64,000 nucleotides of DNA from Planctomycetaceae bacterium (lineage in GTDB: Bacteria > Planctomycetota > Planctomycetia > Pirellulales > Pirellulaceae): NCBI GenBank assembly GCA_005778405.1, contig SXOA01000029.1, positions 1 to 64,000 on the forward strand, written 5' to 3'. Positions 1 to 64,000 of this stretch are shown in pieces. Position numbers and translations under genes: made by a program. The notes under the pieces are model-generated. The model saw nothing but the letters and a program-made list of their open reading frames with translations, made no database searches and was not told the origin of the DNA. Numbering within the stretch: the first letter of the stretch is position 1; the number at the start of each line of letters is the position of its first letter.

Positions 1-2
1 AA

Positions 3-23
3 CCCTCTCCCAAGGGGAGAGGG
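3..23. repeat. Short perfect hairpin (CCCTCTCCC / GGGAGAGGG)
   Basis: Nine-base arms at 3-11 and 15-23 flank a 3-base loop. No T-tract follows on the plus strand, so it is either part of the 3' end of a gene left of the window or one of the intergenic palindromes common here. The following bases 40-95 hold further short palindromes (GGGCTaggaAGCCC; GCCAGcacacggagtgtaCTGGC). No gene is visible before 192. Confidence 0.5.
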
Positions 24-191
24 GACAAAGACAGCAGGCCGGGCTAGGAAGCCCATCCTGCAGAACCGGCCAGCACACGGAGTGTACTGGCTACGAAAAC
101 GGACATACCACCGCCAAAGTGCGACTGGGACGAAGCTCTCGCTACCTCGAAGCTCGTCCCATCCCACAGGCGATACATCACGGAGGATGGA

Positions 192-1001
192 ATGGTAACG
201 GCTCTCACGGCTCCTGCCCCTGTCGCGCAACCAGCGCTCCTCGAAATCGACGAAGTCTGGCGGCGCTACAAAGCCGACCCCGAAAATCAAGACTATCGCA
301 ACCGGCTCGTCGAAAACTACCTGCCGCTCGTGAAGTACAACGGCGAACGGATCTGGGCTCGCCTTCCCGAAGGCGTGGAGCTCGACGACCTCGTCTCCGC
401 CGGCATCTTCGGCCTGATGGACGCCATCGACGCCTTCGACATGACGCGCGGCGTCAAGTTTGAGACCTACTGTGTGCCGCGTATCCGAGGGGCCATGCTC
501 GACGAGCTCCGCACCATGGACTGGGTCCCCCGCCTCGTCCGGAGCAAGGCCAGTAAGCTCAACGAAGCGACTAAAATCATGGAAGCCCGTCTCGGCCGCC
601 ATCCGACGGCCGTCGAACTGGCCACCCACATGGAAATCCCGGTCCCCGAGCTGGAGAAAATGCAGCTCGAGGCGAGCGCGGTCAACCTCATCAGCCTCAA
701 CAAGAAGTGGTACGAGACGGACAGCTACAAAGACGTCCGCGAGATCGACATCCTGGAAGACAAGAAGGGGGAAGACCCTACTCGCCGCGTCCAAAAGAAC
801 GACCTGATGCGGCTGGTCACCAAAGGGCTCAACCGAAACGAACGGCTGATCATCATCCTCTACTACTACGAAGAGCTGACCATGAAGGAGATCGGGGCCA
901 CGCTCGACCTCTCCGAAAGCCGCGTCAGCCAGATGCACAGCAGCATCGTCGCCCGGCTGCAATCGCAACTGTCCAAACGGCGGCCCGAGTTTGGGTTCTA
1001 G
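192..1001 (+). CDS. fliA: RNA polymerase sigma factor, FliA/WhiG (sigma-28) type
   Basis: Directs core RNA polymerase to a specialised promoter set, classically flagellar and motility genes. The 269-residue protein has region 2 at about 40-112 (LVKYNGERI, DDLVSAGIFGLMDAIDAFD, KFETYCVPRIRGAMLDELR), region 3 at about 115-180 and a helix-turn-helix region 4 at about 205-262 (MKEIGATLDLSESRVSQMHS). The run RIRGAMLDELR-xMDWVPR is the hallmark of the FliA group and absent from housekeeping sigma-70. The ATG at 192 follows a GGAGGATGG purine run; an in-frame start at 186-188 is not available, so 192 is chosen. No flagellar gene lies in the window, so the regulon is unknown. The symbol rests on family membership only. 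Confidence 0.9.
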   Translation: MVTALTAPAPVAQPALLEIDEVWRRYKADPENQDYRNRLVENYLPLVKYNGERIWARLPEGVELDDLVSAGIFGLMDAIDAFDMTRGVKFETYCVPRIRGAMLDELRTMDWVPRLVRSKASKLNEATKIMEARLGRHPTAVELATHMEIPVPELEKMQLEASAVNLISLNKKWYETDSYKDVREIDILEDKKGEDPTRRVQKNDLMRLVTKGLNRNERLIIILYYYEELTMKEIGATLDLSESRVSQMHSSIVARLQSQLSKRRPEFGF

Positions 1002-1190
1002 GAACCGTTGGATGGGACTCTAATCCCGTCCGTCCCGTCCCTGGGGTGGCACGTCCGCGGCTCTGCGTGGGCGTGTTGATCGCCATTCGCTGCTTGTTTT
1101 TTCCGTGGTGCAAAAGTCGGGACTGCCGTCGCCCTAAGTCTCAGTTTCTGCAAAGTTTGCGACGATAGCTTCCTCGACTTTTGCACCACC

Positions 1191-1212
1191 CCCCTCCTCG
1201 GTTGAGGGGTTT
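1191..1212 (+). terminator. Possible rho-independent terminator after the sigma factor
   Basis: CCCCTC at 1191-1196 pairs with GAGGGG at 1204-1209 across a 7-base loop, followed by only TTT. It lies about 190 bases after the sigma stop codon. The T-tract is short, so support is weak. The rest of the gap 1002-1559 holds no convincing gene: reading frames there have no recognisable motif or ribosome site. Confidence 0.3.
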
Positions 1213-1559
1213 AACCGCGACTTCTTTTCGCAACACGCAGTGCCAGCGTAGTGTGCTCTCACCGCCTGGTCTTCCTAACGTTAGACCGTCGTCCAGCCAC
1301 TTCGAAGTGATCCACTTTCGCCTAACGACCCCTTTGCAAAAGACCATACCCTCCTGGCTCACGCGCTCGACTCCGCCGCCGATTGCCATAGTATACATTT
1401 GTTCCATTGCCCAGGGCAAGCCCTCGGAGCGAAAAAAGTGGGAAATATTTAGGCAGAAAGTCCTGTACAATAGTGGGCGGCTCAGCCAGTCGAGCCGACG
1501 AGAACCCCACCATCCTGCAGACGCTCACCAATGGCGCGATAGCCAGTGCCTCCCGACCC

Positions 1560-2486
1560 TTACTGCGGTGGAGTGGGGAAATAGGTTGTCGTAGCCGACA
1601 AACTGGGAATTCGAAACTTCCCAATGACCACCGTAATGTTGTCCTTGCCCCCACGCTCCAAGGCCAGGGCAATCAGCGCTTCGCAGGCCGCCTGCGGGGT
1701 CGCTGCGGAGTTGACGGCGGCGACAATCTGCTCTTCGCGGACCAAGTCGGAGAGGCCATCGCTGCAGAGGAGCAGGCAATCGCCGTCTTGCAAGGCCACC
1801 TGATCCACGTCGAGCTGCATTTCCTTCCCTTCCGACAGGTAATTGGTCAGGATGTTCTTCACGCGGGCAGCTTCTTCGCGGGTGCGGCCGGCTGCGCGGT
1901 ATTCTTCGGCGAGTGTGTGGTCCTGGGTCAACAGCGAAATCTCGGTGCCGCGAACGAGGTAGGCCCGCGAGTCGCCGGCGTGGCAGATAAAGGCCTCGCT
2001 GCCGACCACGTAGGCCACGGTGAGCGTGGTTCCCATGCCGGCCGTTTCCGGAACTTTGCGGGCCTGCTCCTGAAACGCCTGGTGCATCTGCGCGGCATAG
2101 GCCGCCGCCTTTTCCCGCACTTGCTCCAGGCTGATCGGCCCCGTGTTTTGAATCCAGGCATACTCGCGGGGTGCTACTTCCCAGCCGGCCGTCAGCGCCA
2201 GGCGGCTGGCGAGCTCGCCGAAGACCTCTCCTCCCATGCCGTCGGCGACGGTGAGCACAAACACCTCTTCCGACGTCGGTGCCGGAATCGGCGGTCGCAA
2301 GTTGGTCAGCAGCAACTCCCGCGTGCGGACACGGCGGACGACCGCATAGTGGTCCTCGTTGTTCTTGCGAACGAGTCCCACGTGGGACGCGGCCCCAAAT
2401 TCAGCCGTCATCGGAATGGGTGAATCACCAAAGTGGCCGTCGGCCGACGAAGTCTGACTGTAGTCAACGGTTGTGTCACCGAGCAT
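1560..2486 (-). CDS. PP2C-family serine/threonine protein phosphatase
   Basis: Metal-dependent phosphatase of the bacterial PppA/Stp1 type that removes phosphate from Ser/Thr and counteracts Hanks-type kinases. All family landmarks are visible in the 308 residues: RKNNEDHY (40-47), ADGMGG (81-86, metal Asp82), GMGTTL (150-155), HAGDSRAYL (169-177), CSDGLSDLV (241-249) and DNITVVI (282-288). A 28-residue N-terminal extension precedes the domain. There is no transmembrane segment, so it is cytosolic. No kinase is adjacent; the only kinase-like gene in the window (59.6 kb) looks catalytically impaired. It is convergent with the sigma factor gene. Confidence 0.93.
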   Translation of the reverse strand: MLGDTTVDYSQTSSADGHFGDSPIPMTAEFGAASHVGLVRKNNEDHYAVVRRVRTRELLLTNLRPPIPAPTSEEVFVLTVADGMGGEVFGELASRLALTAGWEVAPREYAWIQNTGPISLEQVREKAAAYAAQMHQAFQEQARKVPETAGMGTTLTVAYVVGSEAFICHAGDSRAYLVRGTEISLLTQDHTLAEEYRAAGRTREEAARVKNILTNYLSEGKEMQLDVDQVALQDGDCLLLCSDGLSDLVREEQIVAAVNSAATPQAACEALIALALERGGKDNITVVIGKFRIPSLSATTTYFPTPPQ

Positions 2487-2581
2487 GGAGCACCTGGAAG
2501 GAAACTAATCGCAAACTGCGAGACGAAAAGAGACAGAATTCCGTGGAAAATAGGGGGGGAGCCATATCCTGTCAAGCATTT

Positions 2582-3451
2582 TTACTTCCCAAACTTCTGC
2601 ACTCTCTTTCCATTGACCTCCGCCACATAGAGCGTGCCGCGGGAATCGAGAGCCATGAGGTGCGGAAGCTGGAGTGTGTCGGGTGTGCCCCAACTGGCGG
2701 TGATGCGGCCGTCTTTGAGGCCCATGTGAAAGATCTTGTGAATGTCTCCCTCGCTGGCGAGCAGTTCCTCGCCGACGATGACCATGCCAAAAGGGTTGCC
2801 AAAGCCGTCCCAGTTGGCGATGTGTTTTCCTTGAGTATCGAAGAGCTGGATTCGCTTGTTCCCCCGGTCCCCCACGTAGATGCGATTATTGGCGTCGATG
2901 GCCAGTGAATGGGCGGTGGCGAACTGTCCGCTCTTCTGCCCCTTGCTCCCCCACTGCATCAGGAATTTCCCCGCGGCGGTGAGTTTCACAATCCGGCCGT
3001 TGCCGCTATCGGCGACGTAGAGGTTGCCGAGCGAGTCGAAGACCAGGTCGTCCGGGGCGCGAAAAGCGGATTCACCGCCGCCGGGTTTGCCTTCCGTGCC
3101 CAGCGTTGCCAGCAACTTCCCCTCGCGGTTGAATTTTCGCAGGACATGATTGCCGTTGTCGGTCGTCCAAATGCTGCCATCTTTATCCACCCGCAAGCCA
3201 TGCGGCACTTTGAACAAGCCTTCGCCCCAAGCCCGGATGAACATTCCGTCTTTATCAAACATGAGCAGCGGCACCTTCCCCCGCTGGAGCACGTAGACAT
3301 TGTCCTCCTTATCTACTGCCACGGCCGAAACCGCTCCGACCACGATCTCCGCGGGGAATTTGACGAAACCCTCAGAGGTGAAGGGCTCTGCGGCGGCAGC
3401 ACCGGCACAATACAGTGCAATAATCGTCATCGCCTTCAAGATCATTCGCAT
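2582..3451 (-). CDS. Secreted NHL-repeat beta-propeller protein
   Basis: A 289-residue exported protein with a short signal peptide (MILKAMTIIALYCAGAAAAEP) followed by repeats of NHL type, such as VAVDKEDNVYVLQRG, LRVDKDGSIWTTDNGNHVLRKF, LVFDSLGNLYVADSGNGRIVKL and LAIDANNRIYVGDRGNKRIQLF. These usually form a six-bladed propeller for protein or ligand binding, or a lactonase-like fold; no catalytic set can be assigned. The ATG at 3451 is preferred over 3478 because a GGAG sits a few bases upstream. It lies divergently from the next gene, with starts only about 70 bases apart. Confidence 0.85.
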   Translation of the reverse strand: MRMILKAMTIIALYCAGAAAAEPFTSEGFVKFPAEIVVGAVSAVAVDKEDNVYVLQRGKVPLLMFDKDGMFIRAWGEGLFKVPHGLRVDKDGSIWTTDNGNHVLRKFNREGKLLATLGTEGKPGGGESAFRAPDDLVFDSLGNLYVADSGNGRIVKLTAAGKFLMQWGSKGQKSGQFATAHSLAIDANNRIYVGDRGNKRIQLFDTQGKHIANWDGFGNPFGMVIVGEELLASEGDIHKIFHMGLKDGRITASWGTPDTLQLPHLMALDSRGTLYVAEVNGKRVQKFGK

Positions 3452-3522
3452 GTCATTCTCCGAACGAGGGCCAGACATTCACTCGCCCGCAGTCTATGCT
3501 GAAATCAAAGGGGAATGAAGCG

Positions 3523-4395
3523 ATGAGACCGATCCAACAAATGGCTGTTGCTGGCAAATGGACCTGGTGGTTTGTGGGGCTGGTCTTCTTGTTGCAGGCG
3601 CAGGCAAGTGCGGAAGACAAGTACAAACCTGCCGGCCAACTCTTTCGCGAGGGCTTCGACGATTCGCAGCTATTGAAGCGGGAGTGGTACGACGGCGAGA
3701 AGTTCGCCATCGACAATCAGAACGCTAAGGATGGCGGGGGCTCTCTGTCATTTCATTTTCCTGCCAAAGCGACGACCGCCGACAATACGCGCGGCGCTCG
3801 CCGCCTCTTCGGACCGAGTGAGACGATCTATCTGAAGTTCTACATTCGTCTGTCCAAGGGCTTTGGCTGGTCGGGGCGGAATTATCATCCGCACCTGATC
3901 CAGTTCATGACGACCGAGAATGGTGTTTGGCACGGCCCCGCCGCCAGCCATCTAACCGTCTATGTCGAGCCCGTGAACGGCAAGCTCCGTCTGGCCGCCC
4001 AGGACATTCAGAACAAGGATCAGCCGCACGGACTAACGCAGGGAGAGTTGAAGGGAGGCTATAACGCCGAGCTGTATAACAGCCAAGAAGTGCTCTTCAA
4101 CGATGACAGGTGGCATTTGGTGGAAGCCATGTTTCAGCTCAACAGTCTGGACTTGAAAAACGACAAGCCCAAGGCCGACGGCATTGTGCGGGGCTGGTTC
4201 GACGGGAAGCAGGTGATTGAGCGGACCGACGTGGTCCTTCGCTCCACGGACTTCCCCAAGATGAAGTTCAACCAACTGCTCGTCTTGCCCTACTTCGGCC
4301 CGGGCCTGCTGCCGCACAAGCAAACGTTGTGGCTGGATGAATTGGCCGTGGGAACCAAGCGGTTGGTAGATGAAGAAGCGACGGCGAAGCCATGA
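3523..4395 (+). CDS. Secreted polysaccharide-lyase-like / lectin-fold protein
   Basis: A 290-residue exported protein with an N-terminal hydrophobic stretch (WWFVGLVFLLQAQASA) ending in a signal peptidase-like site. The mature part resembles concanavalin-A-like jelly-roll proteins related to polysaccharide lyases: LFREGFDD near the start, then YLKFYIRLSKGFGW, RWHLVEAMFQLN, GIVRGWFDGKQVIER and LWLDELAVGTKRL, typical beta strands of that fold. Substrate and activity cannot be told. The start at 3523 has a purine-rich site (AAGGGG) upstream; 3496 is the alternative. Its stop overlaps the next gene as ATGA, so the two are probably translationally coupled. Confidence 0.7.
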   Translation: MRPIQQMAVAGKWTWWFVGLVFLLQAQASAEDKYKPAGQLFREGFDDSQLLKREWYDGEKFAIDNQNAKDGGGSLSFHFPAKATTADNTRGARRLFGPSETIYLKFYIRLSKGFGWSGRNYHPHLIQFMTTENGVWHGPAASHLTVYVEPVNGKLRLAAQDIQNKDQPHGLTQGELKGGYNAELYNSQEVLFNDDRWHLVEAMFQLNSLDLKNDKPKADGIVRGWFDGKQVIERTDVVLRSTDFPKMKFNQLLVLPYFGPGLLPHKQTLWLDELAVGTKRLVDEEATAKP

Positions 4396-4865
4396 TTCGG
4401 GTTATGGCCATCTGCCTTTTCCGCCAGAGTGACGAGATATTGGTGACGGAAGGGCTCGATACAACGAACAACCAGCGCTACGCACGACCGCTAGGTGGCG
4501 GAGTTGAACTGGGCGAGACTTCCGAACAAACCATCGTCCGGGAAATTCGCGAAGAGCTGGGCGCGGAGATACGGGAGCTGAAGTTGCTGGGGGTGCTGGA
4601 GAATCTGTTTGAATTGGAAGGCCAGCTGCGGCACGAAGTGGTTTTTGTGTATGACGGCCAGTTTGCTGACCAATCGCTCTATGAATTGGCGGAGATCAAG
4701 CTGCTCGATGGCGAATGGAGGACCGGAGCAATCTGGCGGCCGCTGGAATGGTTCGGCGACGAGTGCATGCTGGTGCCGGTGGGGATTGAGAAGTTACTAC
4801 ATTTGCCCGACGCGCCAGCGCGGGAAATCCGTGCGGCACCGCCCGCGTTCGGCGCGGGTCTCTGA
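4392..4865 (+). CDS. NUDIX hydrolase
   Basis: Hydrolyses a nucleoside diphosphate linked to another moiety; the substrate is unknown. The Nudix box is clear: GGGVELGETSEQTIVREIREELGAE at about residues 34-58, matching GX5EX7REUXEEXGU. Of 157 residues the last dozen (RAAPPAFGAGL) are encoded by the left arm of a nested palindrome that also supplies the TGA stop, so the original C-terminus may have been different. The start overlaps the preceding stop codon (ATGA). Confidence 0.9.
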   Translation: MIRVMAICLFRQSDEILVTEGLDTTNNQRYARPLGGGVELGETSEQTIVREIREELGAEIRELKLLGVLENLFELEGQLRHEVVFVYDGQFADQSLYELAEIKLLDGEWRTGAIWRPLEWFGDECMLVPVGIEKLLHLPDAPAREIRAAPPAFGAGL

Positions 4866-4952
4866 CTCCGCCGAAACATTCTGACCGTAGGTCTCCTCTC
4901 CGGCGTCCGGGAGACCTTCGGTCGGGACGAGGGCGGGGTCGGAGACCCGCGC
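4852..4952. repeat. Nested (cruciform-capable) palindromic element
   Basis: Outer arms 4852-4872 and 4932-4952 (21 bases, two mismatches, core GCGCGGGTCTC / GAGACCCGCGC) enclose inner arms 4883-4896 and 4910-4923 (GACCGTAGGTCTCC / GGAGACCTTCGGTC, one mismatch). The element begins inside the NUDIX gene and gives its last codons and stop. It lies between convergent genes and might also end transcription both ways. Confidence 0.8.
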
Positions 4953-4997
4953 CCAACCTCAAGCACAATTCTCTCGATTGGGCGTCGGGCTAGTGTT

Positions 4998-5594
4998 TTA
5001 CCCTGCCGCCTTCTTGCTCCGCTTCCGAGCCCGTGCCTTGTTGAGGCTCTGGTGCTCGCCGCGGAGGATGCCGCAGACGATGAGATCTTCGTACTGGCCC
5101 CATTTGCAGCGATGGCGGCGAAGGATGCCTTCTTGCTTCATTCCGAGTTTGGACATCACGCGGCCAGAGGCGGGGTTGCGAGCGAAGTAGTTGGCGAATA
5201 CTCGTTCTAACTCCAGCGTCTCGAAGGCGTAGCCCAGAATCGCGGCGGCGGCTTCGGTGCAGATGCCCTGGTTCCACCAGGCTTTGCCGATCCAGTAGCC
5301 AAGCTCGCCGTGATGGTCCACCTGGTTGAGTAAGAGCCCGATGGAGCCGATCAGCGGGCCGTCTTTCAGCGTGATCCCGAACGAGACCCCCTCCCCTTTC
5401 TCATACCGCGGCTGGAGCGAGGCGATCCAGGTTTCCGCCAGGCCGTCCGGATAGGGATGCGGGATAAGCCGCGTGGTGTCGGCGACTTCGCGATCGCCGG
5501 CGAGGAGCTGGATGGTGTTAGCATCCGCAAGCGCGAGCGGGCGCAACAAAAGGCGTTCGGTCGATAGAGTTGGTTGCGTGGTTTTGGCGGTCAT
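4998..5594 (-). CDS. GNAT acetyltransferase, RimJ/RimL-like
   Basis: A 198-residue N-acetyltransferase of the RimJ/RimL (Acetyltransf_3) type. The N-terminal TERLLLRPLALADANTIQLL is characteristic, followed by GELGYWIGKAWWNQGICTEAAAAILGYAFETLELERVFA, which holds the acetyl-CoA-binding beta-bulge and Q/RxxGxG/A-like region, and NPASGRVMSKLGMKQEGILRRH, the usual closing segment. Members acetylate ribosomal protein N-termini, antibiotics or small metabolites; the substrate is not deducible. The lysine/arginine-rich tail (KARARKRSKKAAG) is extra. Confidence 0.9.
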   Translation of the reverse strand: MTAKTTQPTLSTERLLLRPLALADANTIQLLAGDREVADTTRLIPHPYPDGLAETWIASLQPRYEKGEGVSFGITLKDGPLIGSIGLLLNQVDHHGELGYWIGKAWWNQGICTEAAAAILGYAFETLELERVFANYFARNPASGRVMSKLGMKQEGILRRHRCKWGQYEDLIVCGILRGEHQSLNKARARKRSKKAAG

Positions 5595-5610
5595 GACGGA
5601 AAGGCAAGGA

Positions 5611-5747
5611 TTTGAACAGAAGGGAACGAAGAAAGGCAGAGGGAGGAAGGAAGGTGAGCGAGATCGAGCGACTGCCAGAATCCAACTGACCCCAAGTAGA
5701 TTTCTTGTCTATCTTCCCCTTTGTTACCTTCGTTTCCTTCTGTTCAA
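5611..5747. repeat. Imperfect palindrome, TTTGAACAGAAGG family
   Basis: TTTGAACAGAAGGGAACGAA at 5611-5630 is matched in reverse complement near 5729-5747 (TTCGTTTCCTTCTGTTCAAA), with one mismatch. The middle is purine-rich on the left and pyrimidine-rich on the right. It fills the gap between two minus-strand genes (acetyltransferase downstream-promoter side, transglutaminase stop side). No coding potential is seen. Confidence 0.75.
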
Positions 5748-5770
5748 ACTCGTTCTGACTCCTTGTGTAA

Positions 5771-7378
5771 TTATTCGATTTCGACGATTTCCAGTTCCAG
5801 TTGGTTGAGCACCTGTGCCACCGACGCCATCGCGGCCAGTGACTCCGAGCCCTTCAGATTCGAGTCCCCCAGCTTGATGTGGTCGCAGCCGATGCCGCCG
5901 CGGCCGAGGGTGGCATCCATGGGGATCCAGCGGTCGCTCATCCAGACCTCCGTCCACATATGGTAGGCAAAGCCGCCGAGATGTGCGGAGTAAATGAGGC
6001 CGAAGGCGACTCGGGCGGGGATCTTGCGGGCCCGGCAGAGAGCAGCGAAAAGGACGGAATGCTCGGTGCAATCGCCGGCTTTGGTGCGGGCGACTTCCGC
6101 CGCCGTGGCGAGGGCGCTGCCAAAGTTTTTGTCCGTAATGGTTTCGTCGACGAATTTTTCCAGAGCGCAGGCGACTTTCCAAGAGTCCCTTTCTTCGGTC
6201 GCGATGGAATTGGCTAGGCGGATGATTTCGGCGTCGTCGCTCTGGATGTAGCTAGTGGGAAGCAGGTCGTCCGCCGCAGGCTTCGGGATGGCTTCTTTGA
6301 GCGTTTTCGGGACATCGGGGCGGACGCCGGTGATGATGAGCCGGGCGGAGTGCTTGTCGATTGCTTCTAGTTGCTGGCTCAAGCCGTTGGAACAAGACTT
6401 GGCGGGATCGCCTTCCTTCAGGCGGACGAGGTAAACGACGCGGTGGGCGGAGGATAGATCGGCAGCGATTTCAGCGGGAGTCCCTCGCTTGCGCTTCGGG
6501 TTAGTGGGCTTCACGACCGTGCTGCGGAGCAAGTCGACTTCTCCGATGGTCGCCAGGTTCGTGGCGATGGACTTTGTGGTGCGATAAGTTTCAAGGCCAA
6601 ACGGCTGGCGGGTCTTCAGGATTTCGCCTTTGTCGGTCACCCACAATTCCGAATCGAGGGATTGCTCGCCCAGAGCAATCGAGGCTCGCACCTTGAGCAG
6701 CTTTTGCTCGCCCGTGAGGAGTTTGGTTATTTCGAAATCCTCCGCGGAAAGCTGAGTGGTTGTCGGGGAATTAAGCGGCGCGGTGAGAGCGACGATGGTC
6801 CGCTGTTCCTTGGGCCTGAGCGGCCGTTTGCGGAGCGATTCGTCGACCGCCACATAGCCGCCGTATTCCGGCAGCCAGTCGAACGATTGCCGTTGCGTTT
6901 TGCCAATCGTGAGCGTGCGGGTGCGGAGCTTGTTCCCTTCAATTTCTCCGCTGCCAAGTGTTTTGGAGCCGCCTCCTTCCATCTGGCTTTCGAACCGGAC
7001 CAATTTGCCGTCCGCGGTCTGCCAGCAGGTGAAAGTCATCTTCTGTTCCGAAGACTGGCCGTCCCGCTTGAGATGCAGTTCCCCCGTTTGCCGGCAGCGA
7101 ATGAGTGTGGCGTCTCCCTCGCGAACCTTGGCAATTTCAGTATTGGTAAAGCCGACCTTAACCCCCTGCAGGTAAGTCTCTTCCCAGATTTCCTGGATTA
7201 CCTCGGCGGGAGTCTCAGCGGGGAGGTTTTCGACAGCCTCTTTGACCTCTCCCTTTTCAGCGACCAATCGCGGCTTGGGCTGCGTAGCAAATTCGGTAGC
7301 GGCCGGTGGCGAGCAGCCGCTGGCGAGGAAAACCGTCAGGCACACAGTCGTGAAGCGAAGAATGGGATGGACGGGCAT
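5771..7378 (-). CDS. Transglutaminase-like lipoprotein
   Basis: A 535-residue protein with a lipoprotein signal (lipobox LASGC, Cys22), so probably membrane anchored. The C-terminal transglutaminase/cysteine-protease core carries the triad Cys437 (KAGDCTEHSVLFAALCRA), His473 (FAYHMWTEVW) and Asp488 (WIPMDATLG). The long N-terminal half (about 50-330) lacks a recognised domain and is probably beta-rich. The start at 7378 is chosen since it begins the signal peptide; the longer frame to 7465 adds an unlikely 29 residues. Proteins of this build act as proteases or amidases on cell-envelope targets in planctomycetes; the target is unknown. Confidence 0.85.
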   Translation of the reverse strand: MPVHPILRFTTVCLTVFLASGCSPPAATEFATQPKPRLVAEKGEVKEAVENLPAETPAEVIQEIWEETYLQGVKVGFTNTEIAKVREGDATLIRCRQTGELHLKRDGQSSEQKMTFTCWQTADGKLVRFESQMEGGGSKTLGSGEIEGNKLRTRTLTIGKTQRQSFDWLPEYGGYVAVDESLRKRPLRPKEQRTIVALTAPLNSPTTTQLSAEDFEITKLLTGEQKLLKVRASIALGEQSLDSELWVTDKGEILKTRQPFGLETYRTTKSIATNLATIGEVDLLRSTVVKPTNPKRKRGTPAEIAADLSSAHRVVYLVRLKEGDPAKSCSNGLSQQLEAIDKHSARLIITGVRPDVPKTLKEAIPKPAADDLLPTSYIQSDDAEIIRLANSIATEERDSWKVACALEKFVDETITDKNFGSALATAAEVARTKAGDCTEHSVLFAALCRARKIPARVAFGLIYSAHLGGFAYHMWTEVWMSDRWIPMDATLGRGGIGCDHIKLGDSNLKGSESLAAMASVAQVLNQLELEIVEIE

Positions 7379-7878
7379 GTTCGCAGTATAACAAAGTTGG
7401 GGAAAATCTCCTTTGGCAACAGCCGGCACAGATTGCCGCCTGCCAGCAAACTTTCGCTGATGCACGTGCGCGACAATCCCCAGCGATAAAGTGTGACTTC
7501 TAGAGAGCCAATTGACTGGCTCCCCGCTAGCAGGGTGCTACAGTTGGGCGGGAGTGTTTTGCGCTAGCAAGCCATTTCCAGGAACCAGGGATCCGGTCCA
7601 CAGTTCTTCTCCCTTTCATGGGGAGCGGACTGACAGTTTGATGACCGGGTTCGCAGGGAAATCGCCGCCTGGTCACGTGTTGGCAGGTAATCCTGGAAAG
7701 GCAAGTGCGGTTGTAGGGGCTGGCGCGATAGTGCGGACCAGCGGACAGGGGACGCAAAATGAACGTCCCGCCGGCACTTGTCTCCGAGGAAACCTGCGAA
7801 AGCGTGACCTACCATTGGTGAGAACTCCTAGCAATTGACCCCGAAGAGTTTCACCGAAACAGATGTTTAGAGGTTAAG
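7379..7878. other. 500-base intergenic region without recognised gene
   Basis: No reading frame here shows a recognisable motif, ribosome site or coding-like composition. It lies between divergent starts, so it should hold promoters for both the transglutaminase lipoprotein (minus) and the 7879 gene (plus). A purine-rich AGAGGTTAAG directly precedes the ATG at 7879. No RNA gene was recognised. Confidence 0.5.
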
Positions 7879-8571
7879 ATGGGCTTCCTGAAGAAGTTCT
7901 TTCGTAGCGTGTTTCACGAAGGTGCGCCAACTGCCGTCAACGACAGCAGCTTTGAGCATCTAAGCGAGGATGAGTTGGAGACCCACCTCGGCGTTAATCG
8001 CTATGGCAAATTCATGCTGACTGAGGCCGTGCGCCCGTCGTACGACCTCAAGGTAGTGCCGAAGCAAGGCTTTCGCCACGACCATTACGTCGACGAAGAG
8101 ACCAAAACCAAAGTCCCCGTCCTGATGGCCGCCGCCAGTCGCGAGCAGCTCTTCGACTTATTCGTCGAGTTGCTGGATCCGCTGGGGCATGAGGTGGATG
8201 TGGTGCTGGAAACCAGCCACAACCGAGATAGCGCAGGGCACACCGATCTGTACCGCGAGCACATCGACCTGCCGATTCTCAAGAGCATTCTCTACGACTT
8301 CGAGGAGCTGCTGCTCAACGACGGCTGCACGGGGATTGCCGTGCTCAACCCCAATATTCCACAGGAAGTGCAGTTCGACGAGCACAAGCTGCTCATCGTC
8401 TATGGCAACCCGCTGCAATCCTACGAAGACCTGTTGCGGCAATACAACGTCGGCTGCGACGACAAAATGAAGTTCGTCACCGAAGCCGAGCACGTCCACA
8501 GCAGCAGCGACAAGTATTTTGAGCAGTTCGAAGAGCTGAAGATGCGGCTGGGGATGGATAGCGGGTATTAA
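7879..8571 (+). CDS. Conserved unknown protein
   Basis: The 230-residue protein is not recognised with confidence. It is soluble and acidic, with no signal peptide beyond a short basic start (MGFLKKFFRSVF). It has alpha/beta character (VPVLMAAASREQLFDLFVELLDPLGHEVDVVLE; GCTGIAVLNPNIPQEVQFDEHKLLIVYG). A strong terminator follows at once, so it is probably a single-gene unit or the last gene of one. No function is proposed. Confidence 0.75.
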   Translation: MGFLKKFFRSVFHEGAPTAVNDSSFEHLSEDELETHLGVNRYGKFMLTEAVRPSYDLKVVPKQGFRHDHYVDEETKTKVPVLMAAASREQLFDLFVELLDPLGHEVDVVLETSHNRDSAGHTDLYREHIDLPILKSILYDFEELLLNDGCTGIAVLNPNIPQEVQFDEHKLLIVYGNPLQSYEDLLRQYNVGCDDKMKFVTEAEHVHSSSDKYFEQFEELKMRLGMDSGY

Positions 8572-8575
8572 GTGG

Positions 8576-8600
8576 GGTAAGCTTCCAGCCTGCCCGGAAA
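8576..8600. repeat. Short GGTAAGCTTCCAGCCTGCCC palindrome
   Basis: A small imperfect palindrome directly after the stop codon of the 7879 gene. Near-identical copies lie at 18716-18740 (hisA end) and 61260-61283 (pseudokinase end). Confidence 0.55.
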
Positions 8601-8612
8601 AGTCGATTTCTT

Positions 8613-8643
8613 AACGCCGCCTCTTCACCGAGCGGCGTTTTTT
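8613..8643 (+). terminator. Rho-independent terminator
   Basis: AACGCCGC (8613-8620) pairs perfectly with GCGGCGTT (8632-8639) over an 11-base loop and runs into six T residues (8638-8643). It lies about 40 bases after the stop at 8571, so it ends the 7879 transcript. Confidence 0.85.
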
Positions 8644-8800
8644 CGTTTGTCGTAATCCGTTTCGGCGGGGTCAGGCTTTTCAATAACCGGCTGACGACGG
8701 TTTCGCAGCGAATCCATCACCTGACGATCACCTGAACGGCAGCCTCTGCTGTCCACCGCGAGACCTCTTCACTCTCCGTGCATCGCCCCCGAGTTCCTCA

Positions 8801-9394
8801 ATGTCCCACGCCCCCGCATCTCCCCCCAGCGATCCGAAAGCCGTCACACTGACCGGGTGGCTCTTTAGCCAAGGATTTGTGCTGTCGTTCTGCGTCGTTC
8901 TGCCGGCGCTATTGACGGCGATAGCACCCGTTTCGTGGCTCACGCTGCGTCGCGAGGGGAATGAAGTCCACGCGCGGGGGGAAGTCTGCATTTTTTTCAT
9001 CTTCCCGTTTCGCACGTATGAGCTCGCCAACGTGGACCAGGTTGGCAAGGATTTCGACCCCGGCAAGAAAATCCGCCGATCTCGCAGCGAACCCGCCAAC
9101 AAGCCTGCACGCTACGAGGAAGATGAGGGCTTCTTGATTATTAATTCCGGCGAGCAATCGTTTACTCTCGCGACTTCCCCCTACAGCCTCGACCGCGTCG
9201 TCGGAGATGTGAGAGCCTTTCTCAGCGATCAGCACGCGGCTTCCACCACCCTCTTTCTCCCCGCCAATTGGAAATTCAGCGTTCTTTTTGGCGGTGCGTG
9301 TTCCCTCGCCACCATCATTTATGTCTGTGGTGTGACGCTTTGGACTATCAAGTGTTTGTGGCGGCTCGTAATGCCAAAACGGACGGTCACGTAG
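8801..9394 (+). CDS. Membrane protein of unknown function (two TM segments)
   Basis: A 197-residue protein with a hydrophobic segment at about 20-48 (LFSQGFVLSFCVVLPALLTAIAP), a polar middle of about 110 residues rich in short strands, and a second hydrophobic segment at about 158-185 (FSVLFGGACSLATIIYVCGVTLWTI). This topology places the middle domain on one side of the membrane. No family is recognised and no operon partner is evident. Confidence 0.65.
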   Translation: MSHAPASPPSDPKAVTLTGWLFSQGFVLSFCVVLPALLTAIAPVSWLTLRREGNEVHARGEVCIFFIFPFRTYELANVDQVGKDFDPGKKIRRSRSEPANKPARYEEDEGFLIINSGEQSFTLATSPYSLDRVVGDVRAFLSDQHAASTTLFLPANWKFSVLFGGACSLATIIYVCGVTLWTIKCLWRLVMPKRTVT

Positions 9395-9528
9395 ATCTGT
9401 AGACGGCACTTCGGACACAAAATCCCGAACAGAGCCAGTCTTGAGAGGGACCGTTTTGATCGCCGGCTGTTCGCAGCGGAAAGGAATCCGTTTTTGACGC
9501 TCCATGACGAATCGGCTACAATCAGCGG

Positions 9529-12500
9529 ATGCAGCCACATCAGCTACTGCGTTACTCTTTAGCGTCATTGGCAGCTTTCCTTGCCGTGGCGTTGCCGTCC
9601 CATCTAGTTGCCGCCGACGAGCAGGGGGACGAATTCTTCGAAAAGCAGGTCCGGCCGATCCTGGTCACCCGCTGCTATAACTGCCACAGCCGCAAATTAG
9701 CCGACGGGGCGAAGGAACCGAAGGGAAACTTGCGGCTGGATTCTCTGGAGGCTGCAAAGAAGGGTGGTGATACAGGTCCGGCGGTGGTGCCAGGCAACCT
9801 CAAAGAAAGCCTGCTGGTCGATGCCATCAATTACGGCCAGCTCTACCAGATGCCTCCCAAGACAAAGCTCCCGCGTGAAGAAATCGCCACGCTGACCAAA
9901 TGGGTGGAAATGGGCGCTCCTTGGCCAAAGGGGGCGGGCGAAAGCGTGGCCGCCAGCGACAAAGAATTCGACCTCGCCAAACGCAAAGCCGACCATTGGT
10001 GCTGGCAGCCAGTCAAGAAGGTCGCACCGCCGACGGTGAAGAACGAAGCCTGGCCCCGCCAGCCACTCGACCGGTTCATTTTGGCAAAGCTGGAAGAAAA
10101 GGGACTCGCTCCTAGCAGTCCCGCCGAGAAGAGGACGCTCATCCGCCGCGCCTACTTCGACCTGATTGGCCTGCCTCCGAAGCCGGAAGAGGTGGGAGCA
10201 TTTCTCAAAAACGAATCGCCGCAGGCATTTGAAAAGGTCGTCGATGGCCTATTAAACTCGCCCCATTTCGGCGAACGCTGGGGGCGGCATTGGCTGGACC
10301 TGGTCCGCTACGCCGAATCTCGCGGCCATGAATTTGAGCCCAACATTCCCAACGCCTGGCAATACCGCGACTACGTCATCCGGGCTCTCAATGCCGACGT
10401 TCCTTTCGACCAATTCGTCACCGAGCACATCGCCGGCGACCTGGTCCAAAAACCAAGACTTCATTCGCAGTCTGGCTACAACGAATCGATTCTCGGCACC
10501 GGCTTTTGGTTCCTGGGGGAAGAGGTCCATTCCCCCGTCGATATTCGCAAGGATGAAACGGATCGGCTCGACAACCGGCTGGATGTGATGACCAAAACGT
10601 TTCTTGGCGTCACGGTCACTTGCGCCCGCTGTCACGACCACAAATTCGACGCCATCAGCCAGAAGGACTATTACGCTCTGATGGGCTTTCTCATTGGCAG
10701 CGGTTACCGGCAAGTTGGCTATGAGTCGCTGGAGCACAATCGGCAAATTGCGAGTGCTTTAGAATTGCTACGCACCGGGGCGAAAAAAGAACTGACTCAA
10801 CTGGCAATCGCAGCCGCAGGAAAAGACCTGGATCGTGCCGGCGACTATCTGCTCGCGGCCCGCGAGGCAATTGTCGCGGGGAAAGTAAACGCGGAGGAGG
10901 CTGCCAAACGCGATCTGAGCGAACCATTACTCAAAAACTGGGTCGCGGAGCTGACCATGGCCAAGGGAGAGAAGACACACTTGCTCCACTCATTCGCCGT
11001 GGGGGACTTTGGTCCGCGGGAGCAAAAGGACAGGATCGCCGTTCCGCCAGAGCAGATTCTCGGCAGTTACCTGGATCCGCAAGCACCGTGGTTCCAGGAC
11101 GGCTTCGCGTTTGGTCCACGGCCGGTGCACGCAGGCGAAGTGCGGCTGGGAAATGCACCTGATCAGCCTTTCGCCGGCGTGGCACAACTTGGCGCGGCCG
11201 AACTGGACTCCGCCTGGCCGCGGATGAAGGTTGCCGGCGGCAGTGACAAAGACCACGGCGGTTTGGGGAACTGGGACCGCAGCGGGCAAACTCTCCGCAC
11301 TGCCGAAGTTACGCTCAAAACAGGCAACGTCTGGTATCTCGTCCGGGGTTCGGGTCGAGCCTACGCCGCTATCAATTCGCATCTGGTCATTGCCGGGCCG
11401 CTGCATGGAGCGATTCTGCGGGAGTGGGATGGAAATCCCGTAGCCGCAGGCGGCCCGCCTGCCGGCTGGCAATGGGTCAATCACAATCTCACGGCATACA
11501 CCGGCCACCGCGTGCATTTCGAGTTCACCCCCAAAGGGGCCGACTTTGCAATCGCGATGGTCGTCGATTCTCCGCAGCAGCCGCCGCAGATATTGGAACA
11601 AGACAGCCCGCTAGCCGCCGTGACAAGTGCCGAGAAATTTGCCTCGCAACTGACGCGGGAGTGTTCGCTGGCACTTCAAGGTATGGCTCAGGGGAAGAAC
11701 TCGGAATTCAATCCCCAGGTTGCCAATTGGCTGCTCACGCGACTCGATCTCTTCAGCCTTTCCGACAACGAGTTTCGCCAGAAGATGCGGACCACGATGG
11801 CGGCAGTCCTGAAGCAGCAAGAAGAACTGATCCGGCAGGTGAAAGTCGAATCCCACACCGCCCTCGCCATGCTTGACGGCAATTCCACCGACGAGTTGCT
11901 GCTGATCCGCGGCAACAGCAAAACTCCGGGCAAGGCCGTCGCGCATCGCTTTCTGGAAGCCATTGCGGGGCCGCAGCAACACTTTCCCACCCAGAGCAGC
12001 GGACGTTTGGAACTCGCGGGAAAGATTACTGATCCGGCCAACCCGCTGACTTCCCGCGTCCTCGTCAATCGTATCTGGCATCACCTCTTCGGCCGCGGCC
12101 TCGTCGCCAGCGTCGATAATTTCGGCGTCCTCGGCGAGCGGCCGACGCATCCCGAGCTGCTCGATCATTTGGCGGCAGAATTCGTGGCCGATGGCTGGAG
12201 TGTGAAGCGGGCGATCAAGCGGATGATGCTCTCGACGACGTATCAGCAGGGGTCAGGAGTCAGGGGTCAGGGGACAGGGAACAGGGGACAGGAGACAGAC
12301 CCGCAGAATCTTCTGCTCCATCGCGCCAACGTCAAACGGCTGGAGGGGGAAGTCATCCGCGACAGTATTCTGGCGGTCTCTGGCCGGCTGGACCGCAAGC
12401 AGTTCGGCGTCAGCGTTCCCGTCCATCTCACGAACTTCATGCAAGGCCGTGGTCGGCCGGGCGTCAGTGGACCGCTCGACGGGGACGGCCGAAGAAGCAT

Positions 12501-12897
12501 CTACATTTCCGTCCGCCGCAACTTCCTCTCCCCCATGATGCTCGCTTTCGACACGCCCATCCCCTTCAGCACCATCGGCCGCCGCAACGTCAGCAATGTC
12601 CCCGCCCAGGCCCTGATTCTGATGAACGATCCCTTCGTCAGCGAGCAAGCCAAGCTGTGGGCCAAACAAGTTCTCGCTGATACTTCGCTTAACTCGGAAA
12701 CTCGCATCCGCCGCATGTATCTCGCCGCCTTCGCCCGCGAGCCTCTTGCCAGCGAAACGGAATCAGCTCTCTCTTTCCTCGATTCACAAGGACGCGAATA
12801 TGGCCTTCCTCCCGAGCAGGCCAAGACCGACCCCCGCATTTGGGCGGATTTGGCCCATGTGGTATACAATGTGAAAGAGTTTGTATTCGTCGATTGA
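9529..12897 (+). CDS. Planctomycete DUF1549/DUF1553 protein with N-terminal cytochrome c-like domain (PSD1 family)
   Basis: A large secreted protein (1122 residues) with a signal peptide (about 1-29), a planctomycete cytochrome C domain with heme motif CYNCH (49-53), DUF1549 at about 165-370 including a second CARCH motif (KTFLGVTVTCARCHDHKFD), a long middle domain, and C-terminal DUF1553 (LTSRVLVNRIWHHLFGRGLV ... SNVPAQALILMNDPF). Function of the family is not established; a role in periplasmic redox or polymer breakdown has been suggested because of the heme motifs and the pairing with DUF1501. It is followed 24 bases later by its usual DUF1501 partner. A 50-base GGGACAGG-type repeat is inserted in frame at 12248-12297. 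Confidence 0.93.
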   Translation: MQPHQLLRYSLASLAAFLAVALPSHLVAADEQGDEFFEKQVRPILVTRCYNCHSRKLADGAKEPKGNLRLDSLEAAKKGGDTGPAVVPGNLKESLLVDAINYGQLYQMPPKTKLPREEIATLTKWVEMGAPWPKGAGESVAASDKEFDLAKRKADHWCWQPVKKVAPPTVKNEAWPRQPLDRFILAKLEEKGLAPSSPAEKRTLIRRAYFDLIGLPPKPEEVGAFLKNESPQAFEKVVDGLLNSPHFGERWGRHWLDLVRYAESRGHEFEPNIPNAWQYRDYVIRALNADVPFDQFVTEHIAGDLVQKPRLHSQSGYNESILGTGFWFLGEEVHSPVDIRKDETDRLDNRLDVMTKTFLGVTVTCARCHDHKFDAISQKDYYALMGFLIGSGYRQVGYESLEHNRQIASALELLRTGAKKELTQLAIAAAGKDLDRAGDYLLAAREAIVAGKVNAEEAAKRDLSEPLLKNWVAELTMAKGEKTHLLHSFAVGDFGPREQKDRIAVPPEQILGSYLDPQAPWFQDGFAFGPRPVHAGEVRLGNAPDQPFAGVAQLGAAELDSAWPRMKVAGGSDKDHGGLGNWDRSGQTLRTAEVTLKTGNVWYLVRGSGRAYAAINSHLVIAGPLHGAILREWDGNPVAAGGPPAGWQWVNHNLTAYTGHRVHFEFTPKGADFAIAMVVDSPQQPPQILEQDSPLAAVTSAEKFASQLTRECSLALQGMAQGKNSEFNPQVANWLLTRLDLFSLSDNEFRQKMRTTMAAVLKQQEELIRQVKVESHTALAMLDGNSTDELLLIRGNSKTPGKAVAHRFLEAIAGPQQHFPTQSSGRLELAGKITDPANPLTSRVLVNRIWHHLFGRGLVASVDNFGVLGERPTHPELLDHLAAEFVADGWSVKRAIKRMMLSTTYQQGSGVRGQGTGNRGQETDPQNLLLHRANVKRLEGEVIRDSILAVSGRLDRKQFGVSVPVHLTNFMQGRGRPGVSGPLDGDGRRSIYISVRRNFLSPMMLAFDTPIPFSTIGRRNVSNVPAQALILMNDPFVSEQAKLWAKQVLADTSLNSETRIRRMYLAAFAREPLASETESALSFLDSQGREYGLPPEQAKTDPRIWADLAHVVYNVKEFVFVD
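12248..12297. repeat. In-frame GTCAGGGG/GGACAGG tandem repeat
   Basis: Seven or so 7-8-base units of the form GGTCAGG / GGACAGG / GAACAGG run through the DUF1553 domain and translate to GSGVRGQGTGNRGQET. The sequence on both sides (LSTTYQQ and DPQNLLLHRANVKRL) joins well across the insert, as in family members without it. Confidence 0.8.
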
Positions 12898-12921
12898 CTC
12901 CTGCGAAGACGGATCTCAGCC

Positions 12922-14379
12922 ATGTTGACCGTTCTCGGCAACCCCCGGCGGACGTGCGATGGACTGACGCGGCGCGAGCTGCTGCAAATTGGCGGCGCGG
13001 GAATGCTTGGGATGAGCCTGCCGCAGCTCCTTGCGGCCGAGAGCGCCGCCTCCCCGCTGGTCGCGAAAGCGAAGTCGATGATTTTCGTATTCCTGTACGG
13101 AGGGCCAAGCCAACTCGAAACATTCGACATGAAGCCGGACGCTCCCACGACGATTCGCGGGCCGTTCAAGCCGATTGCTTCGCGGACTCCCGGCCTGCGG
13201 ATCTGCGAGCATCTGCCGATGCTTGCCGAGCGCTCGGACAAGTATTGCGTGGTCCGCACGGTCAATCATCCGCAAAACGACCACAACGGGACGCACTTCA
13301 TTCAAACCGGCCGGCCGCTGCCGCCGGCCAACCGCGGAGCGGACAACGTCAATGCCGCGGATAATGACTGGCCCGCATTCGGTTCGGTCATTTCCTATCT
13401 GAATGCGCAAGGTGCCCGGGGAACTCCCCCCGCTTTTCCCAGCTACGTGTATCTCCCGCGGCTGCTGGGACACTTCGCCGGCTACGACATCAACGGTCAA
13501 TACGCCGGCTGGTTGGGGAAGGCCTACAACCCGATGGCCACGCGGATTCAAAAACGGGATGCCGCCGACAACCCCTACTACCGCGATTGCACCGACGAAG
13601 AACTCGACTTTCGACTGAGTGGACTCGATCTGCTGCCGGGAATCACGCTCGACCGACTCGACCAGCGGCGGAATTTGCTGTCGCAACTCGCCGACGAGCG
13701 CCGCCGCTTCGGCGAGAATGCTGCCGCTCGCAATTACACGGACTTGCAGCAGCGGGTCATCTCGCTACTCTCCTCGCAAAAGATCGCCGAGGCCTTCGAC
13801 ATTCGCCGCGAGAAGCCGCAGCTCCGCGAACAGTACGGCCGCAACCTGTTCGGTCAGTCACTTCTGATGGGACGACGGATGATCGAAGCCGGGGCGCGGT
13901 TCGTGACGGTGGCTTGGGATCTGGCCGTCCGCGGGGATGTTTGCGGAAGCTGGGACATGCATTCCTGTCTGGAGCGCGTGATGAAGGGCCATCTGCTGCC
14001 GGGACTTGATCATGGGCTTTCCGCCTTGCTCGATGACCTGCGGGACCGCGGTTTGCTCGACGAGACACTGGTGTTCGTCGCCGGAGAAATGGGCCGCACG
14101 CCCAAGTTTCAAAATCGAGGCGCGCAAGACGGCCGCGACCATTGGACCTACTGTTTCCCTTGCCTGTTCGCCGGGGCGGGCGCGCGGGGTGGCAGCACTT
14201 ATGGAGAGTCCGACAAAGACGCCGCTTACCCCGTTTCGCATCCGGTTTCTCCAGCCGACCTCGCGGCGACAATCTACGAGCGGCTGGGCATTTCTCCTGA
14301 CTTACGCATTCCAGACGCACAAGGCCGGCCGGTTCCACTGGTCGAGGACGGTCACGCGCTACGAGGAATTTTCGGTTAG
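12922..14379 (+). CDS. DUF1501 family secreted sulfatase-fold protein
   Basis: A 485-residue DUF1501 protein, the regular partner of DUF1549/DUF1553 genes. It begins with a Tat-like signal (LTRRELLQIGGAGMLGMSLPQLL), followed by KSMIFVFLYGGPSQLETFDMKPDAP, the family's opening strand, and a later ETLVFVAGEMGRTPKFQNRGAQDGRDHW segment. The fold is related to the alkaline-phosphatase/sulfatase superfamily, but catalytic metal ligands cannot be assigned with confidence. Export is probably folded through Tat. It directly follows the DUF1549/1553 gene, suggesting one operon. Confidence 0.93.
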   Translation: MLTVLGNPRRTCDGLTRRELLQIGGAGMLGMSLPQLLAAESAASPLVAKAKSMIFVFLYGGPSQLETFDMKPDAPTTIRGPFKPIASRTPGLRICEHLPMLAERSDKYCVVRTVNHPQNDHNGTHFIQTGRPLPPANRGADNVNAADNDWPAFGSVISYLNAQGARGTPPAFPSYVYLPRLLGHFAGYDINGQYAGWLGKAYNPMATRIQKRDAADNPYYRDCTDEELDFRLSGLDLLPGITLDRLDQRRNLLSQLADERRRFGENAAARNYTDLQQRVISLLSSQKIAEAFDIRREKPQLREQYGRNLFGQSLLMGRRMIEAGARFVTVAWDLAVRGDVCGSWDMHSCLERVMKGHLLPGLDHGLSALLDDLRDRGLLDETLVFVAGEMGRTPKFQNRGAQDGRDHWTYCFPCLFAGAGARGGSTYGESDKDAAYPVSHPVSPADLAATIYERLGISPDLRIPDAQGRPVPLVEDGHALRGIFG

Positions 14380-14420
14380 ACGTGCCCCCAACGCATTCTC
14401 ATTTTTCAGGGGATTTTTCG

Positions 14421-15560
14421 ATGCCAATTTCTCTCATCCGTTTCCTTTCAGTTGCTCTCTTGCTCGCTTCCGGTTTCGCAACCGCTCTCGCCCAGGATGA
14501 CAAAATCGACTGGACCCGGGCCAGGCAACTGCACGCTCGCGCCCAGCAAGGGGAAAAGCTCAATGCGGAGGATCAGGCGTATTACGAAAAAGCCAAGGCG
14601 GCGCTGGCCGCTGGGAAGGGACCGGCGGGTGAAGGTGGGAACACGCCAGCACTGGTCGATACTTCGAAACTGATTCCGCTGACCGAGCTGGGCGAAGAGA
14701 AATACAAAGGCGAAACTGGCGGGCTGTATGGCAATGGAATGAATGACCCGCCGGAGGCACACCTGGCGTCGGCCATCAAGGCCACAATGCGAATCACGCC
14801 ACGGAGCGCCGAGGGCAAGCCGGACAAGAACGGCAAAGTGGTGTTGCTCTCGATTGGAATGTCCAACACGACGCAGGAGTTTTCGCGGTTTGTCGAGCTG
14901 GCCAAGTCGGAGCCAAAAAAGTCGCCGAATCTGGTCATCGTCGATGGGGCCCAAGGCGGGCAGGCGGCCATTCAGTGGGCCGATCCCAAGGCGGACGCGC
15001 GGCGGCCTGGGGGCGGAACGCCGTGGGACGTGGCGGAGCAGCGGATGAAATCCGCCGGAGTCACGCCCGAGCAGGTGCAGGTGGTCTGGATCAAGCAGGC
15101 TCTGATTCAGCAGGGACAATACGGCGAATATCCCAAGCACACCGATCGCTTCGCCGAGGAGCTGGTGAAAATCATCAGCCTGGCGAAAGACAAATACCCG
15201 AATCTGCGGGTCGCCTATCTCTCCAGCCGCATCTACGCCGGCTATGCCAAAACGCAGCTCAATCCGGAGCCGTACGCGTACGAAGGGGCGTTCGCGGTGC
15301 GGAAAGTCATCGCGGCTCAAATCGCGGGGGATAAGGAACTGGACTATAAGGACGCGCCGATATTGCTGTGGGGACCCTATCTGTGGGCCCAAGGTGAGAA
15401 ACCGCGCAAGAGCGACGGCCTGACTTATGCGCCCGACGATCTGGCTGGCGACGGCACGCACCCCAGCGTTCCCGGCCGGCAGAAAGTGGCCCAGCTGCTG
15501 CTGGATTTTTTCACCAAGGATGAGCTAGCGAAGACGTGGTTTATGGCCGAGACGAAGTAG
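14421..15560 (+). CDS. Secreted SGNH-hydrolase-like protein
   Basis: A 379-residue exported protein (signal peptide LIRFLSVALLLASGFATALAQ). The central fold begins VVLLSIGMSNTTQEF, where GMSN takes the place of the GDS(L) block, and ends with DGTHPSVPGRQKVAQLLLDFF, the block V Asp-x-x-His pair near residue 345. VVWIKQALIQQG and VAYLSSRIYAGYA fit the intermediate blocks. It is therefore probably an esterase or carbohydrate-esterase-like enzyme, although block I is not typical. It starts 42 bases after the DUF1501 gene and is likely cotranscribed. Start 14421 is picked for the signal peptide. Confidence 0.65.
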   Translation: MPISLIRFLSVALLLASGFATALAQDDKIDWTRARQLHARAQQGEKLNAEDQAYYEKAKAALAAGKGPAGEGGNTPALVDTSKLIPLTELGEEKYKGETGGLYGNGMNDPPEAHLASAIKATMRITPRSAEGKPDKNGKVVLLSIGMSNTTQEFSRFVELAKSEPKKSPNLVIVDGAQGGQAAIQWADPKADARRPGGGTPWDVAEQRMKSAGVTPEQVQVVWIKQALIQQGQYGEYPKHTDRFAEELVKIISLAKDKYPNLRVAYLSSRIYAGYAKTQLNPEPYAYEGAFAVRKVIAAQIAGDKELDYKDAPILLWGPYLWAQGEKPRKSDGLTYAPDDLAGDGTHPSVPGRQKVAQLLLDFFTKDELAKTWFMAETK

Positions 15561-15630
15561 TGACGGAAAGACTATAATTGAGCTGCGTCACTTGCGTTAC
15601 GTCTTAATATTCTCGTTTCCGGGACCATCC

Positions 15631-16707
15631 ATGCGCCGCAACTATCCATTCTTAATCTTAATCCTACTCTTACTCTTAATCCTCTTCGGCTCTTCCTCAG
15701 CCAGTAACGCCGACGAGCCTGCCATATCCCCTATTGAAAAGAACTTCCTCTCCAACATCCGCCAGGTGACTAGCGGCATGGTGAAAGCGGGGGAAGGCTA
15801 TTTCTCCCCTGACGGGAAGCAGATCATTTACCAAGCGGTGCCGCAGGAATATCCCTTCTATCAGATCTATACTCAGCCTCTCTCGGGCGGTAAGCCCAAG
15901 CTGGTTTCGACAGGCCGGGGCCGAACGACGTGCAGCAGTTTTTCACCGGACGGAAAGAAGATTCTCTTCGCGTCGAGCCACCTCGACCCGAGGATGGACG
16001 AGACCGAAGCCGCCGAGCGGAAGCAGCAGGAGGCAGATAAGGCGTCCGGCGTTCGCCGTCGCTATAAGTGGGACTTTGATCCTTACAGCGAAATCTTTGA
16101 AGCTGACCTGGACGGCCACATTCTTCGCCGTCTGACCGACGCCAAGGGGTATGACGCGGAAGGGGCCTGGTCGAAGGACGGCAAGGTGATTGCCTTCTGT
16201 TCCAGCCGCGATGGGGATGCGGACATCTATGTCATGAATGCCGACGGCGGCGAGGTACGGCAGCTTACGGATGCTCCCGGTTATGACGGTGGGCCCTTCA
16301 CTTCGCCGGATGGAAAGTGGGTTGTCTTTCGCAGCGACCGGAAGAGTCCCGAGCACTTGCAGCTCTATGTGATCGGCATCGATGGCAAGAATGAACAGGC
16401 GTTGACGGACGACGATAAGAGCGTCCATTGGGGCCCCTACTGGCATCCCAGCCAGCCGTACATCATCTGGTCGGGGGCAGATCACTCGGATCCCAGTGCC
16501 CGGCCAAACTATGACCTCTGGCTGGCGAAGTATGAGATCAAGGATGGCAAGTTCACACTAGGCAAGCGGCATCGCGTGACCGATGCAGCAGGTGGCGACG
16601 TGCTCCCCGTCTTCTCCCCCGACGGCAAAAAACTGATGTGGACCAGCACTCGCACCGAGGACTACCAGAGCCAACTCTTCATCGCCGACTTCAGGCTGCC
16701 GGAGTAA
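15631..16707 (+). CDS. TolB-like (PD40) beta-propeller protein, secreted
   Basis: A 358-residue protein with a very hydrophobic signal segment (FLILILLLLLILFGSSSAS). It carries at least five PD40/WD40-like units: YFSPDGKQIIYQ, SFSPDGKKILFAS, WSKDGKVIAFCSSRDGDADIYVMNADGG, TSPDGKWVVFRSDR and FSPDGKKLMWTSTR. TolB-like propellers bind proteins in the periplasm; no peptidase domain follows, so a binding role is likely. The ATG at 15631 begins the signal sequence. The next gene starts two bases after the stop. Confidence 0.85.
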   Translation: MRRNYPFLILILLLLLILFGSSSASNADEPAISPIEKNFLSNIRQVTSGMVKAGEGYFSPDGKQIIYQAVPQEYPFYQIYTQPLSGGKPKLVSTGRGRTTCSSFSPDGKKILFASSHLDPRMDETEAAERKQQEADKASGVRRRYKWDFDPYSEIFEADLDGHILRRLTDAKGYDAEGAWSKDGKVIAFCSSRDGDADIYVMNADGGEVRQLTDAPGYDGGPFTSPDGKWVVFRSDRKSPEHLQLYVIGIDGKNEQALTDDDKSVHWGPYWHPSQPYIIWSGADHSDPSARPNYDLWLAKYEIKDGKFTLGKRHRVTDAAGGDVLPVFSPDGKKLMWTSTRTEDYQSQLFIADFRLPE

Positions 16708-16709
16708 CC

Positions 16710-17129
16710 ATGCGGCAGATCAAAGCCTGCGGTGTGCTGGTGGTGCGGGGCAATCCGGTCGAGTTCTTTCTGCTGATGAGGCACAAGGACCGCTGGGATT
16801 TGCCCAAGGGCCACATGGACGGCAATGAGACAGAGGAAGAGTGCGCCCGCCGCGAACTGCTCGAAGAGACAGGCATTACAGCAGCCGACATCGAACTTGT
16901 GCCGGGCTTCCGCTGGGCTACCAAATACGACGTCAACTCCCAGCGGTTTGGAGAGATGTGTCACAAGACGCTGGTCATCTTTCTTGGCCGGTTGAAACGG
17001 GACGTAAAAATCGCTCCGACAGAGCATCGCGATTTCCGCTGGTTCCCCTGGCAGCCGCCGCACCGGATTCAGGAGCAGACGATTGACGCCGTTTTGGCGG
17101 AGGCGGAGCGGTTTCTTGGCTTCCGGTGA
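16710..17129 (+). CDS. NUDIX hydrolase (MutT/Ap4A-like)
   Basis: A 139-residue Nudix enzyme with the box GHMDGNETEEECARRELLEETG at about 33-54. The opening QIKACGVLVVRGNPVEFFLLMRHKDRWDLPKG resembles bis(5'-nucleosyl)-tetraphosphatases, which begin with a similar A-G-x-x-x-x-R strand and a WDxPKG segment. It starts two bases after the TolB-like gene stop, so the pair should be cotranslated. Ap4A-like specificity is inference. Confidence 0.88.
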   Translation: MRQIKACGVLVVRGNPVEFFLLMRHKDRWDLPKGHMDGNETEEECARRELLEETGITAADIELVPGFRWATKYDVNSQRFGEMCHKTLVIFLGRLKRDVKIAPTEHRDFRWFPWQPPHRIQEQTIDAVLAEAERFLGFR

Positions 17130-17204
17130 TTTGCTCCGAACCTTTTTCAAGGGTGCGAAGTCCATCTCGCGTGTATTTCGCTCGCGCTCTTACACCCTAC
17201 AATA

Positions 17205-17822
17205 ATGCCTATGTCCCGCATCGCCATCATTGACTACCAAATGGGGAACCTGCGCTCCGTGCAAAAGGGGTTCGAGAAGGTTGGGCATGAGGCGGTGATT
17301 ACGAGCGATCCGGCGGAACTTGCGAAAGCGGAGAGAATCGTCCTGCCGGGAGTCGGAGCATTCGCCGACGCCATTGCGGAACTGCGGCGGCGGAAGCTGG
17401 TGGAGCCGATCAAGGAGGCAGTCGCCAGCGGCAAACCGTTCCTGGGGATTTGCCTCGGGTTGCAACTGCTGTTCGATGTGGGATATGAGAACGGCGAGTA
17501 CGAGGGGCTCGGAATCCTCCGGGGCAAATGCGTCCGCTTCGATCTGCCGCACGAATTCAAAGTCCCCCACATGGGCTGGAACCGCGGCACCATCAAGCGG
17601 AAGGCCCCGATACTGAAGGAGACGGCCGACGGCACATTCTTTTACTTTGTCCATTCCTACTACGTCGTGCCGGAAGATACTAGCCTCGTCGCCATCGAAG
17701 CCGACTACGGCCACCCCTTCTGTGCCGCTGTCTGGAAAGACAATCTTTTCGCCACGCAGTTCCATCCGGAGAAGAGCCAGGCTGAAGGCTTGAAGCTGCT
17801 CAAGGCCTTTGCGGAACAATGA
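17205..17822 (+). CDS. hisH: Imidazole glycerol phosphate synthase, glutaminase subunit HisH
   Basis: Hydrolyses glutamine and channels ammonia to HisF in histidine biosynthesis. The class I glutamine amidotransferase triad is present: Cys83 in [10 protein letters not shown], His187 and Glu189 in FHPEKSQ. The N-terminal [17 protein letters not shown] and PHMGWN (121-126) are HisH signatures; length 205 is normal. ATG 17205 and ATG 17211 are both possible. hisA follows in the same direction after a palindromic repeat; hisF, the partner subunit, is not in the window. Confidence 0.96.
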
Positions 17823-17833
17823 GTGCAAGGCGG

Positions 17834-17915
17834 AATGACGAAATTCGAATGGCGAATGAAAGGCAGGATGATCGAGCTGCTCACATTCGTCATTCGGAAT
17901 TCGAATTTCGTCATT
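17834..17915. repeat. AATGACGAAATTCGAA palindromic element, copy 1
   Basis: Perfect 16-base terminal inverted repeats (17834-17849 and 17900-17915) flank a middle containing GGCGAATGAAAGGCAGGATG. It starts 12 bases after the hisH stop and lies between hisH and hisA. Related copies are at 22070, 31631, 40370 and 41633. Confidence 0.85.
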
Positions 17916-18005
17916 TCCCTCCCACCGTTGCTTTCCCCCCTCCCCTATGCCATATTGCCCGCTGGGGAAAGTCTTCATCGTTCCTGCCGTAAAAACTTGC
18001 AGAAA

Positions 18006-18722
18006 ATGCAAATCTGGCCGGCAATCGACTTACGCGGCGGCAAGTGCGTCCGTCTCCGGCAGGGAGATTATGGCCGTGAAACCGTCTACGGCGACGACCC
18101 AGCCGCCATGGCCAAGAAGTTTGTTGTCGAGGGGGCGGAATACCTGCATCTCGTCGATCTCGATGGCGCTCGCGACGGCAGTAACGCCAATCTGGCGGCA
18201 GTGAAAGCGATTGTAAATGCGGCTGGAATTCCCTGCGAACTCGGCGGCGGCATTCGGGACGATGGGACGATTGAGAAGATGCTCTCGCTCGGCCTCTCTC
18301 GGCTCGTCGTTGGCACGCGGGCACTCAAAGAGCCCGATTGGTTCCGCACGGCCTGCCGGACTTTCCCCGGCATGCTCGCCCTCGGCATCGACGCCAAAAA
18401 CGGCCACGTCGCCACCGACGGCTGGCTGGAAACCAGTGAAACGGCTGCCATTGACCTGGCCCGCCTGTTCGCGGGTGAACCGCTGGCCGCCATTATCTAC
18501 ACCGACATTTCCCGCGACGGCATGCTGGAGGGGCCCAACCTCTCCGCCATGGCAGAAATGAAAGCCGCGGTGGACATTCCCGTCATCGCTTCGGGCGGAG
18601 TGACGACCGCCAAAGACGTACGCGACCTCGCTGTGATCGGCCTCGATGGCTGCATCATCGGCCGGGCCCTTTATGAAGGAACACTGACCCTTAAAGAAGC
18701 GCTGGCTGCAGCCGTGGGGTAG
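18006..18722 (+). CDS. hisA: Phosphoribosylformimino-5-aminoimidazole carboxamide ribotide isomerase HisA
   Basis: Catalyses the Amadori-type isomerisation of ProFAR to PRFAR, giving the substrate of HisFH. It is a (beta/alpha)8 barrel of 238 residues with the two catalytic aspartates in place: Asp8 in WPAIDLRGGKCVRL and Asp129 in LGIDAKNG, plus the phosphate-binding ELGGGIR (78-84) and ASGGVT (195-200). YTDISRDGMLEGPN is diagnostic for HisA against HisF. The ATG 18006 matches the family start; the longer frame runs back through a repeat. The stop TAG lies in a GGGGTAGGC repeat. Confidence 0.97.
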   Translation: MQIWPAIDLRGGKCVRLRQGDYGRETVYGDDPAAMAKKFVVEGAEYLHLVDLDGARDGSNANLAAVKAIVNAAGIPCELGGGIRDDGTIEKMLSLGLSRLVVGTRALKEPDWFRTACRTFPGMLALGIDAKNGHVATDGWLETSETAAIDLARLFAGEPLAAIIYTDISRDGMLEGPNLSAMAEMKAAVDIPVIASGGVTTAKDVRDLAVIGLDGCIIGRALYEGTLTLKEALAAAVG

Positions 18723-18740
18723 GCATCCTGCCTGCCCAAA
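18716..18740. repeat. GGGTAGGCATCCTGCCTGCCC palindrome carrying the hisA stop
   Basis: The TAG of the element (18720-18722) is the hisA stop codon. It is close to the elements at 8576 and 61260. A further small hairpin (AGCACGCCaggcGTGCT) lies at 18776-18793, just before the EF-G-like gene. Confidence 0.6.
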
Positions 18741-18811
18741 GCCGCCGCCCGTGTGAACCAACTTTTTTCGGTTTAGCACGCCAGGCGTGCTCCAGCAGCA
18801 AGGAACCTCTC

Positions 18812-20902
18812 ATGGCGAAGACCAACGTAGGAGATATCCGCAATATTGTTCTCTGCGGGCACGGCGGCTCGGGAAAGACGACGCTCGGCGACACGCTGCT
18901 GATCAAAACCGGCGCGGTCACCGGCGACCACAGCGTCGATCACGGCAACAGCGTCCTCGACTTCGACGCGGAAGAAAAGGTCCACAAGCGGACCATCGAG
19001 TCCAGCCTGGCCCACTTCACTCACGCCGGCAAACGCTTCAACATCATCGACACGCCCGGCTACGGCGACTTCATCGGCCAGACCATCGGGGCCATGCGCG
19101 GCGTGGACACAGCCGCCATCTGCATCAACGCCCATAGCGGCATCGAAGTGAACACCCGCCGCGTCTTCAAGGAGGCCGAGAAGGCCGGCATCGGACGCGT
19201 GATCATCATCACCAAGATGGACACCGACAACATCGAATTCCCCGCTCTCATCGAGAACATCCGGGAGACCTTCGGCAACGCCTGCGTCCCCTTCAACGTC
19301 CCCATCGGCCACGGGCCGAATTTTCAAGGGGTCGTGAATACGCTGCAAAAACCCAATGCCAATCCCAACACTCTGTTGAATGCCGTCGAAATCCACACGC
19401 AGCTTATCGAGTCGATCATCGAAGTCGACGAGCAGTTGATGGAGAAATACTTTGAAGGAGAAGAGCCTTCGCCCGAGCAGGTGACCGATCTGATTCACCA
19501 GGCGGTCGCCCACGGCACGCTGATTCCCATCCTCTGTGTCTCCGCCAAGACGGGTGTCGGCCTCCCCGAATTGCTCGACGGCCTGATCACTTGCGCCCCG
19601 CCCCCTACCGATGTGGCTCGCAAAGCCAGCAAGGACGGTGCGGAGGTTGATCTCAAAACCGATGGCCCACTCGTCGCCCAGGTCTTCAAGACCCGCATCG
19701 ACCCGTTCGTGCAAAAACTCTCCTTTATCCGCGTCTATTCCGGCTCGCTGAAGAAGGACGATACGGTCCACACCACGACCGCCCGCAAAGGGGTTAAGCT
19801 CGGCCCAATTCTCGAGGTCCAAGGAGGCGAAACCAAGCCCACCGACTCTGCTTCGGCGGGAGACATCATCGCTATCGCCAAAATGGAAGATCTGCACACC
19901 GGCGATACGCTCGGCGACCTGACGATGGAGAAAATCAAGTTCCCGACGCCGATGGTCGGCCAGGCGGTCACCCCCAAAAGCCGCAACGACGAAGCCAAAC
20001 TCTCCTCGTCGCTCCACAAACTCCTGGAAGAAGATTCGACGCTCCGCCTGGACCGGGACGCGCAGACCAAGGAACTGGTCATCACCGGCATGAGCGACCT
20101 GCACTTGCAAATGATTCGCGAGCGACTCCATCGCCGTGACAAACTGGATGTGGATACGAAGGTCCCTAAAATCCCCTTCCGCGAAACCATCCAGTCGACG
20201 GCCGAAGGGAGCTACCGCCATAAGAAGCAGTCCGGCGGACGCGGGCAATTCGGCGAAGTGCATATTCGCATGTATCCGTTTCCGCGCGGCACCAAGGCGG
20301 AAGAGTACTGCACCAAGGCTCGCTTCCCGCACTATAAGGAACACCATTACAACGAGCATCACAACTTCCTGTGGGTCAATTCGGTGGTCGGGGGCACCAT
20401 TCCGGGCAACTTCCTCCCCGCCATTGAAAAAGGGTTCATGGAACGGCTGGAAAAGGGGGTCATTGCCGGCCAGATGGTGCAGGACGTGGCGGTGGAAGTC
20501 CATTTCGGCAAGCATCACGACGTCGATTCCAGCGAAGCGGCCTTCAAAATCGCCGGCTCGATGGCGTTCCGCAACGTCTTCCAGCAGGCCAAGCCCGCGC
20601 TGCTGGAGCCGGTGGTGAAGATGGAAATCACGGTCCCTGAATCCAACGTCGGCGACATCTATAGCGACATGTCCGGCCGTGGCGGCCGCGTGCAAGGGAG
20701 CGACAACGCCGGCGGGGCCTTCACCACGGTTCACGCCGAAGTCCCTCTGCGCGAAGTCACCACATACGCCCGCACGCTCAGCAGCGTGACCGGCGGCCAG
20801 GGAAGCTTCTCCATGGAATTCAGCCACTACGACGTCATGCCGGGCAACGTGCAACAAGAGATCATCAGCAAGGCGACAATGCACGAGGAGGAAGAGGAGT
20901 AG
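18812..20902 (+). CDS. Elongation factor G-like translational GTPase (EF-G paralogue)
   Basis: A 696-residue five-domain EF-G homologue: GTPase domain (P-loop GHGGSGKTT 16-24, DTPGYGDF 80-87, guanine motif TKMD 134-137), domain II at about 290-380, domains III-V thereafter (VTGGQGSFSMEFSHYDVMPGN at the C-terminus). It has EF-G length, but the P-loop and the TKMD in place of NKxD mark it as a divergent paralogue rather than the main fusA. No ribosomal genes flank it, unlike fusA in str operons. Such paralogues may act in ribosome recycling, stalled translation or GTP-linked stress functions; no choice can be made here. Confidence 0.88.
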   Translation: MAKTNVGDIRNIVLCGHGGSGKTTLGDTLLIKTGAVTGDHSVDHGNSVLDFDAEEKVHKRTIESSLAHFTHAGKRFNIIDTPGYGDFIGQTIGAMRGVDTAAICINAHSGIEVNTRRVFKEAEKAGIGRVIIITKMDTDNIEFPALIENIRETFGNACVPFNVPIGHGPNFQGVVNTLQKPNANPNTLLNAVEIHTQLIESIIEVDEQLMEKYFEGEEPSPEQVTDLIHQAVAHGTLIPILCVSAKTGVGLPELLDGLITCAPPPTDVARKASKDGAEVDLKTDGPLVAQVFKTRIDPFVQKLSFIRVYSGSLKKDDTVHTTTARKGVKLGPILEVQGGETKPTDSASAGDIIAIAKMEDLHTGDTLGDLTMEKIKFPTPMVGQAVTPKSRNDEAKLSSSLHKLLEEDSTLRLDRDAQTKELVITGMSDLHLQMIRERLHRRDKLDVDTKVPKIPFRETIQSTAEGSYRHKKQSGGRGQFGEVHIRMYPFPRGTKAEEYCTKARFPHYKEHHYNEHHNFLWVNSVVGGTIPGNFLPAIEKGFMERLEKGVIAGQMVQDVAVEVHFGKHHDVDSSEAAFKIAGSMAFRNVFQQAKPALLEPVVKMEITVPESNVGDIYSDMSGRGGRVQGSDNAGGAFTTVHAEVPLREVTTYARTLSSVTGGQGSFSMEFSHYDVMPGNVQQEIISKATMHEEEEE

Positions 20903-20923
20903 GCGAAGCGGCAAGCAGCGAAA

Positions 20924-21048
20924 ATGTAGGCCGTCTTTCCAAGACGGCTGGGAAGGTGCGTGGCGCTCGGTAAGCAGTCGTTTCGCGAAAAAACGTTCCT
21001 CAAGATTCGACGACCACTCCTGGCCGTCTCGGAGAGACGCCCTACTTA
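20924..21048. repeat. GTAGGcCGTC...GACGcCCTAC long palindrome, copy A
   Basis: An intergenic element of about 125 bases bounded by GTAGGCCGTCTTTCCAAGAC at the left and CCGTCTCGGAGAGACGCCCT at the right, with a central TTTCGCGAAA palindrome. It shares this layout and several blocks (CGTCTTTCCAAGACG, TTCGCGAAA, CACTCCTG) with the element at 63059. It lies between convergent EF-G-like and korB genes, so a bidirectional terminator role is possible. Confidence 0.8.
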
Positions 21049-22062
21049 TCCCACCGTCCACGTCTCGCCGCTGTTGTAGAGGGCGTTGAGGTCTCCTTCC
21101 CCCTTCTTCTCCCGGGCGGCAGTGATCTGGCGATTGAGCTCGACGTCGTACTTGGGGCCGTCCACATCGCGGAACACGCCGATCGGCTCGGGGAATTCCG
21201 GATGCCGCATGCGGCTGAGGAGGTAGGCCAGAGTGGGCTCAGGGGCTTTCTCGTCATGGAAGAGGAGGTCATCCTCGGAGATTCCTTTGCCCAGCTCAAC
21301 GACTTCGGGATGAGTGCCGTTGAGGCGGATTCCCTTGTTCTTGGCCTTGCCAAAGATGAGGGGCTTGCCATGCTCAAGCTCCAGGACGTTGTCGTGCTTG
21401 GTCTCTTTGCTGGTGGCGTAATCCCAGGCTCCGTCGTTGAAGACGTTGCAGTTCTGGTAAATCTCGATGAAGGCGGTTCCCTTGTGCTCGGCGGCCCGCT
21501 TCATCACTTCGCCCAGATGCTTGATGTTCACGTCGATGGAGCGGGCGACGAAAGTCGCTTCGCAGCCGATGGCGACGGAAAGAGGATTGAGAGGGTTATC
21601 GATCGCCCCCATCGGCGTACTGACAGAGACTTTGCCCAGCGGGGAAGTAGGTGAATACTGCCCCTTGGTCAGGCCATAGATGCGGTTGTTGAAGAGCATG
21701 ATCTTGAGATCCACGTTGCGGCGAATCAGATGCATGAAATGGTTGCCGCCAATGGAGAGACCATCCCCGTCACCGGTAACGACCCACACCTGCAAATCCT
21801 GGCGGCTCGATTTCAGACCCGTGGCGAAAGCCGGGGCCCGCCCGTGGATGCTGTGCAGGCCGTACGTGTTCATGTAGTAAGGAAACCGGCTGGAGCAGCC
21901 GATGCCAGAGATGAAGACGACGTTCTCGCGGGCAACGCCGAGCTGCGGCATCACCTTCTTCATCTGGGCGAGAATCGCATAGTCCCCGCAGCCGGGGCAC
22001 CAGCGGACATCCTGGTCGGAAGCAAAATCGGCGGGAGTCAGGGTCGGGAGTTCAGTGGGCAT
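21046..22062 (-). CDS. korB: 2-oxoacid:ferredoxin oxidoreductase, beta subunit
   Basis: Thiamine-diphosphate-binding subunit of a 2-oxoglutarate/2-oxoacid:ferredoxin oxidoreductase, which converts a 2-oxoacid, CoA and oxidised ferredoxin into acyl-CoA, CO2 and reduced ferredoxin, reversibly. The 338 residues show WCPGCGDYAIL (21-31) with iron-sulfur/TPP-associated cysteines, GIGCSSRFPYY (53-63) and the ThDP/Mg motif GDGDGLSIGGNH (97-108) followed by NNRIYGLTKGQYSPTS. It lies downstream of the alpha gene, separated only by a repeat. The 2-oxoglutarate preference (kor) is a guess from the GLTKGQxSPT pattern; other 2-oxoacids are possible. Confidence 0.92.
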   Translation of the reverse strand: MPTELPTLTPADFASDQDVRWCPGCGDYAILAQMKKVMPQLGVARENVVFISGIGCSSRFPYYMNTYGLHSIHGRAPAFATGLKSSRQDLQVWVVTGDGDGLSIGGNHFMHLIRRNVDLKIMLFNNRIYGLTKGQYSPTSPLGKVSVSTPMGAIDNPLNPLSVAIGCEATFVARSIDVNIKHLGEVMKRAAEHKGTAFIEIYQNCNVFNDGAWDYATSKETKHDNVLELEHGKPLIFGKAKNKGIRLNGTHPEVVELGKGISEDDLLFHDEKAPEPTLAYLLSRMRHPEFPEPIGVFRDVDGPKYDVELNRQITAAREKKGEGDLNALYNSGETWTVG

Positions 22063-22069
22063 GGTGAGT

Positions 22070-22125
22070 TTTCAGTTTTCAGTGTTCAGTGTTCAGATTT
22101 CATTCGTCATTCGAATTTCGTCATT
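22070..22125. repeat. TTCAG tandem plus half of the CATTCGTCATT palindrome, copy 2
   Basis: Short tandem units TTTTCAG / TGTTCAG at about 22069-22096 lead into CATTCGTCATTCGAATTTCG-TCATT, the right half of the family seen at 17834. The final TTA of the element is the korA stop codon (minus strand). The matching left arm is missing, so this copy looks truncated. Confidence 0.75.
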
Positions 22126-24073
22126 AGCCACCGGCGTCTCCACTCCCGGCAATTCCCGACACGGCGGCGGTTGCCGTCGGCTTCGACCCGTTCGCGCTGG
22201 CCAGGCCAAGCTGTCCGCGGATGGCGGCGACGACTTCCTGGACGAAGAACGGGCGTCCCTGGATCTTGTTGAGCCCCTGGGCATCGACCAGGTACTTGGA
22301 GCGGATGATCATCCGGAGCTGTCCCTTGTTGAGCTCGGGGACGAGAACTTTCTTGTATCGCTTGAGGACGTCTCCCAGGTTTCGCGGGAACGGGTTGAGC
22401 CACCGCAGGTGCGCGTGAGCGACCTTGATCCCTTGCTCCTGGCATTGCTCCACGGCGGTCTTGCAGGCACCGTAAGTGCCACCCCAACTGAGCACGAGCA
22501 AGTCGCCGGTCTCCGGCCCTTCCACTTCCTGCAAGCCGATAAGCTGGGCGACGTTATCGACCTTCTTTGCTCGAGTGTGGACCATGTGCTCGTGGTTCTC
22601 GGGCTCGTAGTTCACGTTTCCGGTCACGTCCTGCTTTTCCAGACCGCCGAGACGATGCATGAGTCCCTTGATGCCCGGGATGCCCCAGGGACGAGCCAAC
22701 AATTCGTCCCGCTGATAGGGCTTGAATTTCTCGCCGTTTTCGCTCGGAACGGGATGGTGAATCGGGATTTTTTCCAGCTTGTTGTAATCGGGAATTAGCC
22801 ACGGTTCGCTGCCGTTGGCAATGTAGCCGTCAGACAGGACCATCACCGGCACCATCATGCGGCTGGAGATCCGCCAGGCTTCGATAGCCGCGTCAAAACA
22901 GTCGCCAGGGCTGCGAGCGGCGATGACGGGCATCGGCGACTCACCATTGCGGCCGAGAATCGCCTGGAATAGGTCAGCTTGCTCGGTTTTTGTGGGAAGT
23001 CCAGTGCTCGGTCCGCCGCGCTGAATATTAATGACGAGGAGAGGCAGCTCCAGCATGATGGCCAGGCCAATTCCCTCCCCCTTGAGGGCGATGCCGGGAC
23101 CGCTGGAAGTGGTGATGCCCATAGCGCCGCCGTAGGCCGCGCCGATGGCCGAACAGACAGCGGCGATTTCGTCTTCCGCCTGGAAAGTTCGCACGCCGAA
23201 GTTTTTGAACTTGGAAAGCTCGTGCAAAATGTCGCTGGCCGGAGTAATCGGATACGAGCCGAGGAACAACTCCTTGCCGCTCAGCTTGGCCGCGGTCATC
23301 AAGCCCCACGCCATCGCGGTATTCCCCTTCATGTTCTTGTACTTGCCCGGGGGGAGTTGGGCAGGCTCCACCTTGTAGCTGCTGGTAAAAGCGTCGGTCG
23401 TTTCGCCATAATTCCAGCCCGCCCGCATGGCCTTGGTGTTTGCGGCAATGATCTCCGGCTTATTGGAGAACTTCGACTGTAAATAGCGAAGGGTCGGCTC
23501 CTGGTCCCGTCCGTAGAGCCAATAGACCAATCCCAGCGCGAAGAAGTTCTTGCAGCGGTCAACCTCCTTGGTTCCCAGACCGGTGTCTTTCAGGGCTTCT
23601 CGCGTGATCTTCGTCATCTGCACTTTGAAGAGCTGGTACTGATCCTCCAGAACCTGGCTATCGAGCGGGTTGACATCGTAGCCCGCCAGATCCAGGTCGC
23701 TCTTCTGAAAGTTGTCGCTGTTGCAAATGAGGATGCCACCCTTCCGCAAGTCGCGCAGGTTCGTCTTGAGAGCGGCCGGGTTCATCACGACAAGCGCGTC
23801 GAGAGTATCTCCGGGCGTGAAAATGTCTTCGCTGGAAAAATGGACTTGAAAACCGGAGACACCGGCCAGCGTGCCGCGGGGAGCACGAATCTCAGCCGGG
23901 TAATCAGGGAAAGTGGCCACGTCGTTCCCCAGCAGGGCGGACGTGCTGGTGAACTGGTCCCCAGTGATTTGCATGCCGTCCCCGGAGTCGCCACAAAAGC
24001 GGATCGTCGCGCTGGGGACCGGATTGACTGTCTTGGGATTTGCTACTTCTGGCTCAGCCGTAGTGGTGGTCAT
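22124..24073 (-). CDS. korA: 2-oxoacid:ferredoxin oxidoreductase, alpha subunit (gamma-alpha fusion)
   Basis: The 649-residue chain joins an N-terminal gamma domain (RFCGDSGDGMQITGDQ, then FPDYPAEIRAPRGTLAGVSGFQVHFS, about 15-190) to the alpha (pyrimidine-binding) domain from about 240 (GNTAMAWGLMTAAKLSGKELFLGSYPITPASDILHELS; GISTSSGPGI-like TTSSGPGIALKGEGIGLA; RGGPSTGLPTKTEQADL). It partners with KorB. The ATG at 24073 is taken; an in-frame TTG nine bases upstream has a better-spaced AAGGG and is a real alternative. The gene is downstream of a CBS protein on the same strand (196-base gap), which could sense adenine nucleotides. Confidence 0.93.
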   Translation of the reverse strand: MTTTTAEPEVANPKTVNPVPSATIRFCGDSGDGMQITGDQFTSTSALLGNDVATFPDYPAEIRAPRGTLAGVSGFQVHFSSEDIFTPGDTLDALVVMNPAALKTNLRDLRKGGILICNSDNFQKSDLDLAGYDVNPLDSQVLEDQYQLFKVQMTKITREALKDTGLGTKEVDRCKNFFALGLVYWLYGRDQEPTLRYLQSKFSNKPEIIAANTKAMRAGWNYGETTDAFTSSYKVEPAQLPPGKYKNMKGNTAMAWGLMTAAKLSGKELFLGSYPITPASDILHELSKFKNFGVRTFQAEDEIAAVCSAIGAAYGGAMGITTSSGPGIALKGEGIGLAIMLELPLLVINIQRGGPSTGLPTKTEQADLFQAILGRNGESPMPVIAARSPGDCFDAAIEAWRISSRMMVPVMVLSDGYIANGSEPWLIPDYNKLEKIPIHHPVPSENGEKFKPYQRDELLARPWGIPGIKGLMHRLGGLEKQDVTGNVNYEPENHEHMVHTRAKKVDNVAQLIGLQEVEGPETGDLLVLSWGGTYGACKTAVEQCQEQGIKVAHAHLRWLNPFPRNLGDVLKRYKKVLVPELNKGQLRMIIRSKYLVDAQGLNKIQGRPFFVQEVVAAIRGQLGLASANGSKPTATAAVSGIAGSGDAGG

Positions 24074-24269
24074 GACTGGCAATCTGCCCTTTTGAAATCA
24101 GTGTTCGCGTGAATTTTAGTTTTATCGGCGGCCGCTCGTAGGGCGGCGGAATGTCTCTTGGCAAAGGCCCGGCAAACGGGTCAATCAGTATCGGACTTTC
24201 TGAATAATAACTCTATTTGGAATGTACGGCCCGAAAAACGGACCGATTTGTAACGAAAATGAGGGCTGT

Positions 24270-24734
24270 TTATCCCCCGTCCCGTTCTTCCATCTTGTGG
24301 TGTGGCGAGGGGGGCAAAGTGTAAATAATCCGGGGAAAATGCTCGACCAGAAAGCGGAGCACCCCAGCCACCCCCACCACCCCGGTTACATGCCCCTGAC
24401 CGTCCACAATCGGAACCTGGCGGAACTTGCCGCTGGACATCAAGGAAATCGCCTTTCCCACGCTTTCGCTCATCCGCATGGAGACCGGCTGACGGACCAT
24501 GGCGGTGGAAACGGGCACATCCAGGTCGCTGCCGTCCGCTAATTGCTTGAGCGCGTCCCGCTCGGTAAAAATGCCTTCCAGCTTCCCTTCGCGGCAGACC
24601 ATTGCAGCGCTCGTGGCGCTCGATTTGAGCACGCGCATGACATGGCGAATGCTGTCACTGGGCAGTACACAGACCGGCTTGGTCGGATGAGCCTGCTCGA
24701 CCGACTCGGTCTCAAGATGAAGCTGAAAATCCAC
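24270..24734 (-). CDS. Two-CBS-domain protein
   Basis: A 154-residue protein made of paired CBS domains (about 15-70 and 75-135): VCVLPSDSIRHVMRVLKSSATSAAMVCREGKLEGIFTERDALKQL, then VSTAMVRQPVSMRMSESVGKAISLMSSGKFRQVPIVDGQGHVTGVVGVAGVLRFL. CBS pairs bind adenosine nucleotides and usually regulate a partner. The start is GTG (24732-24734). It lies first in a minus-strand series with korA and korB and head to head with the fwd cluster, so control of either is possible but unproven. Confidence 0.88.
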   Translation of the reverse strand: MDFQLHLETESVEQAHPTKPVCVLPSDSIRHVMRVLKSSATSAAMVCREGKLEGIFTERDALKQLADGSDLDVPVSTAMVRQPVSMRMSESVGKAISLMSSGKFRQVPIVDGQGHVTGVVGVAGVLRFLVEHFPRIIYTLPPSPHHKMEERDGG

Positions 24735-25173
24735 GGAAAAAACCTGGGTGGCTAAAACACAGCGCAGCCCGCTGACAAAAACACAGCGCCACGGTGCGGG
24801 TCACGAATACGGCGGGAGTTGAGGCGGGAAGGGTAGATCCTTTGCCACTAGCCGCATGCAATTGACGCTACACACTACCCAAAGCGTACCAATCACCACG
24901 GGGTGGGGCAAGGTATGGCCCATTACAGCCGAACCCGTAAGCCAGGGAGTCGCGTCCCATTCGCTGGCTCACACGTCGGGCCAGAATCGGTGAAACCTTT
25001 AGGGCGGAACCTTACCGCGCGGAGGAATCTGTGGAAAGAGAAGTCGCAAAACGTTGTGACGCTTAACCCCAAGATGTCCGCGGCTAGTCACGCATGCCCT
25101 CAGGAAGTAGGCTGTGACTCATTGCTTGTCTTGAGATTGTTCGCCTGCCGCGAAACTTTTTTCGCTGTAAAAC
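24735..25173. other. Divergent control region between the CBS/kor and fwd genes
   Basis: These 439 bases separate two divergent start codons and hold no recognised gene. A folded segment is visible at 24908-24969: GGGC/GCCC-type pairing and AGCCAG (24940-24945) with CTGGCT (24964-24969) around GGA/TCC. It matches no riboswitch consensus known to me; a molybdenum/tungsten-cofactor leader was considered but not supported. Confidence 0.4.
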
Positions 25174-25509
25174 ATGACTACCAAACGGTTTATCCTCAAT
25201 TCTTCCCGGAGTTCGCAGCAAGGAGCGTTGATCAACGTGGGGAAGGAATCGCCAGAGTATTTGGCGCTGACCAATTCGATGACGATGGCCCAAAAGGACA
25301 TGGCGGAAATCGGTCTGGCGGAGGGTCAGATGGCGATGGTTCGCACCGAGTTTGGCGAAGCACCTTTCAAGTGTGAGTCCGGGAAAGTGCCTGAAGGGAT
25401 GATTTTTGTTCCCTACGGTCCCCCCACGTGTAAACTGATGGGTGGAGACACGGGCGGCACCGGAATGCCAACCTCCAAGGGTTGGGAAGTCGAAGTCGTT
25501 CCCTTATAA
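25174..25509 (+). CDS. fwdD: Formylmethanofuran dehydrogenase subunit D-like (molybdopterin dinucleotide-binding)
   Basis: The 111-residue protein is the separate molybdopterin-dinucleotide-binding subunit of Fwd/Fmd. Its C-terminal segment GMIFVPYGPPTCKLMGGDTGGTGMPTSKGWEVEV follows the FwdD pattern (GMVFIPxGPxxN...TGMPxFKG), and RTIEQG-like SRSSQQGALINVGKESPEY opens the family. The D subunit completes the active-site clamp over the metal with subunit B. It is absent from the metal-free Fhc complex of aerobic methylotrophs, so its presence supports a true dehydrogenase. First gene of the cluster; fwdB follows after 405 bases containing one possible small gene. Confidence 0.85.
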   Translation: MTTKRFILNSSRSSQQGALINVGKESPEYLALTNSMTMAQKDMAEIGLAEGQMAMVRTEFGEAPFKCESGKVPEGMIFVPYGPPTCKLMGGDTGGTGMPTSKGWEVEVVPL

Positions 25510-25581
25510 TTGCAGCCGCTCGGCTGTCACGGACGATTTTTGGAATTATGGATTCGTGGTGGTCCGCAGAGGATTCTCAGC

Positions 25582-25743
25582 ATGCTTCAAAAACCAGTTC
25601 TCGAGTCACCGGCCGGATCGGACGGACCTCATTTTTCCTTTGCGGAAGAGGGGGCAAGCGTAGCGGGCTGGACCGAGATCGAAGCGGGTCGATTCATGCC
25701 TCGCCGCGTGCGCGGCAGCTATCAGGGACGGGCACTGGGCTGA
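25582..25743 (+). CDS. Possible small protein between fwdD and fwdB
   Basis: A 53-residue frame beginning with ATG after AGAGGATTCTCAGC (a weak but plausible ribosome site). The C-terminal half is strongly basic with the pattern GWTEIEAGRFMPRRVRGSYQ followed by GRALG. It reads like a genuine short protein: codons are GC-biased like the neighbours. I have an impression that this ending recurs in short planctomycete proteins, but I cannot name a family. No function proposed. The remaining bases 25744-25914 show nothing recognisable. Confidence 0.4.
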   Translation: MLQKPVLESPAGSDGPHFSFAEEGASVAGWTEIEAGRFMPRRVRGSYQGRALG

Positions 25744-25914
25744 GTGTTTACCGTTCCCTCGTCCGGTTCGGACGACACACAGTGCCAAGAGAAGCAATAA
25801 CAACAACAGCGATTTTGAGGAAAGGTAATCACGCCGCAGACCGGGTAAACTGCCGGCAACTAACTGTTGCCCACCGGAATGCGATCGTGAAGCCTACGAT
25901 CATGAACCATCTCC

Positions 25915-27255
25915 ATGGAACTTCAGGTAATCAATAACGCCACGTGCACGTTTTGCGGCTGCGTTTGCGACGACATTCAACTCCATCATGACGACGTTCG
26001 CATCCACAAGGCGAACAAAGCCTGCGTGCTGGGAACCGCCTGGTTTCTGAACCACACGGCAGAAAAAAAATATCCCGACGCCCTGATTGATGGCCGGGAA
26101 GCGACTCTGGACGAGGCGATTGAAGCAGCCGCCAATTTCCTCTACGAAGCCGACATGCCGCTGGTCTACGGCATGAGCAACACGACCTGTGAGGCTCAAA
26201 AGGAATGTGTCGCCCTGGCGGACCAGCTCGGGGGGCTGCTCGACAGCCACACTTCGTTGTGACACGGTCCCACCGAGATCGCCGCCCAGTTGGGCGGCAA
26301 AGTTACTTGTACGCTGGGCGAAGTCAAACAACGAGCCGATTTCATCATCTACTGGGGAGGGAATCCCGCGGAGTGCCATCCACGGCATTTCACCAAGTAC
26401 ACCATCATGCAGAAGAGCAAGTTTCTGCCCCGCGGCCGCAAGGACCGCACGATGGTGCTGGTCGATATCCGCGAAACCAAGAGCGCCAAAGCCGCCGACA
26501 TTTTTCTGCAGGTGCGGCCCGGCAAGGACTTCGAGTTGATCACCATCCTCCGGGCTCTCATTAAGGATCGGCAGGTCAGCGACCAGGCGATTGCGGAGAC
26601 GGGCCTGACGCGGGAGGTGATCGACGACCTGATCCGGCGGATGAAGGGGGCCAAGTTCGGCTGCGTATTTTTTGGGATGGGGCTGTCCATGACGCGCGGC
26701 AAGCACATGAACAGCGCCGCGCTGCTCACGCTGGCCGCGGAAATGAACGCCTTCACCAAGTTCGTGGCCATGCCCATGCGAGGCCACGGCAATGTCACAG
26801 GTGCCGACGTCATCATGCGGTGGCAGACCGGCTATCCCTTCGGAATTTCCTTTAGCCGCGGCTATCCGCGCTATAATCCCGGCGAGTTCTCCACCGTGGA
26901 CGTGCTGGTTCGCGGCGACTGCGACGCAGCTTTCATCATTGGAGCCGATCCCGGCGCGACAATGCCCCAGCCGGCGATTGACCACCTGAAGCGGATTCCG
27001 ACCATTGTGCTGGACCCGCACGTCACGCACACCAGTAAGCTGTCGCGGGTCCACATCACCACGGCTCCACAGGGAATCGCCGCACCGGGAACGGCTTATC
27101 GGATGGACGAGCTTCCCATGCCATTGAAACCCGCCCTGAAATCCCCGTACCCTTCCGATGAAGAAGTCGTCCGCCGGATTAACGAGGCGATTGCCAAAAA
27201 GCCGTTCTGGCTCCCCGACGGAAGTCAGCCCCAGATGCTCAACGCACAGGTATAA
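25915..27255 (+). CDS. fwdB: Formylmethanofuran dehydrogenase subunit B, selenocysteine-containing (in-frame TGA at 26260)
   Basis: Catalytic subunit that would reduce CO2 to formate (or oxidise formate) at a Mo/W-bis-pterin centre, with FwdA handling formate and the C1 carrier. Read as one frame of 446 residues, the N-terminus has a [4Fe-4S] motif Cys11-x2-Cys14-x3-Cys18 ... Cys37 (CTFCGCVCDD; KACVLG). TGA codon 116 lies in HTSL-U-HGPTEIAAQ; in FwdB/FmdB the metal ligand at this spot is Cys or Sec, next to a conserved His-Gly-Pro. The downstream frame stays open and conserved to 27255 (DFIIYWGGNPAECHPRH; RPGKDFELI; YWGGN). A hairpin of bacterial SECIS form follows the TGA. Alternatives: a nonsense mutation or base error. 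Split annotation as 25915-26262 and 26290-27255 would be wrong if Sec is inserted. Confidence 0.85.
26260..26298 (+). promoter_or_regulatory. UGA selenocysteine codon with bacterial-type SECIS hairpin
   Basis: TGA 26260-26262 is followed by a perfect 7-bp stem GCCGCCC (26281-26287) / GGGCGGC (26292-26298) closing the tetraloop AGTT (26288-26291). Twenty-five bases separate the TGA from the loop, and a G is the second loop base; bacterial SECIS elements lie within the coding sequence just after UGA with a short stem and a G early in a small apical loop. Archaeal SECIS elements lie in untranslated regions instead, so this form fits a bacterial SelB. Confidence 0.75.
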
Positions 27256-27264
27256 TCCCACTCC

Positions 27265-28905
27265 ATGCTTCGCATCACGGGCGGAAAAGTCTACGACCCA
27301 GCCAACGGCATCGACGGCGTCGTCAAGGATCTGTGCATCGACGACCAGGGCCTGTTCGTTCCCGCGGTGGAAGGTGGCCGAACGATCGACGCGACAGGAA
27401 TGATTGTCTTTCCCGGCGGCGTGGACGTTCACACGCACGTGGCCGGCGGCGCGATCAATTTCGCCCGAGCCATGACGCCGGAGGATCATCGCCGCACCCA
27501 GGCGTTCATTCGCACCAAGTCGCGCCGCAGTGGATTGGGCGGCATGGCCCCCACCACCTTCGCCACCGGCTATCTCTATGCCGGCATGGGCTGGACAACG
27601 GTCAACGAAGCGGCTGTGCCGGTCCTATCCGCCCGGCACACGCACGAAGAGCTGGCCGATATTCCAATTGTGGATAAAGCTTCGCTGACGCTGATGGCGA
27701 ACAACGAGATCCTGCTCGATCAGCTCGAAAAGGGAGAATTCGAGCGTGCCAAGCAGGTTCTCGCCTGGTATCTCTGGTCGGCCAAGTCCTACGGCATCAA
27801 GGCGGTCAATCCGGGCGGAGTCGCGGCTTGGAAATATGGCCACGACGCCAAGCAGCTCACGTCACCCATTGATGGCTACAGCAAGCTGACCCCCGGCGTG
27901 ATTGTGACTCACCTCGCCCGGATTTGCGATGAGCTTGGCCTGCCGCATCCGGTCCATTTGCACTGCAACAATCTCGGCGCTCCCGGCAACATCTCGACGA
28001 CAATCGACACTCTAAAGCACCTAGAAGGGCACCGGGCCCACATTGCCCATTCTCAGTACCACGCCTACGGCGGCGATGGCTGGGACACCATGTGCTCGGA
28101 AACGGCTCAGCTTGCCGAATACTTCAACGCCCATCCGAGCATCACGACCGATGCGGGAGCCGTCTTGTTCGGCGACACGGTGACCATTACCGCTGACGGA
28201 CCATGGCAGCACCTGCTGTACAAGCTGACCGGGCGGAAATGGGGGAACCTGGACGTCGAAAACGAAACGGGCTGCGGCATCGTCCCCTACACCTACCGCC
28301 CCAGCAACCTCGTCAACGCGGTGCAATGGGCGGCTGGGCTGGAGCTGCTGCTGCTCATCAAGAATCCGTGGCAAGTATTTCTCTCCACCGACCACCCCAA
28401 CGGCGGCTGCTTTTGGCGGTATCCGGAGATTATCGAGTTGCTGATGCGGGCGGATGTTCGCAAAGAATCCCTTCTGAAACTCCCCGACGGCATCAAGGGA
28501 AAAATCACGCTGCCGGAGATTGACCGCGAGTATTCGCTCTATGAAGTCGCCATCTCCATGTCAGCCGGCCCGGCGCGGGCGCTGGGGCTGTTCCAAAAGG
28601 GCAACCTTGGCCTGGGCTGCGATGGCGATGTGGTGATTTATGAAGAAGACGAAAACGTGCGGAAAATGTTCGGCCATCCGCGCTATGTCATCAAAGGAGG
28701 GGAGATCGTGCTGGAAGACGGCGAGATTCGTGAAGCGCCGTCAGGACGCGAGTTCATCGTGAAACCGCCATGCGACCCCGGCATCGACGATTTCATGAGG
28801 CCGCTGTTCGAGGACTGCTACACCATGTCGTTTGAGAACTATCCGGTGGAAATGGAGCGCATCCACAACCCCAGGATGCAAGACTGCATCGAAGTGCCAC
28901 GCTAA
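27265..28905 (+). CDS. fwdA: Formylmethanofuran dehydrogenase subunit A (amidohydrolase)
   Basis: A 546-residue amidohydrolase-superfamily subunit with a binuclear metal site that interconverts formate plus the amine C1 carrier (methanofuran or a bacterial analogue) and the formyl carrier. Visible ligands: His56 and His58 in GVDVHTHVAGG, a candidate carboxylated Lys179 in GIKAVNPGG, HLHCNN (231-236), RAHIAHSQYHAYGG (257-270) and STDHPNGG near 400. Length and motifs match FwdA/FhcA. It begins nine bases after fwdB ends, so the two are clearly one operon. The carrier in planctomycetes is inferred. Confidence 0.95.
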   Translation: MLRITGGKVYDPANGIDGVVKDLCIDDQGLFVPAVEGGRTIDATGMIVFPGGVDVHTHVAGGAINFARAMTPEDHRRTQAFIRTKSRRSGLGGMAPTTFATGYLYAGMGWTTVNEAAVPVLSARHTHEELADIPIVDKASLTLMANNEILLDQLEKGEFERAKQVLAWYLWSAKSYGIKAVNPGGVAAWKYGHDAKQLTSPIDGYSKLTPGVIVTHLARICDELGLPHPVHLHCNNLGAPGNISTTIDTLKHLEGHRAHIAHSQYHAYGGDGWDTMCSETAQLAEYFNAHPSITTDAGAVLFGDTVTITADGPWQHLLYKLTGRKWGNLDVENETGCGIVPYTYRPSNLVNAVQWAAGLELLLLIKNPWQVFLSTDHPNGGCFWRYPEIIELLMRADVRKESLLKLPDGIKGKITLPEIDREYSLYEVAISMSAGPARALGLFQKGNLGLGCDGDVVIYEEDENVRKMFGHPRYVIKGGEIVLEDGEIREAPSGREFIVKPPCDPGIDDFMRPLFEDCYTMSFENYPVEMERIHNPRMQDCIEVPR

Positions 28906-28928
28906 CTGTGCTTGCCGGGAAGTCAGGA

Positions 28929-29744
28929 ATGCCCATCACCTTTCACCTCAAACGCCAGCCCTCGGTTCCCCTGGAGTCCGAGGTCTTCTCGCCGGATGTC
29001 ATGGCGGAGCTGACCAATACCGAAATCCGTGCACTCACCATCTATCACGGCAAACGGCAGCTCCCCATCAGCGACTTTTTTGACGTCGAAGGGGAACGGA
29101 GCGAAGACCTGGTGATGCATGGCGCGATGCACAAGGTCCGCTGGATTGGCCGGGCCATGTCCAGGGGGAGCATCACCGTGCATGGCACGGTCGGGATGCA
29201 CCTGGGAGCCTACATGAAGGGGGGCCGCATCGAGGTCCACGGCAACGCCAGCGACTGGATCGGAGCCGAAATGAAGAATGGCTTCATCCACGTCCACGGC
29301 AATGCCGGCGGGCAGATTGGCGCCGCTTACCGCGGCTCGATGCAGGGGATGAAAAACGGCACCATCATCATCGACGGTTCAGCAGGGCTCGAAGTCGGCA
29401 TGCGGATGCGTCGGGGAACGATCATCGTCGGCGGCCCCGCCAAGGACTTCACCGGCCTGCAAATGAAAGGGGGGACCATTGTCCTGATGAGCGGCGCCGA
29501 AATCCGCACTGGCGCCTGGATGAACCGCGGCACCATTATCTCCCTCAAGCCGCTGCAACTGATGCCCACCTTCGTCCGCTCGGTGGACGCCAGCCCCATG
29601 TTTGTGAACGTCCTGGCCAAGAATCTCAAATCGCTTGGAATCAACTTGCCCCACAAGGCCAGCGAGGGGACTTACCGGCAGTTCGCGGGGGACCTGAGTG
29701 TTTCTGATAAGGGGGAAATCCTGGTCTGGCAACCCGTTGCATAG
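28929..29744 (+). CDS. fwdC: Formylmethanofuran dehydrogenase subunit C
   Basis: Structural subunit with a right-handed beta-helix related to the glutamate synthase GXGXG domain. The 271 residues contain the repeating pattern GxxxHGxxGxxxGxxMxxGxI, such as GSITVHGTVGMHLGAYMKGG, GRIEVHGNASDWIGAEMKNG, GFIHVHGNAGGQIG and GTIIIDGSAGLEVGMRMRRG. The ATG at 28929 (AGTCAGGA upstream; MPITFHLK) is preferred to the GTG at 28908. It closes the D-B-A-C series; no formyltransferase (Ftr/FhcD), polyferredoxin (FwdF/G) or mch gene follows within the window. Confidence 0.93.
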   Translation: MPITFHLKRQPSVPLESEVFSPDVMAELTNTEIRALTIYHGKRQLPISDFFDVEGERSEDLVMHGAMHKVRWIGRAMSRGSITVHGTVGMHLGAYMKGGRIEVHGNASDWIGAEMKNGFIHVHGNAGGQIGAAYRGSMQGMKNGTIIIDGSAGLEVGMRMRRGTIIVGGPAKDFTGLQMKGGTIVLMSGAEIRTGAWMNRGTIISLKPLQLMPTFVRSVDASPMFVNVLAKNLKSLGINLPHKASEGTYRQFAGDLSVSDKGEILVWQPVA

Positions 29745-29857
29745 GCCGATTCTGGGAAGCAGAAACGCTGAGCGCTGTCCAACGTAAAAGAACTGTAATA
29801 CGCGATGGCCAAAGATCAGTGGCAATGTTTTAAGCCCCAACGACGTGCGGGTTGCGG

Positions 29858-30763
29858 CTAAGGTATTTTCACACCTTCGCCCCCGTCGATGGATATGAGA
29901 CCGCGCAGCAGCTCGGGGAAAGTCGCGTCGGCCGGAAGAAAGTGAACTGCAGCATCTGCCGTCACGACCTGAGCACCATTCTTATGAGTGCTCGATATTC
30001 CTTGTCCGGACTTCGCGCTGATAACAGGGGTCGTTTGCAAAACGTGAAGGTCTCGCGGCTCCATCCAGTGAATGCCGGAATGATGCACCTCTACCACCAT
30101 CAACGTACTCGCTGGACCATCTTTGATGTCCTGCATGGAAACGCAAGTCTCTCCTGGAAATGCCGTGTGCGGGCCAATGACCGCCACGTAGCTCGTTTCT
30201 CCGACAAGTCCGCCTGGCGCTTGAGCCGGGCATGAGAAGACATCAAAATCCTTCGCTAGCGCCGCGACCTTTCGATTGTTGGGGCCATCCCAGGGTTCGT
30301 CAAAGCGGTACAGACGATATAGCGGCTCCTGTTCCAAAAACGGAAGCAGCAAAACTCGCCAACTACGAAGAGGCTTGCCATCCTTGTCAGCAACATAGGC
30401 CGGCGGAAAGCACCCAAACGCGTCGTGATACGTGTGGAGTGCGATTCCAATTTGTTTGAGATTGTTGGCGCAGAGCATTCTCCGGCTAGGCGGTCCGCTT
30501 CCGACCGCCGGAAGCAGTAGCGCAACTGCGAGAAGGATGATTGACCCAATAACAAATAGGGACGCATCGCGGCGAACGAAACTGAAAATCACCAGGCAAA
30601 TGAAGGCTACAACAATGAGAAAACCGCCGTCCAAACCCCATTGAGCAATCGCTGCAACGATGACCGCCAGCACCGTCATCACAATGAACAAGTGCAGTAG
30701 CCGGTACTGAAACGGTTTCTCGGATAAGCCGGTCGGATTTGGGATAGGATTTTCCCTTGGCAT
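29858..30763 (-). CDS. DUF1559-like membrane protein
   Basis: A 301-residue protein with three hydrophobic segments near residues 24-42, 46-62 and 66-87 (LLHLFIVMTVLAVIVAAIAQW; FLIVVAFICLVIF; LFVIGSIILLAVALLLPAV), then a soluble DUF1559-type domain: CANNLKQIGIALHTYHDAFGCFPPAYVADKDGKPLRSWRVLLLPFLEQEPLYRLYRFDEPWDGPNN is the family signature. Usual planctomycete members begin with a prepilin peptide; this one replaces it with a membrane region. Function is unknown. It is downstream of fabG on the same strand but probably separate. Confidence 0.85.
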   Translation of the reverse strand: MPRENPIPNPTGLSEKPFQYRLLHLFIVMTVLAVIVAAIAQWGLDGGFLIVVAFICLVIFSFVRRDASLFVIGSIILLAVALLLPAVGSGPPSRRMLCANNLKQIGIALHTYHDAFGCFPPAYVADKDGKPLRSWRVLLLPFLEQEPLYRLYRFDEPWDGPNNRKVAALAKDFDVFSCPAQAPGGLVGETSYVAVIGPHTAFPGETCVSMQDIKDGPASTLMVVEVHHSGIHWMEPRDLHVLQTTPVISAKSGQGISSTHKNGAQVVTADAAVHFLPADATFPELLRGLISIDGGEGVKIP

Positions 30764-30824
30764 AAGCGCCTACGGCGGAAGATGACCAATTGCCCATCTT
30801 CAGCCTACCACCCAGCGGCGCGCA

Positions 30825-31592
30825 TTACCCCGTCATGCCGCCGTCAATCGTCAAAACCTGGCCAGTGATGTAGCAGGCGGCGGGGCTGGCGAGGAAGAGG
30901 ACGCCGGTGGCGATGTCTTCGGGAAGGCCGACCCGCTGGATGGGAATCCGCTTTTTCACTTCGTCCATCATGGCGTCCCCCAGGGCCTTGGTCATGTCGC
31001 TCTCGATGAAGCCGGGGCAGACGGCGTTGATGGTCACTTTCCGTTTGGCCAGTTCCTTGCTGAGGCTCCGCGTGAAGCCGATGAGGCCGGCCTTGGAGGC
31101 GGAGTAGTTGGTCTGGCCGGCGTTTCCCATGATGCCGCTGACGCTGGCGATATTGATGATCCGCCCATAGCGGGCTCGCATCATGTGGCGGGAAGCGGCC
31201 CGGGCAAACAGGAACGCCCCGCGGAGGTTGGTGTCGATGACCTCGTCCCATTGCTCGTCCGACATCACCGGCAACAGCGTGTCGCGGGTGACGCCGGCGT
31301 TGTTGACCAGGATGTCAATCTTGCCCCACTTCTCCGCCAGGTCGTTCATGAGCTTGTCGACCGCGGCCCCGTCCTTCACGTCCGAGGCGAACGCTTCCGC
31401 CTGCCCGCCAGCGGCCGTGATGACTCTCACGGTCTCCGCCAGCTTAGCTTCGTTACGAGCAAGACAAGCGACTTTTGCCCCCGCATTGCCGAGCGCGATG
31501 GCGATTGCCTTGCCCAGCCCCTGCGAAGCACCGGTGACAACGGCAGTTTGGCCGGAGAGATCGACTTTGAGACTATCGTAAGGAGAGGGCAT
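30825..31592 (-). CDS. fabG: 3-oxoacyl-ACP reductase FabG
   Basis: NADPH-dependent reduction of 3-oxoacyl-ACP in fatty-acid elongation. Classical SDR features in 255 residues: TGASQGLGK (20-28), NNAG (97-100), catalytic Ser150 (NIASVSG), Tyr163 and Lys167 (NYSASKAG), and the C-terminal FLASPAACYITGQVLTIDGGM typical of FabG. It follows fabD in the same direction after a palindromic element, with ACP and FabF genes not present in the window. The ATG at 31592 has a purine run AAGGAGAGG opposite in the right place on the plus text only, so the ribosome site is unclear. Confidence 0.95.
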   Translation of the reverse strand: MPSPYDSLKVDLSGQTAVVTGASQGLGKAIAIALGNAGAKVACLARNEAKLAETVRVITAAGGQAEAFASDVKDGAAVDKLMNDLAEKWGKIDILVNNAGVTRDTLLPVMSDEQWDEVIDTNLRGAFLFARAASRHMMRARYGRIINIASVSGIMGNAGQTNYSASKAGLIGFTRSLSKELAKRKVTINAVCPGFIESDMTKALGDAMMDEVKKRIPIQRVGLPEDIATGVLFLASPAACYITGQVLTIDGGMTG

Positions 31593-31630
31593 GGGGGGCG
31601 CTCGGGATGGTGAGTTGTTTGAGAAAAAAT

Positions 31631-31738
31631 AAGTGACGAAGCCCGAATGACGAATGACGAATGACGAATTCCGAATGACGAATTGAAGAGTCAGTTGTCC
31701 GCCTTACATTCGTCATTCGTCATTCGGATTTCGTCATT
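31631..31738. repeat. CATTCGTCATT palindromic element, copy 3
   Basis: About 108 bases whose ends (AAGTGACGAAGCCCGAATGA with tandem CGAATGA units at left; CATTCGTCATTCGTCATTCG with TTTCGTCATT at right) are near-perfect inverted repeats. It lies between fabD and fabG, three bases from the fabD stop codon. Confidence 0.85.
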
Positions 31739-31741
31739 ACA

Positions 31742-32653
31742 TTAGCACTCAACTCCCTCCGCCGCCGCTTTCCGCTCAATCCGCTTCAGCAATCCTCGCA
31801 GCACACGGCCTGGTCCAATTTCCCAGTGCGGGCCGTAGCCTTCCTTGAGCAGGTAGCGCTGCGAATCTTCCCAGCGGACGGGAGCGACGAGTTGTTTGAC
31901 GAGAAGGGAGCGTATTTCTTCGGGATCGTTATGCACCACGGCATCGACGTTGCTGACGACGGGAATCCGCGGGCTGTTCATTTTCACGCCCGCCAATGCC
32001 GCCGCCAGCTTCTCGACGGCAGGCTGCATGATGGGTGTGTGGAACGCGCCGGCGACGGCTAACGGAATGGTTTTCATCGCGCCGGCTGCGGTGGCGAGCT
32101 CGGCGATCTTGAGGCAGGCGGCCTTATGTCCCGAGACAACGATGTTGCCGGGGCAAAGGTAGTTGGCGATTTGCATGATTTCGCCGGGGCCGCGAGCCTG
32201 GCTGCAAAGCTCTTCGATTTTGGCTGCTTCCAATCCGAGAATACTGACCATGCCGCTGGGCACGGCATCAGCCGCATCCTGCATCGCCCGGCCGCGCTGC
32301 TGCACGACCTTCAGGCCATCTTCAAAGCTCATCACGCCGGCAAAAACGAGAGCCGTATATTCACCCAGGCTCAGTCCCGCGGTCGCCGCAGCGGAGGCAA
32401 CGACCTCCGGCTGATTGGCCTTCAGGATCTCCAGTCCCGCCAGGCTGGTGACAAAAAGGGCCGGCTGGCTGTGAACGGTCGAATTGAGCTCGTCTGCCGG
32501 GCCCTCAAAACAGAGCTTCGCCAGGTCGTACCCCAGAATCTGATTCGCCTGGTCATACAATGCCCGCGCCGCCGGCAGCGACTCTGCAAGCTGCTTGCCC
32601 ATGCCAACCGCTTGCGCCCCCTGCCCCGGAAAAAGAAACGCTGGCCGGTTCAA
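31742..32653 (-). CDS. fabD: Malonyl-CoA:ACP transacylase FabD
   Basis: Transfers malonyl from CoA to acyl carrier protein. The 303 residues contain FLFPGQGAQ (6-14), nucleophile Ser95 in GLSLGEYTAL, the substrate arginine in QQRGRAMQDA (119-128) and His205 in AGAFHTPIM, the full FabD set. The frame begins with TTG (32651-32653) with GGAG about eight bases upstream, and the N-terminus fits the family at that codon, so TTG is accepted. It lies between rpmF and fabG. Confidence 0.95.
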   Translation of the reverse strand: MNRPAFLFPGQGAQAVGMGKQLAESLPAARALYDQANQILGYDLAKLCFEGPADELNSTVHSQPALFVTSLAGLEILKANQPEVVASAAATAGLSLGEYTALVFAGVMSFEDGLKVVQQRGRAMQDAADAVPSGMVSILGLEAAKIEELCSQARGPGEIMQIANYLCPGNIVVSGHKAACLKIAELATAAGAMKTIPLAVAGAFHTPIMQPAVEKLAAALAGVKMNSPRIPVVSNVDAVVHNDPEEIRSLLVKQLVAPVRWEDSQRYLLKEGYGPHWEIGPGRVLRGLLKRIERKAAAEGVEC

Positions 32654-32676
32654 AGGAGATCTCCGCAGGTAGTTTA

Positions 32677-32724
32677 GTAGGTCAGGCTATGCCTGACAGT
32701 TTTGGCAGGCACAGCCTGCCCTAC
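32677..32724. repeat. GTAGGTCAGGC...GCCTGCCCTAC palindrome, copy 1
   Basis: Two adjacent hairpins (GTCAGGCtatGCCTGAC and GGCAGGCacaGCCTGCC) bounded by GTAG and CTAC. On the minus strand the element begins within the second base triplet after the rpmF stop TAG. A close copy lies at 34181-34237. Confidence 0.8.
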
Positions 32725-32909
32725 TATGCCGTCTCTTCCATTTCCACCATCGTCCGCCCCATGTAGTACCCGCAATTGGGGCAAACCACGTGCTGCGGCA
32801 CCGCGGTGCTGCATTTGGGGCAGTACGAAAGCTGCTTGGCCTTTTTGGCGTCGTGGGCCCGGCGCTTATTGGTGCGGGAATTGGACGAGCGGCGTTTGGG
32901 TACGGCCAT
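32724..32909 (-). CDS. rpmF: 50S ribosomal protein L32
   Basis: A 61-residue L32 of the zinc-ribbon type: MAVPKRRSSNSRTNKRRAHD at the start, then YCPKC (about 33-37) and CPNCGYY (about 47-53) as Zn ligands. The ATG at 32909 is the family start. rpmF next to fatty-acid genes is the usual bacterial arrangement; here plsX and fabH are missing and fabD follows directly after a repeat. Confidence 0.96.
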   Translation of the reverse strand: MAVPKRRSSNSRTNKRRAHDAKKAKQLSYCPKCSTAVPQHVVCPNCGYYMGRTMVEMEETA

Positions 32910-33116
32910 GGCAAACTCACTTCTGAAGGGCACCTGGCCCAAACCGGAATTGCATTGGGGAAACGCACCATCCTAAAAGTCCGGGAAAAACCTGTCAAGG
33001 AACCCTTTTTCGCCAGTGATTGACATTTGCCGCCGAGGCTGCGATACCAACGGGGTACTTCTCCGGCTGATTTTTGCAATTGTGCCATACCGAACAACCC
33101 GGACAAAGGGATTGCC

Positions 33117-34178
33117 ATGCACGGACTTCTGGCTCAAGGGGGCAACGGCCCAGGCCTTGGAACCATCATCTTTCTGGTCGTCGTCGGCATCGGCCTGATC
33201 ATCTTTTTGATCATCGCCGCCATCATGGCCAATTACTTCCGGCTGTGGGTTCAGTCCTGGCTGACGGGCGCGAACATCACCATCTTCGACCTCATCGGCA
33301 TGACGTTTCGCAAAGTCAACAAGGACGTCATCGTCAAGACCAAGATCATGTCGGTGCAGGCTGGCCTGACTGATCCGGAAATCACGAGCAAGGCCCTGGA
33401 AGCTCATTATCTGGCCGGCGGCAATGTGCCCCTCGTCATTCGCTCGCTGATCGCCGCCAACAAAGCGAAAACGATCAAACTCTCCTTCCGCGAGGCGACC
33501 GCGATTGATCTCGCCGGGCGCAATGTGCTGGAAGCGGTGCAGACCAGCGTCTATCCCAAAGTCATTGACTGTCCCGCCAGGAACGCCGGCAAGGACACGC
33601 TGGAAGCGATTGCCCGCAACGGCATTCAGCTCAAGGTGAAGGCCCGCGTGACGGTGCGGGCGAACCTGCAGCAGCTCATCGGCGGTGCGGGGGAAGAAAC
33701 GATCATCGCTCGCGTTGGCGAAGGGATTGTCAGCGCCATTGGCTCGTCCGACGATCACATGGAAGTGCTGGAGAATCCTGATCGCATCAGCAAAGCCGTG
33801 CTCGCTCGCCGCTTAGACTCACAGACGGCGTTCGAGATTGTCTCGATTGACATTGCCGATATTGACGTCGGAGAAAACGTCGGCGCTCGCTTGCGGGCCG
33901 ATCAGGCCGAGGCGGATACGCGCGTCGCTCGCGCCAAGGCCGAAGGCCGTCGCGCCATGGCCGTCGCTGCTGAGCAGGAGCAAACCGCCAAGATTGAGGA
34001 AAGCCGTGCATTGCTGGTTGCCGCGGAAGCGGAAGTTCCTCGGGCCATGGCCGACGCCTTCGGTTCCGGCAAACTCGGAATTATGGACTATTACAAGATG
34101 CGCAACGTGCAGTCCGATACCGATATGCGGCGGGCGATCGCCGCGTCGAGTTCTGGGTCGGCCCAGCTCAAGGCATAA
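33117..34178 (+). CDS. floA: Flotillin-like protein FloA
   Basis: A 353-residue membrane-microdomain scaffold of the FloA/YqfA type. A hydrophobic hairpin or TM at about 13-40 ([28 protein letters not shown]) is followed by the band-7-like region, including [18 protein letters not shown] and [32 protein letters not shown], and an alanine-rich helical tail ([21 protein letters not shown]). Length and motifs fit FloA. Preferred start 33117 has GGACAAAGGGA upstream. Divergent from rpmF. The next gene, separated by a palindrome, may be cotranscribed. Confidence 0.93.
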
Positions 34179-34180
34179 CT

Positions 34181-34237
34181 GTAGGTCAGGCTTTGCCTGA
34201 CAGATTCGTTGATGCAGGCATGCGGAGCCTGCCCTAC
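34181..34237. repeat. GTAGGTCAGGC...GCCTGCCCTAC palindrome, copy 2
   Basis: Starts two bases after the floA stop and ends 14 bases before the next ATG. The left hairpin GTCAGGCtttGCCTGAC is nearly identical to the copy at 32677; the right one is GCAGGCatgcggaGCCTGC. Confidence 0.8.
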
Positions 34238-34251
34238 AAGTTGAGGCAGCC

Positions 34252-34869
34252 ATGAACAACGAAGTCGAAGAATTCCTGAGGCGGGCAGCAGCGCGGCGAG
34301 CGCAAGTGGAAGCCCAAATGCGAGCCCAGGCGGAAGCTCGCGCCCGCGGCCAGCAGATGCCTCCTCCTCAGCAGCAACAGATTCCCGTCGCCTATTCGCC
34401 CCAGCAGCCTCCCGTTGCCTACGGCCAGGCCCGCCCCACTCCCCCGCGAATGACGGCAGCCCCGCAGGCCCTTTCGCAGCAACAGGCGTATAACAATCCG
34501 TCGATGGCCCAAACGGTGGTCGCGGCCGAGCTGGCCGAGAGCACCGACCGGGTGGCAGCTTCCGTGGCGTCCCACCTCCGAGGCGCTCAGCAAATCAGCG
34601 AACACACGGCTCATCTTTCCGGCCGCGTGGATTTGGCTGACGACGAGATGGATGCCCGATTGCACCAGACGTTCGACCACCAGGTAGGACGGCTCAAGCA
34701 GACCACCTTGGCCACGGAGTCCGTTTCCCGCAGCGACTCCAACGCCACGGCTGCCGTCGTCGCCAAGGCCACGGTCCTGGGCATCGCCCACATGCTGCAA
34801 TCGCCCGAGAACATCCGCAGCGCGATCATCTTGAACGAAGTTTTCAACCGGCCGCTCGACCGTTGGTAG
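34252..34869 (+). CDS. Unknown protein downstream of floA
   Basis: A 205-residue soluble protein, not recognised. Residues 1-35 form a charged, alanine-rich helix ([30 protein letters not shown]) that may coil. A proline/glutamine-rich linker follows (about 36-85), then a helical C-terminal domain ([53 protein letters not shown]). Its distance to floA (73 bases, filled by a repeat) suggests a FloA-linked role, but that is inference. Confidence 0.7.
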
Positions 34870-34934
34870 TCGGTGCCACTGGTTGTTTTTTCTTCCCTTC
34901 TCAAATCTCAGATTTCAAATCTGCTTGCCACACC

Positions 34935-35852
34935 ATGAGCATCTCCAAGATTTCCCCCGGCTCCACTCGCATCGGCTGGATCGGCACCGGCGTCATGGGG
35001 CACAGCATGGCCGGCCACCTGATGGCTAAGGGCTTTGCCGCCACCGTCTATAGCCGCACCAAGTCCAAAACTCAGCCGCTGCTCGACAAAGGTGCCTCCT
35101 GGGGCGCGACACCCAAAGAAGTCGCCCAAAACAGCGACGTCGTCTTCGCCATCGTCGGCTTTCCCAAGGATGTGCGGGAGGTTTTTCTAGGAACTGACGG
35201 CGCACTGGCCGGCGCGAAGGCCGGCAGCGTCCTCGTGGACATGACCACCAGCGAGCCGTCACTGGCCGTCGAAATCTATGAAGCCGCTAAAAAGAAGGGC
35301 GTTCATGCGGTCGATGCCCCGGTTTCCGGCGGCGACGTGGGGGCAAAGGAAGCCCGCCTTTCGATCATGATCGGCGGCGACAAGGATGTAGTGGACGCAT
35401 TGCAACCCTGCTGGGAAGCGATGGGCAAGACCATCATTCACCAGGGGGGCCCCGGCTCCGGCCAGCACACCAAAGCGGTCAACCAAACGCTCATCGCCAG
35501 CAACATGATCGGCGTCTGCGAGGCCCTCCTCTACGCCTACAAAGCGGGCCTCGACCTCCCCACCGTGCTGCAATCGGTCGCCCCCGGCGCCGCCGGCAGT
35601 TGGTCCCTCTCCAACCTCGGCCCCCGCATCATCGCCGGCAATTTCGACCCCGGCTTCTTCGTGGAGCATTTCATCAAGGACATGGGAATCGTCCTCAGCG
35701 AAGCCCAACGCATGAACCTCGCCCTCCCCGGCATCGCCCTCGCCCGCCAACTCTACATCGCCCTCGCCGCCCAAGGCCACGCCCGCAGCGGCACGCATGC
35801 CCTGCTGCTGGCCCTGGCGAGCTTGTCGGGGGTGGAGTGGAAGAAGAAGTAA
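34935..35852 (+). CDS. NAD(P)-dependent beta-hydroxyacid dehydrogenase (3-hydroxyisobutyrate dehydrogenase family)
   Basis: A 305-residue enzyme oxidising a 3-hydroxyacid or reducing a semialdehyde. The Rossmann motif GWIGTGVMG (14-22), substrate-binding DAPVSGG (127-133) and catalytic Lys180 with Asn183 (HTKAVNQ) are all present. The related choices are tartronate semialdehyde reductase and glyoxylate/succinic semialdehyde reductase; sequence alone does not decide. ATG 34935 is chosen because it leads straight into the fold. Confidence 0.92.
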
Positions 35853-35855
35853 GTT

Positions 35856-36092
35856 ATGAATTCACGTCTTTGCCCTCATTGCGGCGCATCCTTGAGAGGT
35901 TCTGCGCAGCAATGCTGGATGTGCAATGCAAGAACTAGCGCGTCGCGAACCAAATCGCCTAACAGCAGCAAAAGTACTCAAGAATCACTTGTCCGCACGG
36001 GCACTGCGATTGCAGTGACAGTTCTCATTCTGGCAGCCCTCTTTATCGCGCTATGCATCACGTGCGTGATTTTTCCACCGAGCTTTAGGTAG
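35856..36092 (+). CDS. Small zinc-ribbon membrane protein
   Basis: A 78-residue protein with an N-terminal zinc ribbon (CPHC at 6-9 and CWMC at 20-23) and a C-terminal hydrophobic segment at about 48-74 (TAIAVTVLILAALFIALCITCVIF). It begins three bases after the dehydrogenase stop. This layout suggests a cytoplasmic zinc ribbon anchored to the membrane; partner unknown. Confidence 0.7.
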   Translation: MNSRLCPHCGASLRGSAQQCWMCNARTSASRTKSPNSSKSTQESLVRTGTAIAVTVLILAALFIALCITCVIFPPSFR

Positions 36093-36136
36093 TTTTGTCG
36101 CCATGTAAGCGACCCGAAATCATTGGACTTGTTCGT

Positions 36137-36688
36137 CTAACGAAACAATTCCGCCACCGCACACCGAAATCCCGGCAGCACTTTCTCATCCTGGAGCACG
36201 TCGTTCTCGCTGAAGGTGCGAGAAAGGCCGTCGGGGGTGAAGGCGACGACTTCGCGGCTGCGGGGGTAAACGTTCCAGACGAGAGCGCTGCCCGCGTGGA
36301 GATATTCCAGCGTCTTGCCGCGGATTTCTACGGCGGTTTCGTCGGGCGAGATGATTTCAATCGCCAGGTCCGGTGCGAGATTCCAGAAAGCTTCGGGGAT
36401 GCCCGACGCGGGAATGCGAGCCCGAGAGATAAAGTAAACGTCCGGTCCACGGACGAGGTCGGGATCGCGGTCGAGAATGAAGCCCGATTCGGTCCCCGCC
36501 TCACCGTGATTTCCCGCGGATGCCCAAGCGTCAAGTCGTGACGCAAGGCGAATCGCCACAATTCCGTGAATTCCACCTGGGGGCATAGAAATCACTACCT
36601 CTCCTGCCACGAGCTCGCGGCGTCTGCCGTTTTCCGGCGAATGCCAGAATTCCTCGGCAGTCATCAGTTTGGGGGCGACAGTGTTCAT
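36137..36688 (-). CDS. Uma2-family (DUF820) putative endonuclease
   Basis: A 183-residue Uma2 protein with PD-(D/E)XK-like fold. The opening MTAEEFWHSPENGRRRELVAGEVVISMPPG holds the conserved E-L-x-x-G-E, and VRGPDVYFISRARIP, PDLAIEIISPDETAVEIRGKTLEYLHAGSALVWNVYP is the catalytic core with Asp and Glu-Ile-x-Ser. Biological function in bacteria is unclear. A second Uma2 gene lies at 58763-59473. Start 36688 has AAGG upstream. Confidence 0.92.
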   Translation of the reverse strand: MNTVAPKLMTAEEFWHSPENGRRRELVAGEVVISMPPGGIHGIVAIRLASRLDAWASAGNHGEAGTESGFILDRDPDLVRGPDVYFISRARIPASGIPEAFWNLAPDLAIEIISPDETAVEIRGKTLEYLHAGSALVWNVYPRSREVVAFTPDGLSRTFSENDVLQDEKVLPGFRCAVAELFR

Positions 36689-36759
36689 ACCTTGAATTGT
36701 AGCTGACGCGGCTACGGCTGGCAAAAGCGGAATGAAGCGGTCGTCGCTATACTCTCAGC

Positions 36760-38286
36760 ATGACCGCCGAGGACATCAACACCGCAGAGGCTTCGCCGCT
36801 GGAATCGCCGCCGCGGCTTCTGTCGATAGGCGGCCTGTTCGCGGGGCCGCTGCTGGCGGTGGGGGTTTATTTTCTGCTGCTGTGGCAAGCGCCGGATTTG
36901 GCTCATGCGCCACGCGCGACGGCGGCGATTGCCGTGCTGATGGCGATGTGGTGGATGAGCGAGGCGATTCCGCTGGAGGCGACTTCGCTCTTGCCGCTGG
37001 TGCTGCTGCCGCTCTTGGGGGCGGCGAAGAACTTTCAGGCGGCGGCGACGCCCTTTGCCGATAAGGCCATTTTTCTCTATCTGGGCGGCTTCATCTTGGC
37101 ACTAGCGGTGGAGAAGTGGGGGCTGCACCGGCGGCTGGCGCTGCTGACGCTACTGGCAGCGGGGACGCGGCCGTCGTGGCTCATTGGCGGGTTCATGCTG
37201 GCGACGGCGGGGATCAGCCTGTGGATCAGCAACACGGCCACAGCGGTGATGATGCTCCCCATCGGCATCAGCGTGGTGCAACTCGCCGAGAAACGGATGG
37301 CGGGAGGCTCACCAAGGGACTCCGCGAATTTTGCCACGGCTTTGCTCATCTCCATCGCCTATGCCTCGAGCCTCGGCGGAATGGGGACGCTTATCGGCAC
37401 GCCGCCGAACGTGTTCTTCCGGGCCTTTATGGGTGAGAAAGGGATTGAAATTAACTTCGGACAGTGGATGCTGTTCGCCATTCCCGTCGTTGGCGTGTTC
37501 ATGGTGCTCTGCTGGTTGCTGCTCACGAAATTGCTGTTCCCCGTCTCGCTGAAGGAGATTCCCGGCGGCCGGGAATTGATTCGCAGCGAGCTGGCGAGTC
37601 TGGGGCCAGTTTCGCGCGGCGAGTGGACAGTGGCCATCGTCTTTCTCGTTACCGCGCTTGCCTGGGTTTTCCGCGACAGCCTGACCCAGTGGGAATGGCT
37701 CGCCACGAACCTGCCTGTCATCAGCTCCATCGACGACTCCGTCATCGCCATGACCGCCGCGGTGCTCCTCTTTCTGCTGCCGGTCAGCTTCAGCCGCGGC
37801 ATTTTCGCCATGGACTGGAAATCAGCATCTCGGCTCCCGTGGGGCGTGCTGCTGCTCTTCGGCGGAGGCCTGAGCCTTTCGAAAGCGATGGAAGAAACGA
37901 AGCTAGCGGACTGGATTGGGGCCAACGTATCGCAGCTCGGCGTGCTTCCGACACCAATTCTAATTATCCTGGTCGTCGCCGGCGTCGTTTTTTTCTCCGA
38001 ACTCGCCAGCAACCTGGCGACTGCCACGGCCCTGCTGCCCGTTCTGTATCAAGTCGCCATCGGGCTCGAACTCGATCCGAAACTCCTTTGCGTTCCCGCT
38101 ATCCTCGCCGCCAGTTGCGGGTTCATGCTTCCGGTCGCTACGCCTCCCAACGCCATCGTCTTCGGCACCGGCCGCATCGGCATCCGCCAAATGATGAAAG
38201 CCGGCCTCTGGCTGGATCTGGCCGGGATTGGTCTGATTACGCTGGCCACCTACACGCTGGGTTGGGTACTGGGGGTCAAGCTGTAA
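36760..38286 (+). CDS. DASS-family anion:sodium symporter (SLC13-like)
   Basis: An integral membrane protein of 508 residues with about 12 hydrophobic segments, importing dicarboxylates, phosphate or sulfate with Na+. Signature regions: LMAMWWMSEAIPLEATSLLPLVLLPLLG near residue 65-90, ISNTATAVMMLPIGISV (substrate/Na+ motif SNT), and ASSLGGMGTLIGTPPNVFF. A second SNL/NAT-like stretch (ELASNLATATALLPVL; ASCGFMLPVATPPNAIVFG) is near the C-terminus. The substrate is not determined. Confidence 0.92.
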   Translation: MTAEDINTAEASPLESPPRLLSIGGLFAGPLLAVGVYFLLLWQAPDLAHAPRATAAIAVLMAMWWMSEAIPLEATSLLPLVLLPLLGAAKNFQAAATPFADKAIFLYLGGFILALAVEKWGLHRRLALLTLLAAGTRPSWLIGGFMLATAGISLWISNTATAVMMLPIGISVVQLAEKRMAGGSPRDSANFATALLISIAYASSLGGMGTLIGTPPNVFFRAFMGEKGIEINFGQWMLFAIPVVGVFMVLCWLLLTKLLFPVSLKEIPGGRELIRSELASLGPVSRGEWTVAIVFLVTALAWVFRDSLTQWEWLATNLPVISSIDDSVIAMTAAVLLFLLPVSFSRGIFAMDWKSASRLPWGVLLLFGGGLSLSKAMEETKLADWIGANVSQLGVLPTPILIILVVAGVVFFSELASNLATATALLPVLYQVAIGLELDPKLLCVPAILAASCGFMLPVATPPNAIVFGTGRIGIRQMMKAGLWLDLAGIGLITLATYTLGWVLGVKL

Positions 38287-38325
38287 GCGACGAAGTGCTT
38301 GCAAATCGCTCAAACGGATTTTAGA

Positions 38326-39195
38326 ATGACGCCGATGAAGCCCACGCTCCTGCAAGCCGCTTTGGCCGAAGTCCTGGGGACTTTCCTGCTCATTCTGTTC
38401 GGCTGCGGGGCTGTGCATGCGGCGGTGCTGACCGGTGCCCAGAGCGGCCTGTGGCAGGTGGCGATCGTCTGGGGAGTCGCCATCATGCTGGCCGCCTATG
38501 TCTGTGGCGGCATCAGCGGGGCACACATCAACCCGGCCATCACGATTGCTTTGGCCCTCTGGGGCCGCTTCGATTGGAATCGCGTGCCGGTTTACATTGT
38601 CGCGCAACTGGGCGGAGCGATGCTCGCCGCTGCCGTTTTGTTCGTTCTGTATGGTCCGCTGTTGGCGAAAAAGGAGCAGGACAAAAATGTGCTTCGCGGC
38701 GAGCTCGGGAGCATCCTCACCGCCACGTGCTACGGAGAGTATTATCCGGCTCCTGGTGGTCTCGCTGCCGGAGAACAGGACTTCCAAAAGGACGAATGGA
38801 CGATGCTTGCGAGCACGGTTCCCTTCCACGTCGCCTTTATCGCGGAAATCCTGGGAACCGCTATGCTTGCCCTCGTCGTTTTCGCTGTCACCGACCCCCG
38901 CAACACGTCCGGCCCGCCGCCGGCTCTTGCGCCGGTGTTCATTGGGCTCTGTGTGGCGATCCTGATTTCCATCATTGCCCCGCTCACGCAAGCCTGCTTC
39001 AATCCGGCCCGCGACTTCGGCCCGCGACTCTTTGCGTATTTCGCCGGCTGGGGGGAAGCAGCCATTCCCGGTCCCAATGGACATGGATTTTTCACCGTTT
39101 ACATCCTCGCTCCCATCATCGGTGCAGCCGCGGGGGGAGGACTCTATGAGCGGGTGCTGCGGAACTTTCTGCCGAGAACCAATCAGCAATTATGA
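38326..39195 (+). CDS. glpF: MIP-family aquaglyceroporin (glycerol facilitator)
   Basis: A 289-residue channel with both half-helix motifs: HINPAIT (NPA at 69-71) and CFNPARD (NPA 226-228, Asp230). The Asp after the second NPA and the long loops typify the glycerol-conducting branch. An unusually long extracellular insertion (about 115-165: KKEQDKNVLRGELGSIL...EQDFQKDEW) is noted. Start 38326 is preferred; 38335 is possible. Its stop overlaps the next gene as ATGA. No glycerol kinase is close. Confidence 0.93.
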   Translation: MTPMKPTLLQAALAEVLGTFLLILFGCGAVHAAVLTGAQSGLWQVAIVWGVAIMLAAYVCGGISGAHINPAITIALALWGRFDWNRVPVYIVAQLGGAMLAAAVLFVLYGPLLAKKEQDKNVLRGELGSILTATCYGEYYPAPGGLAAGEQDFQKDEWTMLASTVPFHVAFIAEILGTAMLALVVFAVTDPRNTSGPPPALAPVFIGLCVAILISIIAPLTQACFNPARDFGPRLFAYFAGWGEAAIPGPNGHGFFTVYILAPIIGAAAGGGLYERVLRNFLPRTNQQL

Positions 39196-40379
39196 ACAAC
39201 CAGGTTCTCATCCGTGTTCGTTCGTGTTTCATCCGTGGCCTCTGCCTCGGCTTGATTCTGATTGCCGGTAAAGCCAGTGCCCAGCAACTATCCCAAAACG
39301 GCGCATCGACCATTCTCGATCCCGCTCAGCCGTACCGAGCGGAGAAGCTGAACCCGATCAGCTATGCGGCCGATTGCTCGGTGATTGTCACGCCGCCGTA
39401 TAAAGCGAAAGTGCTCAGGGTCTGGATTCCGATTCCGCCGTCGAGCGGAGGGCAGATCGTCCGCGCCAGTGAATTTTCGACATTCCCTGTCGACGTGCAG
39501 CCGAAGATCGGCACTGAAAGGACTTTCGGCAACCAGTTCGCCTACTTTGAATTCAAAGACCCTCAAGGGGCGCAGGTCATTCGTCACAAGTTTCAGGTCC
39601 AAACCTTTGAGCTCCGCTGGAACATTCAGCCAGAACAGGTGACCGCGGTGAAGAAGTGGCCGACTGGTTTCGATGTGTTTCGCCGAAGTGAATCCCAGGC
39701 GGTCGTAGTGGATGACCGGTTTCAAAAGCTGCTGAAGGAGATTTCCCCGGACCGAAAGAGCCCCCTAGCGGATCTGTCACTGGTTATGACCTGGGTAGGA
39801 GAGAACTTTACTTACGACCATCACGACGCCTCTCTCGCCGCGGATTCCGTCAAGGCCTTTGAGTCTCACCGCGGCCACTGCAGCGACTACCACGGTTTTT
39901 GTGCGGCGATGGGCCGGGCCATGGGCTATCCCACGCGGGTCACTTACGGCATCAACACCTTCTCCAAAAACTCGCCGTCCCACTGCAAGTTGGAAGCCTT
40001 TCTGCCCCCCTACGGCTGGGTGAGCTTCGACGTTTCGGAAACGCAGAAGCTCGTGGCCGCCATCAAGAAGGACGGCAAGCTCGCGGAAAAGGAAAAGGCC
40101 GAACTCATCACCGCCGCCAGTCAGCGGCTTACGTTGGGCTTCCGTGACAACACCTGGTTCCTGCAAACCGTCGGCACCGATTACGACTTGGAGCCGCCGG
40201 CTAAAAAACGGGTCCCCGTCGTCCGCACCGCCTACATCGAGGCCGACGGCGTGGCCCTCCCTGACCCCGACCCCGCCGACCCGCTCAAGCGAGAGTTCGC
40301 CTGGATGACAGCTTATGAGTTCAAGTCGGAAGGGAAGGTCGTTAATCCGTTTGCGGAATATGGCAGTCTGACGAAATGA
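39192..40379 (+). CDS. Secreted transglutaminase-like protein
   Basis: A 395-residue exported protein with a signal peptide (about 1-31, ending GKASAQQ) and a transglutaminase core. Catalytic triad visible: Cys230 (HRGHCSDYHGF), His264 (SPSHCKLEAF) and Asp280 (WVSFDVSE). The N-terminal half is likely a beta-sandwich. It resembles other planctomycete predicted proteases; substrate is unknown. It is coupled to glpF by a four-base overlap. Its stop TGA falls within the start of a repeat element, so the last codons (LTK) may be repeat-derived. Confidence 0.87.
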   Translation: MNNQVLIRVRSCFIRGLCLGLILIAGKASAQQLSQNGASTILDPAQPYRAEKLNPISYAADCSVIVTPPYKAKVLRVWIPIPPSSGGQIVRASEFSTFPVDVQPKIGTERTFGNQFAYFEFKDPQGAQVIRHKFQVQTFELRWNIQPEQVTAVKKWPTGFDVFRRSESQAVVVDDRFQKLLKEISPDRKSPLADLSLVMTWVGENFTYDHHDASLAADSVKAFESHRGHCSDYHGFCAAMGRAMGYPTRVTYGINTFSKNSPSHCKLEAFLPPYGWVSFDVSETQKLVAAIKKDGKLAEKEKAELITAASQRLTLGFRDNTWFLQTVGTDYDLEPPAKKRVPVVRTAYIEADGVALPDPDPADPLKREFAWMTAYEFKSEGKVVNPFAEYGSLTK

Positions 40380-40474
40380 CGAAATGACGAAATGACGAAA
40401 TTCGAATGGCGAATGGCGAATGAAAGGCAGGAAGAATCAATAGGTCTTCAATTCGCCATTCGAATTTCGTCATT
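40370..40474. repeat. GACGAAAT / CATTCGAATTTCGTC palindromic element, copy 4
   Basis: The left arm holds four GACGAAAT-type tandem units then TTCGAATGGCGAATGGCG; the right arm ends ATTCGCCATTCGAATTTCGT. It gives the TGA stop of the transglutaminase gene and lies before the CobW-type gene. The middle GAAAGGCAGGA resembles copy 1. Confidence 0.85.
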
Positions 40475-40517
40475 GCCTTTCCCATATATCTTTCCATCAT
40501 CTCAAGAGACTACCCAC

Positions 40518-41624
40518 ATGCCTCCAATTCGCTTTATCATGCTCGGCGGGTTTCTCGGCGCCGGAAAAACGACCACCATCGCCCGTCTGGCTCGGCACTA
40601 CCAGAACCAAGGCAAGAGAATCGGCATCGTCACCAACGACCAGGCGACAGACCTTGTCGATACGAACAGCCTCCGCTCGCAAGGGTTTGAAGTCGGCGAG
40701 GTTCCCGGTTCTTGCTTCTGCTGCAATTTCAACGCCCTGACCGCCACGGTCGAAAGCCTGAGTGCTGATGAACGGCCGGACATTGTCATTGCCGAGCCAG
40801 TCGGAAGTTGCACCGATCTGGTTGCGACCGTCGTTCGCCCGCTGCAAAAACAGTACGGCGGCAGCTTTGACGTCGCCCCCTACGGCGTCCTTCTGAAACC
40901 GGGCCACGGCAGCCGCATCTTGCGCGGCGAGAAGAAAGGAGGCTTTTCGCCACAAGCCGCTTACATTTTCAAAAAGCAGCTCGAAGAAGCCGACTTTGTC
41001 GTGATCAATCGGATGGACGAATTGACTCCGCCCGAAGCCGACGAGCTCACGCGGCTCTTGGGGGAGCAGTTTCCCGGCATTCCCGTCCTGCGGCAAAGCG
41101 CCAAATCCGGGGCGGGTTTTGACGCTCTGGTCGAATTTCTGGAGCAGCGCGGCAGCTTTGGCCGCCGCCTGATGGACCTCGATTACGACGTTTATGCCGA
41201 AGGGGAAGCAGAACTCGGCTGGCTCAACAGTAGCCTCACCGTCACGGCGGAGCGGGAATTAGACCTCGATGATCTGCTCCTGTCGATCATCACGCGGCTG
41301 CGCGATTCGCTGGCGGGAATCGATGCCGAGACGGCGCACCTCAAGGCAATCGGCATGGCCGAAGGGCTGTACGGCGTAGCCAACCTCGTCAGTAGCTCCG
41401 CCTCGCCGGAACTTTCGCTGCCATCGAATGGGCGCGTGAAAGAGGCCCAACTCGTCGTCAACGCCCGCGTCGCCACCGCGCCGGAAACTCTCATCGAGCA
41501 AGTCACGTCCGCGGTTGCTGCCGCCTGCTCCGCCGCCGATGCCCGGCCCACCTTCCACCAGACCCAAAGCTTCCGTCCCGGCCGCCCGCAGCCGACACAC
41601 CGGATTCTGGAGACGGTAGGGTAG
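40518..41624 (+). CDS. CobW/COG0523 family GTP-binding metallochaperone
   Basis: A 368-residue G3E GTPase. Walker A GGFLGAGKTTT (10-20), the metal-binding GSCFCCNFN (CXCC at Cys66, Cys68-69), and the guanine motif NRMDEL are present. COG0523 proteins insert or traffic Zn, Co or other metals. The C-terminal domain (about 240-368) is less typical. ATG 40518 begins at the fold; the longer frame reads through the repeat. Confidence 0.88.
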   Translation: MPPIRFIMLGGFLGAGKTTTIARLARHYQNQGKRIGIVTNDQATDLVDTNSLRSQGFEVGEVPGSCFCCNFNALTATVESLSADERPDIVIAEPVGSCTDLVATVVRPLQKQYGGSFDVAPYGVLLKPGHGSRILRGEKKGGFSPQAAYIFKKQLEEADFVVINRMDELTPPEADELTRLLGEQFPGIPVLRQSAKSGAGFDALVEFLEQRGSFGRRLMDLDYDVYAEGEAELGWLNSSLTVTAERELDLDDLLLSIITRLRDSLAGIDAETAHLKAIGMAEGLYGVANLVSSSASPELSLPSNGRVKEAQLVVNARVATAPETLIEQVTSAVAAACSAADARPTFHQTQSFRPGRPQPTHRILETVG

Positions 41625-41632
41625 GAAGGCGG

Positions 41633-41709
41633 AAAAATCGAAATTCGAAATTCGAATGGCGAATGTAAACAGCACATCACACTCTCTTCCATTCGTCATT
41701 CGAGTTTCC
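41633..41709. repeat. GAAATTCGAA / CATTCGTCATTCG palindromic element, copy 5
   Basis: Begins nine bases after the CobW-type gene stop and ends before the next ATG (41712). The left arm has tandem CGAAATT units then CGAATGGCGAATG; the right arm is CATTCGTCATTCGAGTTTC. It is the most degenerate of the five copies. Confidence 0.75.
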
Positions 41710-41711
41710 CC

Positions 41712-42221
41712 ATGTCCGCCTCCCTCATCCTCCTCGAACGCACTTCCCGCTGGGCCGCTGCATTCCGCCGGGAAATGCGCAAGGCCGCGCCCAGTCGGCA
41801 GCGACGGGGTCGGGAGTCTTTGGCGTCAAACTCTGTTCTTTTGGCAAAAACTTTTGACGCCAAAGACTCCCGACCCCTTGCCCTTCAAGAAGTCCGCAGC
41901 ATCCCACATTGCCAGCGCGAGCTGGAGGCAGCTCCCTATTCCGTTGTCGCAGTGGAGGTGTTGCCGCAAAACCTGGTTGCCGCGGCAAAGGCTCTCGGCG
42001 ACTGGAGCCACCGCTTCCCCCAGGCTCGCTTTCTCGTGCTCGCGGCCCGCGGATTGGAGCCTTACGAGCTGCTGCTGCGGGAAGCCGGCGCACTCCATGT
42101 TGTTTTCTCCCCGCGCTCGCTCGACCCGCTGCTCCGCCTCATCCGCCGACACCTGGCCAGAGCGCCGCAGCCTGAGTTGACGCTGGAAGAGTCTGTTTGG
42201 GCGGGGCTGCCGTGGGGCTGA
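41712..42221 (+). CDS. Unknown protein with an in-frame palindrome insertion
   Basis: A 169-residue protein not recognised. The C-terminal part (SVVAVEVLPQNLVAAAKALGDWSHRFPQARFLVLAARGLEPYELLLREAGALHVVFSPRSLDPLLRLIRRHLA) reads like a receiver-type or Rossmann-like alpha/beta domain. Residues 32-56 (GRESLASNSVLLAKTFDAKDSR) are encoded by a REP-like 72-base hairpin (41806-41877) and are probably not part of the ancestral protein. The frame is retained over it, so the gene may be still active. Confidence 0.65.
   Translation: MSASLILLERTSRWAAAFRREMRKAAPSRQRRGRESLASNSVLLAKTFDAKDSRPLALQEVRSIPHCQRELEAAPYSVVAVEVLPQNLVAAAKALGDWSHRFPQARFLVLAARGLEPYELLLREAGALHVVFSPRSLDPLLRLIRRHLARAPQPELTLEESVWAGLPWG
41806..41877. 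repeat. REP-like perfect 25-bp hairpin inside a gene
   Basis: Perfect 25-base arms at 41806-41830 and 41853-41877 (GGGGTCGGGAGTCTTTGGCG with its complement) enclose a 22-base loop. The element, 72 bases and so a multiple of three, is inside the 41712 gene and keeps frame. Confidence 0.9.
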
Positions 42222-42230
42222 GCAGCGCCA

Positions 42231-42248
42231 AAAGAAGTCAGCTTCTTT
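42231..42248 (+). terminator. Weak hairpin after the 41712 gene
   Basis: AAAGAAG (42231-42237) pairs with CTTCTTT (42242-42248) over a TCAG loop, only ten bases after the stop at 42221. It is AT-rich and lacks a pure T-tract beyond the stem, so terminator function is uncertain. Confidence 0.3.
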
Positions 42249-42322
42249 CGAGTTCCTGCGGGGAGTAAGATAACCCCGCACAAGTGCCGCTGGGGAATCA
42301 TACCGCAACGAGGATCGTTCCC

Positions 42323-42547
42323 ATGTTCAAAACCATCGCGATCATAACGTCGTCGATCTTCTTCACGATTCTGGGGATCATCGCCGGACTGGTGATTGTC
42401 CTCAATCGCCCGGCTGACTTTCAAGACCGCGAAGGGTTCATTACAATTCTGATGGTCTTGCTGCCAACTGCTGGCGGATTGTTGGCGGGAATCGTGGTGG
42501 GCGTCCTGGCGGCAGTGATGGGAGGATCGACGACGCGGTCAGGTTAG
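42323..42547 (+). CDS. Small membrane protein (two TM segments)
   Basis: A 74-residue protein with hydrophobic stretches at about 4-27 (TIAIITSSIFFTILGIIAGLVIVL) and 38-67 (FITILMVLLPTAGGLLAGIVVGVLAAVM). No family is recognised. The stop overlaps the end of the opposing small gene by four bases. Confidence 0.55.
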   Translation: MFKTIAIITSSIFFTILGIIAGLVIVLNRPADFQDREGFITILMVLLPTAGGLLAGIVVGVLAAVMGGSTTRSG

Positions 42548-42765
42548 TTTTGCCGATCGGGCTGCGGCACCTGGGGCCGCTTTGCATCGTCCCCCTCGTC
42601 TCCTTTGTCCCCCCAGCGCTCAAACAGCCGCTGGCGGAAATATTGTTCGGACTCCGTAGTGCGGCGGAGCAATCTGGTAGTGCGAACATGGTCCCACCCC
42701 CAACCGGCGGCCAGCCCGGCAATCAAAAGGAGAGCTGCCAGTTTGGGTCTTGAAAAACTAAACAT
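42544..42765 (-). CDS. Small membrane-anchored protein
   Basis: A 73-residue frame with one N-terminal hydrophobic segment (PKLAALLLIAGLAAGWGW, about 7-24) followed by a charged tail (RTTRLLRRTTESEQYFRQRLFERWGDKGDEGDD). It is tail to tail with the preceding gene. This composition is believable for a real protein, but no homologue is recognised. An AGGAGAG-like site lies just upstream of its ATG on the minus strand reading. Confidence 0.5.
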   Translation of the reverse strand: MFSFSRPKLAALLLIAGLAAGWGWDHVRTTRLLRRTTESEQYFRQRLFERWGDKGDEGDDAKRPQVPQPDRQN

Positions 42766-43005
42766 CCGCTCTCCTGTCCTTTGCTCTTGACGACGAAGAA
42801 TAAACCCAGCTTGGGCGGCAAGGTTTCGACGAAGCGCACGAGGATGCCAGCCATCGGGCCATTGTGCCTATACGAATCCTGGCCTGGGGCGCTATAATCA
42901 ATAAGACACGATGCGAATCGTTTTTCGCCCCGTTTTCACCGCAAAGCGGCCCGTAGTCCCACCTTGGCCGCTCCCCTCCCTGGGCCTCCCGGCCCTTTTT
43001 CTGTT

Positions 43006-44109
43006 ATGGCTGAAACCTTACCCAAAACGTCCCTCCTCCGTTGGGGGGTGCGGCTCGGCACTTGGGCGTTCATGTTTTTGGTCTGCCTGGGGCTGCACTT
43101 TGGGCTTTCCTGGGCTCAGAACATCATTTCGCCCGCCGCCCGCAAGAAGGAAGCCATCGCCGTTTATTCCGTCCAGCGCCCCAAGCAGCGCGTGCTGGGA
43201 GCAATCGCCATCGCCCGCCCCTACGGCTGGTTTTTCAAGGTCTCCGGGCCGGATGAAGTGGTCGCTCCCCAGAAAGAGGCCATCGAGACGTTTCTGAAAT
43301 CGCTGAAGCTCAGTTCGCGGCCGGGAGAAGACCCGACTTGGACGCTACCGGAAAACTGGAAGCAGGAGGCCGGCAACCAGAATCGGTTTGCCACGATTCA
43401 GATGGGTTCCAGCGATGCTCCGCTCGAAATGTCCGTCACCAGGCTGGCGATGCGCGGCGGCGATGAAACCGAATATCGTCTCAGCAACGTGAATCGCTGG
43501 CGAGGAGAGGTCGGGCTAAAGCCGCTCGCTGCGGCGGACCTGGACAAGCAGACGACCAAGCTCTCCGCGGGTCCGCTCGACATTACGCTTGTTGACCTGT
43601 CGGCCTATCTCGACGGCACTCCCAGCCAGGGAGATGTGTATACCCGGACCATGGAGGAGCTCGAAGAAATTGCCCGCATGCGGGGCGAAGAGCCGGAACC
43701 TCCGCAAATTAGGTTCACGCTGCCAAAGGGCTGGAAAGAGACGCCTCCGGGACAGTTCCAAGTTTCGCGATTTGTCGTCGGCGACCCCGATGATCCCGTG
43801 GAGATATCGATCAGTTCCGCCGGCGGCGATTTAGCGGCCAACGTGAATCGCTGGCGAGGCCAGGTCGGCCTGGAGCTTGTCGACGAGCAGGAAATTGCCA
43901 CCGCACTTTCCCCCACGGAAGTGTTTGACATGAAGGCCGGTCAGATAGAAATCATCGGCCCACCAGGGGAAAAGCAGCAGGCCATCCTCGGCGTGATTGC
44001 CCCCGCCGGCCGCACCAACTGGTTCATCAAGCTCAAAGGCCCGGTCCAGCCGGCCCTGGAGCAGAAGAAGAATTTCGAAGAGTTTGTGAAATCGCTGAAA
44101 ATGGAATAG
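43006..44109 (+). CDS. Unknown membrane-anchored protein with duplicated domain
   Basis: A 367-residue protein with one TM segment at about 15-36 (LGTWAFMFLVCLGLHFGLSWA). The rest contains two copies of one unit: about 100-195 and 230-345, marked by LPENWK / LPKGWK, then SDAPLEMSVTRL / DPVEISISSA, NVNRWRGEVGLKPLAAADL / NVNRWRGQVGLELVDEQEI and a GWFFKVSGP / NWFIKLKGP strand. It lies just upstream of the ResB-CcsA fusion, so a role near cytochrome c maturation is possible but unproven. Start 43006 precedes the TM without extra residues. Confidence 0.75.
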   Translation: MAETLPKTSLLRWGVRLGTWAFMFLVCLGLHFGLSWAQNIISPAARKKEAIAVYSVQRPKQRVLGAIAIARPYGWFFKVSGPDEVVAPQKEAIETFLKSLKLSSRPGEDPTWTLPENWKQEAGNQNRFATIQMGSSDAPLEMSVTRLAMRGGDETEYRLSNVNRWRGEVGLKPLAAADLDKQTTKLSAGPLDITLVDLSAYLDGTPSQGDVYTRTMEELEEIARMRGEEPEPPQIRFTLPKGWKETPPGQFQVSRFVVGDPDDPVEISISSAGGDLAANVNRWRGQVGLELVDEQEIATALSPTEVFDMKAGQIEIIGPPGEKQQAILGVIAPAGRTNWFIKLKGPVQPALEQKKNFEEFVKSLKME

Positions 44110-44161
44110 TAGTCCGCCCACTCCATGAGCGGACAGCTTGCACACGGAGTGTGCAGGCTAC
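44109..44161. repeat. GTAG...CTAC double hairpin
   Basis: Two adjacent hairpins (GTCCGCccactccatGAGCGGAC and CTTGCACACggaGTGTGCAGG) bounded by GTAG and CTAC. It begins at the last base of the upstream stop codon and ends 21 bases before the ResB-CcsA start. Similar to the stem at 71-95 (CACACGGAGTGT). Confidence 0.7.
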
Positions 44162-44182
44162 TAAGAAACCTCGGAGCCGGAA

Positions 44183-47100
44183 ATGTCCGTTACCGCGTTA
44201 CCCACCGATCAGGCAATCCCCCGCACCGCCCAGCGGCGAACGGAAGCCGTCACCGCAACTAAAGTCTTCTCCTGGATTCTCCAGGATTTTGCCTCTTTGC
44301 AGCTCACGGTGATTCTGTTTCTGCTGGGCATCTTCGTGATTTGGGTGGGGACGACGGCTCAGGCGGATGCGGACATCTGGCTGGTCGTGGACCGGTATTT
44401 CCGCTCGTTCTTCATGAAGGCTGAATACAAGTATATTTTCCCAGCGCAGTTCTTTCCCTCGTGGCTGCATAATCTATCCGTCCCTCTCACTTACTTGGCA
44501 GATAATTCTCCACGGCGCCTTGGCCGCTTGATTGGCCTCGTCAAGGACGGATTTCCCGCTCCAGGAGGCATGTGCGTCGGGCTGTTGATGATGATGAACT
44601 TGCTGGCCGCTCACCTGTGGCGGTTCAAGATTCAGGCCTCGGGCACGCGTCTGCTCCTCGGGCTGGGCATGACGTCGCTCGGAGTGCTCATCACGTTTCT
44701 GGTCATCGCCAGCGGCCACAATTCGCAGGGGTTGCAAGGAGTGCCGTTCTTCTCCTGGGGCCAGATGTGGATTGGCCTGCTCTTTCTGTACATGGTGGGC
44801 GTCATTGGCGGCGGAGCGGCGCTTGCCAACTGGGCCCCCGTGGTCTCGGACCGGGAGCGCGGCACGCCGCAGCAGCGGATCGTTTTCGGCCTCTGTGCGG
44901 GCGCACTGGCGACTCTGGCGGGTCTGTGGTGCTTCCTGATTTACACCGGCATTCGCGTTCCCGATGAGGGCCTCCGCATCGTTTGGCAACTCATGATGGG
45001 CATTCTGGGGACCATTCCCCTGCTCGTCGGCTGCATCCTGGTCTTCAAGCAGCGGGGCGGCATTGTGGTGATTCATGCCGGCATCGCACTGATGATGTTC
45101 GGCGAGCTGTTTGTCTCGCTCTACGCGGTCGAGAACCAGGCGCGCATGGCCGAAGGGCAGATTACCAATTACGTCTACGACGTCCGCAACACGGAGCTCG
45201 CCATCACGCGCAAGCTGGAGGGCGGCCAGGAAGAAGTCTTTGCCATCCCCCGCTCCCAGCTGCTCCAGAGCGCGGCCTCGGGAACGCCCATTCAAGACGC
45301 GAGTCTGCCGCTGGAAGTGCAAGTGATCGAGTACTTTCCCAATGCCACGCTGCGCCGTGCCAAGACCAAGGACAAACTCCCATACACCAAGGGGGCCGCC
45401 TTTGACAGCAAGATTGCCCTAGCCGAAATTCCCGCTTCCAAAGGGACCGATAGCGATGCCGCGGTCGATGAAGGGGCCATGTACGTGAAGTTCCTGGAAA
45501 AGGGGAGCGGCAAAGATCTGGGGACGTATGCCCTCTCGCAGAAGGTGACCAGCTCGTTCGAAGAGCCGTTTGAGGACGAAGTGACTGTCGGAAAGAAGAC
45601 GTATGGCGTCTCGCTCCGCTTTCAGCGGGGCTATCGGCCCTATTCTCTCCGCTTGATCGACGCCCGCGGCGACAAGTTTGCCGCCAGCCAGATTACCAAA
45701 AACTTTTCCTCCGACGTGCATTTGGTGGACCCAACTCGCAACACCAGCCGCTCGGTCCACATCTGGATGAACAACCCGCTCCGCTTCGCCGGCGAGACGT
45801 TCTATCAGAGCGGCTTTGGGTCGCTCAGTTCGAGCAAGGACTACACCATCCTCAGCGTTGTGACCAACACGGGCTGGATGATTCCGTACGTGGCCTGCAT
45901 GATCGTGGCGATTGGACTGGTGGGGCATTTTCTGGGAACGCTGGCGAGGTTTTTGCGCAAGACGCTGGATAGCGACCGTGAGACGATCATGGCGGAAGCC
46001 GTCCTGCGAGCCGCTCCTGAGTTAGCGGCCGGGAAACGAGGGAGAATTGAACCATCTCCTGCTGCGCAGATGGCGCAAGTCGCTCCCTACTCGGGAACTA
46101 TGAACATCATTCTCAGTGGTGTCGCCGTCCTCGCTGCTTCGCTGCTGTTTGTTATGTGGCTGATGTACTGGATTTCGCCCCCGAAGTTCAAGAGCGCGGA
46201 GATGAACCTTGCCGGATTCGCCCGCTTGCCCGTGCTGGATGATGGCCGCGTCAAGCCGATGGATTCACTGGCCCGCAACAACGCGCGGTCGATGTCCGGC
46301 AGTTTTTACGAGCGGGTGAAGGACGAGAAGGGCAAGCGGACTCATCCCGTGGAGTGGCTGCTGGATACCATCACCGCTTCCCCCCCGGCCAAACACTACA
46401 AGCTCTTCAAAATCGAGAGCCGCGAAGTGGTCGAAACGCTCGGCCTGGAGGCCCGGCCCAGCGACTGGTGCTATTCGATCGACGAAATCGGCGGCCGGCC
46501 GCTGGCGGTGCTGTTCCGCCTGGAGGATCCACCGGAAGACTTCCAAGCCCTCACCAAGGAATTCGAGGGGAGCCAGTACTATGCCTTCGTCAAAGAGGCC
46601 GAGGCGGCGGCCGCTCTCCGCCGCAAGAGCGAGCCCGTTACCGACTATCAGTCCCAGCTTCTCAAGCTGGCGGACCGGCTGGAGAATTACCGCAAGCTGG
46701 TGCATTCGTTCGAAGTGGTTTCCCTGCCGCCGCTCCCCACGGAAGAGGAAGCGGCTCGCGACCCGTCCATTGGCGATCGCTGGCAGGCCGTTGTCCAGCG
46801 CATCACCGAGCGAATCGAAGCCATCAAGGACGAAAAGCCAGTTTACGCCGTCGCGATGGCACCGAGTGATTCCGGCAAGGAACGCTGGCAGCCTTATCCC
46901 ATTGCCATGCGAGAAGCTCAGCAAGCGGATATCTTTGCCGAGCTCAAAAAACGGCACCCGGAAATGGGCATTCCCGCCCAAGAGGCCGACGAGCCGACCA
47001 CGCATTTCTATCGCATGCTGACAAGTTACCGGTTGGGAGATGCAACCGAATTCAACAATTCTCTGAAGAAGTATCAGGCCGAATTGAACCGGCATCCGCC

Positions 47101-48175
47101 TGAGGACTATTCCGCGTTTAAGGTCAACCTGGAATCTCGCTTCAACGGCGTTTCGCCGTTTTACATGGGAATGTTCCCCTATGCCCTGGCGTTCATGATT
47201 GCAGTCGTCGCCATTCCGGTCTGGATTCTGATCCCCCGACTGCGGATGCCACTCAACTGGACCGCATTCACGCTGGTGGTGCTGACCCTCTCGGTGCACA
47301 CGCTGGCGCTCGTCCTGCGGATGTACATTTCCGGTCGTCCGCCGGTGACCACGCTCTACTCGTCCGCCATTTTCATCGGCTGGGCGGGAGTGATTTTCGG
47401 CGTGGTGATTGAGCTGATTTTCCGGCTGGGGATCGGTAATATCCTGTCAGGGTTACTGGGGTATACCTCGCTATTCGTCGCCTACTTGCTGGCGCAGGAC
47501 GGCGAGACCATGCCGCAGCTCGCCGCGGTGCTGGATACGCAGTTCTGGCTCGCGACTCACGTCGTTTGCATCACGCTGGGCTACGCGGCCACTTTTGTGG
47601 CCGGATTCGCTGCCATTTTCTATGTGATTGCCGAATTAGGCTGCTTTGGTTTCGCCTTCGTGCGCAATGCCGCCACTGCCTCCGGCCAGCCTGGCCAGCA
47701 GGTTCCGCGGATGCAGCGGCCCGATTGGTTGTTCAAGTCCATGGGAATGATTGTGTACGGCATTGTCTGTTTCGCCATTCTGTTCAGCTTTGTGGGGACG
47801 GTGCTGGGGGGACTGTGGGCGGATGATTCGTGGGGCCGCTTCTGGGGCTGGGATCCCAAGGAGAACGGGGCCCTGATCATCGTGCTCTGGAACGCCGTGG
47901 TGCTGCATGCCCGCTGGGGAGGCCTGGTGAAGGACCGCGGCCTGGCCATCCTGGCGATTGGCGGAAACATCGTTACCGCCTGGTCCTGGTTCGGCGTCAA
48001 TCAGCTCGGCATCGGCCTCCACAGTTATGGCTTCAGCAAGGAGCTGGTGCAAATCCTGTGCGGGGTCGTCCTGCTTAACCTGGCCATCATGCTGTTCGGC
48101 GGGCTGGGGCTCTTGCTGACAAAGTGGTGGTGGAGCTATGCTGCCGGGGAAGAACGAGAGAAAGCCGTCGCGTAA
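44183..48175 (+). CDS. Fused cytochrome c biogenesis protein ResB-CcsA (system II)
   Basis: A 1330-residue polytopic membrane protein joining the two halves of the system II cytochrome c synthase. The N-terminal ResB-like part (about 1-620) has TM segments near 31-52, 127-147, 154-175, 190-210, 235-255, 270-300 and 550-580, plus the ResB motif [15 protein letters not shown] near 535. Between about 620 and 980 is a long polar insert. The C-terminal CcsA part (about 990-1320) has the heme-handling [25 protein letters not shown] near 1218-1242. Function is transport of heme and its attachment to CxxCH apocytochromes, in keeping with the many CxxCH proteins here. A natural fusion of both is known in some bacteria. 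Confidence 0.93.
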
Positions 48176-48230
48176 GCTGCCAGCTTGCGAACTTTCCGTC
48201 CCCAACAAACCACCGACCGCGGAGCCCGTC

Positions 48231-48839
48231 ATGCCCTATACCCTTCCCGCTCTCCCCTACGCCACCAACGCCCTGGAGCCGCACATCGACACCCGGACGA
48301 TGGAAATCCATCATGGCAAGCACCACCAGGCGTATATCACCAACGTCAACAACGCCATCGCGGGGACTGAGTTCGACAACCTGCCGGTCGAGAAGCTGAT
48401 TGCCGACCTTTCCAAAGTGCCGGAGAACATCCGCCCAGTCGTCCGCAACAACGGCGGCGGGCATGCCAACCACACCCTCTTCTGGGCCGTCATGGGCCCC
48501 GGCTGCGGCGGGACACCCACCGGCGACCTGGCCGCGGCGATTAACGCCGCCTGTGGCGGTTTTGACCAGTTCAAGGAGCAGTTCGCCAAAGCAGGTGCGA
48601 CCCGCTTCGGCAGCGGCTGGGCCTGGCTTTCGTTCTCGGGCGGCAAGCTCATTGTGGAGAGCACGCCGAACCAGGACAGCCCGCTGATGGAAGGGCGCAC
48701 ACCGGTTCTCGGCCTGGACGTTTGGGAGCACGCCTACTACCTCAATTACCAGAACCGCCGCCCCGACTACATCTCCGCCTTCTGGAGCGTCGTCAACTGG
48801 AACGAAGTCGCCCGCCGCTTCGCGGAAGCGAAGAAGTAG
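48231..48839 (+). CDS. sodA: Superoxide dismutase, Mn/Fe type
   Basis: Dismutates superoxide. The 202-residue chain has the metal ligands in [14 protein letters not shown] (first His), [11 protein letters not shown] (second His) and [14 protein letters not shown] (Asp and third His). NGGGHANH and NQDSPL (Gln at the residue that distinguishes Mn from Fe forms) point to the Mn type, but cambialistic use is possible. No signal peptide. ATG 48231 is the family start. Its TAG stop is the TAG of a palindromic repeat. Confidence 0.96.
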
Positions 48840-48857
48840 GGCAGGCTCAGCCTGCCG
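48836..48857. repeat. GTAGGGCAGGCTCAGCCTGCC palindrome carrying the sodA stop
   Basis: The hairpin GGCAGGCtcaGCCTGCC directly follows the TAG stop codon of sodA, which is part of the element. It lies between convergent genes and could end transcription. Confidence 0.65.
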
Positions 48858-49664
48858 TTACCGCATCACCCACCCGCCATCGACGTTCATCGTCTGAGCG
48901 GTGATATTTGCCGCCCGCTCGCTGGCCAGAAACACCGCGAGCGCGGCGATATCTTGGGGCGTCTGCCATTTGCCGAGCGGGCACATGGCCTTCACCTTGC
49001 TGGTTGCCCACTCTTCATAGCTCAGCCGAGCCTCCACCGGCTGCTGGTCGTGCCAGGCTTGCCAGACGCTCTTGTTGAGCGGCGTTTGCACCATGCCGGG
49101 GCAAATCGTGTTCACGCGGACGTTGTGTCTGGCCAAGTCCTTAGCCGCGCACTGGGCGAAGTTGATGAGTCCGGCCTTGGCCGCGCTATACGGCGGATCG
49201 GTCTGCGAACCGATCTGTCCCGCGACCGAAGAGATGAACAGCATTGATCCCGCCTTCGCCTCCGCGAGCAGCGGTCCTACCGCATGAGCCGCGTTCACTG
49301 CCCCAATCAGGTTGACTTCAATCACCCGCTGCCAGTCCGCGGGCTCCAGGTTCCAAAACGGAAACCCAAACTTGCCGCTTCCCATCCCCGCCGCATAGAC
49401 CATGTGCCGTGGCGGTCCAAGCTGTTTGTAGATGCTCGCCACCGCGCTTTGGACCTGCACATAGTCCGTGACATCGCAAACGAGGCCAATCACCAGAGCC
49501 CCAGTCTCCTCGCCAATATCCGCCGCTGCCTGCTCGGTGGCGCTGCTCCTGTCCAGAATCGCCACGTTTGCCCCTTCTGCCGCAAACTCCCGTGCGATTG
49601 CTCTGCCGATACCGCTGGCTCCGCCAAAAGTGAGGGCGACGTGGTTATTAAGGTGCAAGTCCAA
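48858..49664 (-). CDS. Short-chain dehydrogenase/reductase
   Basis: A 268-residue SDR with FGGASGIGRAI (13-23), the coenzyme-binding Asp region (VAILDRSSA), AAGMG after the fourth strand, and SSVAGQIGSQTDPPYSAAKAGL with catalytic Ser, Tyr and Lys. The initiation codon is TTG (49662-49664) with AGGA about seven bases upstream; the first Met later would remove needed residues. The C-terminal NITAQTMNVDGGWVMR is usual. Substrate is unknown. Confidence 0.9.
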   Translation of the reverse strand: MDLHLNNHVALTFGGASGIGRAIAREFAAEGANVAILDRSSATEQAAADIGEETGALVIGLVCDVTDYVQVQSAVASIYKQLGPPRHMVYAAGMGSGKFGFPFWNLEPADWQRVIEVNLIGAVNAAHAVGPLLAEAKAGSMLFISSVAGQIGSQTDPPYSAAKAGLINFAQCAAKDLARHNVRVNTICPGMVQTPLNKSVWQAWHDQQPVEARLSYEEWATSKVKAMCPLGKWQTPQDIAALAVFLASERAANITAQTMNVDGGWVMR

Positions 49665-49710
49665 GTCAAATTCCTCCGAAATGGTTCTCGCATTCTAGCG
49701 AAGAGGGAGG

Positions 49711-49823
49711 AATCTCACACAGAGACACGGAGGCACAAAGAGAAGAGAAATCGGATGGGCCAGCGAAGGCGATATCAACACTTTCCTTGCCATCTCTGTC
49801 CCTCCGTGCCTCTGGGTGAGATT
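49711..49823. repeat. AATCTCACACAGAGACACGG palindromic element
   Basis: About 113 bases with arms at 49711-49740 and 49794-49823 that are inverted copies with about five mismatches (AATCTCAC...GAGACACGGAGG; CCTCCGTGCCTCTGGGTGAG). It lies upstream of the SDR and downstream of the next minus-strand gene. Confidence 0.7.
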
Positions 49824-49849
49824 CCCTTCCAGATACAAGAAACGAAAAG

Positions 49850-49892
49850 AGCGTGGGCCGCAAGTTGGCTCTCGCCCCCCGCGGCCCACGCT
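49850..49892 (-). terminator. Terminator after the LTxxQ-repeat gene
   Basis: Perfect 12-base arms AGCGTGGGCCGC (49850-49861) and GCGGCCCACGCT (49881-49892). Read on the minus strand, the stem is followed by CTTTTCGTTTCTT. It lies 37 bases beyond the stop at 49929. Confidence 0.8.
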
Positions 49893-49928
49893 ATGAACAA
49901 AAACCTTGGAAAGTAGACCGCCTAGGGA

Positions 49929-50423
49929 CTACTTGTCTTTCTTCTTCTTTCCGCCGCCGAGGCCCGCCTTCTCGCGCTGCTCAGGAGTGAGAACTTCGGA
50001 AATGGCCTTGTTCAAGGCTTGGGAGGCTTCCTGCTGGGCCTTGTTGGCTTCGTCAAAAGCCTTCTTCTGATCATCGGTCAGCTTCATCGCAGCCAGGGCC
50101 TCGTCATTGGCCTCTTTTCCCTTTTTGCCGGCGGCCTTGGCGGACTTCTGGGCTTCGCCGCGGGCTTTCCGCTGTTCATTGGTCAGGCTGGCGGCGACTT
50201 TCTCGGCGGCGGCCTTTACTTTGGCACCTTGGTCCGCAAATATCTTCTCGATTTTTTCCTTCTGCTCGGCAGACAGATCCAAGGACTCTAGCTTGGCCTT
50301 GACTCCTGCCGTGGGATCCCCCTTGGCTCCCTTTTTGCCTTTCTTCTGCTCCTGGGCGCCGAAGGCGACGCCAATCAGGGCCACAAGGCCAATCGCAAAA
50401 AACAATCTGGTCACGTTCTTCAT
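49929..50423 (-). CDS. Secreted small LTxxQ-motif protein (Spy/CpxP-like)
   Basis: A 164-residue exported helical protein: signal peptide (MKNVTRLFFAIGLVALIGVAFGAQ), then repeated LTxxQ-like motifs (LSAEQKEKIEKIF, LTNEQRKARGEA, LTDDQKKAFDEA, LTPEQREKAGL) in a lysine- and alanine-rich background. LTxxQ proteins such as Spy and CpxP are periplasmic chaperones or sensors. The exact role is unknown. ATG 50423 starts the signal peptide. It has its own terminator, so it may be independent of the operon upstream. Confidence 0.8.
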   Translation of the reverse strand: MKNVTRLFFAIGLVALIGVAFGAQEQKKGKKGAKGDPTAGVKAKLESLDLSAEQKEKIEKIFADQGAKVKAAAEKVAASLTNEQRKARGEAQKSAKAAGKKGKEANDEALAAMKLTDDQKKAFDEANKAQQEASQALNKAISEVLTPEQREKAGLGGGKKKKDK

Positions 50424-50524
50424 ACAAGCTACTCCGGAGAGATGTGAATAGTTCCGCGGGGTGTGAAAAGTATTGGTCCCCGCGCTAGATGCCAATACTT
50501 CGATGCGCATCCCTGCGGATTATT

Positions 50525-50559
50525 GGAAAAAACAGGTCCCGCTTGTGCAGCGGGACCTG
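50525..50559 (-). terminator. Terminator of the ECF-DUF1549-DUF1501 operon
   Basis: CAGGTCCCGC (50533-50542) and GCGGGACCTG (50550-50559) are perfect inverted 10-base arms; on the minus strand they are followed by a run of six T (opposite 50527-50532). It lies 31 bases past the DUF1501 stop. Confidence 0.88.
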
Positions 50560-50589
50560 AAGAAACCGTTTGAGAAAACACTTTGCTAC

Positions 50590-51897
50590 TTACGAGAACA
50601 ACTTGGGAATCACATTGCCGTCCCGGACGATCATAATCGGCCGGCCGGTGTTGCTGTGATATTCCTTCGTGTGATCAATGCCGAGTGCCTGATAGAACGA
50701 GGCCGCCACGTCGGCGGGCGAGAAGCCTTCATTCTTGGGCATTGTCGCCTTGTCGTCGCTCTCGCCCAGAACCTGGCCACCCTTCACGCCGCCACCCGCC
50801 ATGACCATGAACATGCAGCGCGGGTAGTGGTCGCGGCCACCTTCCGCGGAGCGCTGGTTGATCTTCGGCGTACGGCCAAATTCGCCGGTGACGAAGACGA
50901 CCGTGCTCTCCAGAAGGCCTTTCTGGGACAAGCCGTTGAGCAGTGCCGACAGGCCGGTATCCAGCGTCGGGCAAAGCCGCGTCTTGAGCGTGGTGAAGTT
51001 CGTGCCGTGCGTGTCCCAGCCACCCAGCGAAATCGAGCAGAAGCGGACCCCCGATTCAATCAGCCGTGTCGCCAAGAGGCAGCTTTGGCCGAAGCCTTCC
51101 GCGCCGAAGGGTTCGGCGAATTTTGGGTTTTCCTTGCTGACGTCAAAGGCCTCACGGGCCCGGCGGCTGGTGATGATGGCGTGGGCCTGTTCGCTAAAGC
51201 GGTCCAAACCAGTCAAGAGCTGGCTTTCTTTCTCCACGCCGGCAAAGGTCTTATCGAGATCGGCCAGCAGATTCTGCCGCCGTTCGACTTCTTCGATCGT
51301 CACCCCGCCGGAAAGCGAGATGCCGCGGACGTTAAATGGCTGGCCTGGGCGGGGCGTGCTACCGGTGTTGAGCGGAGCATATTGCACTCCCAGAAAGCCG
51401 GCCCGCTGGCTGCTGTTGGGGATCGCGACAAACGGCGGCAGATCCTTGGGAGCCGTGTCCTGGTTCTCTTTGGTGAACACCACGCCGTAACCGGGATATT
51501 CCAGGGACGGAATCGGCCGGTTGCCGGAATTGACATATTCGGTGCCGAGCTCGTGAGCCCCGAGCGTGTGGGTCACGCCGCGGAGCAGCGCGAACTTGTC
51601 GCCGCACTGGGCCAGCTTAGGAAGATGCTCGCTGATTTCCATGCCGGGGACGTTCGTCTTGATCGGATTGAACGCTCCGCGGAATTCCGCGGGAGCATCC
51701 GGTTTAAGATCGAACGTGTCCATATGCGACGGACCACCGTTCAGATTGATGAAAATGGCCGAAGTCGCCTTCGCTCCCTTCACCTCTCCGGCCGAAGCCA
51801 TGCGGAGAAAGCCGGACAGGGAAAGGCCCGCGCCGACCGCGCCAACTTTGAGGAAATCGCGGCGGGTCGCACCGTCACACGTGAGGGAAATCGCCAT
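50590..51897 (-). CDS. DUF1501 family secreted protein
   Basis: The second DUF1501 protein in the window (435 residues). A Tat signal is clear: RRDFLKVGAVGAGLSLSGFLRMASA at about 11-36. Then SAIFINLNGGPSHMDTFDLKPDAPAEFRGAF, the family start, and STVVFVTGEFGRTPKINQRSAEGGRDHYPRCM. It is the last gene of a minus-strand operon and follows its DUF1549/DUF1553 partner by 94 bases, which hold a small GGGCTtggaAGCCC hairpin. Confidence 0.94.
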   Translation of the reverse strand: MAISLTCDGATRRDFLKVGAVGAGLSLSGFLRMASAGEVKGAKATSAIFINLNGGPSHMDTFDLKPDAPAEFRGAFNPIKTNVPGMEISEHLPKLAQCGDKFALLRGVTHTLGAHELGTEYVNSGNRPIPSLEYPGYGVVFTKENQDTAPKDLPPFVAIPNSSQRAGFLGVQYAPLNTGSTPRPGQPFNVRGISLSGGVTIEEVERRQNLLADLDKTFAGVEKESQLLTGLDRFSEQAHAIITSRRAREAFDVSKENPKFAEPFGAEGFGQSCLLATRLIESGVRFCSISLGGWDTHGTNFTTLKTRLCPTLDTGLSALLNGLSQKGLLESTVVFVTGEFGRTPKINQRSAEGGRDHYPRCMFMVMAGGGVKGGQVLGESDDKATMPKNEGFSPADVAASFYQALGIDHTKEYHSNTGRPIMIVRDGNVIPKLFS

Positions 51898-51991
51898 CGT
51901 AAACTCCTTGAATCAGAAAAATACAGGTTAATTTGAGGGAGGTTGCATATGCACAAGGGGACGGGCTTGGAAGCCCATCCCAATACGTCGT

Positions 51992-54727
51992 TTAATGGTT
52001 GACGATGAACTCCTTGGTATTGATGAGCGTCCACAGGAGTCCCTTGGCCCCTTCGAGCGGGCTCGAAGCAGAAGCGAGGTAGTCCGTGCACCGCTTCATC
52101 TCGTCGGGCGAGGGATAGCGGCTGAGGGTCCGGAGATAGACCTGCTTCACCAATCCAGGAGCATCTTCCATCGGCTCAGCCTCGGGAGCAGTCAGGTCGT
52201 CCAGGCTCTTAGTCAATTCCGCGAGCCGACCTTGCAGCCGTTCCAGTTGCTCCTTGTTTTCGTCCTTGGTCACCCGCTCGATACGAACCTGCAACTTGGC
52301 GACCTCGCGGCCGATGTTGGTGACTTCCTGGGCTTTGTTGTTGGGATCCAGCTTAGGACGGAACTTCTTCGAGAGATCCTCGGCAAAAGTGTCGCGCCCC
52401 CCGGAAATCTGTGAAAGAACCTGGTTGTCATTCTGAAGGAAGACGGTTTGCAGCAAGCTGGCTTCCATCGAACGGTCGCAATCGCAATTGCTTTCGCGAA
52501 TGCTCCGTCCAAAGACCGTCAGGGCAAAGCCGGCGTTGCCTGCCCGGTTCCCTTGGTTCTGGGCGCTGGCCCCAGCAATCGCGATGGCCCGATTCTTCAG
52601 GTCGGACCGCATCGTGGCGGCTTTGGCATCGGAAGCCGTGGCCATCTGCACGGCATCATAGGCCACTTCCGCCGGCAAGCGCCGGGGGACTGCCCGGCTG
52701 AAATTCCGCTCGTCCTTGGCGTTCGTGGCGTTGGGCTGCCAGGTGAGCTGATACGTCCGGCTGTTCAAAATCTCGCGGTGCAGCCACTTCATGTCGAAGT
52801 TGTGCTCGATGAACCCGGCCGCCAGGTGATCGAGCAGTGCTTTGTTGCTCGGCGGATTCGCCAGGCTCATGTCGTCCGGCGGTTGCACAATGCCGACATT
52901 GAAATAGCTCGCCCAGACGCGGTTGGCAAAGGCCTTGGCAAAGTAGGGATTGTCCTTATTCCGCAGCCAATCCATTAAAGGAGTGCGGGCATCGGCCACG
53001 TCATTGAGGTTCATATCCTCGCCACCGAGAATCCGTGCTTTGGCCTGAGCGGCCGGCGGACGATTGCGGTTTTGGTTTCCGTTGTTGTTGGGACGACGGT
53101 TCTGGGGAGCCGGAGCCATGACAAACAGCTCGCCGAAGGGGACCGTCATTTTCTGCTTGAGCTTTTCCGGCAAGGCCCGGCGAATGTCGTTACCTCCCAT
53201 TCTCGCGTCGACGGGGATTTCCAGCTTGGCCAGGATTTCCTTGTACTGGTCCTGTGTCTCTTTATCACGAGCCCCATTCTGGCTGAATTGCACTCGAGAG
53301 AAGAACCCCTTGAAGGCGTCAAAATCATCCTTCGACCATTGGTCGAACGGATGCTTGTGGCACTGGGCGCACTGGATGCGAATTCCCAGGAACGTGTAAG
53401 CAAAGCCAATCGCCCGTTCTTCCGGCTGGCGGAGGTTGTTGCGGGCCCAATAGAAGGGCATGTTGTCGCGGTCGGCGAACTTTTTCTCCGAGTCGGGATG
53501 ATAAATCTCGCTCATCTCCTGGCAATATTCGGCATAGGTCTGCCCTTCCTTGCGGCTCTTGGCAAGGACGATCCCTTCCACGATTTTGTCATAGGGAGTG
53601 TTGTCCGCCATCCGCTTGTAAATCCAGTCGTACCAGATCTGGGATGAGCTTCCCTGCACGGGCATGGTGTTGTTGAGAGCGCGGTCGTTGTTGCCCGTAT
53701 AATCGCAGAGCTTGGTCGTCCACCAGGCGGCGTAAGCAGGGCTGGCGAGCAGCTCGTCGATCTTGGCGGCCCGTTTTTGCGAGGAGGGATCGGCCAGGAA
53801 TGCTTCCACCTCGGTAGGCGTCGGCAAAGTTCCCGTCAGATCCAAGCTGACTCGGCGAAAGAATTCAGCATCGCTGGCGACTTCGGACGGGATCATGCCC
53901 AGTTTGCGGAGCTTTTCAATGACCAGCTCGTCCACTTTGTTGAACGTGGCAACCTGGGGATACTTTTCGCCGAACTTGTCGGAAACAGGGCGAATGACCG
54001 GCACTGGGACGACGGCATTGTCGTACGAGATGACGATGTGGGTATCTCCCGGCTCCGTCGCGGTGACGAGGCCCAGTTCGGTGATCTTGCTGACTTGGTC
54101 GCTGTTGGACTGGAAACGGCACAGAGGCGTGACATCCTCGCGAGTGCCGTCCGGCCAAACGGCAACGGCTTTCATTTGCACGGTCTCGCCGGACTTGGAA
54201 AACAGAATTTCGCTGGGGGTCACTTCCAGGCGGACTAGCTTTTGCATGTCCTTGGCGGCGTCAAATTTCGCCCCCGCTTCCACCCAGCGGCGGAAGACGT
54301 TGTATTCCCAACTCTCCTTCTTGTACCTCTCGCCTCCTTCATGGAGCTCTTCATTCGTTGGCTTCACCAGGATGAGACTGTCGAGCGGGCTATCGACGCT
54401 CACACGCGGCTTGTCCCCTTTGGCCAGGGATTCATGATCGGCTTTGAAGTCATAGCCAAAGAGGGAGAGCCGAAAGCCGCCGCGCCCCTGAAACGAGCCG
54501 TGGCAGGCGCGGCCGTTGCAACCCAGCCGCCCAAAGAGCGGGCTGACATGCCGCTGGAACGAGGGTTCTTCGGCGACATCGCTGGGGACGAACCGCTGGC
54601 TAACGGGTAAAAGCTCCTGGGGAGCCGCCGCTTGATCGTCTCCGCGCGCGGAGTTATCGCGAGCAGTGGCGAGTAAGCAGGCGGCCCCCAGGCCGCCAAG
54701 TGTCAGAAGGAGTGTGCGAATCGACAT
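51992..54727 (-). CDS. DUF1549/DUF1553 secreted protein with CX4CH motif and Ig-like domain
   Basis: A 911-residue exported protein (signal about 1-22). It begins with a cytochrome-like segment RLGCNGRACHGSFQG whose Cys70-x4-Cys75-His76 differs from CX2CH; then a bacterial Ig (BIG2)-like domain (LVRLEVTPSEILFSKSGETVQMKAVAVWPDGTREDVTPL, about 165-260), DUF1549 at about 270-475 (EFFRRVSLDLTGTLPTPTEVEAFLAD ... IRIQCAQCHKHPFDQWSKDDF) and DUF1553 (ADARTPLMDWLRNKDNPYFAKAFANRVWASYFN). A different architecture from the 9529 gene. It is cotranscribed with sigma, anti-sigma-like and DUF1501 genes. Confidence 0.93.
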   Translation of the reverse strand: MSIRTLLLTLGGLGAACLLATARDNSARGDDQAAAPQELLPVSQRFVPSDVAEEPSFQRHVSPLFGRLGCNGRACHGSFQGRGGFRLSLFGYDFKADHESLAKGDKPRVSVDSPLDSLILVKPTNEELHEGGERYKKESWEYNVFRRWVEAGAKFDAAKDMQKLVRLEVTPSEILFSKSGETVQMKAVAVWPDGTREDVTPLCRFQSNSDQVSKITELGLVTATEPGDTHIVISYDNAVVPVPVIRPVSDKFGEKYPQVATFNKVDELVIEKLRKLGMIPSEVASDAEFFRRVSLDLTGTLPTPTEVEAFLADPSSQKRAAKIDELLASPAYAAWWTTKLCDYTGNNDRALNNTMPVQGSSSQIWYDWIYKRMADNTPYDKIVEGIVLAKSRKEGQTYAEYCQEMSEIYHPDSEKKFADRDNMPFYWARNNLRQPEERAIGFAYTFLGIRIQCAQCHKHPFDQWSKDDFDAFKGFFSRVQFSQNGARDKETQDQYKEILAKLEIPVDARMGGNDIRRALPEKLKQKMTVPFGELFVMAPAPQNRRPNNNGNQNRNRPPAAQAKARILGGEDMNLNDVADARTPLMDWLRNKDNPYFAKAFANRVWASYFNVGIVQPPDDMSLANPPSNKALLDHLAAGFIEHNFDMKWLHREILNSRTYQLTWQPNATNAKDERNFSRAVPRRLPAEVAYDAVQMATASDAKAATMRSDLKNRAIAIAGASAQNQGNRAGNAGFALTVFGRSIRESNCDCDRSMEASLLQTVFLQNDNQVLSQISGGRDTFAEDLSKKFRPKLDPNNKAQEVTNIGREVAKLQVRIERVTKDENKEQLERLQGRLAELTKSLDDLTAPEAEPMEDAPGLVKQVYLRTLSRYPSPDEMKRCTDYLASASSPLEGAKGLLWTLINTKEFIVNH

Positions 54728-54736
54728 AAGATTTCC

Positions 54737-55402
54737 TTACTTGTCTGGCTGATTCACGGTCCCTTTAGGAGGCTTTTTGGCCGCCGGTTTGGGACCGTTC
54801 TTCGTGACCTTCACTTTGTTCTTCGAGTCCGCCGCGGACTTCGTCAGAATTTGCAACTGGTTCTCCAGAATCTTCTGCCGCTCGTTTTCGAGGCGGCTGA
54901 TTTCTTGATCAAGTTTTGCGAGCCGCTGGGTGGCTCGTTCTCGCTCGCGCTTGGCAACCGCCATGCGAACGTCCATCTGCTCGTTCAGCAGGGTCTTGAG
55001 CTGGCTGCGGATTTCTTCCTTGTCTCCCATCACCAACTGCGCGGTGAGAAGTTGAATCCGAGACTTGATGGTCCAGGCCTTCAGTTCCAGGTCGTACTGC
55101 GCGTTGTCGCGCCCTTTGAGCTGGCCGATTCGTTCCGCATCGCGGGCCAACTCGCGAATCGCTCGCTCGTAATCCTTGCGACGATTCTCGCGCAGATGGG
55201 TCAGCAGCTCTTTGAGTTCTGCGTGATTCTGCTGCACGAAGGCCATAACAGCCGTTTCCCGCTCCGCAGTGATCGGCAGGTCGGTTTTGGCTTTTGAGGC
55301 GGCTTGATTCTTGAGAGCGAGGGGATTGGCGGGGTCATTCTGGGCGCGCGCCACCCCCAGGAAAAGCAGGCTCAGCAGCGAGATTGTACAACGCAACTTC
55401 AC
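54737..55402 (-). CDS. Secreted coiled-coil protein of unknown function
   Basis: A 221-residue protein with a signal peptide (RCTISLLSLLFLGVARAQ) and a long helical region (about 45-190) of coiled-coil type, e.g. LTHLRENRRKDYERAIRELARDAERI and RERERATQRLAKLDQEISRLENERQKILENQLQIL; the C-terminus is a Lys/Pro-rich tail. It starts with GTG just after the anti-sigma-like stop, its GGAGAA ribosome site lying inside that gene, so the two are coupled. Function unknown. Confidence 0.8.
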   Translation of the reverse strand: MKLRCTISLLSLLFLGVARAQNDPANPLALKNQAASKAKTDLPITAERETAVMAFVQQNHAELKELLTHLRENRRKDYERAIRELARDAERIGQLKGRDNAQYDLELKAWTIKSRIQLLTAQLVMGDKEEIRSQLKTLLNEQMDVRMAVAKRERERATQRLAKLDQEISRLENERQKILENQLQILTKSAADSKNKVKVTKNGPKPAAKKPPKGTVNQPDK

Positions 55403-55405
55403 GAA

Positions 55406-55957
55406 CTAGTTCTCCATTACTTCATCATCCCAGGCTTCATCGGGCTTGCCGTCGCCATCGTCATCTTCCACTTTGCCGCCGCTCAGGCTGATGACCCCAG
55501 CCGTCATCCAAGAGGGGGCAATTTCTGGCTCGGCATCGAGCACCAGCCCAGTTTCTGCGGGCTCGTCGATGATGAGTGCCGCTGGCGCATCCGCACGAGT
55601 CTCGTTCCAGGCTTCCGCCAGATCCGAGGTTCCCGATTTTGGCCCCTGCATGTTCCACCACACCGCACCTGCAACCGATGCCGCCACGGCCCCGGCACTA
55701 ATCCAGCCAATACCATAAACCCAGGACTTGCGGCGAGCAATCCTCGAAGCTGATTCGACCAGATCAACCTCATGCGATTCGGCCATGGCAATCGTCTGGC
55801 TCAAATCAACAGCGCGGGCCACCGTTTCCCGGGCGAGTTGGCTGGTTTCAAATTCCGCTTCGAAAGCGGCTGTCTCTGCGCCGGTCAATTCACCGGCAAT
55901 GTAGCGAAACGCGAGCCACTCGCGGTCGGCTGCGGATAGTCTTTCAAAGTCAATCAC
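55406..55957 (-). CDS. Anti-sigma-factor-like single-TM protein
   Basis: A 183-residue protein with N-terminal DFERLSAADREWLAFRYIAGELTGAETAAFEAEF, which has the look of a zinc-less anti-sigma domain (ASD), a TM segment at about 88-108 (GWISAGAVAASVAGAVWW) and a periplasmic acidic C-terminus. GTG start overlaps the sigma stop codon (GTGA). Its place directly after the ECF sigma factor is the main evidence for an anti-sigma role. Confidence 0.65.
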   Translation of the reverse strand: MIDFERLSAADREWLAFRYIAGELTGAETAAFEAEFETSQLARETVARAVDLSQTIAMAESHEVDLVESASRIARRKSWVYGIGWISAGAVAASVAGAVWWNMQGPKSGTSDLAEAWNETRADAPAALIIDEPAETGLVLDAEPEIAPSWMTAGVISLSGGKVEDDDGDGKPDEAWDDEVMEN

Positions 55958-56520
55958 GGCTTATCGTCCAGTTTGGTTCTGAGCTTCATTAAGGCCGTCC
56001 TCATTCGTCCGAGGGCGGTGCCGAGGGGAATTTTCAACTCGGCGGCAATTACTACAAAAGTCTTTTCCTCGTATATCCGCATCCGCACAATCTCGCGTTC
56101 CTCCGGTCGAAGCTCGCCCAGCGCGGCTTTCACCGCATCGACCGCTTCGAGCCCCATGGCCCGCTCTTCCGCAGAGGGAGGGACCGCGGCACCCTGCCAG
56201 GCAACCTGGCGGAACACCTTGTCACCCACGGCCGCCCGGCGGCGAAAGGCCAGCGCCTCGTGAAAGGCGACCCGGAACAACCAGGCCTTGCGAGTTTCCT
56301 CTCGGCTTTCGTGACCCCTCTGGACCAACTTGGTAAAAGTGGCCTGCAGGCAATCAGCCGCGAGGGAGGCATCCCGCAACACTCCCTGCAAAAACCGCCG
56401 CAATTCCTCGCCATGCTCGGCATAGAGCGCCGCAACCACCTCGGACGATAGCTGCTCGCTGGATGCGTTAGGCTTCTCCGTCGATGACAACGTCGCACTC
56501 CCTGCCGCAACCGGCGGCAT
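55954..56520 (-). CDS. ECF-type RNA polymerase sigma factor
   Basis: A 188-residue ECF sigma factor: region 2 (about 28-95: VVAALYAEHGEELRRFLQGVLRDASLAADCLQATFTKLVQRG... TRKAWLFRVAFHEALAFRRR) and region 4 (about 125-182: LRPEEREIVRMRIYEEKTFVVIAAELKIPLGTALGRMRTALMKLR). First gene of a five-gene minus-strand operon with an anti-sigma-like protein and DUF1549/DUF1501 export proteins, which are the likely targets or sensor-linked products. Confidence 0.92.
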   Translation of the reverse strand: MPPVAAGSATLSSTEKPNASSEQLSSEVVAALYAEHGEELRRFLQGVLRDASLAADCLQATFTKLVQRGHESREETRKAWLFRVAFHEALAFRRRAAVGDKVFRQVAWQGAAVPPSAEERAMGLEAVDAVKAALGELRPEEREIVRMRIYEEKTFVVIAAELKIPLGTALGRMRTALMKLRTKLDDKP

Positions 56521-56861
56521 GTGGCGGCTTTCAGGAACTAGATGCGCTAGGGCAACCGATTATTGGCGAGAGCGTCGCGGCGCACAAGAATAGGGAGAAT
56601 CGACGCAAGTCTTTGATGCAAAAAGGCTTGCGCTCAAACAATTGGGAATTCAGGCAATGGTAAAAGTGAAATGCTCAAGGGTAATTGCTAAATGTAAGAG
56701 CAACACGCACCACTTTTAGCATTTCATCCGACTTTGCCGTCGCCTGCCGTCGCCGCACTCACTCCGATATAATTCCCCCTTTGCTTCGCCGCAAGTCGCC
56801 CAGTTGCCGTCAGCCGCCGTACATCAGGCATCATTCCTCAATCTGCAATCTGAAACCCCTG
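56521..56861. other. Divergent promoter region upstream of the ECF operon
   Basis: These 341 bases separate divergent starts and hold no recognised gene. An inverted pair TAAAAGTG (56661-56668) / CACTTTTA (56711-56718) and the related TGAAATGCT / AGCATTTCA are visible; they may be operators or remains of a repeat. No clear -35/-10 pair could be fixed. Confidence 0.4.
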
Positions 56862-58727
56862 ATGTTCATTGGCCCCATCTTCTCTCGCGAGCTTGCCATC
56901 GCTCCCCGCCGCGCGGCGCATTACATCTATCGGACGGCCTATCCGTTGGTGCTGTTTGTCTTGATGTATACCGCCTGGCTCCGGATGGTGGGGACGCAGA
57001 ACGTCCGGAATGTGGGCGACATCGCCCGCTTCGGCTCGATGCTCTTTTGGATCCTCGCCCTGCTCCAACTCGCCCTCCTCTCCTTTCTCGCCGCCCAGTC
57101 AGCCGTCAGCGGTGTAGCTCAGGAAAAAGACAAGCGGACCATGCTCTTGCTGCTGATGACGCGGCTTTCCAACCATGAATTGGTGCTGGGAAAGCTTTTC
57201 GCCAGCCTCCTCGACGTCTTTGTGATGCTCCTCGCCGCTCTCCCTGTGTTCATGCTCATGACTTTGTTCGGCGGCGTTTCGGTGGAACAGGTGCTGCGCG
57301 TATTTGCGGTGACGCTGGCCACCGTTCTAGCGGCCGGCAGTTTGGGTTCGACGGTCGCGCTGGGACGTGAGAAGACCTTTCAATCACTTGCTATCACCGT
57401 TCTAACTTTGGTGATGTGGCTGGGCGTTTGGGAAGTCATTGCCGTTCTGTTTGGCGACCAGCAAATCGCGGGGCTTAGCGTCGAAACGCTTGTTACTGCC
57501 GCCAGTCCGCTCCGGGCCATCCTCGCGGCTGTGCATCCTTTCAAGGGTGCCGCTGCCGGGCTGCTGGCCGGGGAGAATCTGTTCGTCCTGTTTGCCACGA
57601 GCGCTGCGGCGGCGCTCAACTTGGTTGGCATTTTGATGCTTCGGGTCTGGAACCCTGGCCGCGAAGTCCATCTTGGCCAGTCGGAAGAGACCGCCGCCGG
57701 CATCTTCAGCGCCGATCATGACATCAAGGAACTGGAAGCCCGCCAGGCGGCTGGAAGCGTCACCAAGGAAGTTGCCGATGCTGCCCGCTCCGCCCATGTC
57801 GACGCCCGCATCCGCAACGTCAGCCATAAGAGCCGCGAGGTTTGGGACAACCCGGTCCTGTGGCGGGAAATGTGCACCTGGGCCTATGGCCGAAAAGTGC
57901 TGTTCATCCGCCTGGGTTATCTGCTCCTGTTCATCATGGCGGCGGCGGCAATTCATTCGCAAACAGTCAGCGGGGCGGCTTTGGAGAGGAACGATAGCGG
58001 GGCTATCATTCCGGCAGCCGTAGCTCCTCTCGCGCCGTTCTTTCTCGTGAGCTTGGTGATCGTCAATGCCCTCGCGGTCACCAGCATCACCAACGAACGG
58101 GACGGCGGAGCGCTCGATCTGCTCCTCGTGACTGACCTCTCCCCCAAAGAATTCATCTTCGGCAAGATGCTCGGCGTGGCCTATGTCACCAAAGAGATGA
58201 TTCTGCTGCCGCTGGCGCTCTGCGTTTATCTCTGGTGGGCCGGCGGGCTTTCACTGGAAAACTTGTTCTATCTACTTGTCGGCCAAGGAGTCATGAACTT
58301 CTTCGTCATCATGCTCGGCGTGCATTGCGGGCTAACTTATGCCAACAGCCGCTCGGCGATTGGCGTCAGCCTGGGGAACGTCTTTTTTCTGTTCCTCGGC
58401 GTCGTAACGCTCATTTTGCTGATGATTTCCTTCAGCGGCTCGTTCCAGACGCAGCTGGGGCCGTTCCTGACGTTTATCGTCGGCGGATTCGTCGGACTGC
58501 TGGTGACGCTGGGCATTCGCAACCCCTCAGCCGCCATCGCCACGGCCTCCATCATTCTCCCCTTCGCGACGTTCTTCGCCGTCACCAGCTTCCTGGCCGG
58601 CCACTGGTCCCAAGTCTTCCTCGTCTCCACCTTCGCCTATGGCTTCACCACCGCCGCCATGCTCATTCCGGCCCTTTCGCAGTTTGATGTGGCGATGGGG
58701 AGGACGAAGGGGGGGGCGGAAGAGTAG
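56862..58727 (+). CDS. ABC-2 type transporter permease
   Basis: A 621-residue polytopic membrane protein with about 12 TM segments, made of two ABC-2-like halves. First half: FARFGSMLFWILALLQLALLSFLAAQSAVSGVAQEKDKRTMLLLLMTRLSNHELVLGKLFASLLDVFVMLLAALPVF, where the Q-EKDxRT-x-LLLxTxxS pattern is typical of ABC-2 permeases. Second half: VNALAVTSITNERDGGALDLLLVTDLSPKEFIFGKMLG. No ATPase gene is adjacent, so the partner is elsewhere. The ATG 56862 begins the first cytosolic segment; the longer frame has no support. Confidence 0.85.
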   Translation: MFIGPIFSRELAIAPRRAAHYIYRTAYPLVLFVLMYTAWLRMVGTQNVRNVGDIARFGSMLFWILALLQLALLSFLAAQSAVSGVAQEKDKRTMLLLLMTRLSNHELVLGKLFASLLDVFVMLLAALPVFMLMTLFGGVSVEQVLRVFAVTLATVLAAGSLGSTVALGREKTFQSLAITVLTLVMWLGVWEVIAVLFGDQQIAGLSVETLVTAASPLRAILAAVHPFKGAAAGLLAGENLFVLFATSAAAALNLVGILMLRVWNPGREVHLGQSEETAAGIFSADHDIKELEARQAAGSVTKEVADAARSAHVDARIRNVSHKSREVWDNPVLWREMCTWAYGRKVLFIRLGYLLLFIMAAAAIHSQTVSGAALERNDSGAIIPAAVAPLAPFFLVSLVIVNALAVTSITNERDGGALDLLLVTDLSPKEFIFGKMLGVAYVTKEMILLPLALCVYLWWAGGLSLENLFYLLVGQGVMNFFVIMLGVHCGLTYANSRSAIGVSLGNVFFLFLGVVTLILLMISFSGSFQTQLGPFLTFIVGGFVGLLVTLGIRNPSAAIATASIILPFATFFAVTSFLAGHWSQVFLVSTFAYGFTTAAMLIPALSQFDVAMGRTKGGAEE

Positions 58728-58762
58728 TCAGCAGTGCGAGGCTCAAGGTTGAACTGGCGCGA

Positions 58763-59473
58763 CTAGCGTTTGCCCTTGCGGCCGTTCTTCGTCCCGCGCG
58801 GCTTTCGAAACGCAAATATCTCGCGGACTGGCAGTGCAAATCCGGGCAGCACCTTGCCGCCATCCAATGTTCCGTCCAGTGGCACCACCTTGCTGCGAGA
58901 CTGCGAAGTATAGACTGTGACCACTTTGGCAACTGGATCGACATACCAGACCAGCCGTACCCCAGCTTCAAAATACTCCCGCAGCTTGCGGGACATTTCG
59001 CCGGTCGAGTTGCTCGCACTCAACACTTCCACAGCGAGGTCGGGAACAATTTCTGGCACTGGGTCGTCAGGAATCTCGCCGTCGGGAAATCGGTTCCAGC
59101 CCGCGAATGCGATATCTGGGATTAGGACCTGATTGCGCGGAAATAGAATCATCCCACCTTCGCCAGTGACCACGCCTAAATCGTGTTTTCTGACAAACTG
59201 AACCAAAGCCGCCGCCAACAGGACGGCAATCTCCGACTCGAAGTATCCCATAGTCTTCTCCACCAGCACGCCATCCACCAACTCGCAAAAGCGATCTTCG
59301 TGCGCTTCGATTTCCACCACGTCTTCCACAGTCGCGGTCCCTGGCGGTGGATTCATGCGAATGCGGTCCAGCGGTACCCCCCCCAGCCGGTCAATGAGCT
59401 CGGCAAGATTGCGAAACTTCGGGATGGGTGTGGCGACAGTCACGAGTAACTCTTGGAGCGATTGGCTTCCCAT
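58763..59473 (-). CDS. Uma2-family (DUF820) putative endonuclease
   Basis: A 236-residue Uma2 protein with PD-(D/E)XK-type core: ENRFCELVDGVLVEK (conserved E-L-x-x-G), VLIPDIAFAGWNRFPDGEIPDDPVPEIVPDLAVEVLSASNSTGEMSRKLREYFEAGVRLVWYVDP. A longer N-terminus (about 1-55) distinguishes it from the 36137 gene. Function in vivo is unclear. Its start is 40 bases outside the divergent kinase-like gene region. Confidence 0.92.
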   Translation of the reverse strand: MGSQSLQELLVTVATPIPKFRNLAELIDRLGGVPLDRIRMNPPPGTATVEDVVEIEAHEDRFCELVDGVLVEKTMGYFESEIAVLLAAALVQFVRKHDLGVVTGEGGMILFPRNQVLIPDIAFAGWNRFPDGEIPDDPVPEIVPDLAVEVLSASNSTGEMSRKLREYFEAGVRLVWYVDPVAKVVTVYTSQSRSKVVPLDGTLDGGKVLPGFALPVREIFAFRKPRGTKNGRKGKR

Positions 59474-59631
59474 GGGTTAGAAGGGATTCGGCGATCCCTC
59501 ATAATTCTATCACATTGGGACAGAATCAGTTTCGCAAAACTCACCGCCATTCTACAATAAACCACGGAACAGAGAATGAAGTGACGGGCGGAGCGGCTTT
59601 GGAACGGCTGCACTGCACACGAGGCACCTCG

Positions 59632-61290
59632 ATGAATGCGTCTCGCATTGGACCCTTTGCGCTCGAAGAGAAGCTGGGTAGCCAGCAGTCCAGCGTGTAT
59701 CGCGCCATCCACTTGCAGCAGCGGCGACAGGTGGCGCTGAAAATCTTTTCCATTCCGCTCGCCGCCAATCAGCATGTTCGCAATGAATTCTCGGACGAGA
59801 TGGCCCTGCTCAAGCGCTTGCAGGAACCGCAGGCGGTAAAGTGCTTTGGCGGCAATCTTGACAAGAGCCACGGTTACATCGCGATGGAAATTGTCGACGG
59901 CGAAACGCTGTCGGCCGTGGTCAGCCGGCGGACTCGCTTATCCTGGGAACAGGCAGTCGATTTCGCCGAAGAGATTGCCACGGCCCTCCGAGCGGCTCAC
60001 GAATTGGATTTGATGCATCACGACCTGGTCCCCGACAAAATTCTGGTGACGCCCGAACAGCGAATCAAGGTGCTCGACTTTCGCAAGGGCCGCGAGAAAA
60101 ACCTGTTCTGCCTCTCGTCGCAAATGCGAACCAAGGACCGCCTGTCTTTTCAGTCACCCGAACAGATTCGGGGCGATGCCGCCGGGCCCAAGGCCGACCT
60201 GTATGCTCTCGGATGTCTGCTGTTTTACATGCTTACGGGACAGCCGCCGTTTGCCGGAAGCGTGGAAGAAATTGCCCAGAAACAGCAGAACGAGATTCCG
60301 CCCCGGGTTTCCACGCTCGTTCTCGATTGCTCTATCTGGCTGGACCCGCTGGTGGCTCAGCTTCTGGAGAAAGACCCCGCCAAGCGCCCTTATTCCGCCG
60401 ACGCGGTCCTGCTCGCTTTGCAGGAAACCAGGCGGAAAGCAGCAGCCGGCGGCGGTGTCACGCAGCATGCCCTCGGGGGCATTAGCTCGCTGAAGATGGA
60501 AGTCGATAAGGACGAGGTTCGCCGCCTTGTGGGTCGCAAGGCAGCCGCGGCCGCCGGTCATGAAGTAGCCCGAAACGAAACGCCACTCTACGAGCGACCC
60601 TGGATCATCGCCACCGCTCTGTCCGTTGTGCTCGTGGCCCTGCTCTCCGTCCTGACCTGGTCGCTTTGGCCGTTAAGCCCCGACAAAATGATTGCCGAGG
60701 CGGACCGCCTGATGGCCGCGAACGACCCCACCATGCAGCGGGAAGCGGAGCTGGCCTATCTCCGCCCACTCGTCGAGCAACACCCAGGAACCGAGGCTGC
60801 CCGCCGGGCTAAGGTGCATCTCGATACCATTGACATGCGACTCGCCGAGAACCGGCTGAAGAAGCTCCACAAGCTCGGCCGCGAACCTACCACCGAAGCC
60901 GCCCGACTCTATCTGGAGGCCTCCAAGTTCGAGGAATTCGGCGACAGGGTCACGGCTTACGATAAGTATCAGAGCATTGTTGACCTGATCAAGCCTGCCG
61001 GAGAAGACCGGCTGTATGTGCTGCTCGCCCAGCGGGAGCTCAATCGGCTTAAAAACGACCAATCAGCCGTCGCGGACGAGCGGGGCAAGTTTATCGACGA
61101 AAAACTGGCCCAGGCGGTGCAGTTGCAAAAGGATGGCAAGATCCTGGAGGCCCGCAAAATCCTGACTGGCATCGTTTCTCTCTACGGCGATAACGCGGAA
61201 TTCGCCTCGAATGTCGCCAAAGTCCAAAAACGGCTGGCGGAGCTATCGGCACAGGAAAGTGGGGTAGGCTTCCAGCCTGCCCGAAAGTGA
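59632..61290 (+). CDS. Membrane-anchored Ser/Thr kinase-like protein, probably a pseudokinase
   Basis: A 552-residue protein with an N-terminal kinase fold (about 5-268), a TM segment at about 322-344 (WIIATALSVVLVALLSVLTW) and a helical C-terminal, TPR-like region (about 350-545). The VALK lysine (Lys37), the HxD aspartate (HHD, 129-131), SPEQ and the F-helix Asp189 are kept. However, DFG reads DFR (149-151), HRDLKPxN reads HHDLVPDK (Val133, Lys136) and the glycine loop LGSQQSSV has lost two glycines. Phosphoryl transfer is therefore doubtful. The GTGGGGTAGGC repeat encodes its last residues (VGFQPARK). Confidence 0.85.
   Translation: MNASRIGPFALEEKLGSQQSSVYRAIHLQQRRQVALKIFSIPLAANQHVRNEFSDEMALLKRLQEPQAVKCFGGNLDKSHGYIAMEIVDGETLSAVVSRRTRLSWEQAVDFAEEIATALRAAHELDLMHHDLVPDKILVTPEQRIKVLDFRKGREKNLFCLSSQMRTKDRLSFQSPEQIRGDAAGPKADLYALGCLLFYMLTGQPPFAGSVEEIAQKQQNEIPPRVSTLVLDCSIWLDPLVAQLLEKDPAKRPYSADAVLLALQETRRKAAAGGGVTQHALGGISSLKMEVDKDEVRRLVGRKAAAAAGHEVARNETPLYERPWIIATALSVVLVALLSVLTWSLWPLSPDKMIAEADRLMAANDPTMQREAELAYLRPLVEQHPGTEAARRAKVHLDTIDMRLAENRLKKLHKLGREPTTEAARLYLEASKFEEFGDRVTAYDKYQSIVDLIKPAGEDRLYVLLAQRELNRLKNDQSAVADERGKFIDEKLAQAVQLQKDGKILEARKILTGIVSLYGDNAEFASNVAKVQKRLAELSAQESGVGFQPARK
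61260..61283. repeat. GGGGTAGGCTTCCAGCCTGCCC palindrome at a gene end
   Basis: Near-identical to 8576-8600 and 18716-18740. It is read in frame here and encodes the last residues of the pseudokinase. Confidence 0.65.
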
Positions 61291-61386
61291 ATTCTGCTTG
61301 ACATCCCTACCACACTACGTTGCAATAAAGGTTGGCCCAGTGCTCATCTTCTTGGGCCCGGCCAGGAACAGAACAGGAGAGAGGAT

Positions 61387-63060
61387 ATGAGGACGTGCCC
61401 CAAGGGTCTACGTATGCGCAGTGTCATTGACAGCGGGCTGCGCCTTCGGTCCCCCCACGGCTTCACGCTCGTGGAGCTGCTCATCGCGATGGCTCTCACA
61501 CTGATGCTGGTCTACGCGGTCGCGCAGTTTTATGCCTACGTGGGCGAAACCGTTCGCGATGGCCGCGCCCAGATTGAAATGGGCAACAGCCTGCGCCAAG
61601 CCGCTAGCCGCCTGCAACAGGACTTCGCCGAATTGACCGTCCGCGTCGGCGGTCGGATTGATTCGGGATCCGGAGGGGGAGTGCTGGAAATTGTGGAGGG
61701 GATTGCTTCAGACAGCGACCCCACGGGAAGCCTGGCCGTCAATGCGCAGGGGATTCCCACAGCAAGCATTGCCGACGTCAATGGTGATGGCAAGCCAGAC
61801 GGCGCTATGATGGGTGACATGGACGATATTCTGGTCATGACCATCCGATCCCAAGGTGATCCTTTCGTCGGACGATGGTGGGGACCGATTCCTGGCACCA
61901 ATCCCGTGCAATACACATATCACAACGTTCGCTCGGATTTGGCCGAAGTGATCTGGTTCACAACCTTCAAAGACACCAACGGGAATGGTTCCTGGAGTGC
62001 CGACGAGCCGCGATATCTGGTCCGGCGCCAGTTGCTAATTCGTCCCGATCTGGCGGTCAGTTGGCCCAATGCTCCCACCGCATTGCCGGGCCACGAAAGC
62101 ATCTATCACCACAACGATGTTTCCTGCCATGTTGTCTTAAACAGCATGGGGGTATTTTCCGGCTACGTGGCAAATTCATTGAATGACCTGTCGCAACGAG
62201 AGAACCGCTGTATCCACCAGAATTTGAACAACCTCGACTTGAATGGACTGCGTCTCGCACAACAGTTCATGCCCAATACGCTGCAATTGGATGTTGCGTC
62301 GACGAAGATTCCTTCGAATCCGATTCCCCCTCCCGGTTCCGTCTCGCTTTACTCTTTGGACGGCATTCTTCAGTTTCATGGCGAAGACAAGATGCTCTCG
62401 AATCTGATGGCCTTCGACGTCCGCGTCTATGATCCCTATGCTCCATTGTGGGCGGACAATCTCAACACGAATGCGAACAACACCGCGCTGGGAGTGCTAT
62501 CGCCTGGCGACCCCGGATACGCTTTTGCCGTGTTCAATGCCATTAGCAACAATGTGAATAACAATATGGGAAGCGGGGCTTACGTGGACCTCTGGTACAA
62601 CCGAGGCTTCGCCAATCTCCCTCCTGCGATGAAGAGCATCGTGCTAAGGAACTCGAATTCCGCCTACTCCTGGGCACCTCAGGCCCGCAACTTTCCCGGC
62701 GCTACTGTCGCGGTTTGGGAGACTTGGACCACCTCCTATGAAAAGGACGGGCTTGATCAGTTCGGGGACAGCCAAACTGACTTGATGGTTGACGGTCTGG
62801 ATAATCCCCCCGGCAACGGCGGAGTTGACGACCCTTCGGAAGCCGAGACGACACCTCCTTACCCGGTCTATATTGGTAACAATGGGCGGGATGATGATGG
62901 TCAAAATGGCGTTGACGATCCGACGGAACGCGATACCAACATCTATCCCATTCCCATCCCCACGATGCTCCGCGGCATCGAAGTTCGCATCCGCATGTAC
63001 GAACCGGGTACGCGGCAAACGCGGCAAGTGACCGTGGCCACCGATTTCATTCCGGAGTAG
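61387..63060 (+). CDS. Type IV prepilin-like protein (PulJ/GspJ type)
   Basis: A 557-residue protein with a class III prepilin signal: basic leader, then Gly25|Phe26-Thr-Leu-Val-Glu30 (HGFTLVELLIAMALTLMLVYAVAQFY), followed by a long C-terminal domain typical of planctomycete minor pseudopilins (DFAELTVRVGGRIDSGSGGGVLEIVEG, DILVMTIRSQGDPFVGRWWG, PTMLRGIEVRIRMYEPGTRQTRQVTVATDFIPE). GspJ-like proteins sit at the tip of type II secretion pseudopili. The central part has Asp/Asn-rich segments such as DVNGDGKPDG, a possible calcium-binding site. The TAG stop is that of a repeat element. Confidence 0.88.
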   Translation: MRTCPKGLRMRSVIDSGLRLRSPHGFTLVELLIAMALTLMLVYAVAQFYAYVGETVRDGRAQIEMGNSLRQAASRLQQDFAELTVRVGGRIDSGSGGGVLEIVEGIASDSDPTGSLAVNAQGIPTASIADVNGDGKPDGAMMGDMDDILVMTIRSQGDPFVGRWWGPIPGTNPVQYTYHNVRSDLAEVIWFTTFKDTNGNGSWSADEPRYLVRRQLLIRPDLAVSWPNAPTALPGHESIYHHNDVSCHVVLNSMGVFSGYVANSLNDLSQRENRCIHQNLNNLDLNGLRLAQQFMPNTLQLDVASTKIPSNPIPPPGSVSLYSLDGILQFHGEDKMLSNLMAFDVRVYDPYAPLWADNLNTNANNTALGVLSPGDPGYAFAVFNAISNNVNNNMGSGAYVDLWYNRGFANLPPAMKSIVLRNSNSAYSWAPQARNFPGATVAVWETWTTSYEKDGLDQFGDSQTDLMVDGLDNPPGNGGVDDPSEAETTPPYPVYIGNNGRDDDGQNGVDDPTERDTNIYPIPIPTMLRGIEVRIRMYEPGTRQTRQVTVATDFIPE

Positions 63061-63178
63061 GTCGTCTTTCCAAGACGAGCCAGGATTGAACGTCGCACCT
63101 CGCGGGCAGTCCGTTCGCGAAATCACTTTGAAAGAGCTGCCCAGCTCACTCCTGACCGTCACGGAGTGACGGCCTACT
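63057..63178. repeat. GTAGG(T/C)CGTC...GACG(G/C)CCTAC long palindrome, copy B
   Basis: About 120 bases bounded by GTAGGTCGTCTTTCCAAGAC and CCGTCACGGAGTGACGGCCT, sharing blocks CGTCTTTCCAAGACG, GTTCGCGAAA and TCACTCCTGACCGTC with copy A at 20924. It supplies the prepilin TAG stop and ends exactly at the next gene's start codon. Confidence 0.8.
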
Positions 63179-63583
63179 ATGCACTCCATCCGACTTCGCG
63201 GCCCTTGGGAACTCTATTTGCCGGGAAACGAAGTGCCGCGGCGGGTGGTGATGCCGGCCACCTGGCAGACGTTGCTTGCGGATGGTCCCCTCCCCTCCCC
63301 TACCCGACTCCTCCGCCGCTTCGGCTTGCCGACCGGAATCACTCCGACCGACCGGCTGCACCTTGTCATCGAATCCGCCGCAGCCGCCTGCCAGGTGGAG
63401 CTCAATGGCCAAATGCTGGGTAACATCGAACCATCCCAGCAGTCCAGCTCGTGGCAGGTGACGAAGCTCCTGCTGGCTCGCAACGAGCTCGTGTTAGTGC
63501 TGGAGATTCCGCCGCGCGAGTTCGCGCCGCCGGAGTCAAGTTGTCCCGTGAACGACGTGCGACTAGAGATCGTCGCGGTCTAG
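63179..63583 (+). CDS. Small protein with galactose-binding-like fold
   Basis: A 134-residue protein that resembles the N-terminal sugar-binding (jelly-roll) domain of GH2 enzymes: IRLRGPWELYLPG at the start and CQVELNGQMLGNIEPSQQSSSWQVTKLLLARNELVLVLEI, the classical 'W-x-V-x-LNG' and 'N-x-L-x-V' strands. No catalytic domain follows, so it may be a free binding module. It begins at the edge of a repeat, with no ribosome site visible, so expression is uncertain. Confidence 0.6.
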   Translation: MHSIRLRGPWELYLPGNEVPRRVVMPATWQTLLADGPLPSPTRLLRRFGLPTGITPTDRLHLVIESAAAACQVELNGQMLGNIEPSQQSSSWQVTKLLLARNELVLVLEIPPREFAPPESSCPVNDVRLEIVAV

Positions 63584-63687
63584 TCCAGAGTCAAACTGGC
63601 GCTTGCGATTTCGTGGCGAATCGGTTAAGCATAAATGAACGTTGGTGGTATTACGGATCGTTCCCCTACTTCTCCCTGGAGCGTGAA

Positions 63688-64000
63688 ATGTCGCACACTA
63701 ACCCATTGGTCTGCCCCGAATGTTCGGAACCGGTCGCTCCGTCCTTCCGCCTGGGTCGGCGAGATTTTATCCGTGTAGCGGCCGGTGGGACGGCAGGAGT
63801 GCTGGGAGGTTCGTCGCTGCTCTCCGCCGCGGTGGCCATCGCGGCTCCCGAGGAAAAGGGGACCGCGGCAAAGCCGGCGGAAGGGCTCGTCCGGGAGCTG
63901 TTTGCCACGCTGACACCCGAGCAGAAAAAGGCGATGGTGCTGCCGTGGGATCATGGTGCCGAAAAGGGGGGAGCACCGACCCGTCTCAAGACGCACAACG
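63688..64000 (+). CDS. Tat-exported protein, partial (DUF3500-like)
   Basis: The first 104 residues of a gene running off the window. A short zinc-ribbon-like start (CPECSEP) leads to a Tat signal (GRRDFIRVAAGGTAGVLGGSSLLSAAVAIA). Then EGLVRELFATLTPEQKKAMVLPWDH, which resembles the LTPEQ...WDH opening of DUF3500 proteins, common secreted proteins in planctomycetes. The family call is tentative. Ribosome site TCTCCCTGGAG is just upstream. Confidence 0.65.
   Translation, partial: MSHTNPLVCPECSEPVAPSFRLGRRDFIRVAAGGTAGVLGGSSLLSAAVAIAAPEEKGTAAKPAEGLVRELFATLTPEQKKAMVLPWDHGAEKGGAPTRLKTHN

Follow-up and report, generated by a model that had tools for sequence, protein, structure and literature searches.

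The question raised by this locus is whether a member of the Planctomycetaceae encodes a formylmethanofuran dehydrogenase (Fwd) of the redox type known from archaea, or a version of the hydrolytic Fhc complex. The window, by which we mean the whole 64,000-nucleotide stretch that was analyzed, had been predicted to carry a redox-type fwd cluster with the gene order D-B-A-C. All four genes are real and lie on the + strand; however, a small conserved ORF between fwdD and fwdB, overlooked in the original prediction, makes the order D-X-B-A-C. The features are as follows.

25174..25509, + strand: fwdD, small molybdopterin-dinucleotide-binding subunit of formylmethanofuran dehydrogenase
25582..25800, + strand: fwdX (provisional name), 72-codon ORF with an in-frame TGA at codon 54
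25741..25743, + strand: in-frame TGA of fwdX, predicted selenocysteine, TGA in 76/76 loci
25759..25775, + strand: SECIS-like hairpin of fwdX, TCGTCC-GGTTC-GGACGA, loop 21 nt past the TGA
25915..27255, + strand: fwdB, Mo/W-bisPGD catalytic subunit, 446 codons with TGA as codon 116 (DSHTSL-U-HGP)
26260..26262, + strand: TGA within the fwdB frame at the codon for the metal ligand, predicted from the alignment of relatives to encode selenocysteine
26281..26298, + strand: SECIS-like hairpin of fwdB, GCCGCCC-AGTT-GGGCGGC, from the MFE structure and synonymous constraint
27265..28905, + strand: fwdA, binuclear-metal amidohydrolase subunit, from TIGR03121, PDB matches, and metal-site residues
28908..29744, + strand: fwdC, beta-helical scaffold subunit, from TIGR03122 and PDB 9sw6_K/9sfi_R/5t5i_C

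We read this locus as the operon of a selenocysteine (Sec)-dependent, archaeal redox-type formylmethanofuran dehydrogenase, probably working oxidatively, with FwdX as a second selenoprotein, and we give this reading as a whole a probability of roughly 83%. Sequence comparison supplies the gene content, the conservation of both TGA codons, the constraint and covariation seen in the SECIS hairpins, the coding signal beyond the fwdX TGA, and the phylogeny of FwdB; the insertion of Sec, the activity of the complex, its direction, and what FwdX does are inferred.

The assignments of three subunits are well above the NCBIfam cut-offs: FwdB matches TIGR03129 at 496.6 bits (cut-off 327.8), FwdA matches TIGR03121 at 657 bits (392.75), and FwdC matches TIGR03122 at 264.7 bits (130.65). 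The FwdD match to NF042908 is weak (64.9 bits, E 7.6e-18, under the curated cut-off of 175), and the subunit also matches Pfam PF01568 (E 1.1e-8) and the PDB FwdD chains 2ki8 and 5t5i (E 3e-15 and 9e-13). An Rfam scan of the window gave no match. Standard gene calling can easily truncate or skip either of the two TGA-containing genes. Read with the standard code, fwdB is split into two ORFs, one of 115 codons and one of 321.

That split is what would be expected if TGA116 were a nonsense mutation or an assembly error in a decaying pseudogene. The relatives argue otherwise. The ligand codon is TGA in 80/80 relatives with identity down to 73%, these being the best 80 of 433 from one search, such that this and the other counts of relatives describe the nearest relatives rather than all bacterial FwdB. 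The codon is also TGA in genomes G266, G117, and G148, and the active-site residues are invariant, with H117 and H291 retained in 84/84 Sec sequences. The genome, a draft that is 91.65% complete, encodes the Sec machinery, namely a tRNA-Sec (65.5 bits; anticodon TCA by ARAGORN), SelB (368 bits), and SelA (558 bits), and a tRNA-Sec above 65 bits is found in 4/4 Sec-fwdB genomes examined. We have dropped the pseudogene explanation, to which the shared TGA leaves almost no weight.

The sequence following the TGA has the properties of a recoding signal. The hairpin is the MFE structure, with z of −3.11, −2.15, and −1.06 for segments of 45, 51, and 69 nt. Codons 124–126, at its loop, show the three lowest values of synonymous variation among 178 conserved columns, and codons 125 and 126 are invariant in 84/84 sequences. 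This constraint is restricted to the loop; in the stem, the variation is mostly one-sided. These observations suggest that FwdB is a selenoprotein in which UGA116 is read as selenocysteine, with the hairpin just downstream being read by SelB and tRNA-Sec, and that the selenocysteine would ligate Mo or W. The claim that FwdB keeps its metal ligand is thereby refined: the position is retained, but its codon is TGA, predicted to be selenocysteine, and not a cysteine codon.

The class of the enzyme follows from comparison with archaeal and bacterial proteins. In the tree (midpoint root; small archaeal sample of five PDB sequences), FwdB groups with archaeal FwdB at a support of 100/98, and the clade of Sec-type FwdB has a support of 100/100. 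The placement within the metal-free FhcB group that would have spoken against the original prediction is not seen, as FwdB falls outside the FhcB-like grade, inside which the long branches L041 and L039/L040 make the branching order unsure. In searches, FwdB matches PDB chains of the archaeal W-containing formylmethanofuran dehydrogenase FwdABCD(FG) (5t5i and others) with E values from 1e-110 to 2e-92; one PDB chain, 9sfi_Q, has X at the ligand position. The features held in common with archaeal Fwd are the Fe-S cysteines, the metal-ligand position, the His290-equivalent, the metal ligands of FwdA, and the presence of FwdD and FwdC. The differences are a bacterial-type SECIS directly after the UGA in fwdB, the lack of FwdF/G nearby, the added fwdX, and a substitution in FwdA that is described below.

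The four [4Fe-4S] cysteines of FwdB (CCCC) are indeed kept, both in the FwdB of the window and in every Sec-type relative whose aligned sequence covers those columns. We had to abandon them as a mark of redox competence, however, because planctomycete FhcB-like proteins retain all four, including those with Gly or Ser in place of the ligand or with the ligand deleted; the view that Fhc-type B subunits have lost the Fe-S ligands thus does not hold for planctomycetes. Redox competence is instead marked by the metal ligand together with the His290-equivalent. Among the FhcB-like proteins, only L041, which is very divergent, has retained H291. FwdD provides a further contrast with Fhc, as had been predicted: in 20 planctomycete genomes, chosen for having some FwdB-like gene, it occurs in 9/9 with a redox-type FwdB and in 0/11 without one, and it is present in most Sec-type loci. 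The Fhc of Methylorubrum extorquens (PDB 6s6y) resembles the window locus in that its A, B, and C subunits are homologous and its context is the H4MPT pathway. Its FhcB has 361 amino acids, and planctomycete FhcB-like queries align with it from about their 50th residue onward, which leaves out the Fe-S region. The window locus departs from the Fhc class, which has neither metal ligand nor FwdD: its ligand codon is TGA, FwdD is present, the Fe-S region is there, and FwdB does not group with FhcB-like proteins. Finally, moaA, the gene through which Mo/W-bis-pterin synthesis was checked, is encoded in the genome, such that the absence that would have counted against the prediction is not seen as far as this gene goes. 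Judged from its sequence, the window enzyme is of the redox type, archaeal in kind.

The small ORF between fwdD and fwdB was found to be conserved in 76/80 loci (again the best 80 of 433 relatives). Its read-through product is MLQKPVLESPAGSDGPHFSFAEEGASVAGWTEIEAGRFMPRRVRGSYQGRALG-U-VFTVPSSGSDDTQCQEKQ, a small, Arg-rich protein with one predicted Sec in the motif RGSxxGRxLG-U-xFxxP. We considered whether TGA54 is simply a true stop, with a peptide ending in ...GRALG and a hairpin that acts as an RNA regulatory element for fwdB, either an attenuator or a selenium-responsive leader. A TGA with an adjacent hairpin could serve as a selenium sensor, and the tail past the TGA varies widely in length, from 12 to 55 triplets including the stop, both of which would suit such an element. 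However, the codon is TGA in 76/76 loci, while ordinary stops in the same operons are TGA in 37–62% by gene. Changes by codon position past the TGA amount to 33/23/78 (p=3e-9), a periodicity that is lost past the next stop (103/133/120). The hairpin also shares its loop type, [AG]GT, and a similar spacing with that of fwdB, its loop lying 18 or 21 nt past the UGA in 77/77. In four loci, X is located approximately 1.5 kb from fwdB yet stays with fwdD, which is unlike a cis leader of fwdB and led us to disfavor that role. A true stop at TGA54 is accordingly quite improbable.

For the window copy of this hairpin, single-sequence MFE favors another fold, and the fwdX SECIS therefore rests on comparison: 95% of cells are paired, and two-sided changes number 34 against 14 expected (0/500 shuffles). 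Taken with the coding signal past the TGA, these data indicate that fwdX appears to encode a second selenoprotein. FwdX has no match in Pfam or PDB. Its one match in NCBIfam is a chance match from one relative (carbamate kinase, E 0.25), and two single-member matches in PHROG (E 0.017 and 0.039) are likewise taken as chance. AlphaFold2 gives a low-confidence model (mean pLDDT 61.8) in which only a hairpin at residues 30–40 is formed. A list of prokaryotic selenoprotein families from 2026 (PMC13188914), with 119 entries, includes FwdB (UHxP, “formylmethanofuran dehydrogenase subunit B”), and it has no family with a recognizable motif or domain fit to FwdX (LG-U-xF).

The order D-X-B is found in 72/72 loci having D, and no significant match to fwdX was found beside Cys-type fwdB in the loci examined. 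Since fwdX comes after fwdD without exception in the Sec-type loci that were retrieved and is not seen beside the Cys-type gene, its product most likely serves the Sec enzyme, as a small subunit or as a cofactor-maturation or protection factor. We lean toward the view that FwdX is the first member of a selenoprotein family not yet catalogued and serves planctomycete Sec-Fwd as a small, obligate partner, in which case the two selenoproteins of the operon would serve one complex. The partner could then be a subunit, an electron-transfer adaptor replacing FwdF/G, or a maturation or protection factor of the metal site, options that we grade together.

The original prediction had also described a locus without Ftr or Mch. 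No match to Ftr or Mch is present on the contig that holds the window (C12), but the genome elsewhere encodes two ftr, mch, two fae, and mfnB, so the pathway is not lacking. In many relatives, an ftr gene directly precedes fwdD. A second A/B/C/Ftr set in the same genome resembles Fhc. The predicted local absence of an electron partner, on the other hand, holds: there is no CxxCxxCxxxC ferredoxin motif in any frame of the window, and a motif search for ferredoxin-like genes in 80 loci gave none tied to the operon.

The substitution in FwdA concerns a residue proposed as a gate that traps formate for condensation, Lys64 (PMC11656701, itself speculative). The metal-site residues His56, His58, Lys179, His233, His262, and Asp376 are conserved in all aligned relatives (up to 64), whereas the Lys64-equivalent is Ala63 in the window and Ala or Ser in 64/64, unlike in the archaeal enzymes aligned. 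The lysine is kept in PDB 8rja_A. We take this chain to be the enzyme of the ethane-oxidizing archaeon in the paper that proposed the gate, which runs oxidatively; if so, loss of the lysine is no proof of an oxidative direction, and we do not use it as such.

Sequence does not decide the direction, though oxidation of formyl-methanofuran to CO2 is probable. In the proposed scheme, FwdBD would interconvert CO2 and formate, and FwdA with FwdC would interconvert formate and formyl-methanofuran. The oxidative direction is the most likely here, given fae, mch, ftr, and mfnB. Ftr would move the formyl group of formyl-H4MPT onto methanofuran, FwdA would free formate into an internal cavity, and Sec-FwdB would oxidize the formate to CO2, with electrons leaving via the [4Fe-4S] cluster. 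Since no FwdF/G is encoded nearby, these electrons would pass to some soluble acceptor. The second, Fhc-like set would hydrolyze formyl-methanofuran to free formate.

The complex could instead work in reverse, reducing CO2 to formyl-methanofuran with ferredoxin, for example via the neighboring 2-oxoacid:ferredoxin oxidoreductase (KorAB, 21046-24082), much as archaeal homologues reduce CO2 (PMC11656701). We regard this as unlikely. KorA is near fwd on the same strand in 0/45 relatives with enough upstream sequence, and clustering of neighbors reveals no conserved Kor, so KorAB was rejected as a linked electron partner; in addition, fae and mch fit formaldehyde oxidation, and the speculative formate-trapping gate of PMC11656701 is lost. 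About as doubtful is a physiologically hydrolytic, Fhc-like complex that releases formate and retains its metal site as a minor activity. The lack of FwdF/G nearby, the lack of Lys64, and the H4MPT-linked C1 transfer known in planctomycetes (PMC5020050) would fit with it, but pure hydrolysis would not need the metal-site Sec, the His, and FwdD that Sec-type relatives keep, and the same genome has its separate Fhc-like set.

A selenocysteine FwdB has been reported before in one planctomycete, P2 (Rhodopirellula sp.; PMC4807772). Its operon, fmdD-fmdB-fmdA-fmdC, has the D-B-A-C order seen here and a Lake Washington fosmid as its closest relative; FmdB is annotated as a selenoprotein, and a second, Cys-form FmdB is present in the genome. 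In the passages retrieved from that paper, there is no mention of a gene between fmdD and fmdB or a second in-frame UGA there, of SECIS codon constraint or covariation, or of a link between FwdD and redox-type FwdB. What is new here is fwdX. According to a review, Planctomycetes lack fwdD (PMC5020050); against this, it accompanies redox-type FwdB in 9 of the 20 selected planctomycete genomes.

Skipped TGA genes could hide such a selenium enzyme in annotation. If our reading is true, FwdX adds a selenoprotein family with a role that is testable by genetics, and raises the question of why a selenium enzyme would need a selenium-containing companion. It seems that planctomycetes of several families can use a selenium enzyme, of the kind found in methanogens, for the direct oxidation (or formation) of formyl-methanofuran. 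This enzyme would stand beside the hydrolytic Fhc route, and the question of how planctomycetes oxidize C1 units becomes directly testable.

The fwd operon lies on contig C12 of a draft genome (6.11 Mb, 203 contigs, 91.65% complete) and comprises the following genes, where fwdX is our provisional name for a 72-codon ORF.

25174-25509, + strand: fwdD; below the cut-off of the NCBIfam FwdD model, with clear matches to FwdD chains in the PDB
25582-25800: fwdX, small ORF in the fwdD-fwdB gap; a conserved block in nearly all loci
25915-27255, + strand: fwdB; above the NCBIfam cut-off
27265-28905, + strand: fwdA; above the NCBIfam cut-off
28908-29744, + strand: fwdC; above the NCBIfam cut-off

Upstream of fwdD, the - strand encodes the beta and alpha subunits of a 2-oxoacid:ferredoxin oxidoreductase (21046-24082); no KorA match was seen near fwd in relatives on the tested strand. 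The - strand also carries a 154-aa ORF (24270-24734) that reads like a CBS-domain protein and has no NCBIfam match at 1e-15.

Under the standard code, a TGA at the metal-ligand codon breaks fwdB in two, leaving one ORF of 115 codons and another of 321. Reading the TGA as a residue gives a single 446-residue protein with the motif DSHTSL-U-HGP, and archaeal FwdB proteins have Cys at the U position, or X in one PDB chain. Close FwdB proteins with one TGA occur in three other genomes of the phylum among 294 searched, G266 (90% identity), and G117 and G148 (72%). Scanning a species-level genome collection yielded 433 FwdB relatives, nearly all labelled Planctomycetota, which makes a planctomycete the very probable source of the window; the ligand codon is TGA in 80/80 of the best 80 of these, with identities down to 73%, a set that samples the nearest relatives and not all bacterial FwdB. 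In G266, the gene adjoining fwdD in divergent orientation encodes a 776-aa protein with weak FwdB similarity (L049:11482-13812; E 1.3e-6), probably another molybdopterin oxidoreductase.

A candidate SECIS hairpin, GCCGCCC-AGTT-GGGCGGC (26281-26298), starts 18 nt past the fwdB TGA. Its folding z-score shrinks from -3.11 (45 nt) to -2.15 (51 nt) and -1.06 (69 nt) in longer stretches, and the energetic case is thus modest on its own. Constraint on the codons argues more strongly for the element: 84 coding sequences gave 178 columns whose amino acid is both conserved and degenerate, and of these, codons 125 (CAG) and 126 (TTG) are the sole ones without synonymous variation, while codon 124 (GCC) shows the third-lowest. 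These codons form the loop and upper stem, and other Leu columns do vary.

The genome encodes tRNA-Sec (65.5 bits; ARAGORN anticodon TCA), SelB (368 bits) and SelA (558 bits). Among 20 genomes examined, tRNA-Sec exceeds 65 bits in 4/4 with Sec-type FwdB (TGA at the ligand codon) and in G130, whose FwdB is Cys-type. The match in G061 is borderline at 50.6 bits, and in the 14 remaining genomes nothing passes the cut-off. At the start of contig C45 of our genome (L005:55-143), ARAGORN also predicts a "tRNA-Stop" (anticodon tta), which may be mis-called. Sec-FwdB itself is not new, since an earlier paper describes, for planctomycete P2, an fmdD-fmdB-fmdA-fmdC operon whose fmdB encodes a selenoprotein (PMC4807772).

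A second TGA gene accompanies fwdB. fwdX is present in 76/80 loci, and in 76/76 the first stop met in frame is TGA. By comparison, TGA makes up 37-62%, depending on the gene, of the second stops of fwdX and of the stops of fwdD, B, A and C, so that such uniformity is unexpected, even allowing for relatedness. Comparison of 38 nearest-neighbour pairs over the 15 nt past the in-frame TGA distributes the changes by codon position as 33/23/78 (p=3e-9), as opposed to 103/133/120 past the next stop; the frame therefore appears to be translated beyond the TGA. A hairpin loop, mostly [AG]GTTC or GGTCC, lies 18 or 21 nt past the TGA in 77/77 sequences. In a set of 43 distinct hairpins, pairing holds in 95% of cells versus 86% when shuffled, and 34 cells have changed on both sides versus 14; slid control structures pair at 26-59%. 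The hairpin in the window rests on this comparison, because the MFE fold of its sequence taken singly differs. The order D-X-B holds in 72/72 loci with fwdD; of the remaining loci, four have X and no D match in the retrieved piece and four have neither. In the complete genome of K23_9 (L106), fwdX starts a few nt past the fwdD stop. No fwdX was found beside a Cys-type fwdB in the loci examined.

Invariant among 36 aligned FwdX sequences are W30, G36, R37, P40, R42, G45, S46, G49, L52, G53, Sec54 and F56. FwdX has no match in Pfam or the PDB, none credible in NCBIfam, two weak single-member matches in PHROG, and apparently none among the 119 families of a 2026 list (PMC13188914); its AlphaFold2 model is of low confidence. 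No earlier report of it was found in the literature passages searched. We predict that fwdX, a conserved gene, encodes a second selenoprotein of the operon. It is this gene, together with the predicted selenocysteine at the metal site (known in one planctomycete), that is unexpected; the original prediction was right in part and foresaw neither.

That prediction had taken the cluster to be of redox type, and this holds: the cluster is real, FwdD is encoded, and Sec- and Cys-type FwdB fall together with five archaeal FwdB (100/98) and away from FhcB-like proteins. In this tree (46 sequences, few of them archaeal, midpoint root, long branches among FhcB-like proteins), the FwdB of the window falls inside the Sec clade (100/100), which lies beside Cys-type planctomycete FwdB with weak support (89/86). 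Redox-type proteins, 84/84 Sec and 5/5 Cys, retain the equivalent of His290, a residue named as near the metal (PMC11656701), and the aligned FhcB-like proteins have all lost it, the divergent L041 excepted. Every aligned protein of the three kinds has the four Fe-S cysteines. FwdD was found in 9/20 genomes, exactly those with redox-type FwdB, among genomes picked for having FwdB-like matches. These finds contradict the absence of fwdD from Planctomycetes stated in a review (PMC5020050).

Every aligned relative keeps the FwdA metal ligands. At the equivalent of Lys64, the proposed formate gate in M. wolfei (PMC11656701), Sec-type FwdA proteins have Ala or Ser (64/64), unlike the Lys of aligned archaeal FwdA and of a second FwdA in our genome.

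The formyltransferase and MCH, which the original prediction listed as lacking in the cluster, are absent locally and present elsewhere in the genome, which has two Ftr (NCBIfam-confirmed), one Mch adjoining a RimK/MptN-like ligase, two Fae and MfnB, and second copies of FwdA, FwdC and FwdB, the latter beside moaA. A separate Fhc-like set is therefore likely. An Ftr like the copy on contig C177 occurs in 27/80 loci, mostly directly before fwdD. The second FwdB (contig C178, L048:8948-10267) keeps the Cys ligand, with Tyr replacing the catalytic His; in other FhcB-like copies the ligand is replaced by Gly or Ser, or deleted. Across these copies, the metal site decays by degrees.

In archaeal enzymes, FwdBD (CO2/formate) is coupled to FwdAC (formate/formyl-methanofuran) via an internal cavity (PMC11656701). 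Because Fae, Mch, Ftr and MfnB are present, the complex would most likely oxidise formyl-methanofuran to CO2. The search for an electron partner found no ferredoxin motif in the window and none tied to the operon in relatives. Candidate roles for FwdX are those of a subunit, an electron-transfer adaptor, or a maturation or protection factor; its fixed position behind fwdD speaks for a function with the FwdBD module.

Follow-up and report, generated by a model that had tools for sequence, protein, structure and literature searches.

The 64,000-nt stretch of DNA analysed here (the window) contains the genes fwdD, fwdB, fwdA and fwdC of a predicted formylmethanofuran dehydrogenase, together with a small UGA-containing ORF located between fwdD and fwdB (Table 1). 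Retranslation of fwdB revealed a single internal stop, TGA at codon 116, preceded by the residues LLDSHTSL and followed by HGPTEIAAQLGG, with the frame intact until the stop at 27253-27255. This agrees with the sequence-only reading, which had described one in-frame TGA (26260-26262) in an otherwise continuous 446-residue FwdB. FwdD was recognised by phmmer matches to FwdD structures, its score against the NCBIfam FwdD model (64.9 bits) being below the exception-type cut-off of 175. In relatives, fwdD is conserved as a neighbour of fwdB, and the gene order fwdD-fwdB-fwdA-fwdC is preserved in nearly all loci of sufficient length.

Table 1. Features of the fwd operon in the window.
Feature	Position	Strand	Evidence or remark
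fwdD, molybdopterin-dinucleotide-binding subunit D, 111 aa	25174..25509	+	phmmer to FwdD structures 2ki8, 5t5i_D
small UGA-containing ORF, 72 aa, predicted Sec at residue 54	25582..25800	+	between fwdD and fwdB
predicted Sec codon TGA of the small ORF	25741..25743	+	invariant, 77/77 loci
SECIS-like hairpin of the small ORF, TCGTCCG-GTT-CGGACGA	25759..25775	+	covariation, bSECIS rules
fwdB, formylmethanofuran dehydrogenase subunit B, 446 aa with predicted Sec116	25915..27255	+	TIGR03129
predicted Sec codon TGA of fwdB	26260..26262	+	TGA in 101/101 Sec-clade loci
bSECIS hairpin of fwdB, GCCGCCC-AGTT-GGGCGGC	26281..26298	+	z = -2.5
fwdA, amidohydrolase subunit A	27265..28905	+	TIGR03121, 657 bits, cut-off 392.75
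fwdC, subunit C	28908..29744	+	TIGR03122, 264.7 bits, cut-off 130.65

Upstream of the operon and divergent from it, genes for the beta and alpha subunits of a 2-oxoacid:ferredoxin oxidoreductase (KorB/KorA) occupy 21046-24082 on the minus strand, and a CBS-domain protein (24270-24734) is located between these genes and the fwd operon. The oxidoreductase was considered as an electron partner and rejected, since no KorA/KorB match was found near the fwd loci of relatives. Within the window no FwdF/G-like electron-transfer gene adjoins the operon, and Rfam searches at gathering thresholds gave no matches across the window. The genome from which the window derives carries two formyltransferase (FhcD-family) genes.

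Translated through the TGA, FwdB scored 496.6 bits against NCBIfam TIGR03129 (cut-off 327.8), with the match extending over positions 1-420 of the 421 in the profile. In alignment with the archaeal chains 5t5i_B, 8rja_B and 9sfi_Q, the N-terminal CTFCGCVCDDI of the planctomycete protein matches CPFCGTLCDDI. As the sequence-only reading had anticipated from the archaeal enzymes, residue 116 coincides with Cys118, the metal ligand of Methanothermobacter wolfei FwdB (5t5i_B, SVCHGPS), and with the residue printed as X within the same motif in 9sfi_Q (SVXHGPS).

The ligand codon was TGA in all 101 Sec-clade loci that were fetched, which are 71-92% identical to the query; some of the 101 came from overlapping fetches, so that they represent 86 distinct 60-nt contexts, derived from many independent genome projects. 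In the next clade, at ca. 55% identity, the codon is TGC or TGT. A corresponding division was seen when 60 related genomes were examined: ten genomes had FwdB homologues 72-91% identical to the query with one TGA each, and full-length homologues of at most 58% identity had no TGA. When 84,980 species genomes were scanned, 80 FwdB loci were obtained, all at least 73% identical. In more distant FwdB paralogues the ligand position holds Gly, Ala, His, Tyr, Arg, Asp and other residues.

In a tree that included only four archaeal sequences, the Sec FwdB proteins formed one clade with 100/100 support, with hosts labelled as Pirellulales/Pirellulaceae, Gemmatales/Gemmataceae and Phycisphaeraceae. One of the carriers of the operon is in culture, namely Planctomycetes bacterium K23_9 (CP036526; locus L128). 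Sec-FwdB was also present in metagenome-assembled genomes labelled Acidobacteria gp6 and Candidatus Kuenenia (loci L162, L131 and L159), of which L162 nests within the planctomycete Sec clade; either gene transfer or mis-binned or mislabelled contigs may account for these three cases. Many planctomycete FwdB paralogues have neither Cys nor Sec as the ligand residue, Gly, His, Tyr, Arg, Asp, Glu, Lys, Phe and Ser being found instead (L050, L052, L053, L061, L062, L063, L066, L067, L068, L175 and L176), which on sequence grounds suggests several losses of redox function towards an Fhc-like state.

A second FwdB is encoded in the same genome as the window (L049:7951-9267, minus strand; G000:C178:39953-41233). 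This protein is 45% identical to the first and carries Cys (TGC) as the ligand; thus, Sec and Cys isoforms of FwdB coexist in the genome. The gene of the Cys isoform adjoins moaA and a cysteine desulfurase gene related to selenocysteine lyase SclA.

The genome search proposed in the sequence-only reading identified the complete machinery for selenocysteine. A tRNA-Sec (selC) was detected with 65.5 bits (cut-off 47) and an anticodon TCA assigned by ARAGORN, and SelB (368 bits), SelA (558 bits) and SelD (271 bits) each exceeded the respective cut-off. Among the 60 genomes, tRNA-Sec above the cut-off was present in 11/11 of those with TGA-FwdB and in 21/49 of the others (Fisher p = 0.0004).

Bacterial SECIS elements are described by a loop of 3-9 nt, a stem of 4-16 bp, a G in the first two loop bases, a spacing of 16-37 nt and a minimum free energy of at most -7.5 kcal/mol (PMC13188914). 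The hairpin in fwdB conforms to these rules, with a 4-nt loop AGUU that begins 25 nt past the UGA, a stem of 7 bp and -16.5 kcal/mol. The loop was AGUU in all 86 distinct contexts and the six inner pairs were formed in 82 of them, compared with 0/39 of the non-TGA homologues. Furthermore, codons 124-126 (Ala124-Gln125-Leu126), which encode the loop side of the hairpin, ranked as the top three in synonymous conservation among 215 conserved-residue columns. The codon of Leu126 is almost always TTG (86/86 by one count and 80/83 by another, the difference probably originating from secondary matches within loci in the latter), when TTG makes up only 24% of the Leu codons in these genes. These frozen codons provide independent evidence of selection on the fwdB RNA in addition to the protein. 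Synonymous resampling of the single window sequence gave a weak signal (P = 0.047), and the strength of the hairpin evidence is due to conservation across loci.

Reading of codon 116 as selenocysteine, which the sequence-only reading had put forward, is accordingly very well supported by the TGA of relatives, the Sec machinery, the bSECIS hairpin and the ligand alignment. The possibility that codon 116 is a genuine stop, the mark of a pseudogene or an error of sequencing has a negligible probability: the TGA does interrupt the fwdB frame, but it recurs in 101 loci of independent assemblies, lies exactly at the catalytic ligand, and is followed by the hairpin with its frozen codons. In addition, third-position differences predominate on both sides of the TGA when fwdB is compared with its relatives, and downstream of it the differences from locus L086 were 21/15/138 at codon positions 1/2/3. 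Equally little credence is given to reassignment of UGA in the lineage to another amino acid, e.g. Trp. In-frame UGA codons in two conserved genes would be expected of such a code, but TGA ends 6/29 ORFs of the window as an ordinary stop, the genome has tRNA-Sec with the full Sel set, and the residue of the next clade at the FwdB site is Cys, not Trp.

The further claim that a bacterial Sec-FwdB would be a new member of the bacterial selenoproteome did not hold, because Kim et al. had reported Sec-FmdB in 2016. According to the main text of that paper, FmdB is a selenoprotein in the planctomycete P2 (Rhodopirellula), encoded in the order fmdD-fmdB-fmdA-fmdC; P2 has both Sec and Cys forms of FmdB, a related fosmid originates from Lake Washington, and Sec-FmdB is marked in two unclassified bacteria (PMC4807772). 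In a review of 2026, FwdB is likewise marked as a selenoprotein, in bacteria as well as in archaea (PMC13188914). The novelty of the locus seems to lie in the apparently undescribed small UGA-containing ORF adjoining fwdB; the main text of PMC4807772 makes no mention of a second UGA-containing ORF between fmdD and fmdB. The sequence-only reading did not mention this ORF just upstream of fwdB either.

An ordinary ORF listing with a limit of 80 aa did not contain the small ORF. It came to light when the sequences between fwdD and fwdB of relatives were aligned, a step prompted by the apparently excessive length of this spacer for an operon (405 nt in the window; median 370 nt). Before the TGA, the ORF reads MLQKPVLESPAGSDGPHFSFAEEGASVAGWTEIEAGRFMPRRVRGSYQGRALG (25582-25740). 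Of the 78 scanned loci in which the FwdB match is preceded by 700 nt or more, 72 contained the ORF; the six loci without it were the Sec loci L125 and L126, in which neither the small ORF nor FwdD was matched at the thresholds used, and L172, L173, L176 and L180, which carry Cys or other non-Sec residues.

In 77/77 copies the internal TGA is at the same place, and the frame continues for 11-54 codons after it (median 19). The second residue after the TGA is Phe in 77/77 (TTC 39, TTT 38) and the fourth is Val or Ile in 64/77. Before the TGA, the differences among copies show a third-position excess (12364/11824/40962 by codon position). The final stops are mixed (TGA 34, TAA 29, TAG 14); a preference for one stop codon therefore does not explain why residue 54 is uniformly TGA. 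On the basis of 68 aligned sequences, in which codon 54 appears as C, the form in which the tools pass U, the residues W30, G36, R37, P40, R42, G45, S46, G49, L52, G53, the Sec position and F56 are invariant (68/68), and the motif is W-x2-[IVL]-x2-GR[FY]-x-P-x-R-x-x-GS-x-x-G-x-x-LG-U-x-F. No conserved Cys was found near the Sec position in the aligned sequences, which speaks against a thiol redox pair of the CxxU or UxxC kind.

The hairpin following the TGA of the small ORF is supported by covariation. Across an alignment of 45 sequences without gaps, 95.6% of the cells of the 8-pair helix were paired, with compensatory changes in five of the eight pairs and 29 double-change cells against a shuffled expectation of 6.6 (0/500 shuffles). 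Pairing fell to 23-49% when the partner was slid by 1-3 columns. All bSECIS rules were satisfied by 72/77 sequences, and the other five miss the strict rules.

In the genomes sampled, the small ORF was confined to those with TGA-FwdB. In the 60-genome set, the small protein was found in 11/11 TGA-FwdB genomes and in 0/49 of the others, where the lone match was at chance level and contained two stops (E = 0.006). Among 392 genomes drawn evenly from the phylum, nine further genomes carried the small ORF with its TGA, and 9/9 of them also had TGA-FwdB; a tenth genome, G117, gave a marginal partial match (E 9e-4). A profile search of the same 392 genomes returned no Cys form of the small protein. 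No sequence matches were obtained from Pfam, NCBIfam or PDB, and the motif fits none of the 119 prokaryotic selenoprotein families tabulated in PMC13188914. AlphaFold2 with 28 or 68 sequences gave no confident fold (pLDDT 58.6, pTM 0.26 in one of the two runs): the model contains a short beta-hairpin and is otherwise of low confidence, which would fit a peptide that becomes folded on binding a partner.

At two loci, L161 and L153, the small ORF is separated from Sec-fwdB by 1.4-1.5 kb and still adjoins fwdD. The interval of L161 (4549-6000) contains unrelated ORFs, one of which resembles by eye a nucleotidyl-transferase/toxin-antitoxin gene, and that of L153 contains a further fwdB copy (4547-5857), in which the ligand residue is Thr. 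A gap similar in size to that of L153 is present between the small ORF and Sec-fwdB in L160.

Two other explanations of the small ORF were weighed against a selenoprotein. An ordinary protein of 53 residues that ends at the TGA, with the hairpin as an unrelated regulatory or RNA-stability element, is distinctly improbable. In its favour, TGA can serve as a stop, and the portion far beyond the hairpin is variable in both sequence and length; yet TGA occupies this position in 77/77 copies and accounts for only 34/77 of the later stops, and the invariant Phe at +2 is encoded with synonymous variation, within a stretch (codons +1 to +5) that again shows a third-position excess (4173/3478/7303 by codon position). 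The rules of hairpin spacing, loop and G, kept in 72/77, are satisfied after only 49/417 (11.8%) of the ordinary TGA stops in the same loci, and in the genomes sampled the ORF tracks Sec-FwdB perfectly.

Unlikely as well is a selenium-sensing leader peptide, in which read-through or stopping at the UGA would control expression of fwdB. Its position upstream of fwdB, the predicted Sec codon and the presence of a second FwdB with Cys would suit such a role, and methanogens switch between Se and non-Se isoenzymes, Methanopyrus kandleri being cited in the main text of PMC4807772. Against this, the amino acids are under strong purifying selection, as indicated by the third-position bias and the invariant W, G, R, P, L and F, which is atypical of leaders, and in L161 and L153 the ORF has remained beside fwdD with other genes separating it from Sec-fwdB. 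The sequence evidence supports the small ORF well as a new selenoprotein family. It is quite likely that this family, previously undescribed, comprises proteins of ca. 50-110 residues with the core motif GR[FY]xPxRxxGSxxGxxLG-U-xF, which occur only with Sec-FwdB and may serve as a subunit, a redox relay or a cofactor-insertion partner.

Concerning the type of complex, the alignment of FwdA with 5t5i_A and 8rja_A shows that its metal-site motifs (HxH, carboxylysine-context, HLHCN and (S/T)TDxPN) have been kept. Because of these motifs, the presence of FwdD and the CxxCGxxCDD cluster motif at the N-terminus of FwdB, and because FwdB matches FhcB (6s6y_B) only over residues 235-368, the features are those of a redox-type enzyme rather than of an Fhc hydrolase. 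A formyltransferase/hydrolase (Fhc) complex without redox activity could be proposed, as the characterised bacterial homologues (6s6y) are of this type and in many planctomycete paralogues the ligand site is occupied by Gly, His, Tyr or other residues; it is, however, very unlikely for this operon, in which FwdB retains the cluster motif as well as the ligand position and can be aligned over its full length with the archaeal redox-type FwdB.

The overall explanation that we favour, with a probability of about 0.9 on the sequence evidence, is a Sec-FwdB operon accompanied by a small selenoprotein, both UGA codons being read as Sec. The operon fwdD - small ORF - fwdB - fwdA - fwdC would then specify, in a bacterium, a formylmethanofuran dehydrogenase of the full archaeal type. 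As the ribosome meets the UGA at 26260, Sec-tRNA-Sec would be delivered by SelB on the hairpin at 26281-26298, and Sec116 would become the Mo/W ligand of FwdB. In the Fwd mechanism, CO2 is reduced to formate at the pterin, and formate tunnels to the [Zn-Zn] site of FwdA for condensation (PMC11656701). Correspondingly, FwdBD is expected to interconvert CO2 and formate, in whichever direction the reaction may run, and FwdA to attach or release formate on a methanofuran-like carrier. The UGA at 25741 would be read likewise through the hairpin at 25759-25775, giving a selenoprotein of ca. 72 residues, which may act as an accessory subunit or a maturation partner of the Sec-type Fwd complex. Since neither a homologue nor a confident fold was found, gene neighbourhood is the one line of evidence on its role, and it points to an accessory subunit of the Fwd complex as the probable function.

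These results indicate that a selenium-dependent, archaeal-type formylmethanofuran dehydrogenase is predicted widely in planctomycetes, i.e. in genomes labelled Pirellulales, Gemmatales and Phycisphaerae, and standard annotation truncates the Sec-fwdB of these bacteria at the UGA. Provided that it is real, the small selenoprotein represents a further family, for which neither a Cys form nor a homologue was found, and its strict association with one enzyme makes the function directly testable. If confirmed, it would also imply that selenoproteins shorter than ca. 100 residues have been overlooked when UGA is treated as a stop.

Among known systems, the bacterial Fhc complex (6s6y) has homologues of the A, B and C subunits, and differs in that FhcB is only partly matched (235-368), when the ligand motif and FwdD are present here. 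In VhuU of methanogens, a tiny Sec-containing hydrogenase peptide constitutes a separately encoded piece of a large redox complex. The small protein is alike in being a very small selenoprotein and, by its suggested role, a separate piece of a large redox complex; unlike VhuU, it has no UxxC motif and occurs only with Fwd genes, and no sequence relation between the two was seen. The Sec-type formate dehydrogenase FdhA (1kqf) shares the Sec-H-x-P ligand motif (PMC13188914), but FwdB is distant from it (TIGR01591 58.7 bits, cut-off 666). Archaeal FwdB/FmdB (M. wolfei 5t5i and 8rja; 9sfi) have in common with the planctomycete protein the TIGR03129 family, the [4Fe-4S] motif CxxCGxxCDD and Cys or Sec before H-G-P, whereas the present operon has a bacterial host, a bacterial-type SECIS directly downstream of the UGA, no FwdF/G genes beside it, and a separate predicted small selenoprotein. 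The Sec-FmdB of P2 and the Lake Washington fosmid, as presented in the main text of PMC4807772, in turn resembles the FwdB described here in the Sec at the ligand position and the order fmdD-fmdB-fmdA-fmdC, and P2 is, as here, a planctomycete host.

Follow-up and report, generated by a model that had tools for sequence, protein, structure and literature searches.

The SECIS of the E. coli gene fdhF, a hairpin in the coding frame just after the UGA with G-U at positions 2-3 of its loop, has a stem with a bulged U that is important for its function. In archaea, the SECIS has been located in the 3' UTR (PMC1088965), and methanogens such as Methanopyrus kandleri possess a selenium-dependent FwdB with selenocysteine at the motif UHGP alongside a Cys isoenzyme (PMC4807772, PMC13188914). 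In bacteria, a Sec-type fmdB has been reported in 2016 for the planctomycete P2, with the presence of a SECIS among the criteria (PMC4807772); as far as this article without its supplements is concerned, neither a small gene between fmdD and fmdB is named nor a comparative analysis of the SECIS included.

The locus described here derives from a Planctomycetaceae bacterium of the Pirellulaceae (GCA_005778405.1) and lies in a window of 64,000 nt, by which the whole stretch of DNA analysed, positions 1-64,000 of the forward strand of contig SXOA01000029.1, is meant. With planctomycete P2 it shares the Sec-type FmdB, the gene order fmdD-fmdB-fmdA-fmdC and a second, Cys-type copy in the genome (PMC4807772). 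Planctomycete fmdB of the Sec type has been published before, and the present locus is a further, well-supported member. The features of the operon are the following:

25174-25509, forward strand: fmdD, molybdopterin dinucleotide-binding subunit (Pfam PF01568, 35.6 bits against a cut-off of 26.8)
25582-25800, forward strand: proposed small selenoprotein gene, about 72 aa, with Sec as predicted residue 54 and a presumed start ATG at 25582
25741-25743, forward strand: in-frame TGA of the small gene, proposed Sec codon, kept in 75/75 homologues upstream of fmdB
25759-25775, forward strand: putative SECIS of the small gene, TCGTCCG-GTT-CGGACGA, loop 22 nt after the TGA, with covariation
25915-27255, forward strand: fmdB/fwdB, 446 aa, with Sec as predicted residue 116 (TIGR03129 above cut-off; translation)
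26260-26262, forward strand: in-frame TGA of fmdB, very probable Sec codon, TGA in 87/87 distinct Sec-clade loci
26281-26298, forward strand: very probable SECIS of fmdB, GCCGCCC-AGTT-GGGCGGC, loop 25 nt after the TGA (geometry and conservation)
27265-28905, forward strand: fmdA, amidohydrolase subunit (Pfam PF07969)
28908-29744, forward strand: fmdC, GXGXG subunit (Pfam PF01493)

The names FmdA (27265-28905) and FmdC (28908-29744) are presumed from operon order. The frame 25915-27255 matches the curated equivalog TIGR03129 (FmdB/FwdB) with 496.6 bits against a cut-off of 327.8 and is interrupted solely by the TGA at 26260-26262, situated at the known Cys/Sec position (UHGP), where the nearest other homologues have Cys. 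The N-terminal four-Cys [4Fe-4S] motif typical of FmdB/FwdB is intact in this FmdB and was found by pattern in 82/87 Sec loci. The second fmdB of the genome, a Cys form (TASLCHAP) with 45% identity, is located on contig C178 (L134:3948-5267, minus strand); beside it, an ORF resembling the radical-SAM cofactor gene moaA was noticed by eye from the sequence. Two further frames at the fmd operon are on the minus strand. A 529-aa antisense open frame across fmdB (25900-27489) is probably a codon-usage shadow of the G+C-rich sequence, and a 2-oxoacid:ferredoxin oxidoreductase subunit with Pfam POR domains (22124-24082) adjoins the operon; this oxidoreductase is without a match in the other 86 Sec loci, for most of which up to 5 kb of upstream sequence was available.

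The original prediction had placed a SECIS-like hairpin in fmdB, and its geometry could be read directly from the sequence: 18 nt after the TGA a perfect 7-bp stem begins (GCCGCCC 26281-26287, GGGCGGC 26292-26298) that encloses the loop AGTT (26288-26291), which starts 25 nt after the TGA with G as second base. Equally, the predicted position within the coding frame was confirmed, as the frame 25915-27255 is open past the TGA and encodes FmdB. The suggested bacterial SECIS search was conducted with constraints taken from the legend of Fig. 2A in PMC13188914, coded as a loop of 3-9 nt on a stem of 4-16 bp, G within the first two loop positions, a distance of 16-37 nt from the UGA to the apical loop and a free energy of -7.5 kcal/mol or lower. 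The fmdB hairpin agrees with all four published constraints, having a loop of 4 nt and a stem of 7 bp, G in the first two loop positions (AGTT, the G being invariant), a distance of 25 nt and a free energy of -15.0 kcal/mol. Compared with fdhF, location in the coding frame and loop G-U are shared, while the loop is AGUU at 25 nt instead of GGUC at 18 nt after the UGA and the stem is a perfect 7 bp instead of bulged. The strict model allowed uninterrupted stems only, so that even fdhF fails; the fdhF stretch used for this comparison agreed with the fdhF entries of E. coli to at least 99%. In the window, 111 of 1808 TGA triplets (6%) pass the strict model by chance, 82 of them with a stem of at least 7 bp and 30 with such a stem and -11 kcal or better. 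With 30/1808 triplets at comparable quality, the hairpin of the single sequence is only moderately unusual.

It is the comparison of orthologues rather than single-sequence geometry that is decisive for the proposed fmdB SECIS. Relatives of fmdB were the best 80 of 410 confirmed stretches from a scan of genome contigs, which skews this sample to close relatives; the phylum sample comprised 392 genomes, with fmdB in 44 and TGA-fmdB, at 71% identity or more, in 10. Both sources together gave 91 TGA-fmdB loci, 87 of them distinct after removal of four duplicates (L013, L014, L016, L017). Codons 125-126 are CAG-TTG in 87/87 orthologues, compared to 63.0 (CAG) and 17.4 (TTG) expected from codon usage elsewhere in the same genes, and are the only columns with zero synonymous entropy among 288 scored. 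GCY at codon 124 is found in 87/87 (expected 45.6) and GGY at codon 127 in 85/87 (expected 58.7), and at codons 123, 124, 127 and 128 the wobble base within the stem is a pyrimidine in 85, 87, 85 and 82 of 87 loci (expected 45.6, 45.6, 58.7 and 58.7). All seven pairs and AGTT are present in 78/87 loci, with one mismatched pair in each of the remaining nine; 83/87 loci pass the strict SECIS model and 4/87 miss a constraint. Neither of the two findings named beforehand as speaking against a SECIS was obtained: TGA orthologues without the hairpin amount to 0/87, and codon bias does not explain the structure, as only 1.7% of 20,000 synonymous codon draws produce the full form seen in those 78 loci. 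Nor is the hairpin a property of versions with another residue, since 15 of 18 scored non-Sec homologues (11 Cys, 5 Gly, 1 Ser, 1 Phe) lack a qualifying hairpin; three (L023, L024, L030) possess a different one, with the AGTT loop in none. The non-Sec comparisons were made without the near copies L131 and L133 and the fragment L038, and the hairpin scoring without L039, L040 and L042, which are gapped at the Sec position.

Stem covariation, on the other hand, did not emerge as envisaged: among 34 distinct rows there was no pair with changes on both sides, because each stem wobble base pairs with a codon-fixed base and the only possible swaps are C-G/U-G and G-C/G-U. As this outcome is predicted by the codon layout, it is neutral with respect to the fmdB stem. 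At the same place, the Sec forms read IAAQLGGKV and the nearest Cys forms about MAFQGVGEV, so that even the amino acid sequence seems adapted to the RNA. An alternative in which the fmdB TGA is a true stop in a broken gene or an assembly error, and the hairpin a product of codon bias, could draw on the general chance rate of 111/1808 only; the recurrence of this TGA in 87 distinct loci, the wobble pattern far from codon usage, the downstream protein conserved at 71-92% identity to the C terminus among these loci and the Sec machinery in the genome make it extremely improbable. The fmdB hairpin is thus very probably a bacterial-type SECIS at a SelB-compatible place, with the UGA read as selenocysteine, and in this part the original prediction stands.

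The genome carries tRNA-Sec (TCA anticodon), SelA, SelD and SelB with C-terminal winged helices. The tRNA-Sec is encoded elsewhere in the genome, ARAGORN finding no tRNA in the 64-kb window, where a search of Rfam at gathering thresholds equally gave no match. SelB is present in 10/10 TGA-fmdB genomes. At the class level, it occurs in 7/40 genomes including all 5 with TGA-fmdB (p 3e-5); at the phylum level, the association has a p of 0.007 with SelB in 236/392 genomes, too common there for the association to weigh much. That Sec-FmdB would be the keeper of the Sec trait in the phylum was considered and discarded with these 236 SelB genomes, TGA-fmdB being found in 10. Other Sec genes in the own genome were sought among three molybdopterin-oxidoreductase matches, all of which are without TGA.

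Directly seen for fmdB are the sequence pattern, its conservation and the presence of the machinery genes. Judged by the known biology of SelB, FwdB and FdhF, SelB with Sec-tRNA would bind the G-U of the AGUU loop when the ribosome arrives at the UGA at 26260, and selenocysteine would be inserted as FmdB residue 116, where a ligand of the Mo/W-pterin metal is expected.

The original prediction had also considered an archaeal-type ancestor with a signal rebuilt in bacterial style, and this part was not supported. In a tree of 44 FmdB sequences, which included 17 of the 87 Sec loci and left out 70, the planctomycete Sec forms constitute one clade (17 sequences, 100/100), next to which stand nine bacterial Cys forms (91/93), and five archaeal PDB chains form a separate clade (100/100). 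With bacterial Cys forms as the nearest relatives of the Sec clade, a rebuilt archaeal signal is unsupported. Acquisition of the Sec gene from archaea with conversion of the 3' UTR SECIS into a coding-region SECIS is compatible with the entry of FmdB among the selenoproteins of bacteria and archaea alike in Table 1 of PMC13188914 and with the X at the Sec site of PDB chain 9sfi_Q; against it, this X-bearing chain groups with a Cys chain among the five archaeal sequences, which, in addition to the proximity of the bacterial Cys forms, renders an archaeal origin improbable. The methanogen FwdB differs from the planctomycete form in its 3' UTR SECIS (PMC1088965) as in the separate clade of the archaeal chains. 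On this sample, a Cys-to-Sec change with a new SECIS within bacteria would be the simpler reading. Two observations on other records may be added. L122, titled Acidobacteria, contains a planctomycete-type Sec fmdB (74% identity) together with the small gene discussed below, by transfer or as a misbinned contig, and four contigs of a viral collection (L130-L133) harbour Cys-type fmdB with 53-55% identity, possibly a cellular contamination or a phage-borne copy. Plasmids gave fmdB matches below 60% identity only.

Between fmdD and fmdB lies a gap of 400 nt, in which a 53-aa ORF (25582-25743) ends at a TGA, and its frame continues to 25800. By tblastn, 83/86 other Sec loci have a match to the ORF, which in 77 is no more than 700 nt upstream of fmdB (E<0.01), and a motif search that ignored the stop codon located it upstream of fmdB in 75/87 loci. 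The TGA is kept in 75/75 of these copies and replaced by TAA or TAG in none. Beyond it, Phe at U+2 is found in 75/75 (TTC 41, TTT 34), Val or Ile at the fourth position in 62/75 and Pro at the fifth in 65/75, and differences in the first 15 nt, 2812, 2478 and 5091 at codon positions 1, 2 and 3, are most frequent at position 3. The subsequent hairpin has its loop start 18-22 nt after the TGA and passes the strict SECIS model in 64/75 copies, a constraint being missed in 11/75. Counted from its centre, pairs 3 to 6 are each standard in 75/75, with C-G/T-A and G-C/A-T exchanges. Among 64 distinct rows, two-sided changes occur in 45 cells compared to 15.5 upon shuffling (0/500 as high), covariation amounts to 0.347 compared to 0.198 (0/500 as high), and pairing is destroyed when the register is slid. 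Neck and loop are mostly CC-[G/A]-GT-[T/C] and resemble CC-AGTT-GG of fmdB, as a single shared SelB would require.

A small ORF that truly ends at the TGA, with the subsequent hairpin as another RNA element, would be in line with the short part past the TGA (11-54 aa), which is variable towards its end. Invariant Phe at +2, encoded by both codons in an unpaired stretch, the lack of TAA or TAG in all copies, the fmdB-like SECIS geometry and loop and the co-occurrence with another Sec gene speak for coding beyond the TGA and leave a true end very unlikely. We rather propose that a second SECIS at 25759-25775 would serve the UGA at 25741 of a protein of about 72 aa.

The small gene was found for all 87 Sec-fmdB loci, at the locus or in the same genome. 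One locus with the two genes, L088, belongs to the cultured planctomycete strain K23_9. For the 12 loci without the upstream motif, 11 genomes were searched and 11/11 possess the small gene with TGA: 7 beside fmdB, where the motif pattern had missed it, 2 with fmdD only and 2 at contig ends; the hairpins of these 11 were displayed with a pattern requiring Phe at +2. In the twelfth (L022, G148), the small gene is on a contig end. The order fmdD-small gene-fmdB is seen in 72/75 loci, fmdD not being found in the stretch for the other three. From the small-gene end to the fmdB match, the distance is below 100 nt in most of the 75 loci and about 1.4 kb in L109, L113, L120 and L121. Two Pirellulaceae-like genomes (L154, L156) have fmdD and the small gene with no fmdB in the 3.2 kb covered, fmdB being located at L085 and L086. 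In four Cys operons with recognisable fmdD, the fmdD-fmdB gap is only 21-96 nt. A 57-row profile matches 10/392 phylum genomes below 1e-17, exactly the TGA-fmdB genomes with one TGA each, and 0/382 others; five matches at 0.003-0.008 (G058, G159, G372, G003, G151) were taken as noise. A Cys form of the small protein was not found above noise among the 392 phylum genomes (E<=0.01), while nearly all selenoproteins have Cys homologues (PMC13188914).

The small protein has no match in NCBIfam and PDB and nothing of note in Pfam, where a lone hit (E 0.051) of 1/57 members was taken as noise. Table 1 of PMC13188914 likewise contains short, functionally uncharacterised Sec proteins that have a bacterial SECIS; compared by name and motif, none of the small selenoproteins equals the GRxLG-U-x-F protein, and the gene is absent from the 119 selenoprotein families of the table. 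The families of Haft and Tolstoy 2025, compared by name and motif only as they are given in PMC13188914, contain no counterpart. In the literature searched, to which the supplements of PMC4807772 and Haft and Tolstoy 2025 itself did not belong, no description was found. The small gene is thus apparently undescribed, a prior notice being possible.

An alignment of 57 of the 75 small proteins, with 18 left out, contains 13 invariant residues around the core W...GR[FY]MPRR[IV]RGSxxGRxLG-U-x-F. The AF2 model is poor (pLDDT 60.8, pTM 0.25), with a short beta-hairpin at about residues 30-40 and the chain mostly unordered alone, and therefore too weak for a fold search. With its position just upstream of fmdB, less than 100 nt away in most of the 75 loci, the small ORF could act in cis as a selenium-sensing leader, whereby selenium lets the ribosome pass the UGA, end near the fmdB start and favour fmdB translation, and lack of selenium halts it early at the UGA. 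Such a leader is doubtful considering the 13 invariant residues in 57 rows, which argue for a protein function, the about 1.4 kb between small gene and fmdB in 4 loci and the two genomes with small gene and fmdD and no fmdB in the 3.2 kb covered. The strong conservation of the peptide and its remaining with fmdD where fmdB is not nearby make a role in trans likelier. Co-occurrence with TGA-fmdB, association with fmdD and lack of order of the protein alone in the model suggest that it most likely acts as a maturation factor or small subunit for the Sec form of Fmd.

Taken together, we are highly confident in a reading with 26281-26298 as the SECIS of fmdB, 25759-25775 as the SECIS of the small gene and a role in trans of the small protein, the latter suggested by co-occurrence and position only. 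The small ORF is proposed to represent a new family of small selenoproteins that would function together with Sec-type Fmd, as the genomic context suggests. On balance, we favour a family of about 72 aa that is Sec-only and restricted to Sec-FmdB genomes as an obligate partner that would make, complete or protect the Se-Mo/W site.

The SECIS of fmdB provides clean sequences for testing the planctomycete SelB. Of more importance is the small gene, which, if the proposal is true, represents a new selenoprotein family. Being short, apparently finished at the UGA and without a Cys homologue, such a gene is easily overlooked, and methods based on Cys/Sec pairs would miss it. Its strict co-occurrence with Sec-FmdB raises the question of a dedicated selenium-containing helper for selenium at a bacterial Mo/W site; if true, the small protein would be a selenoprotein dedicated to another selenoprotein.
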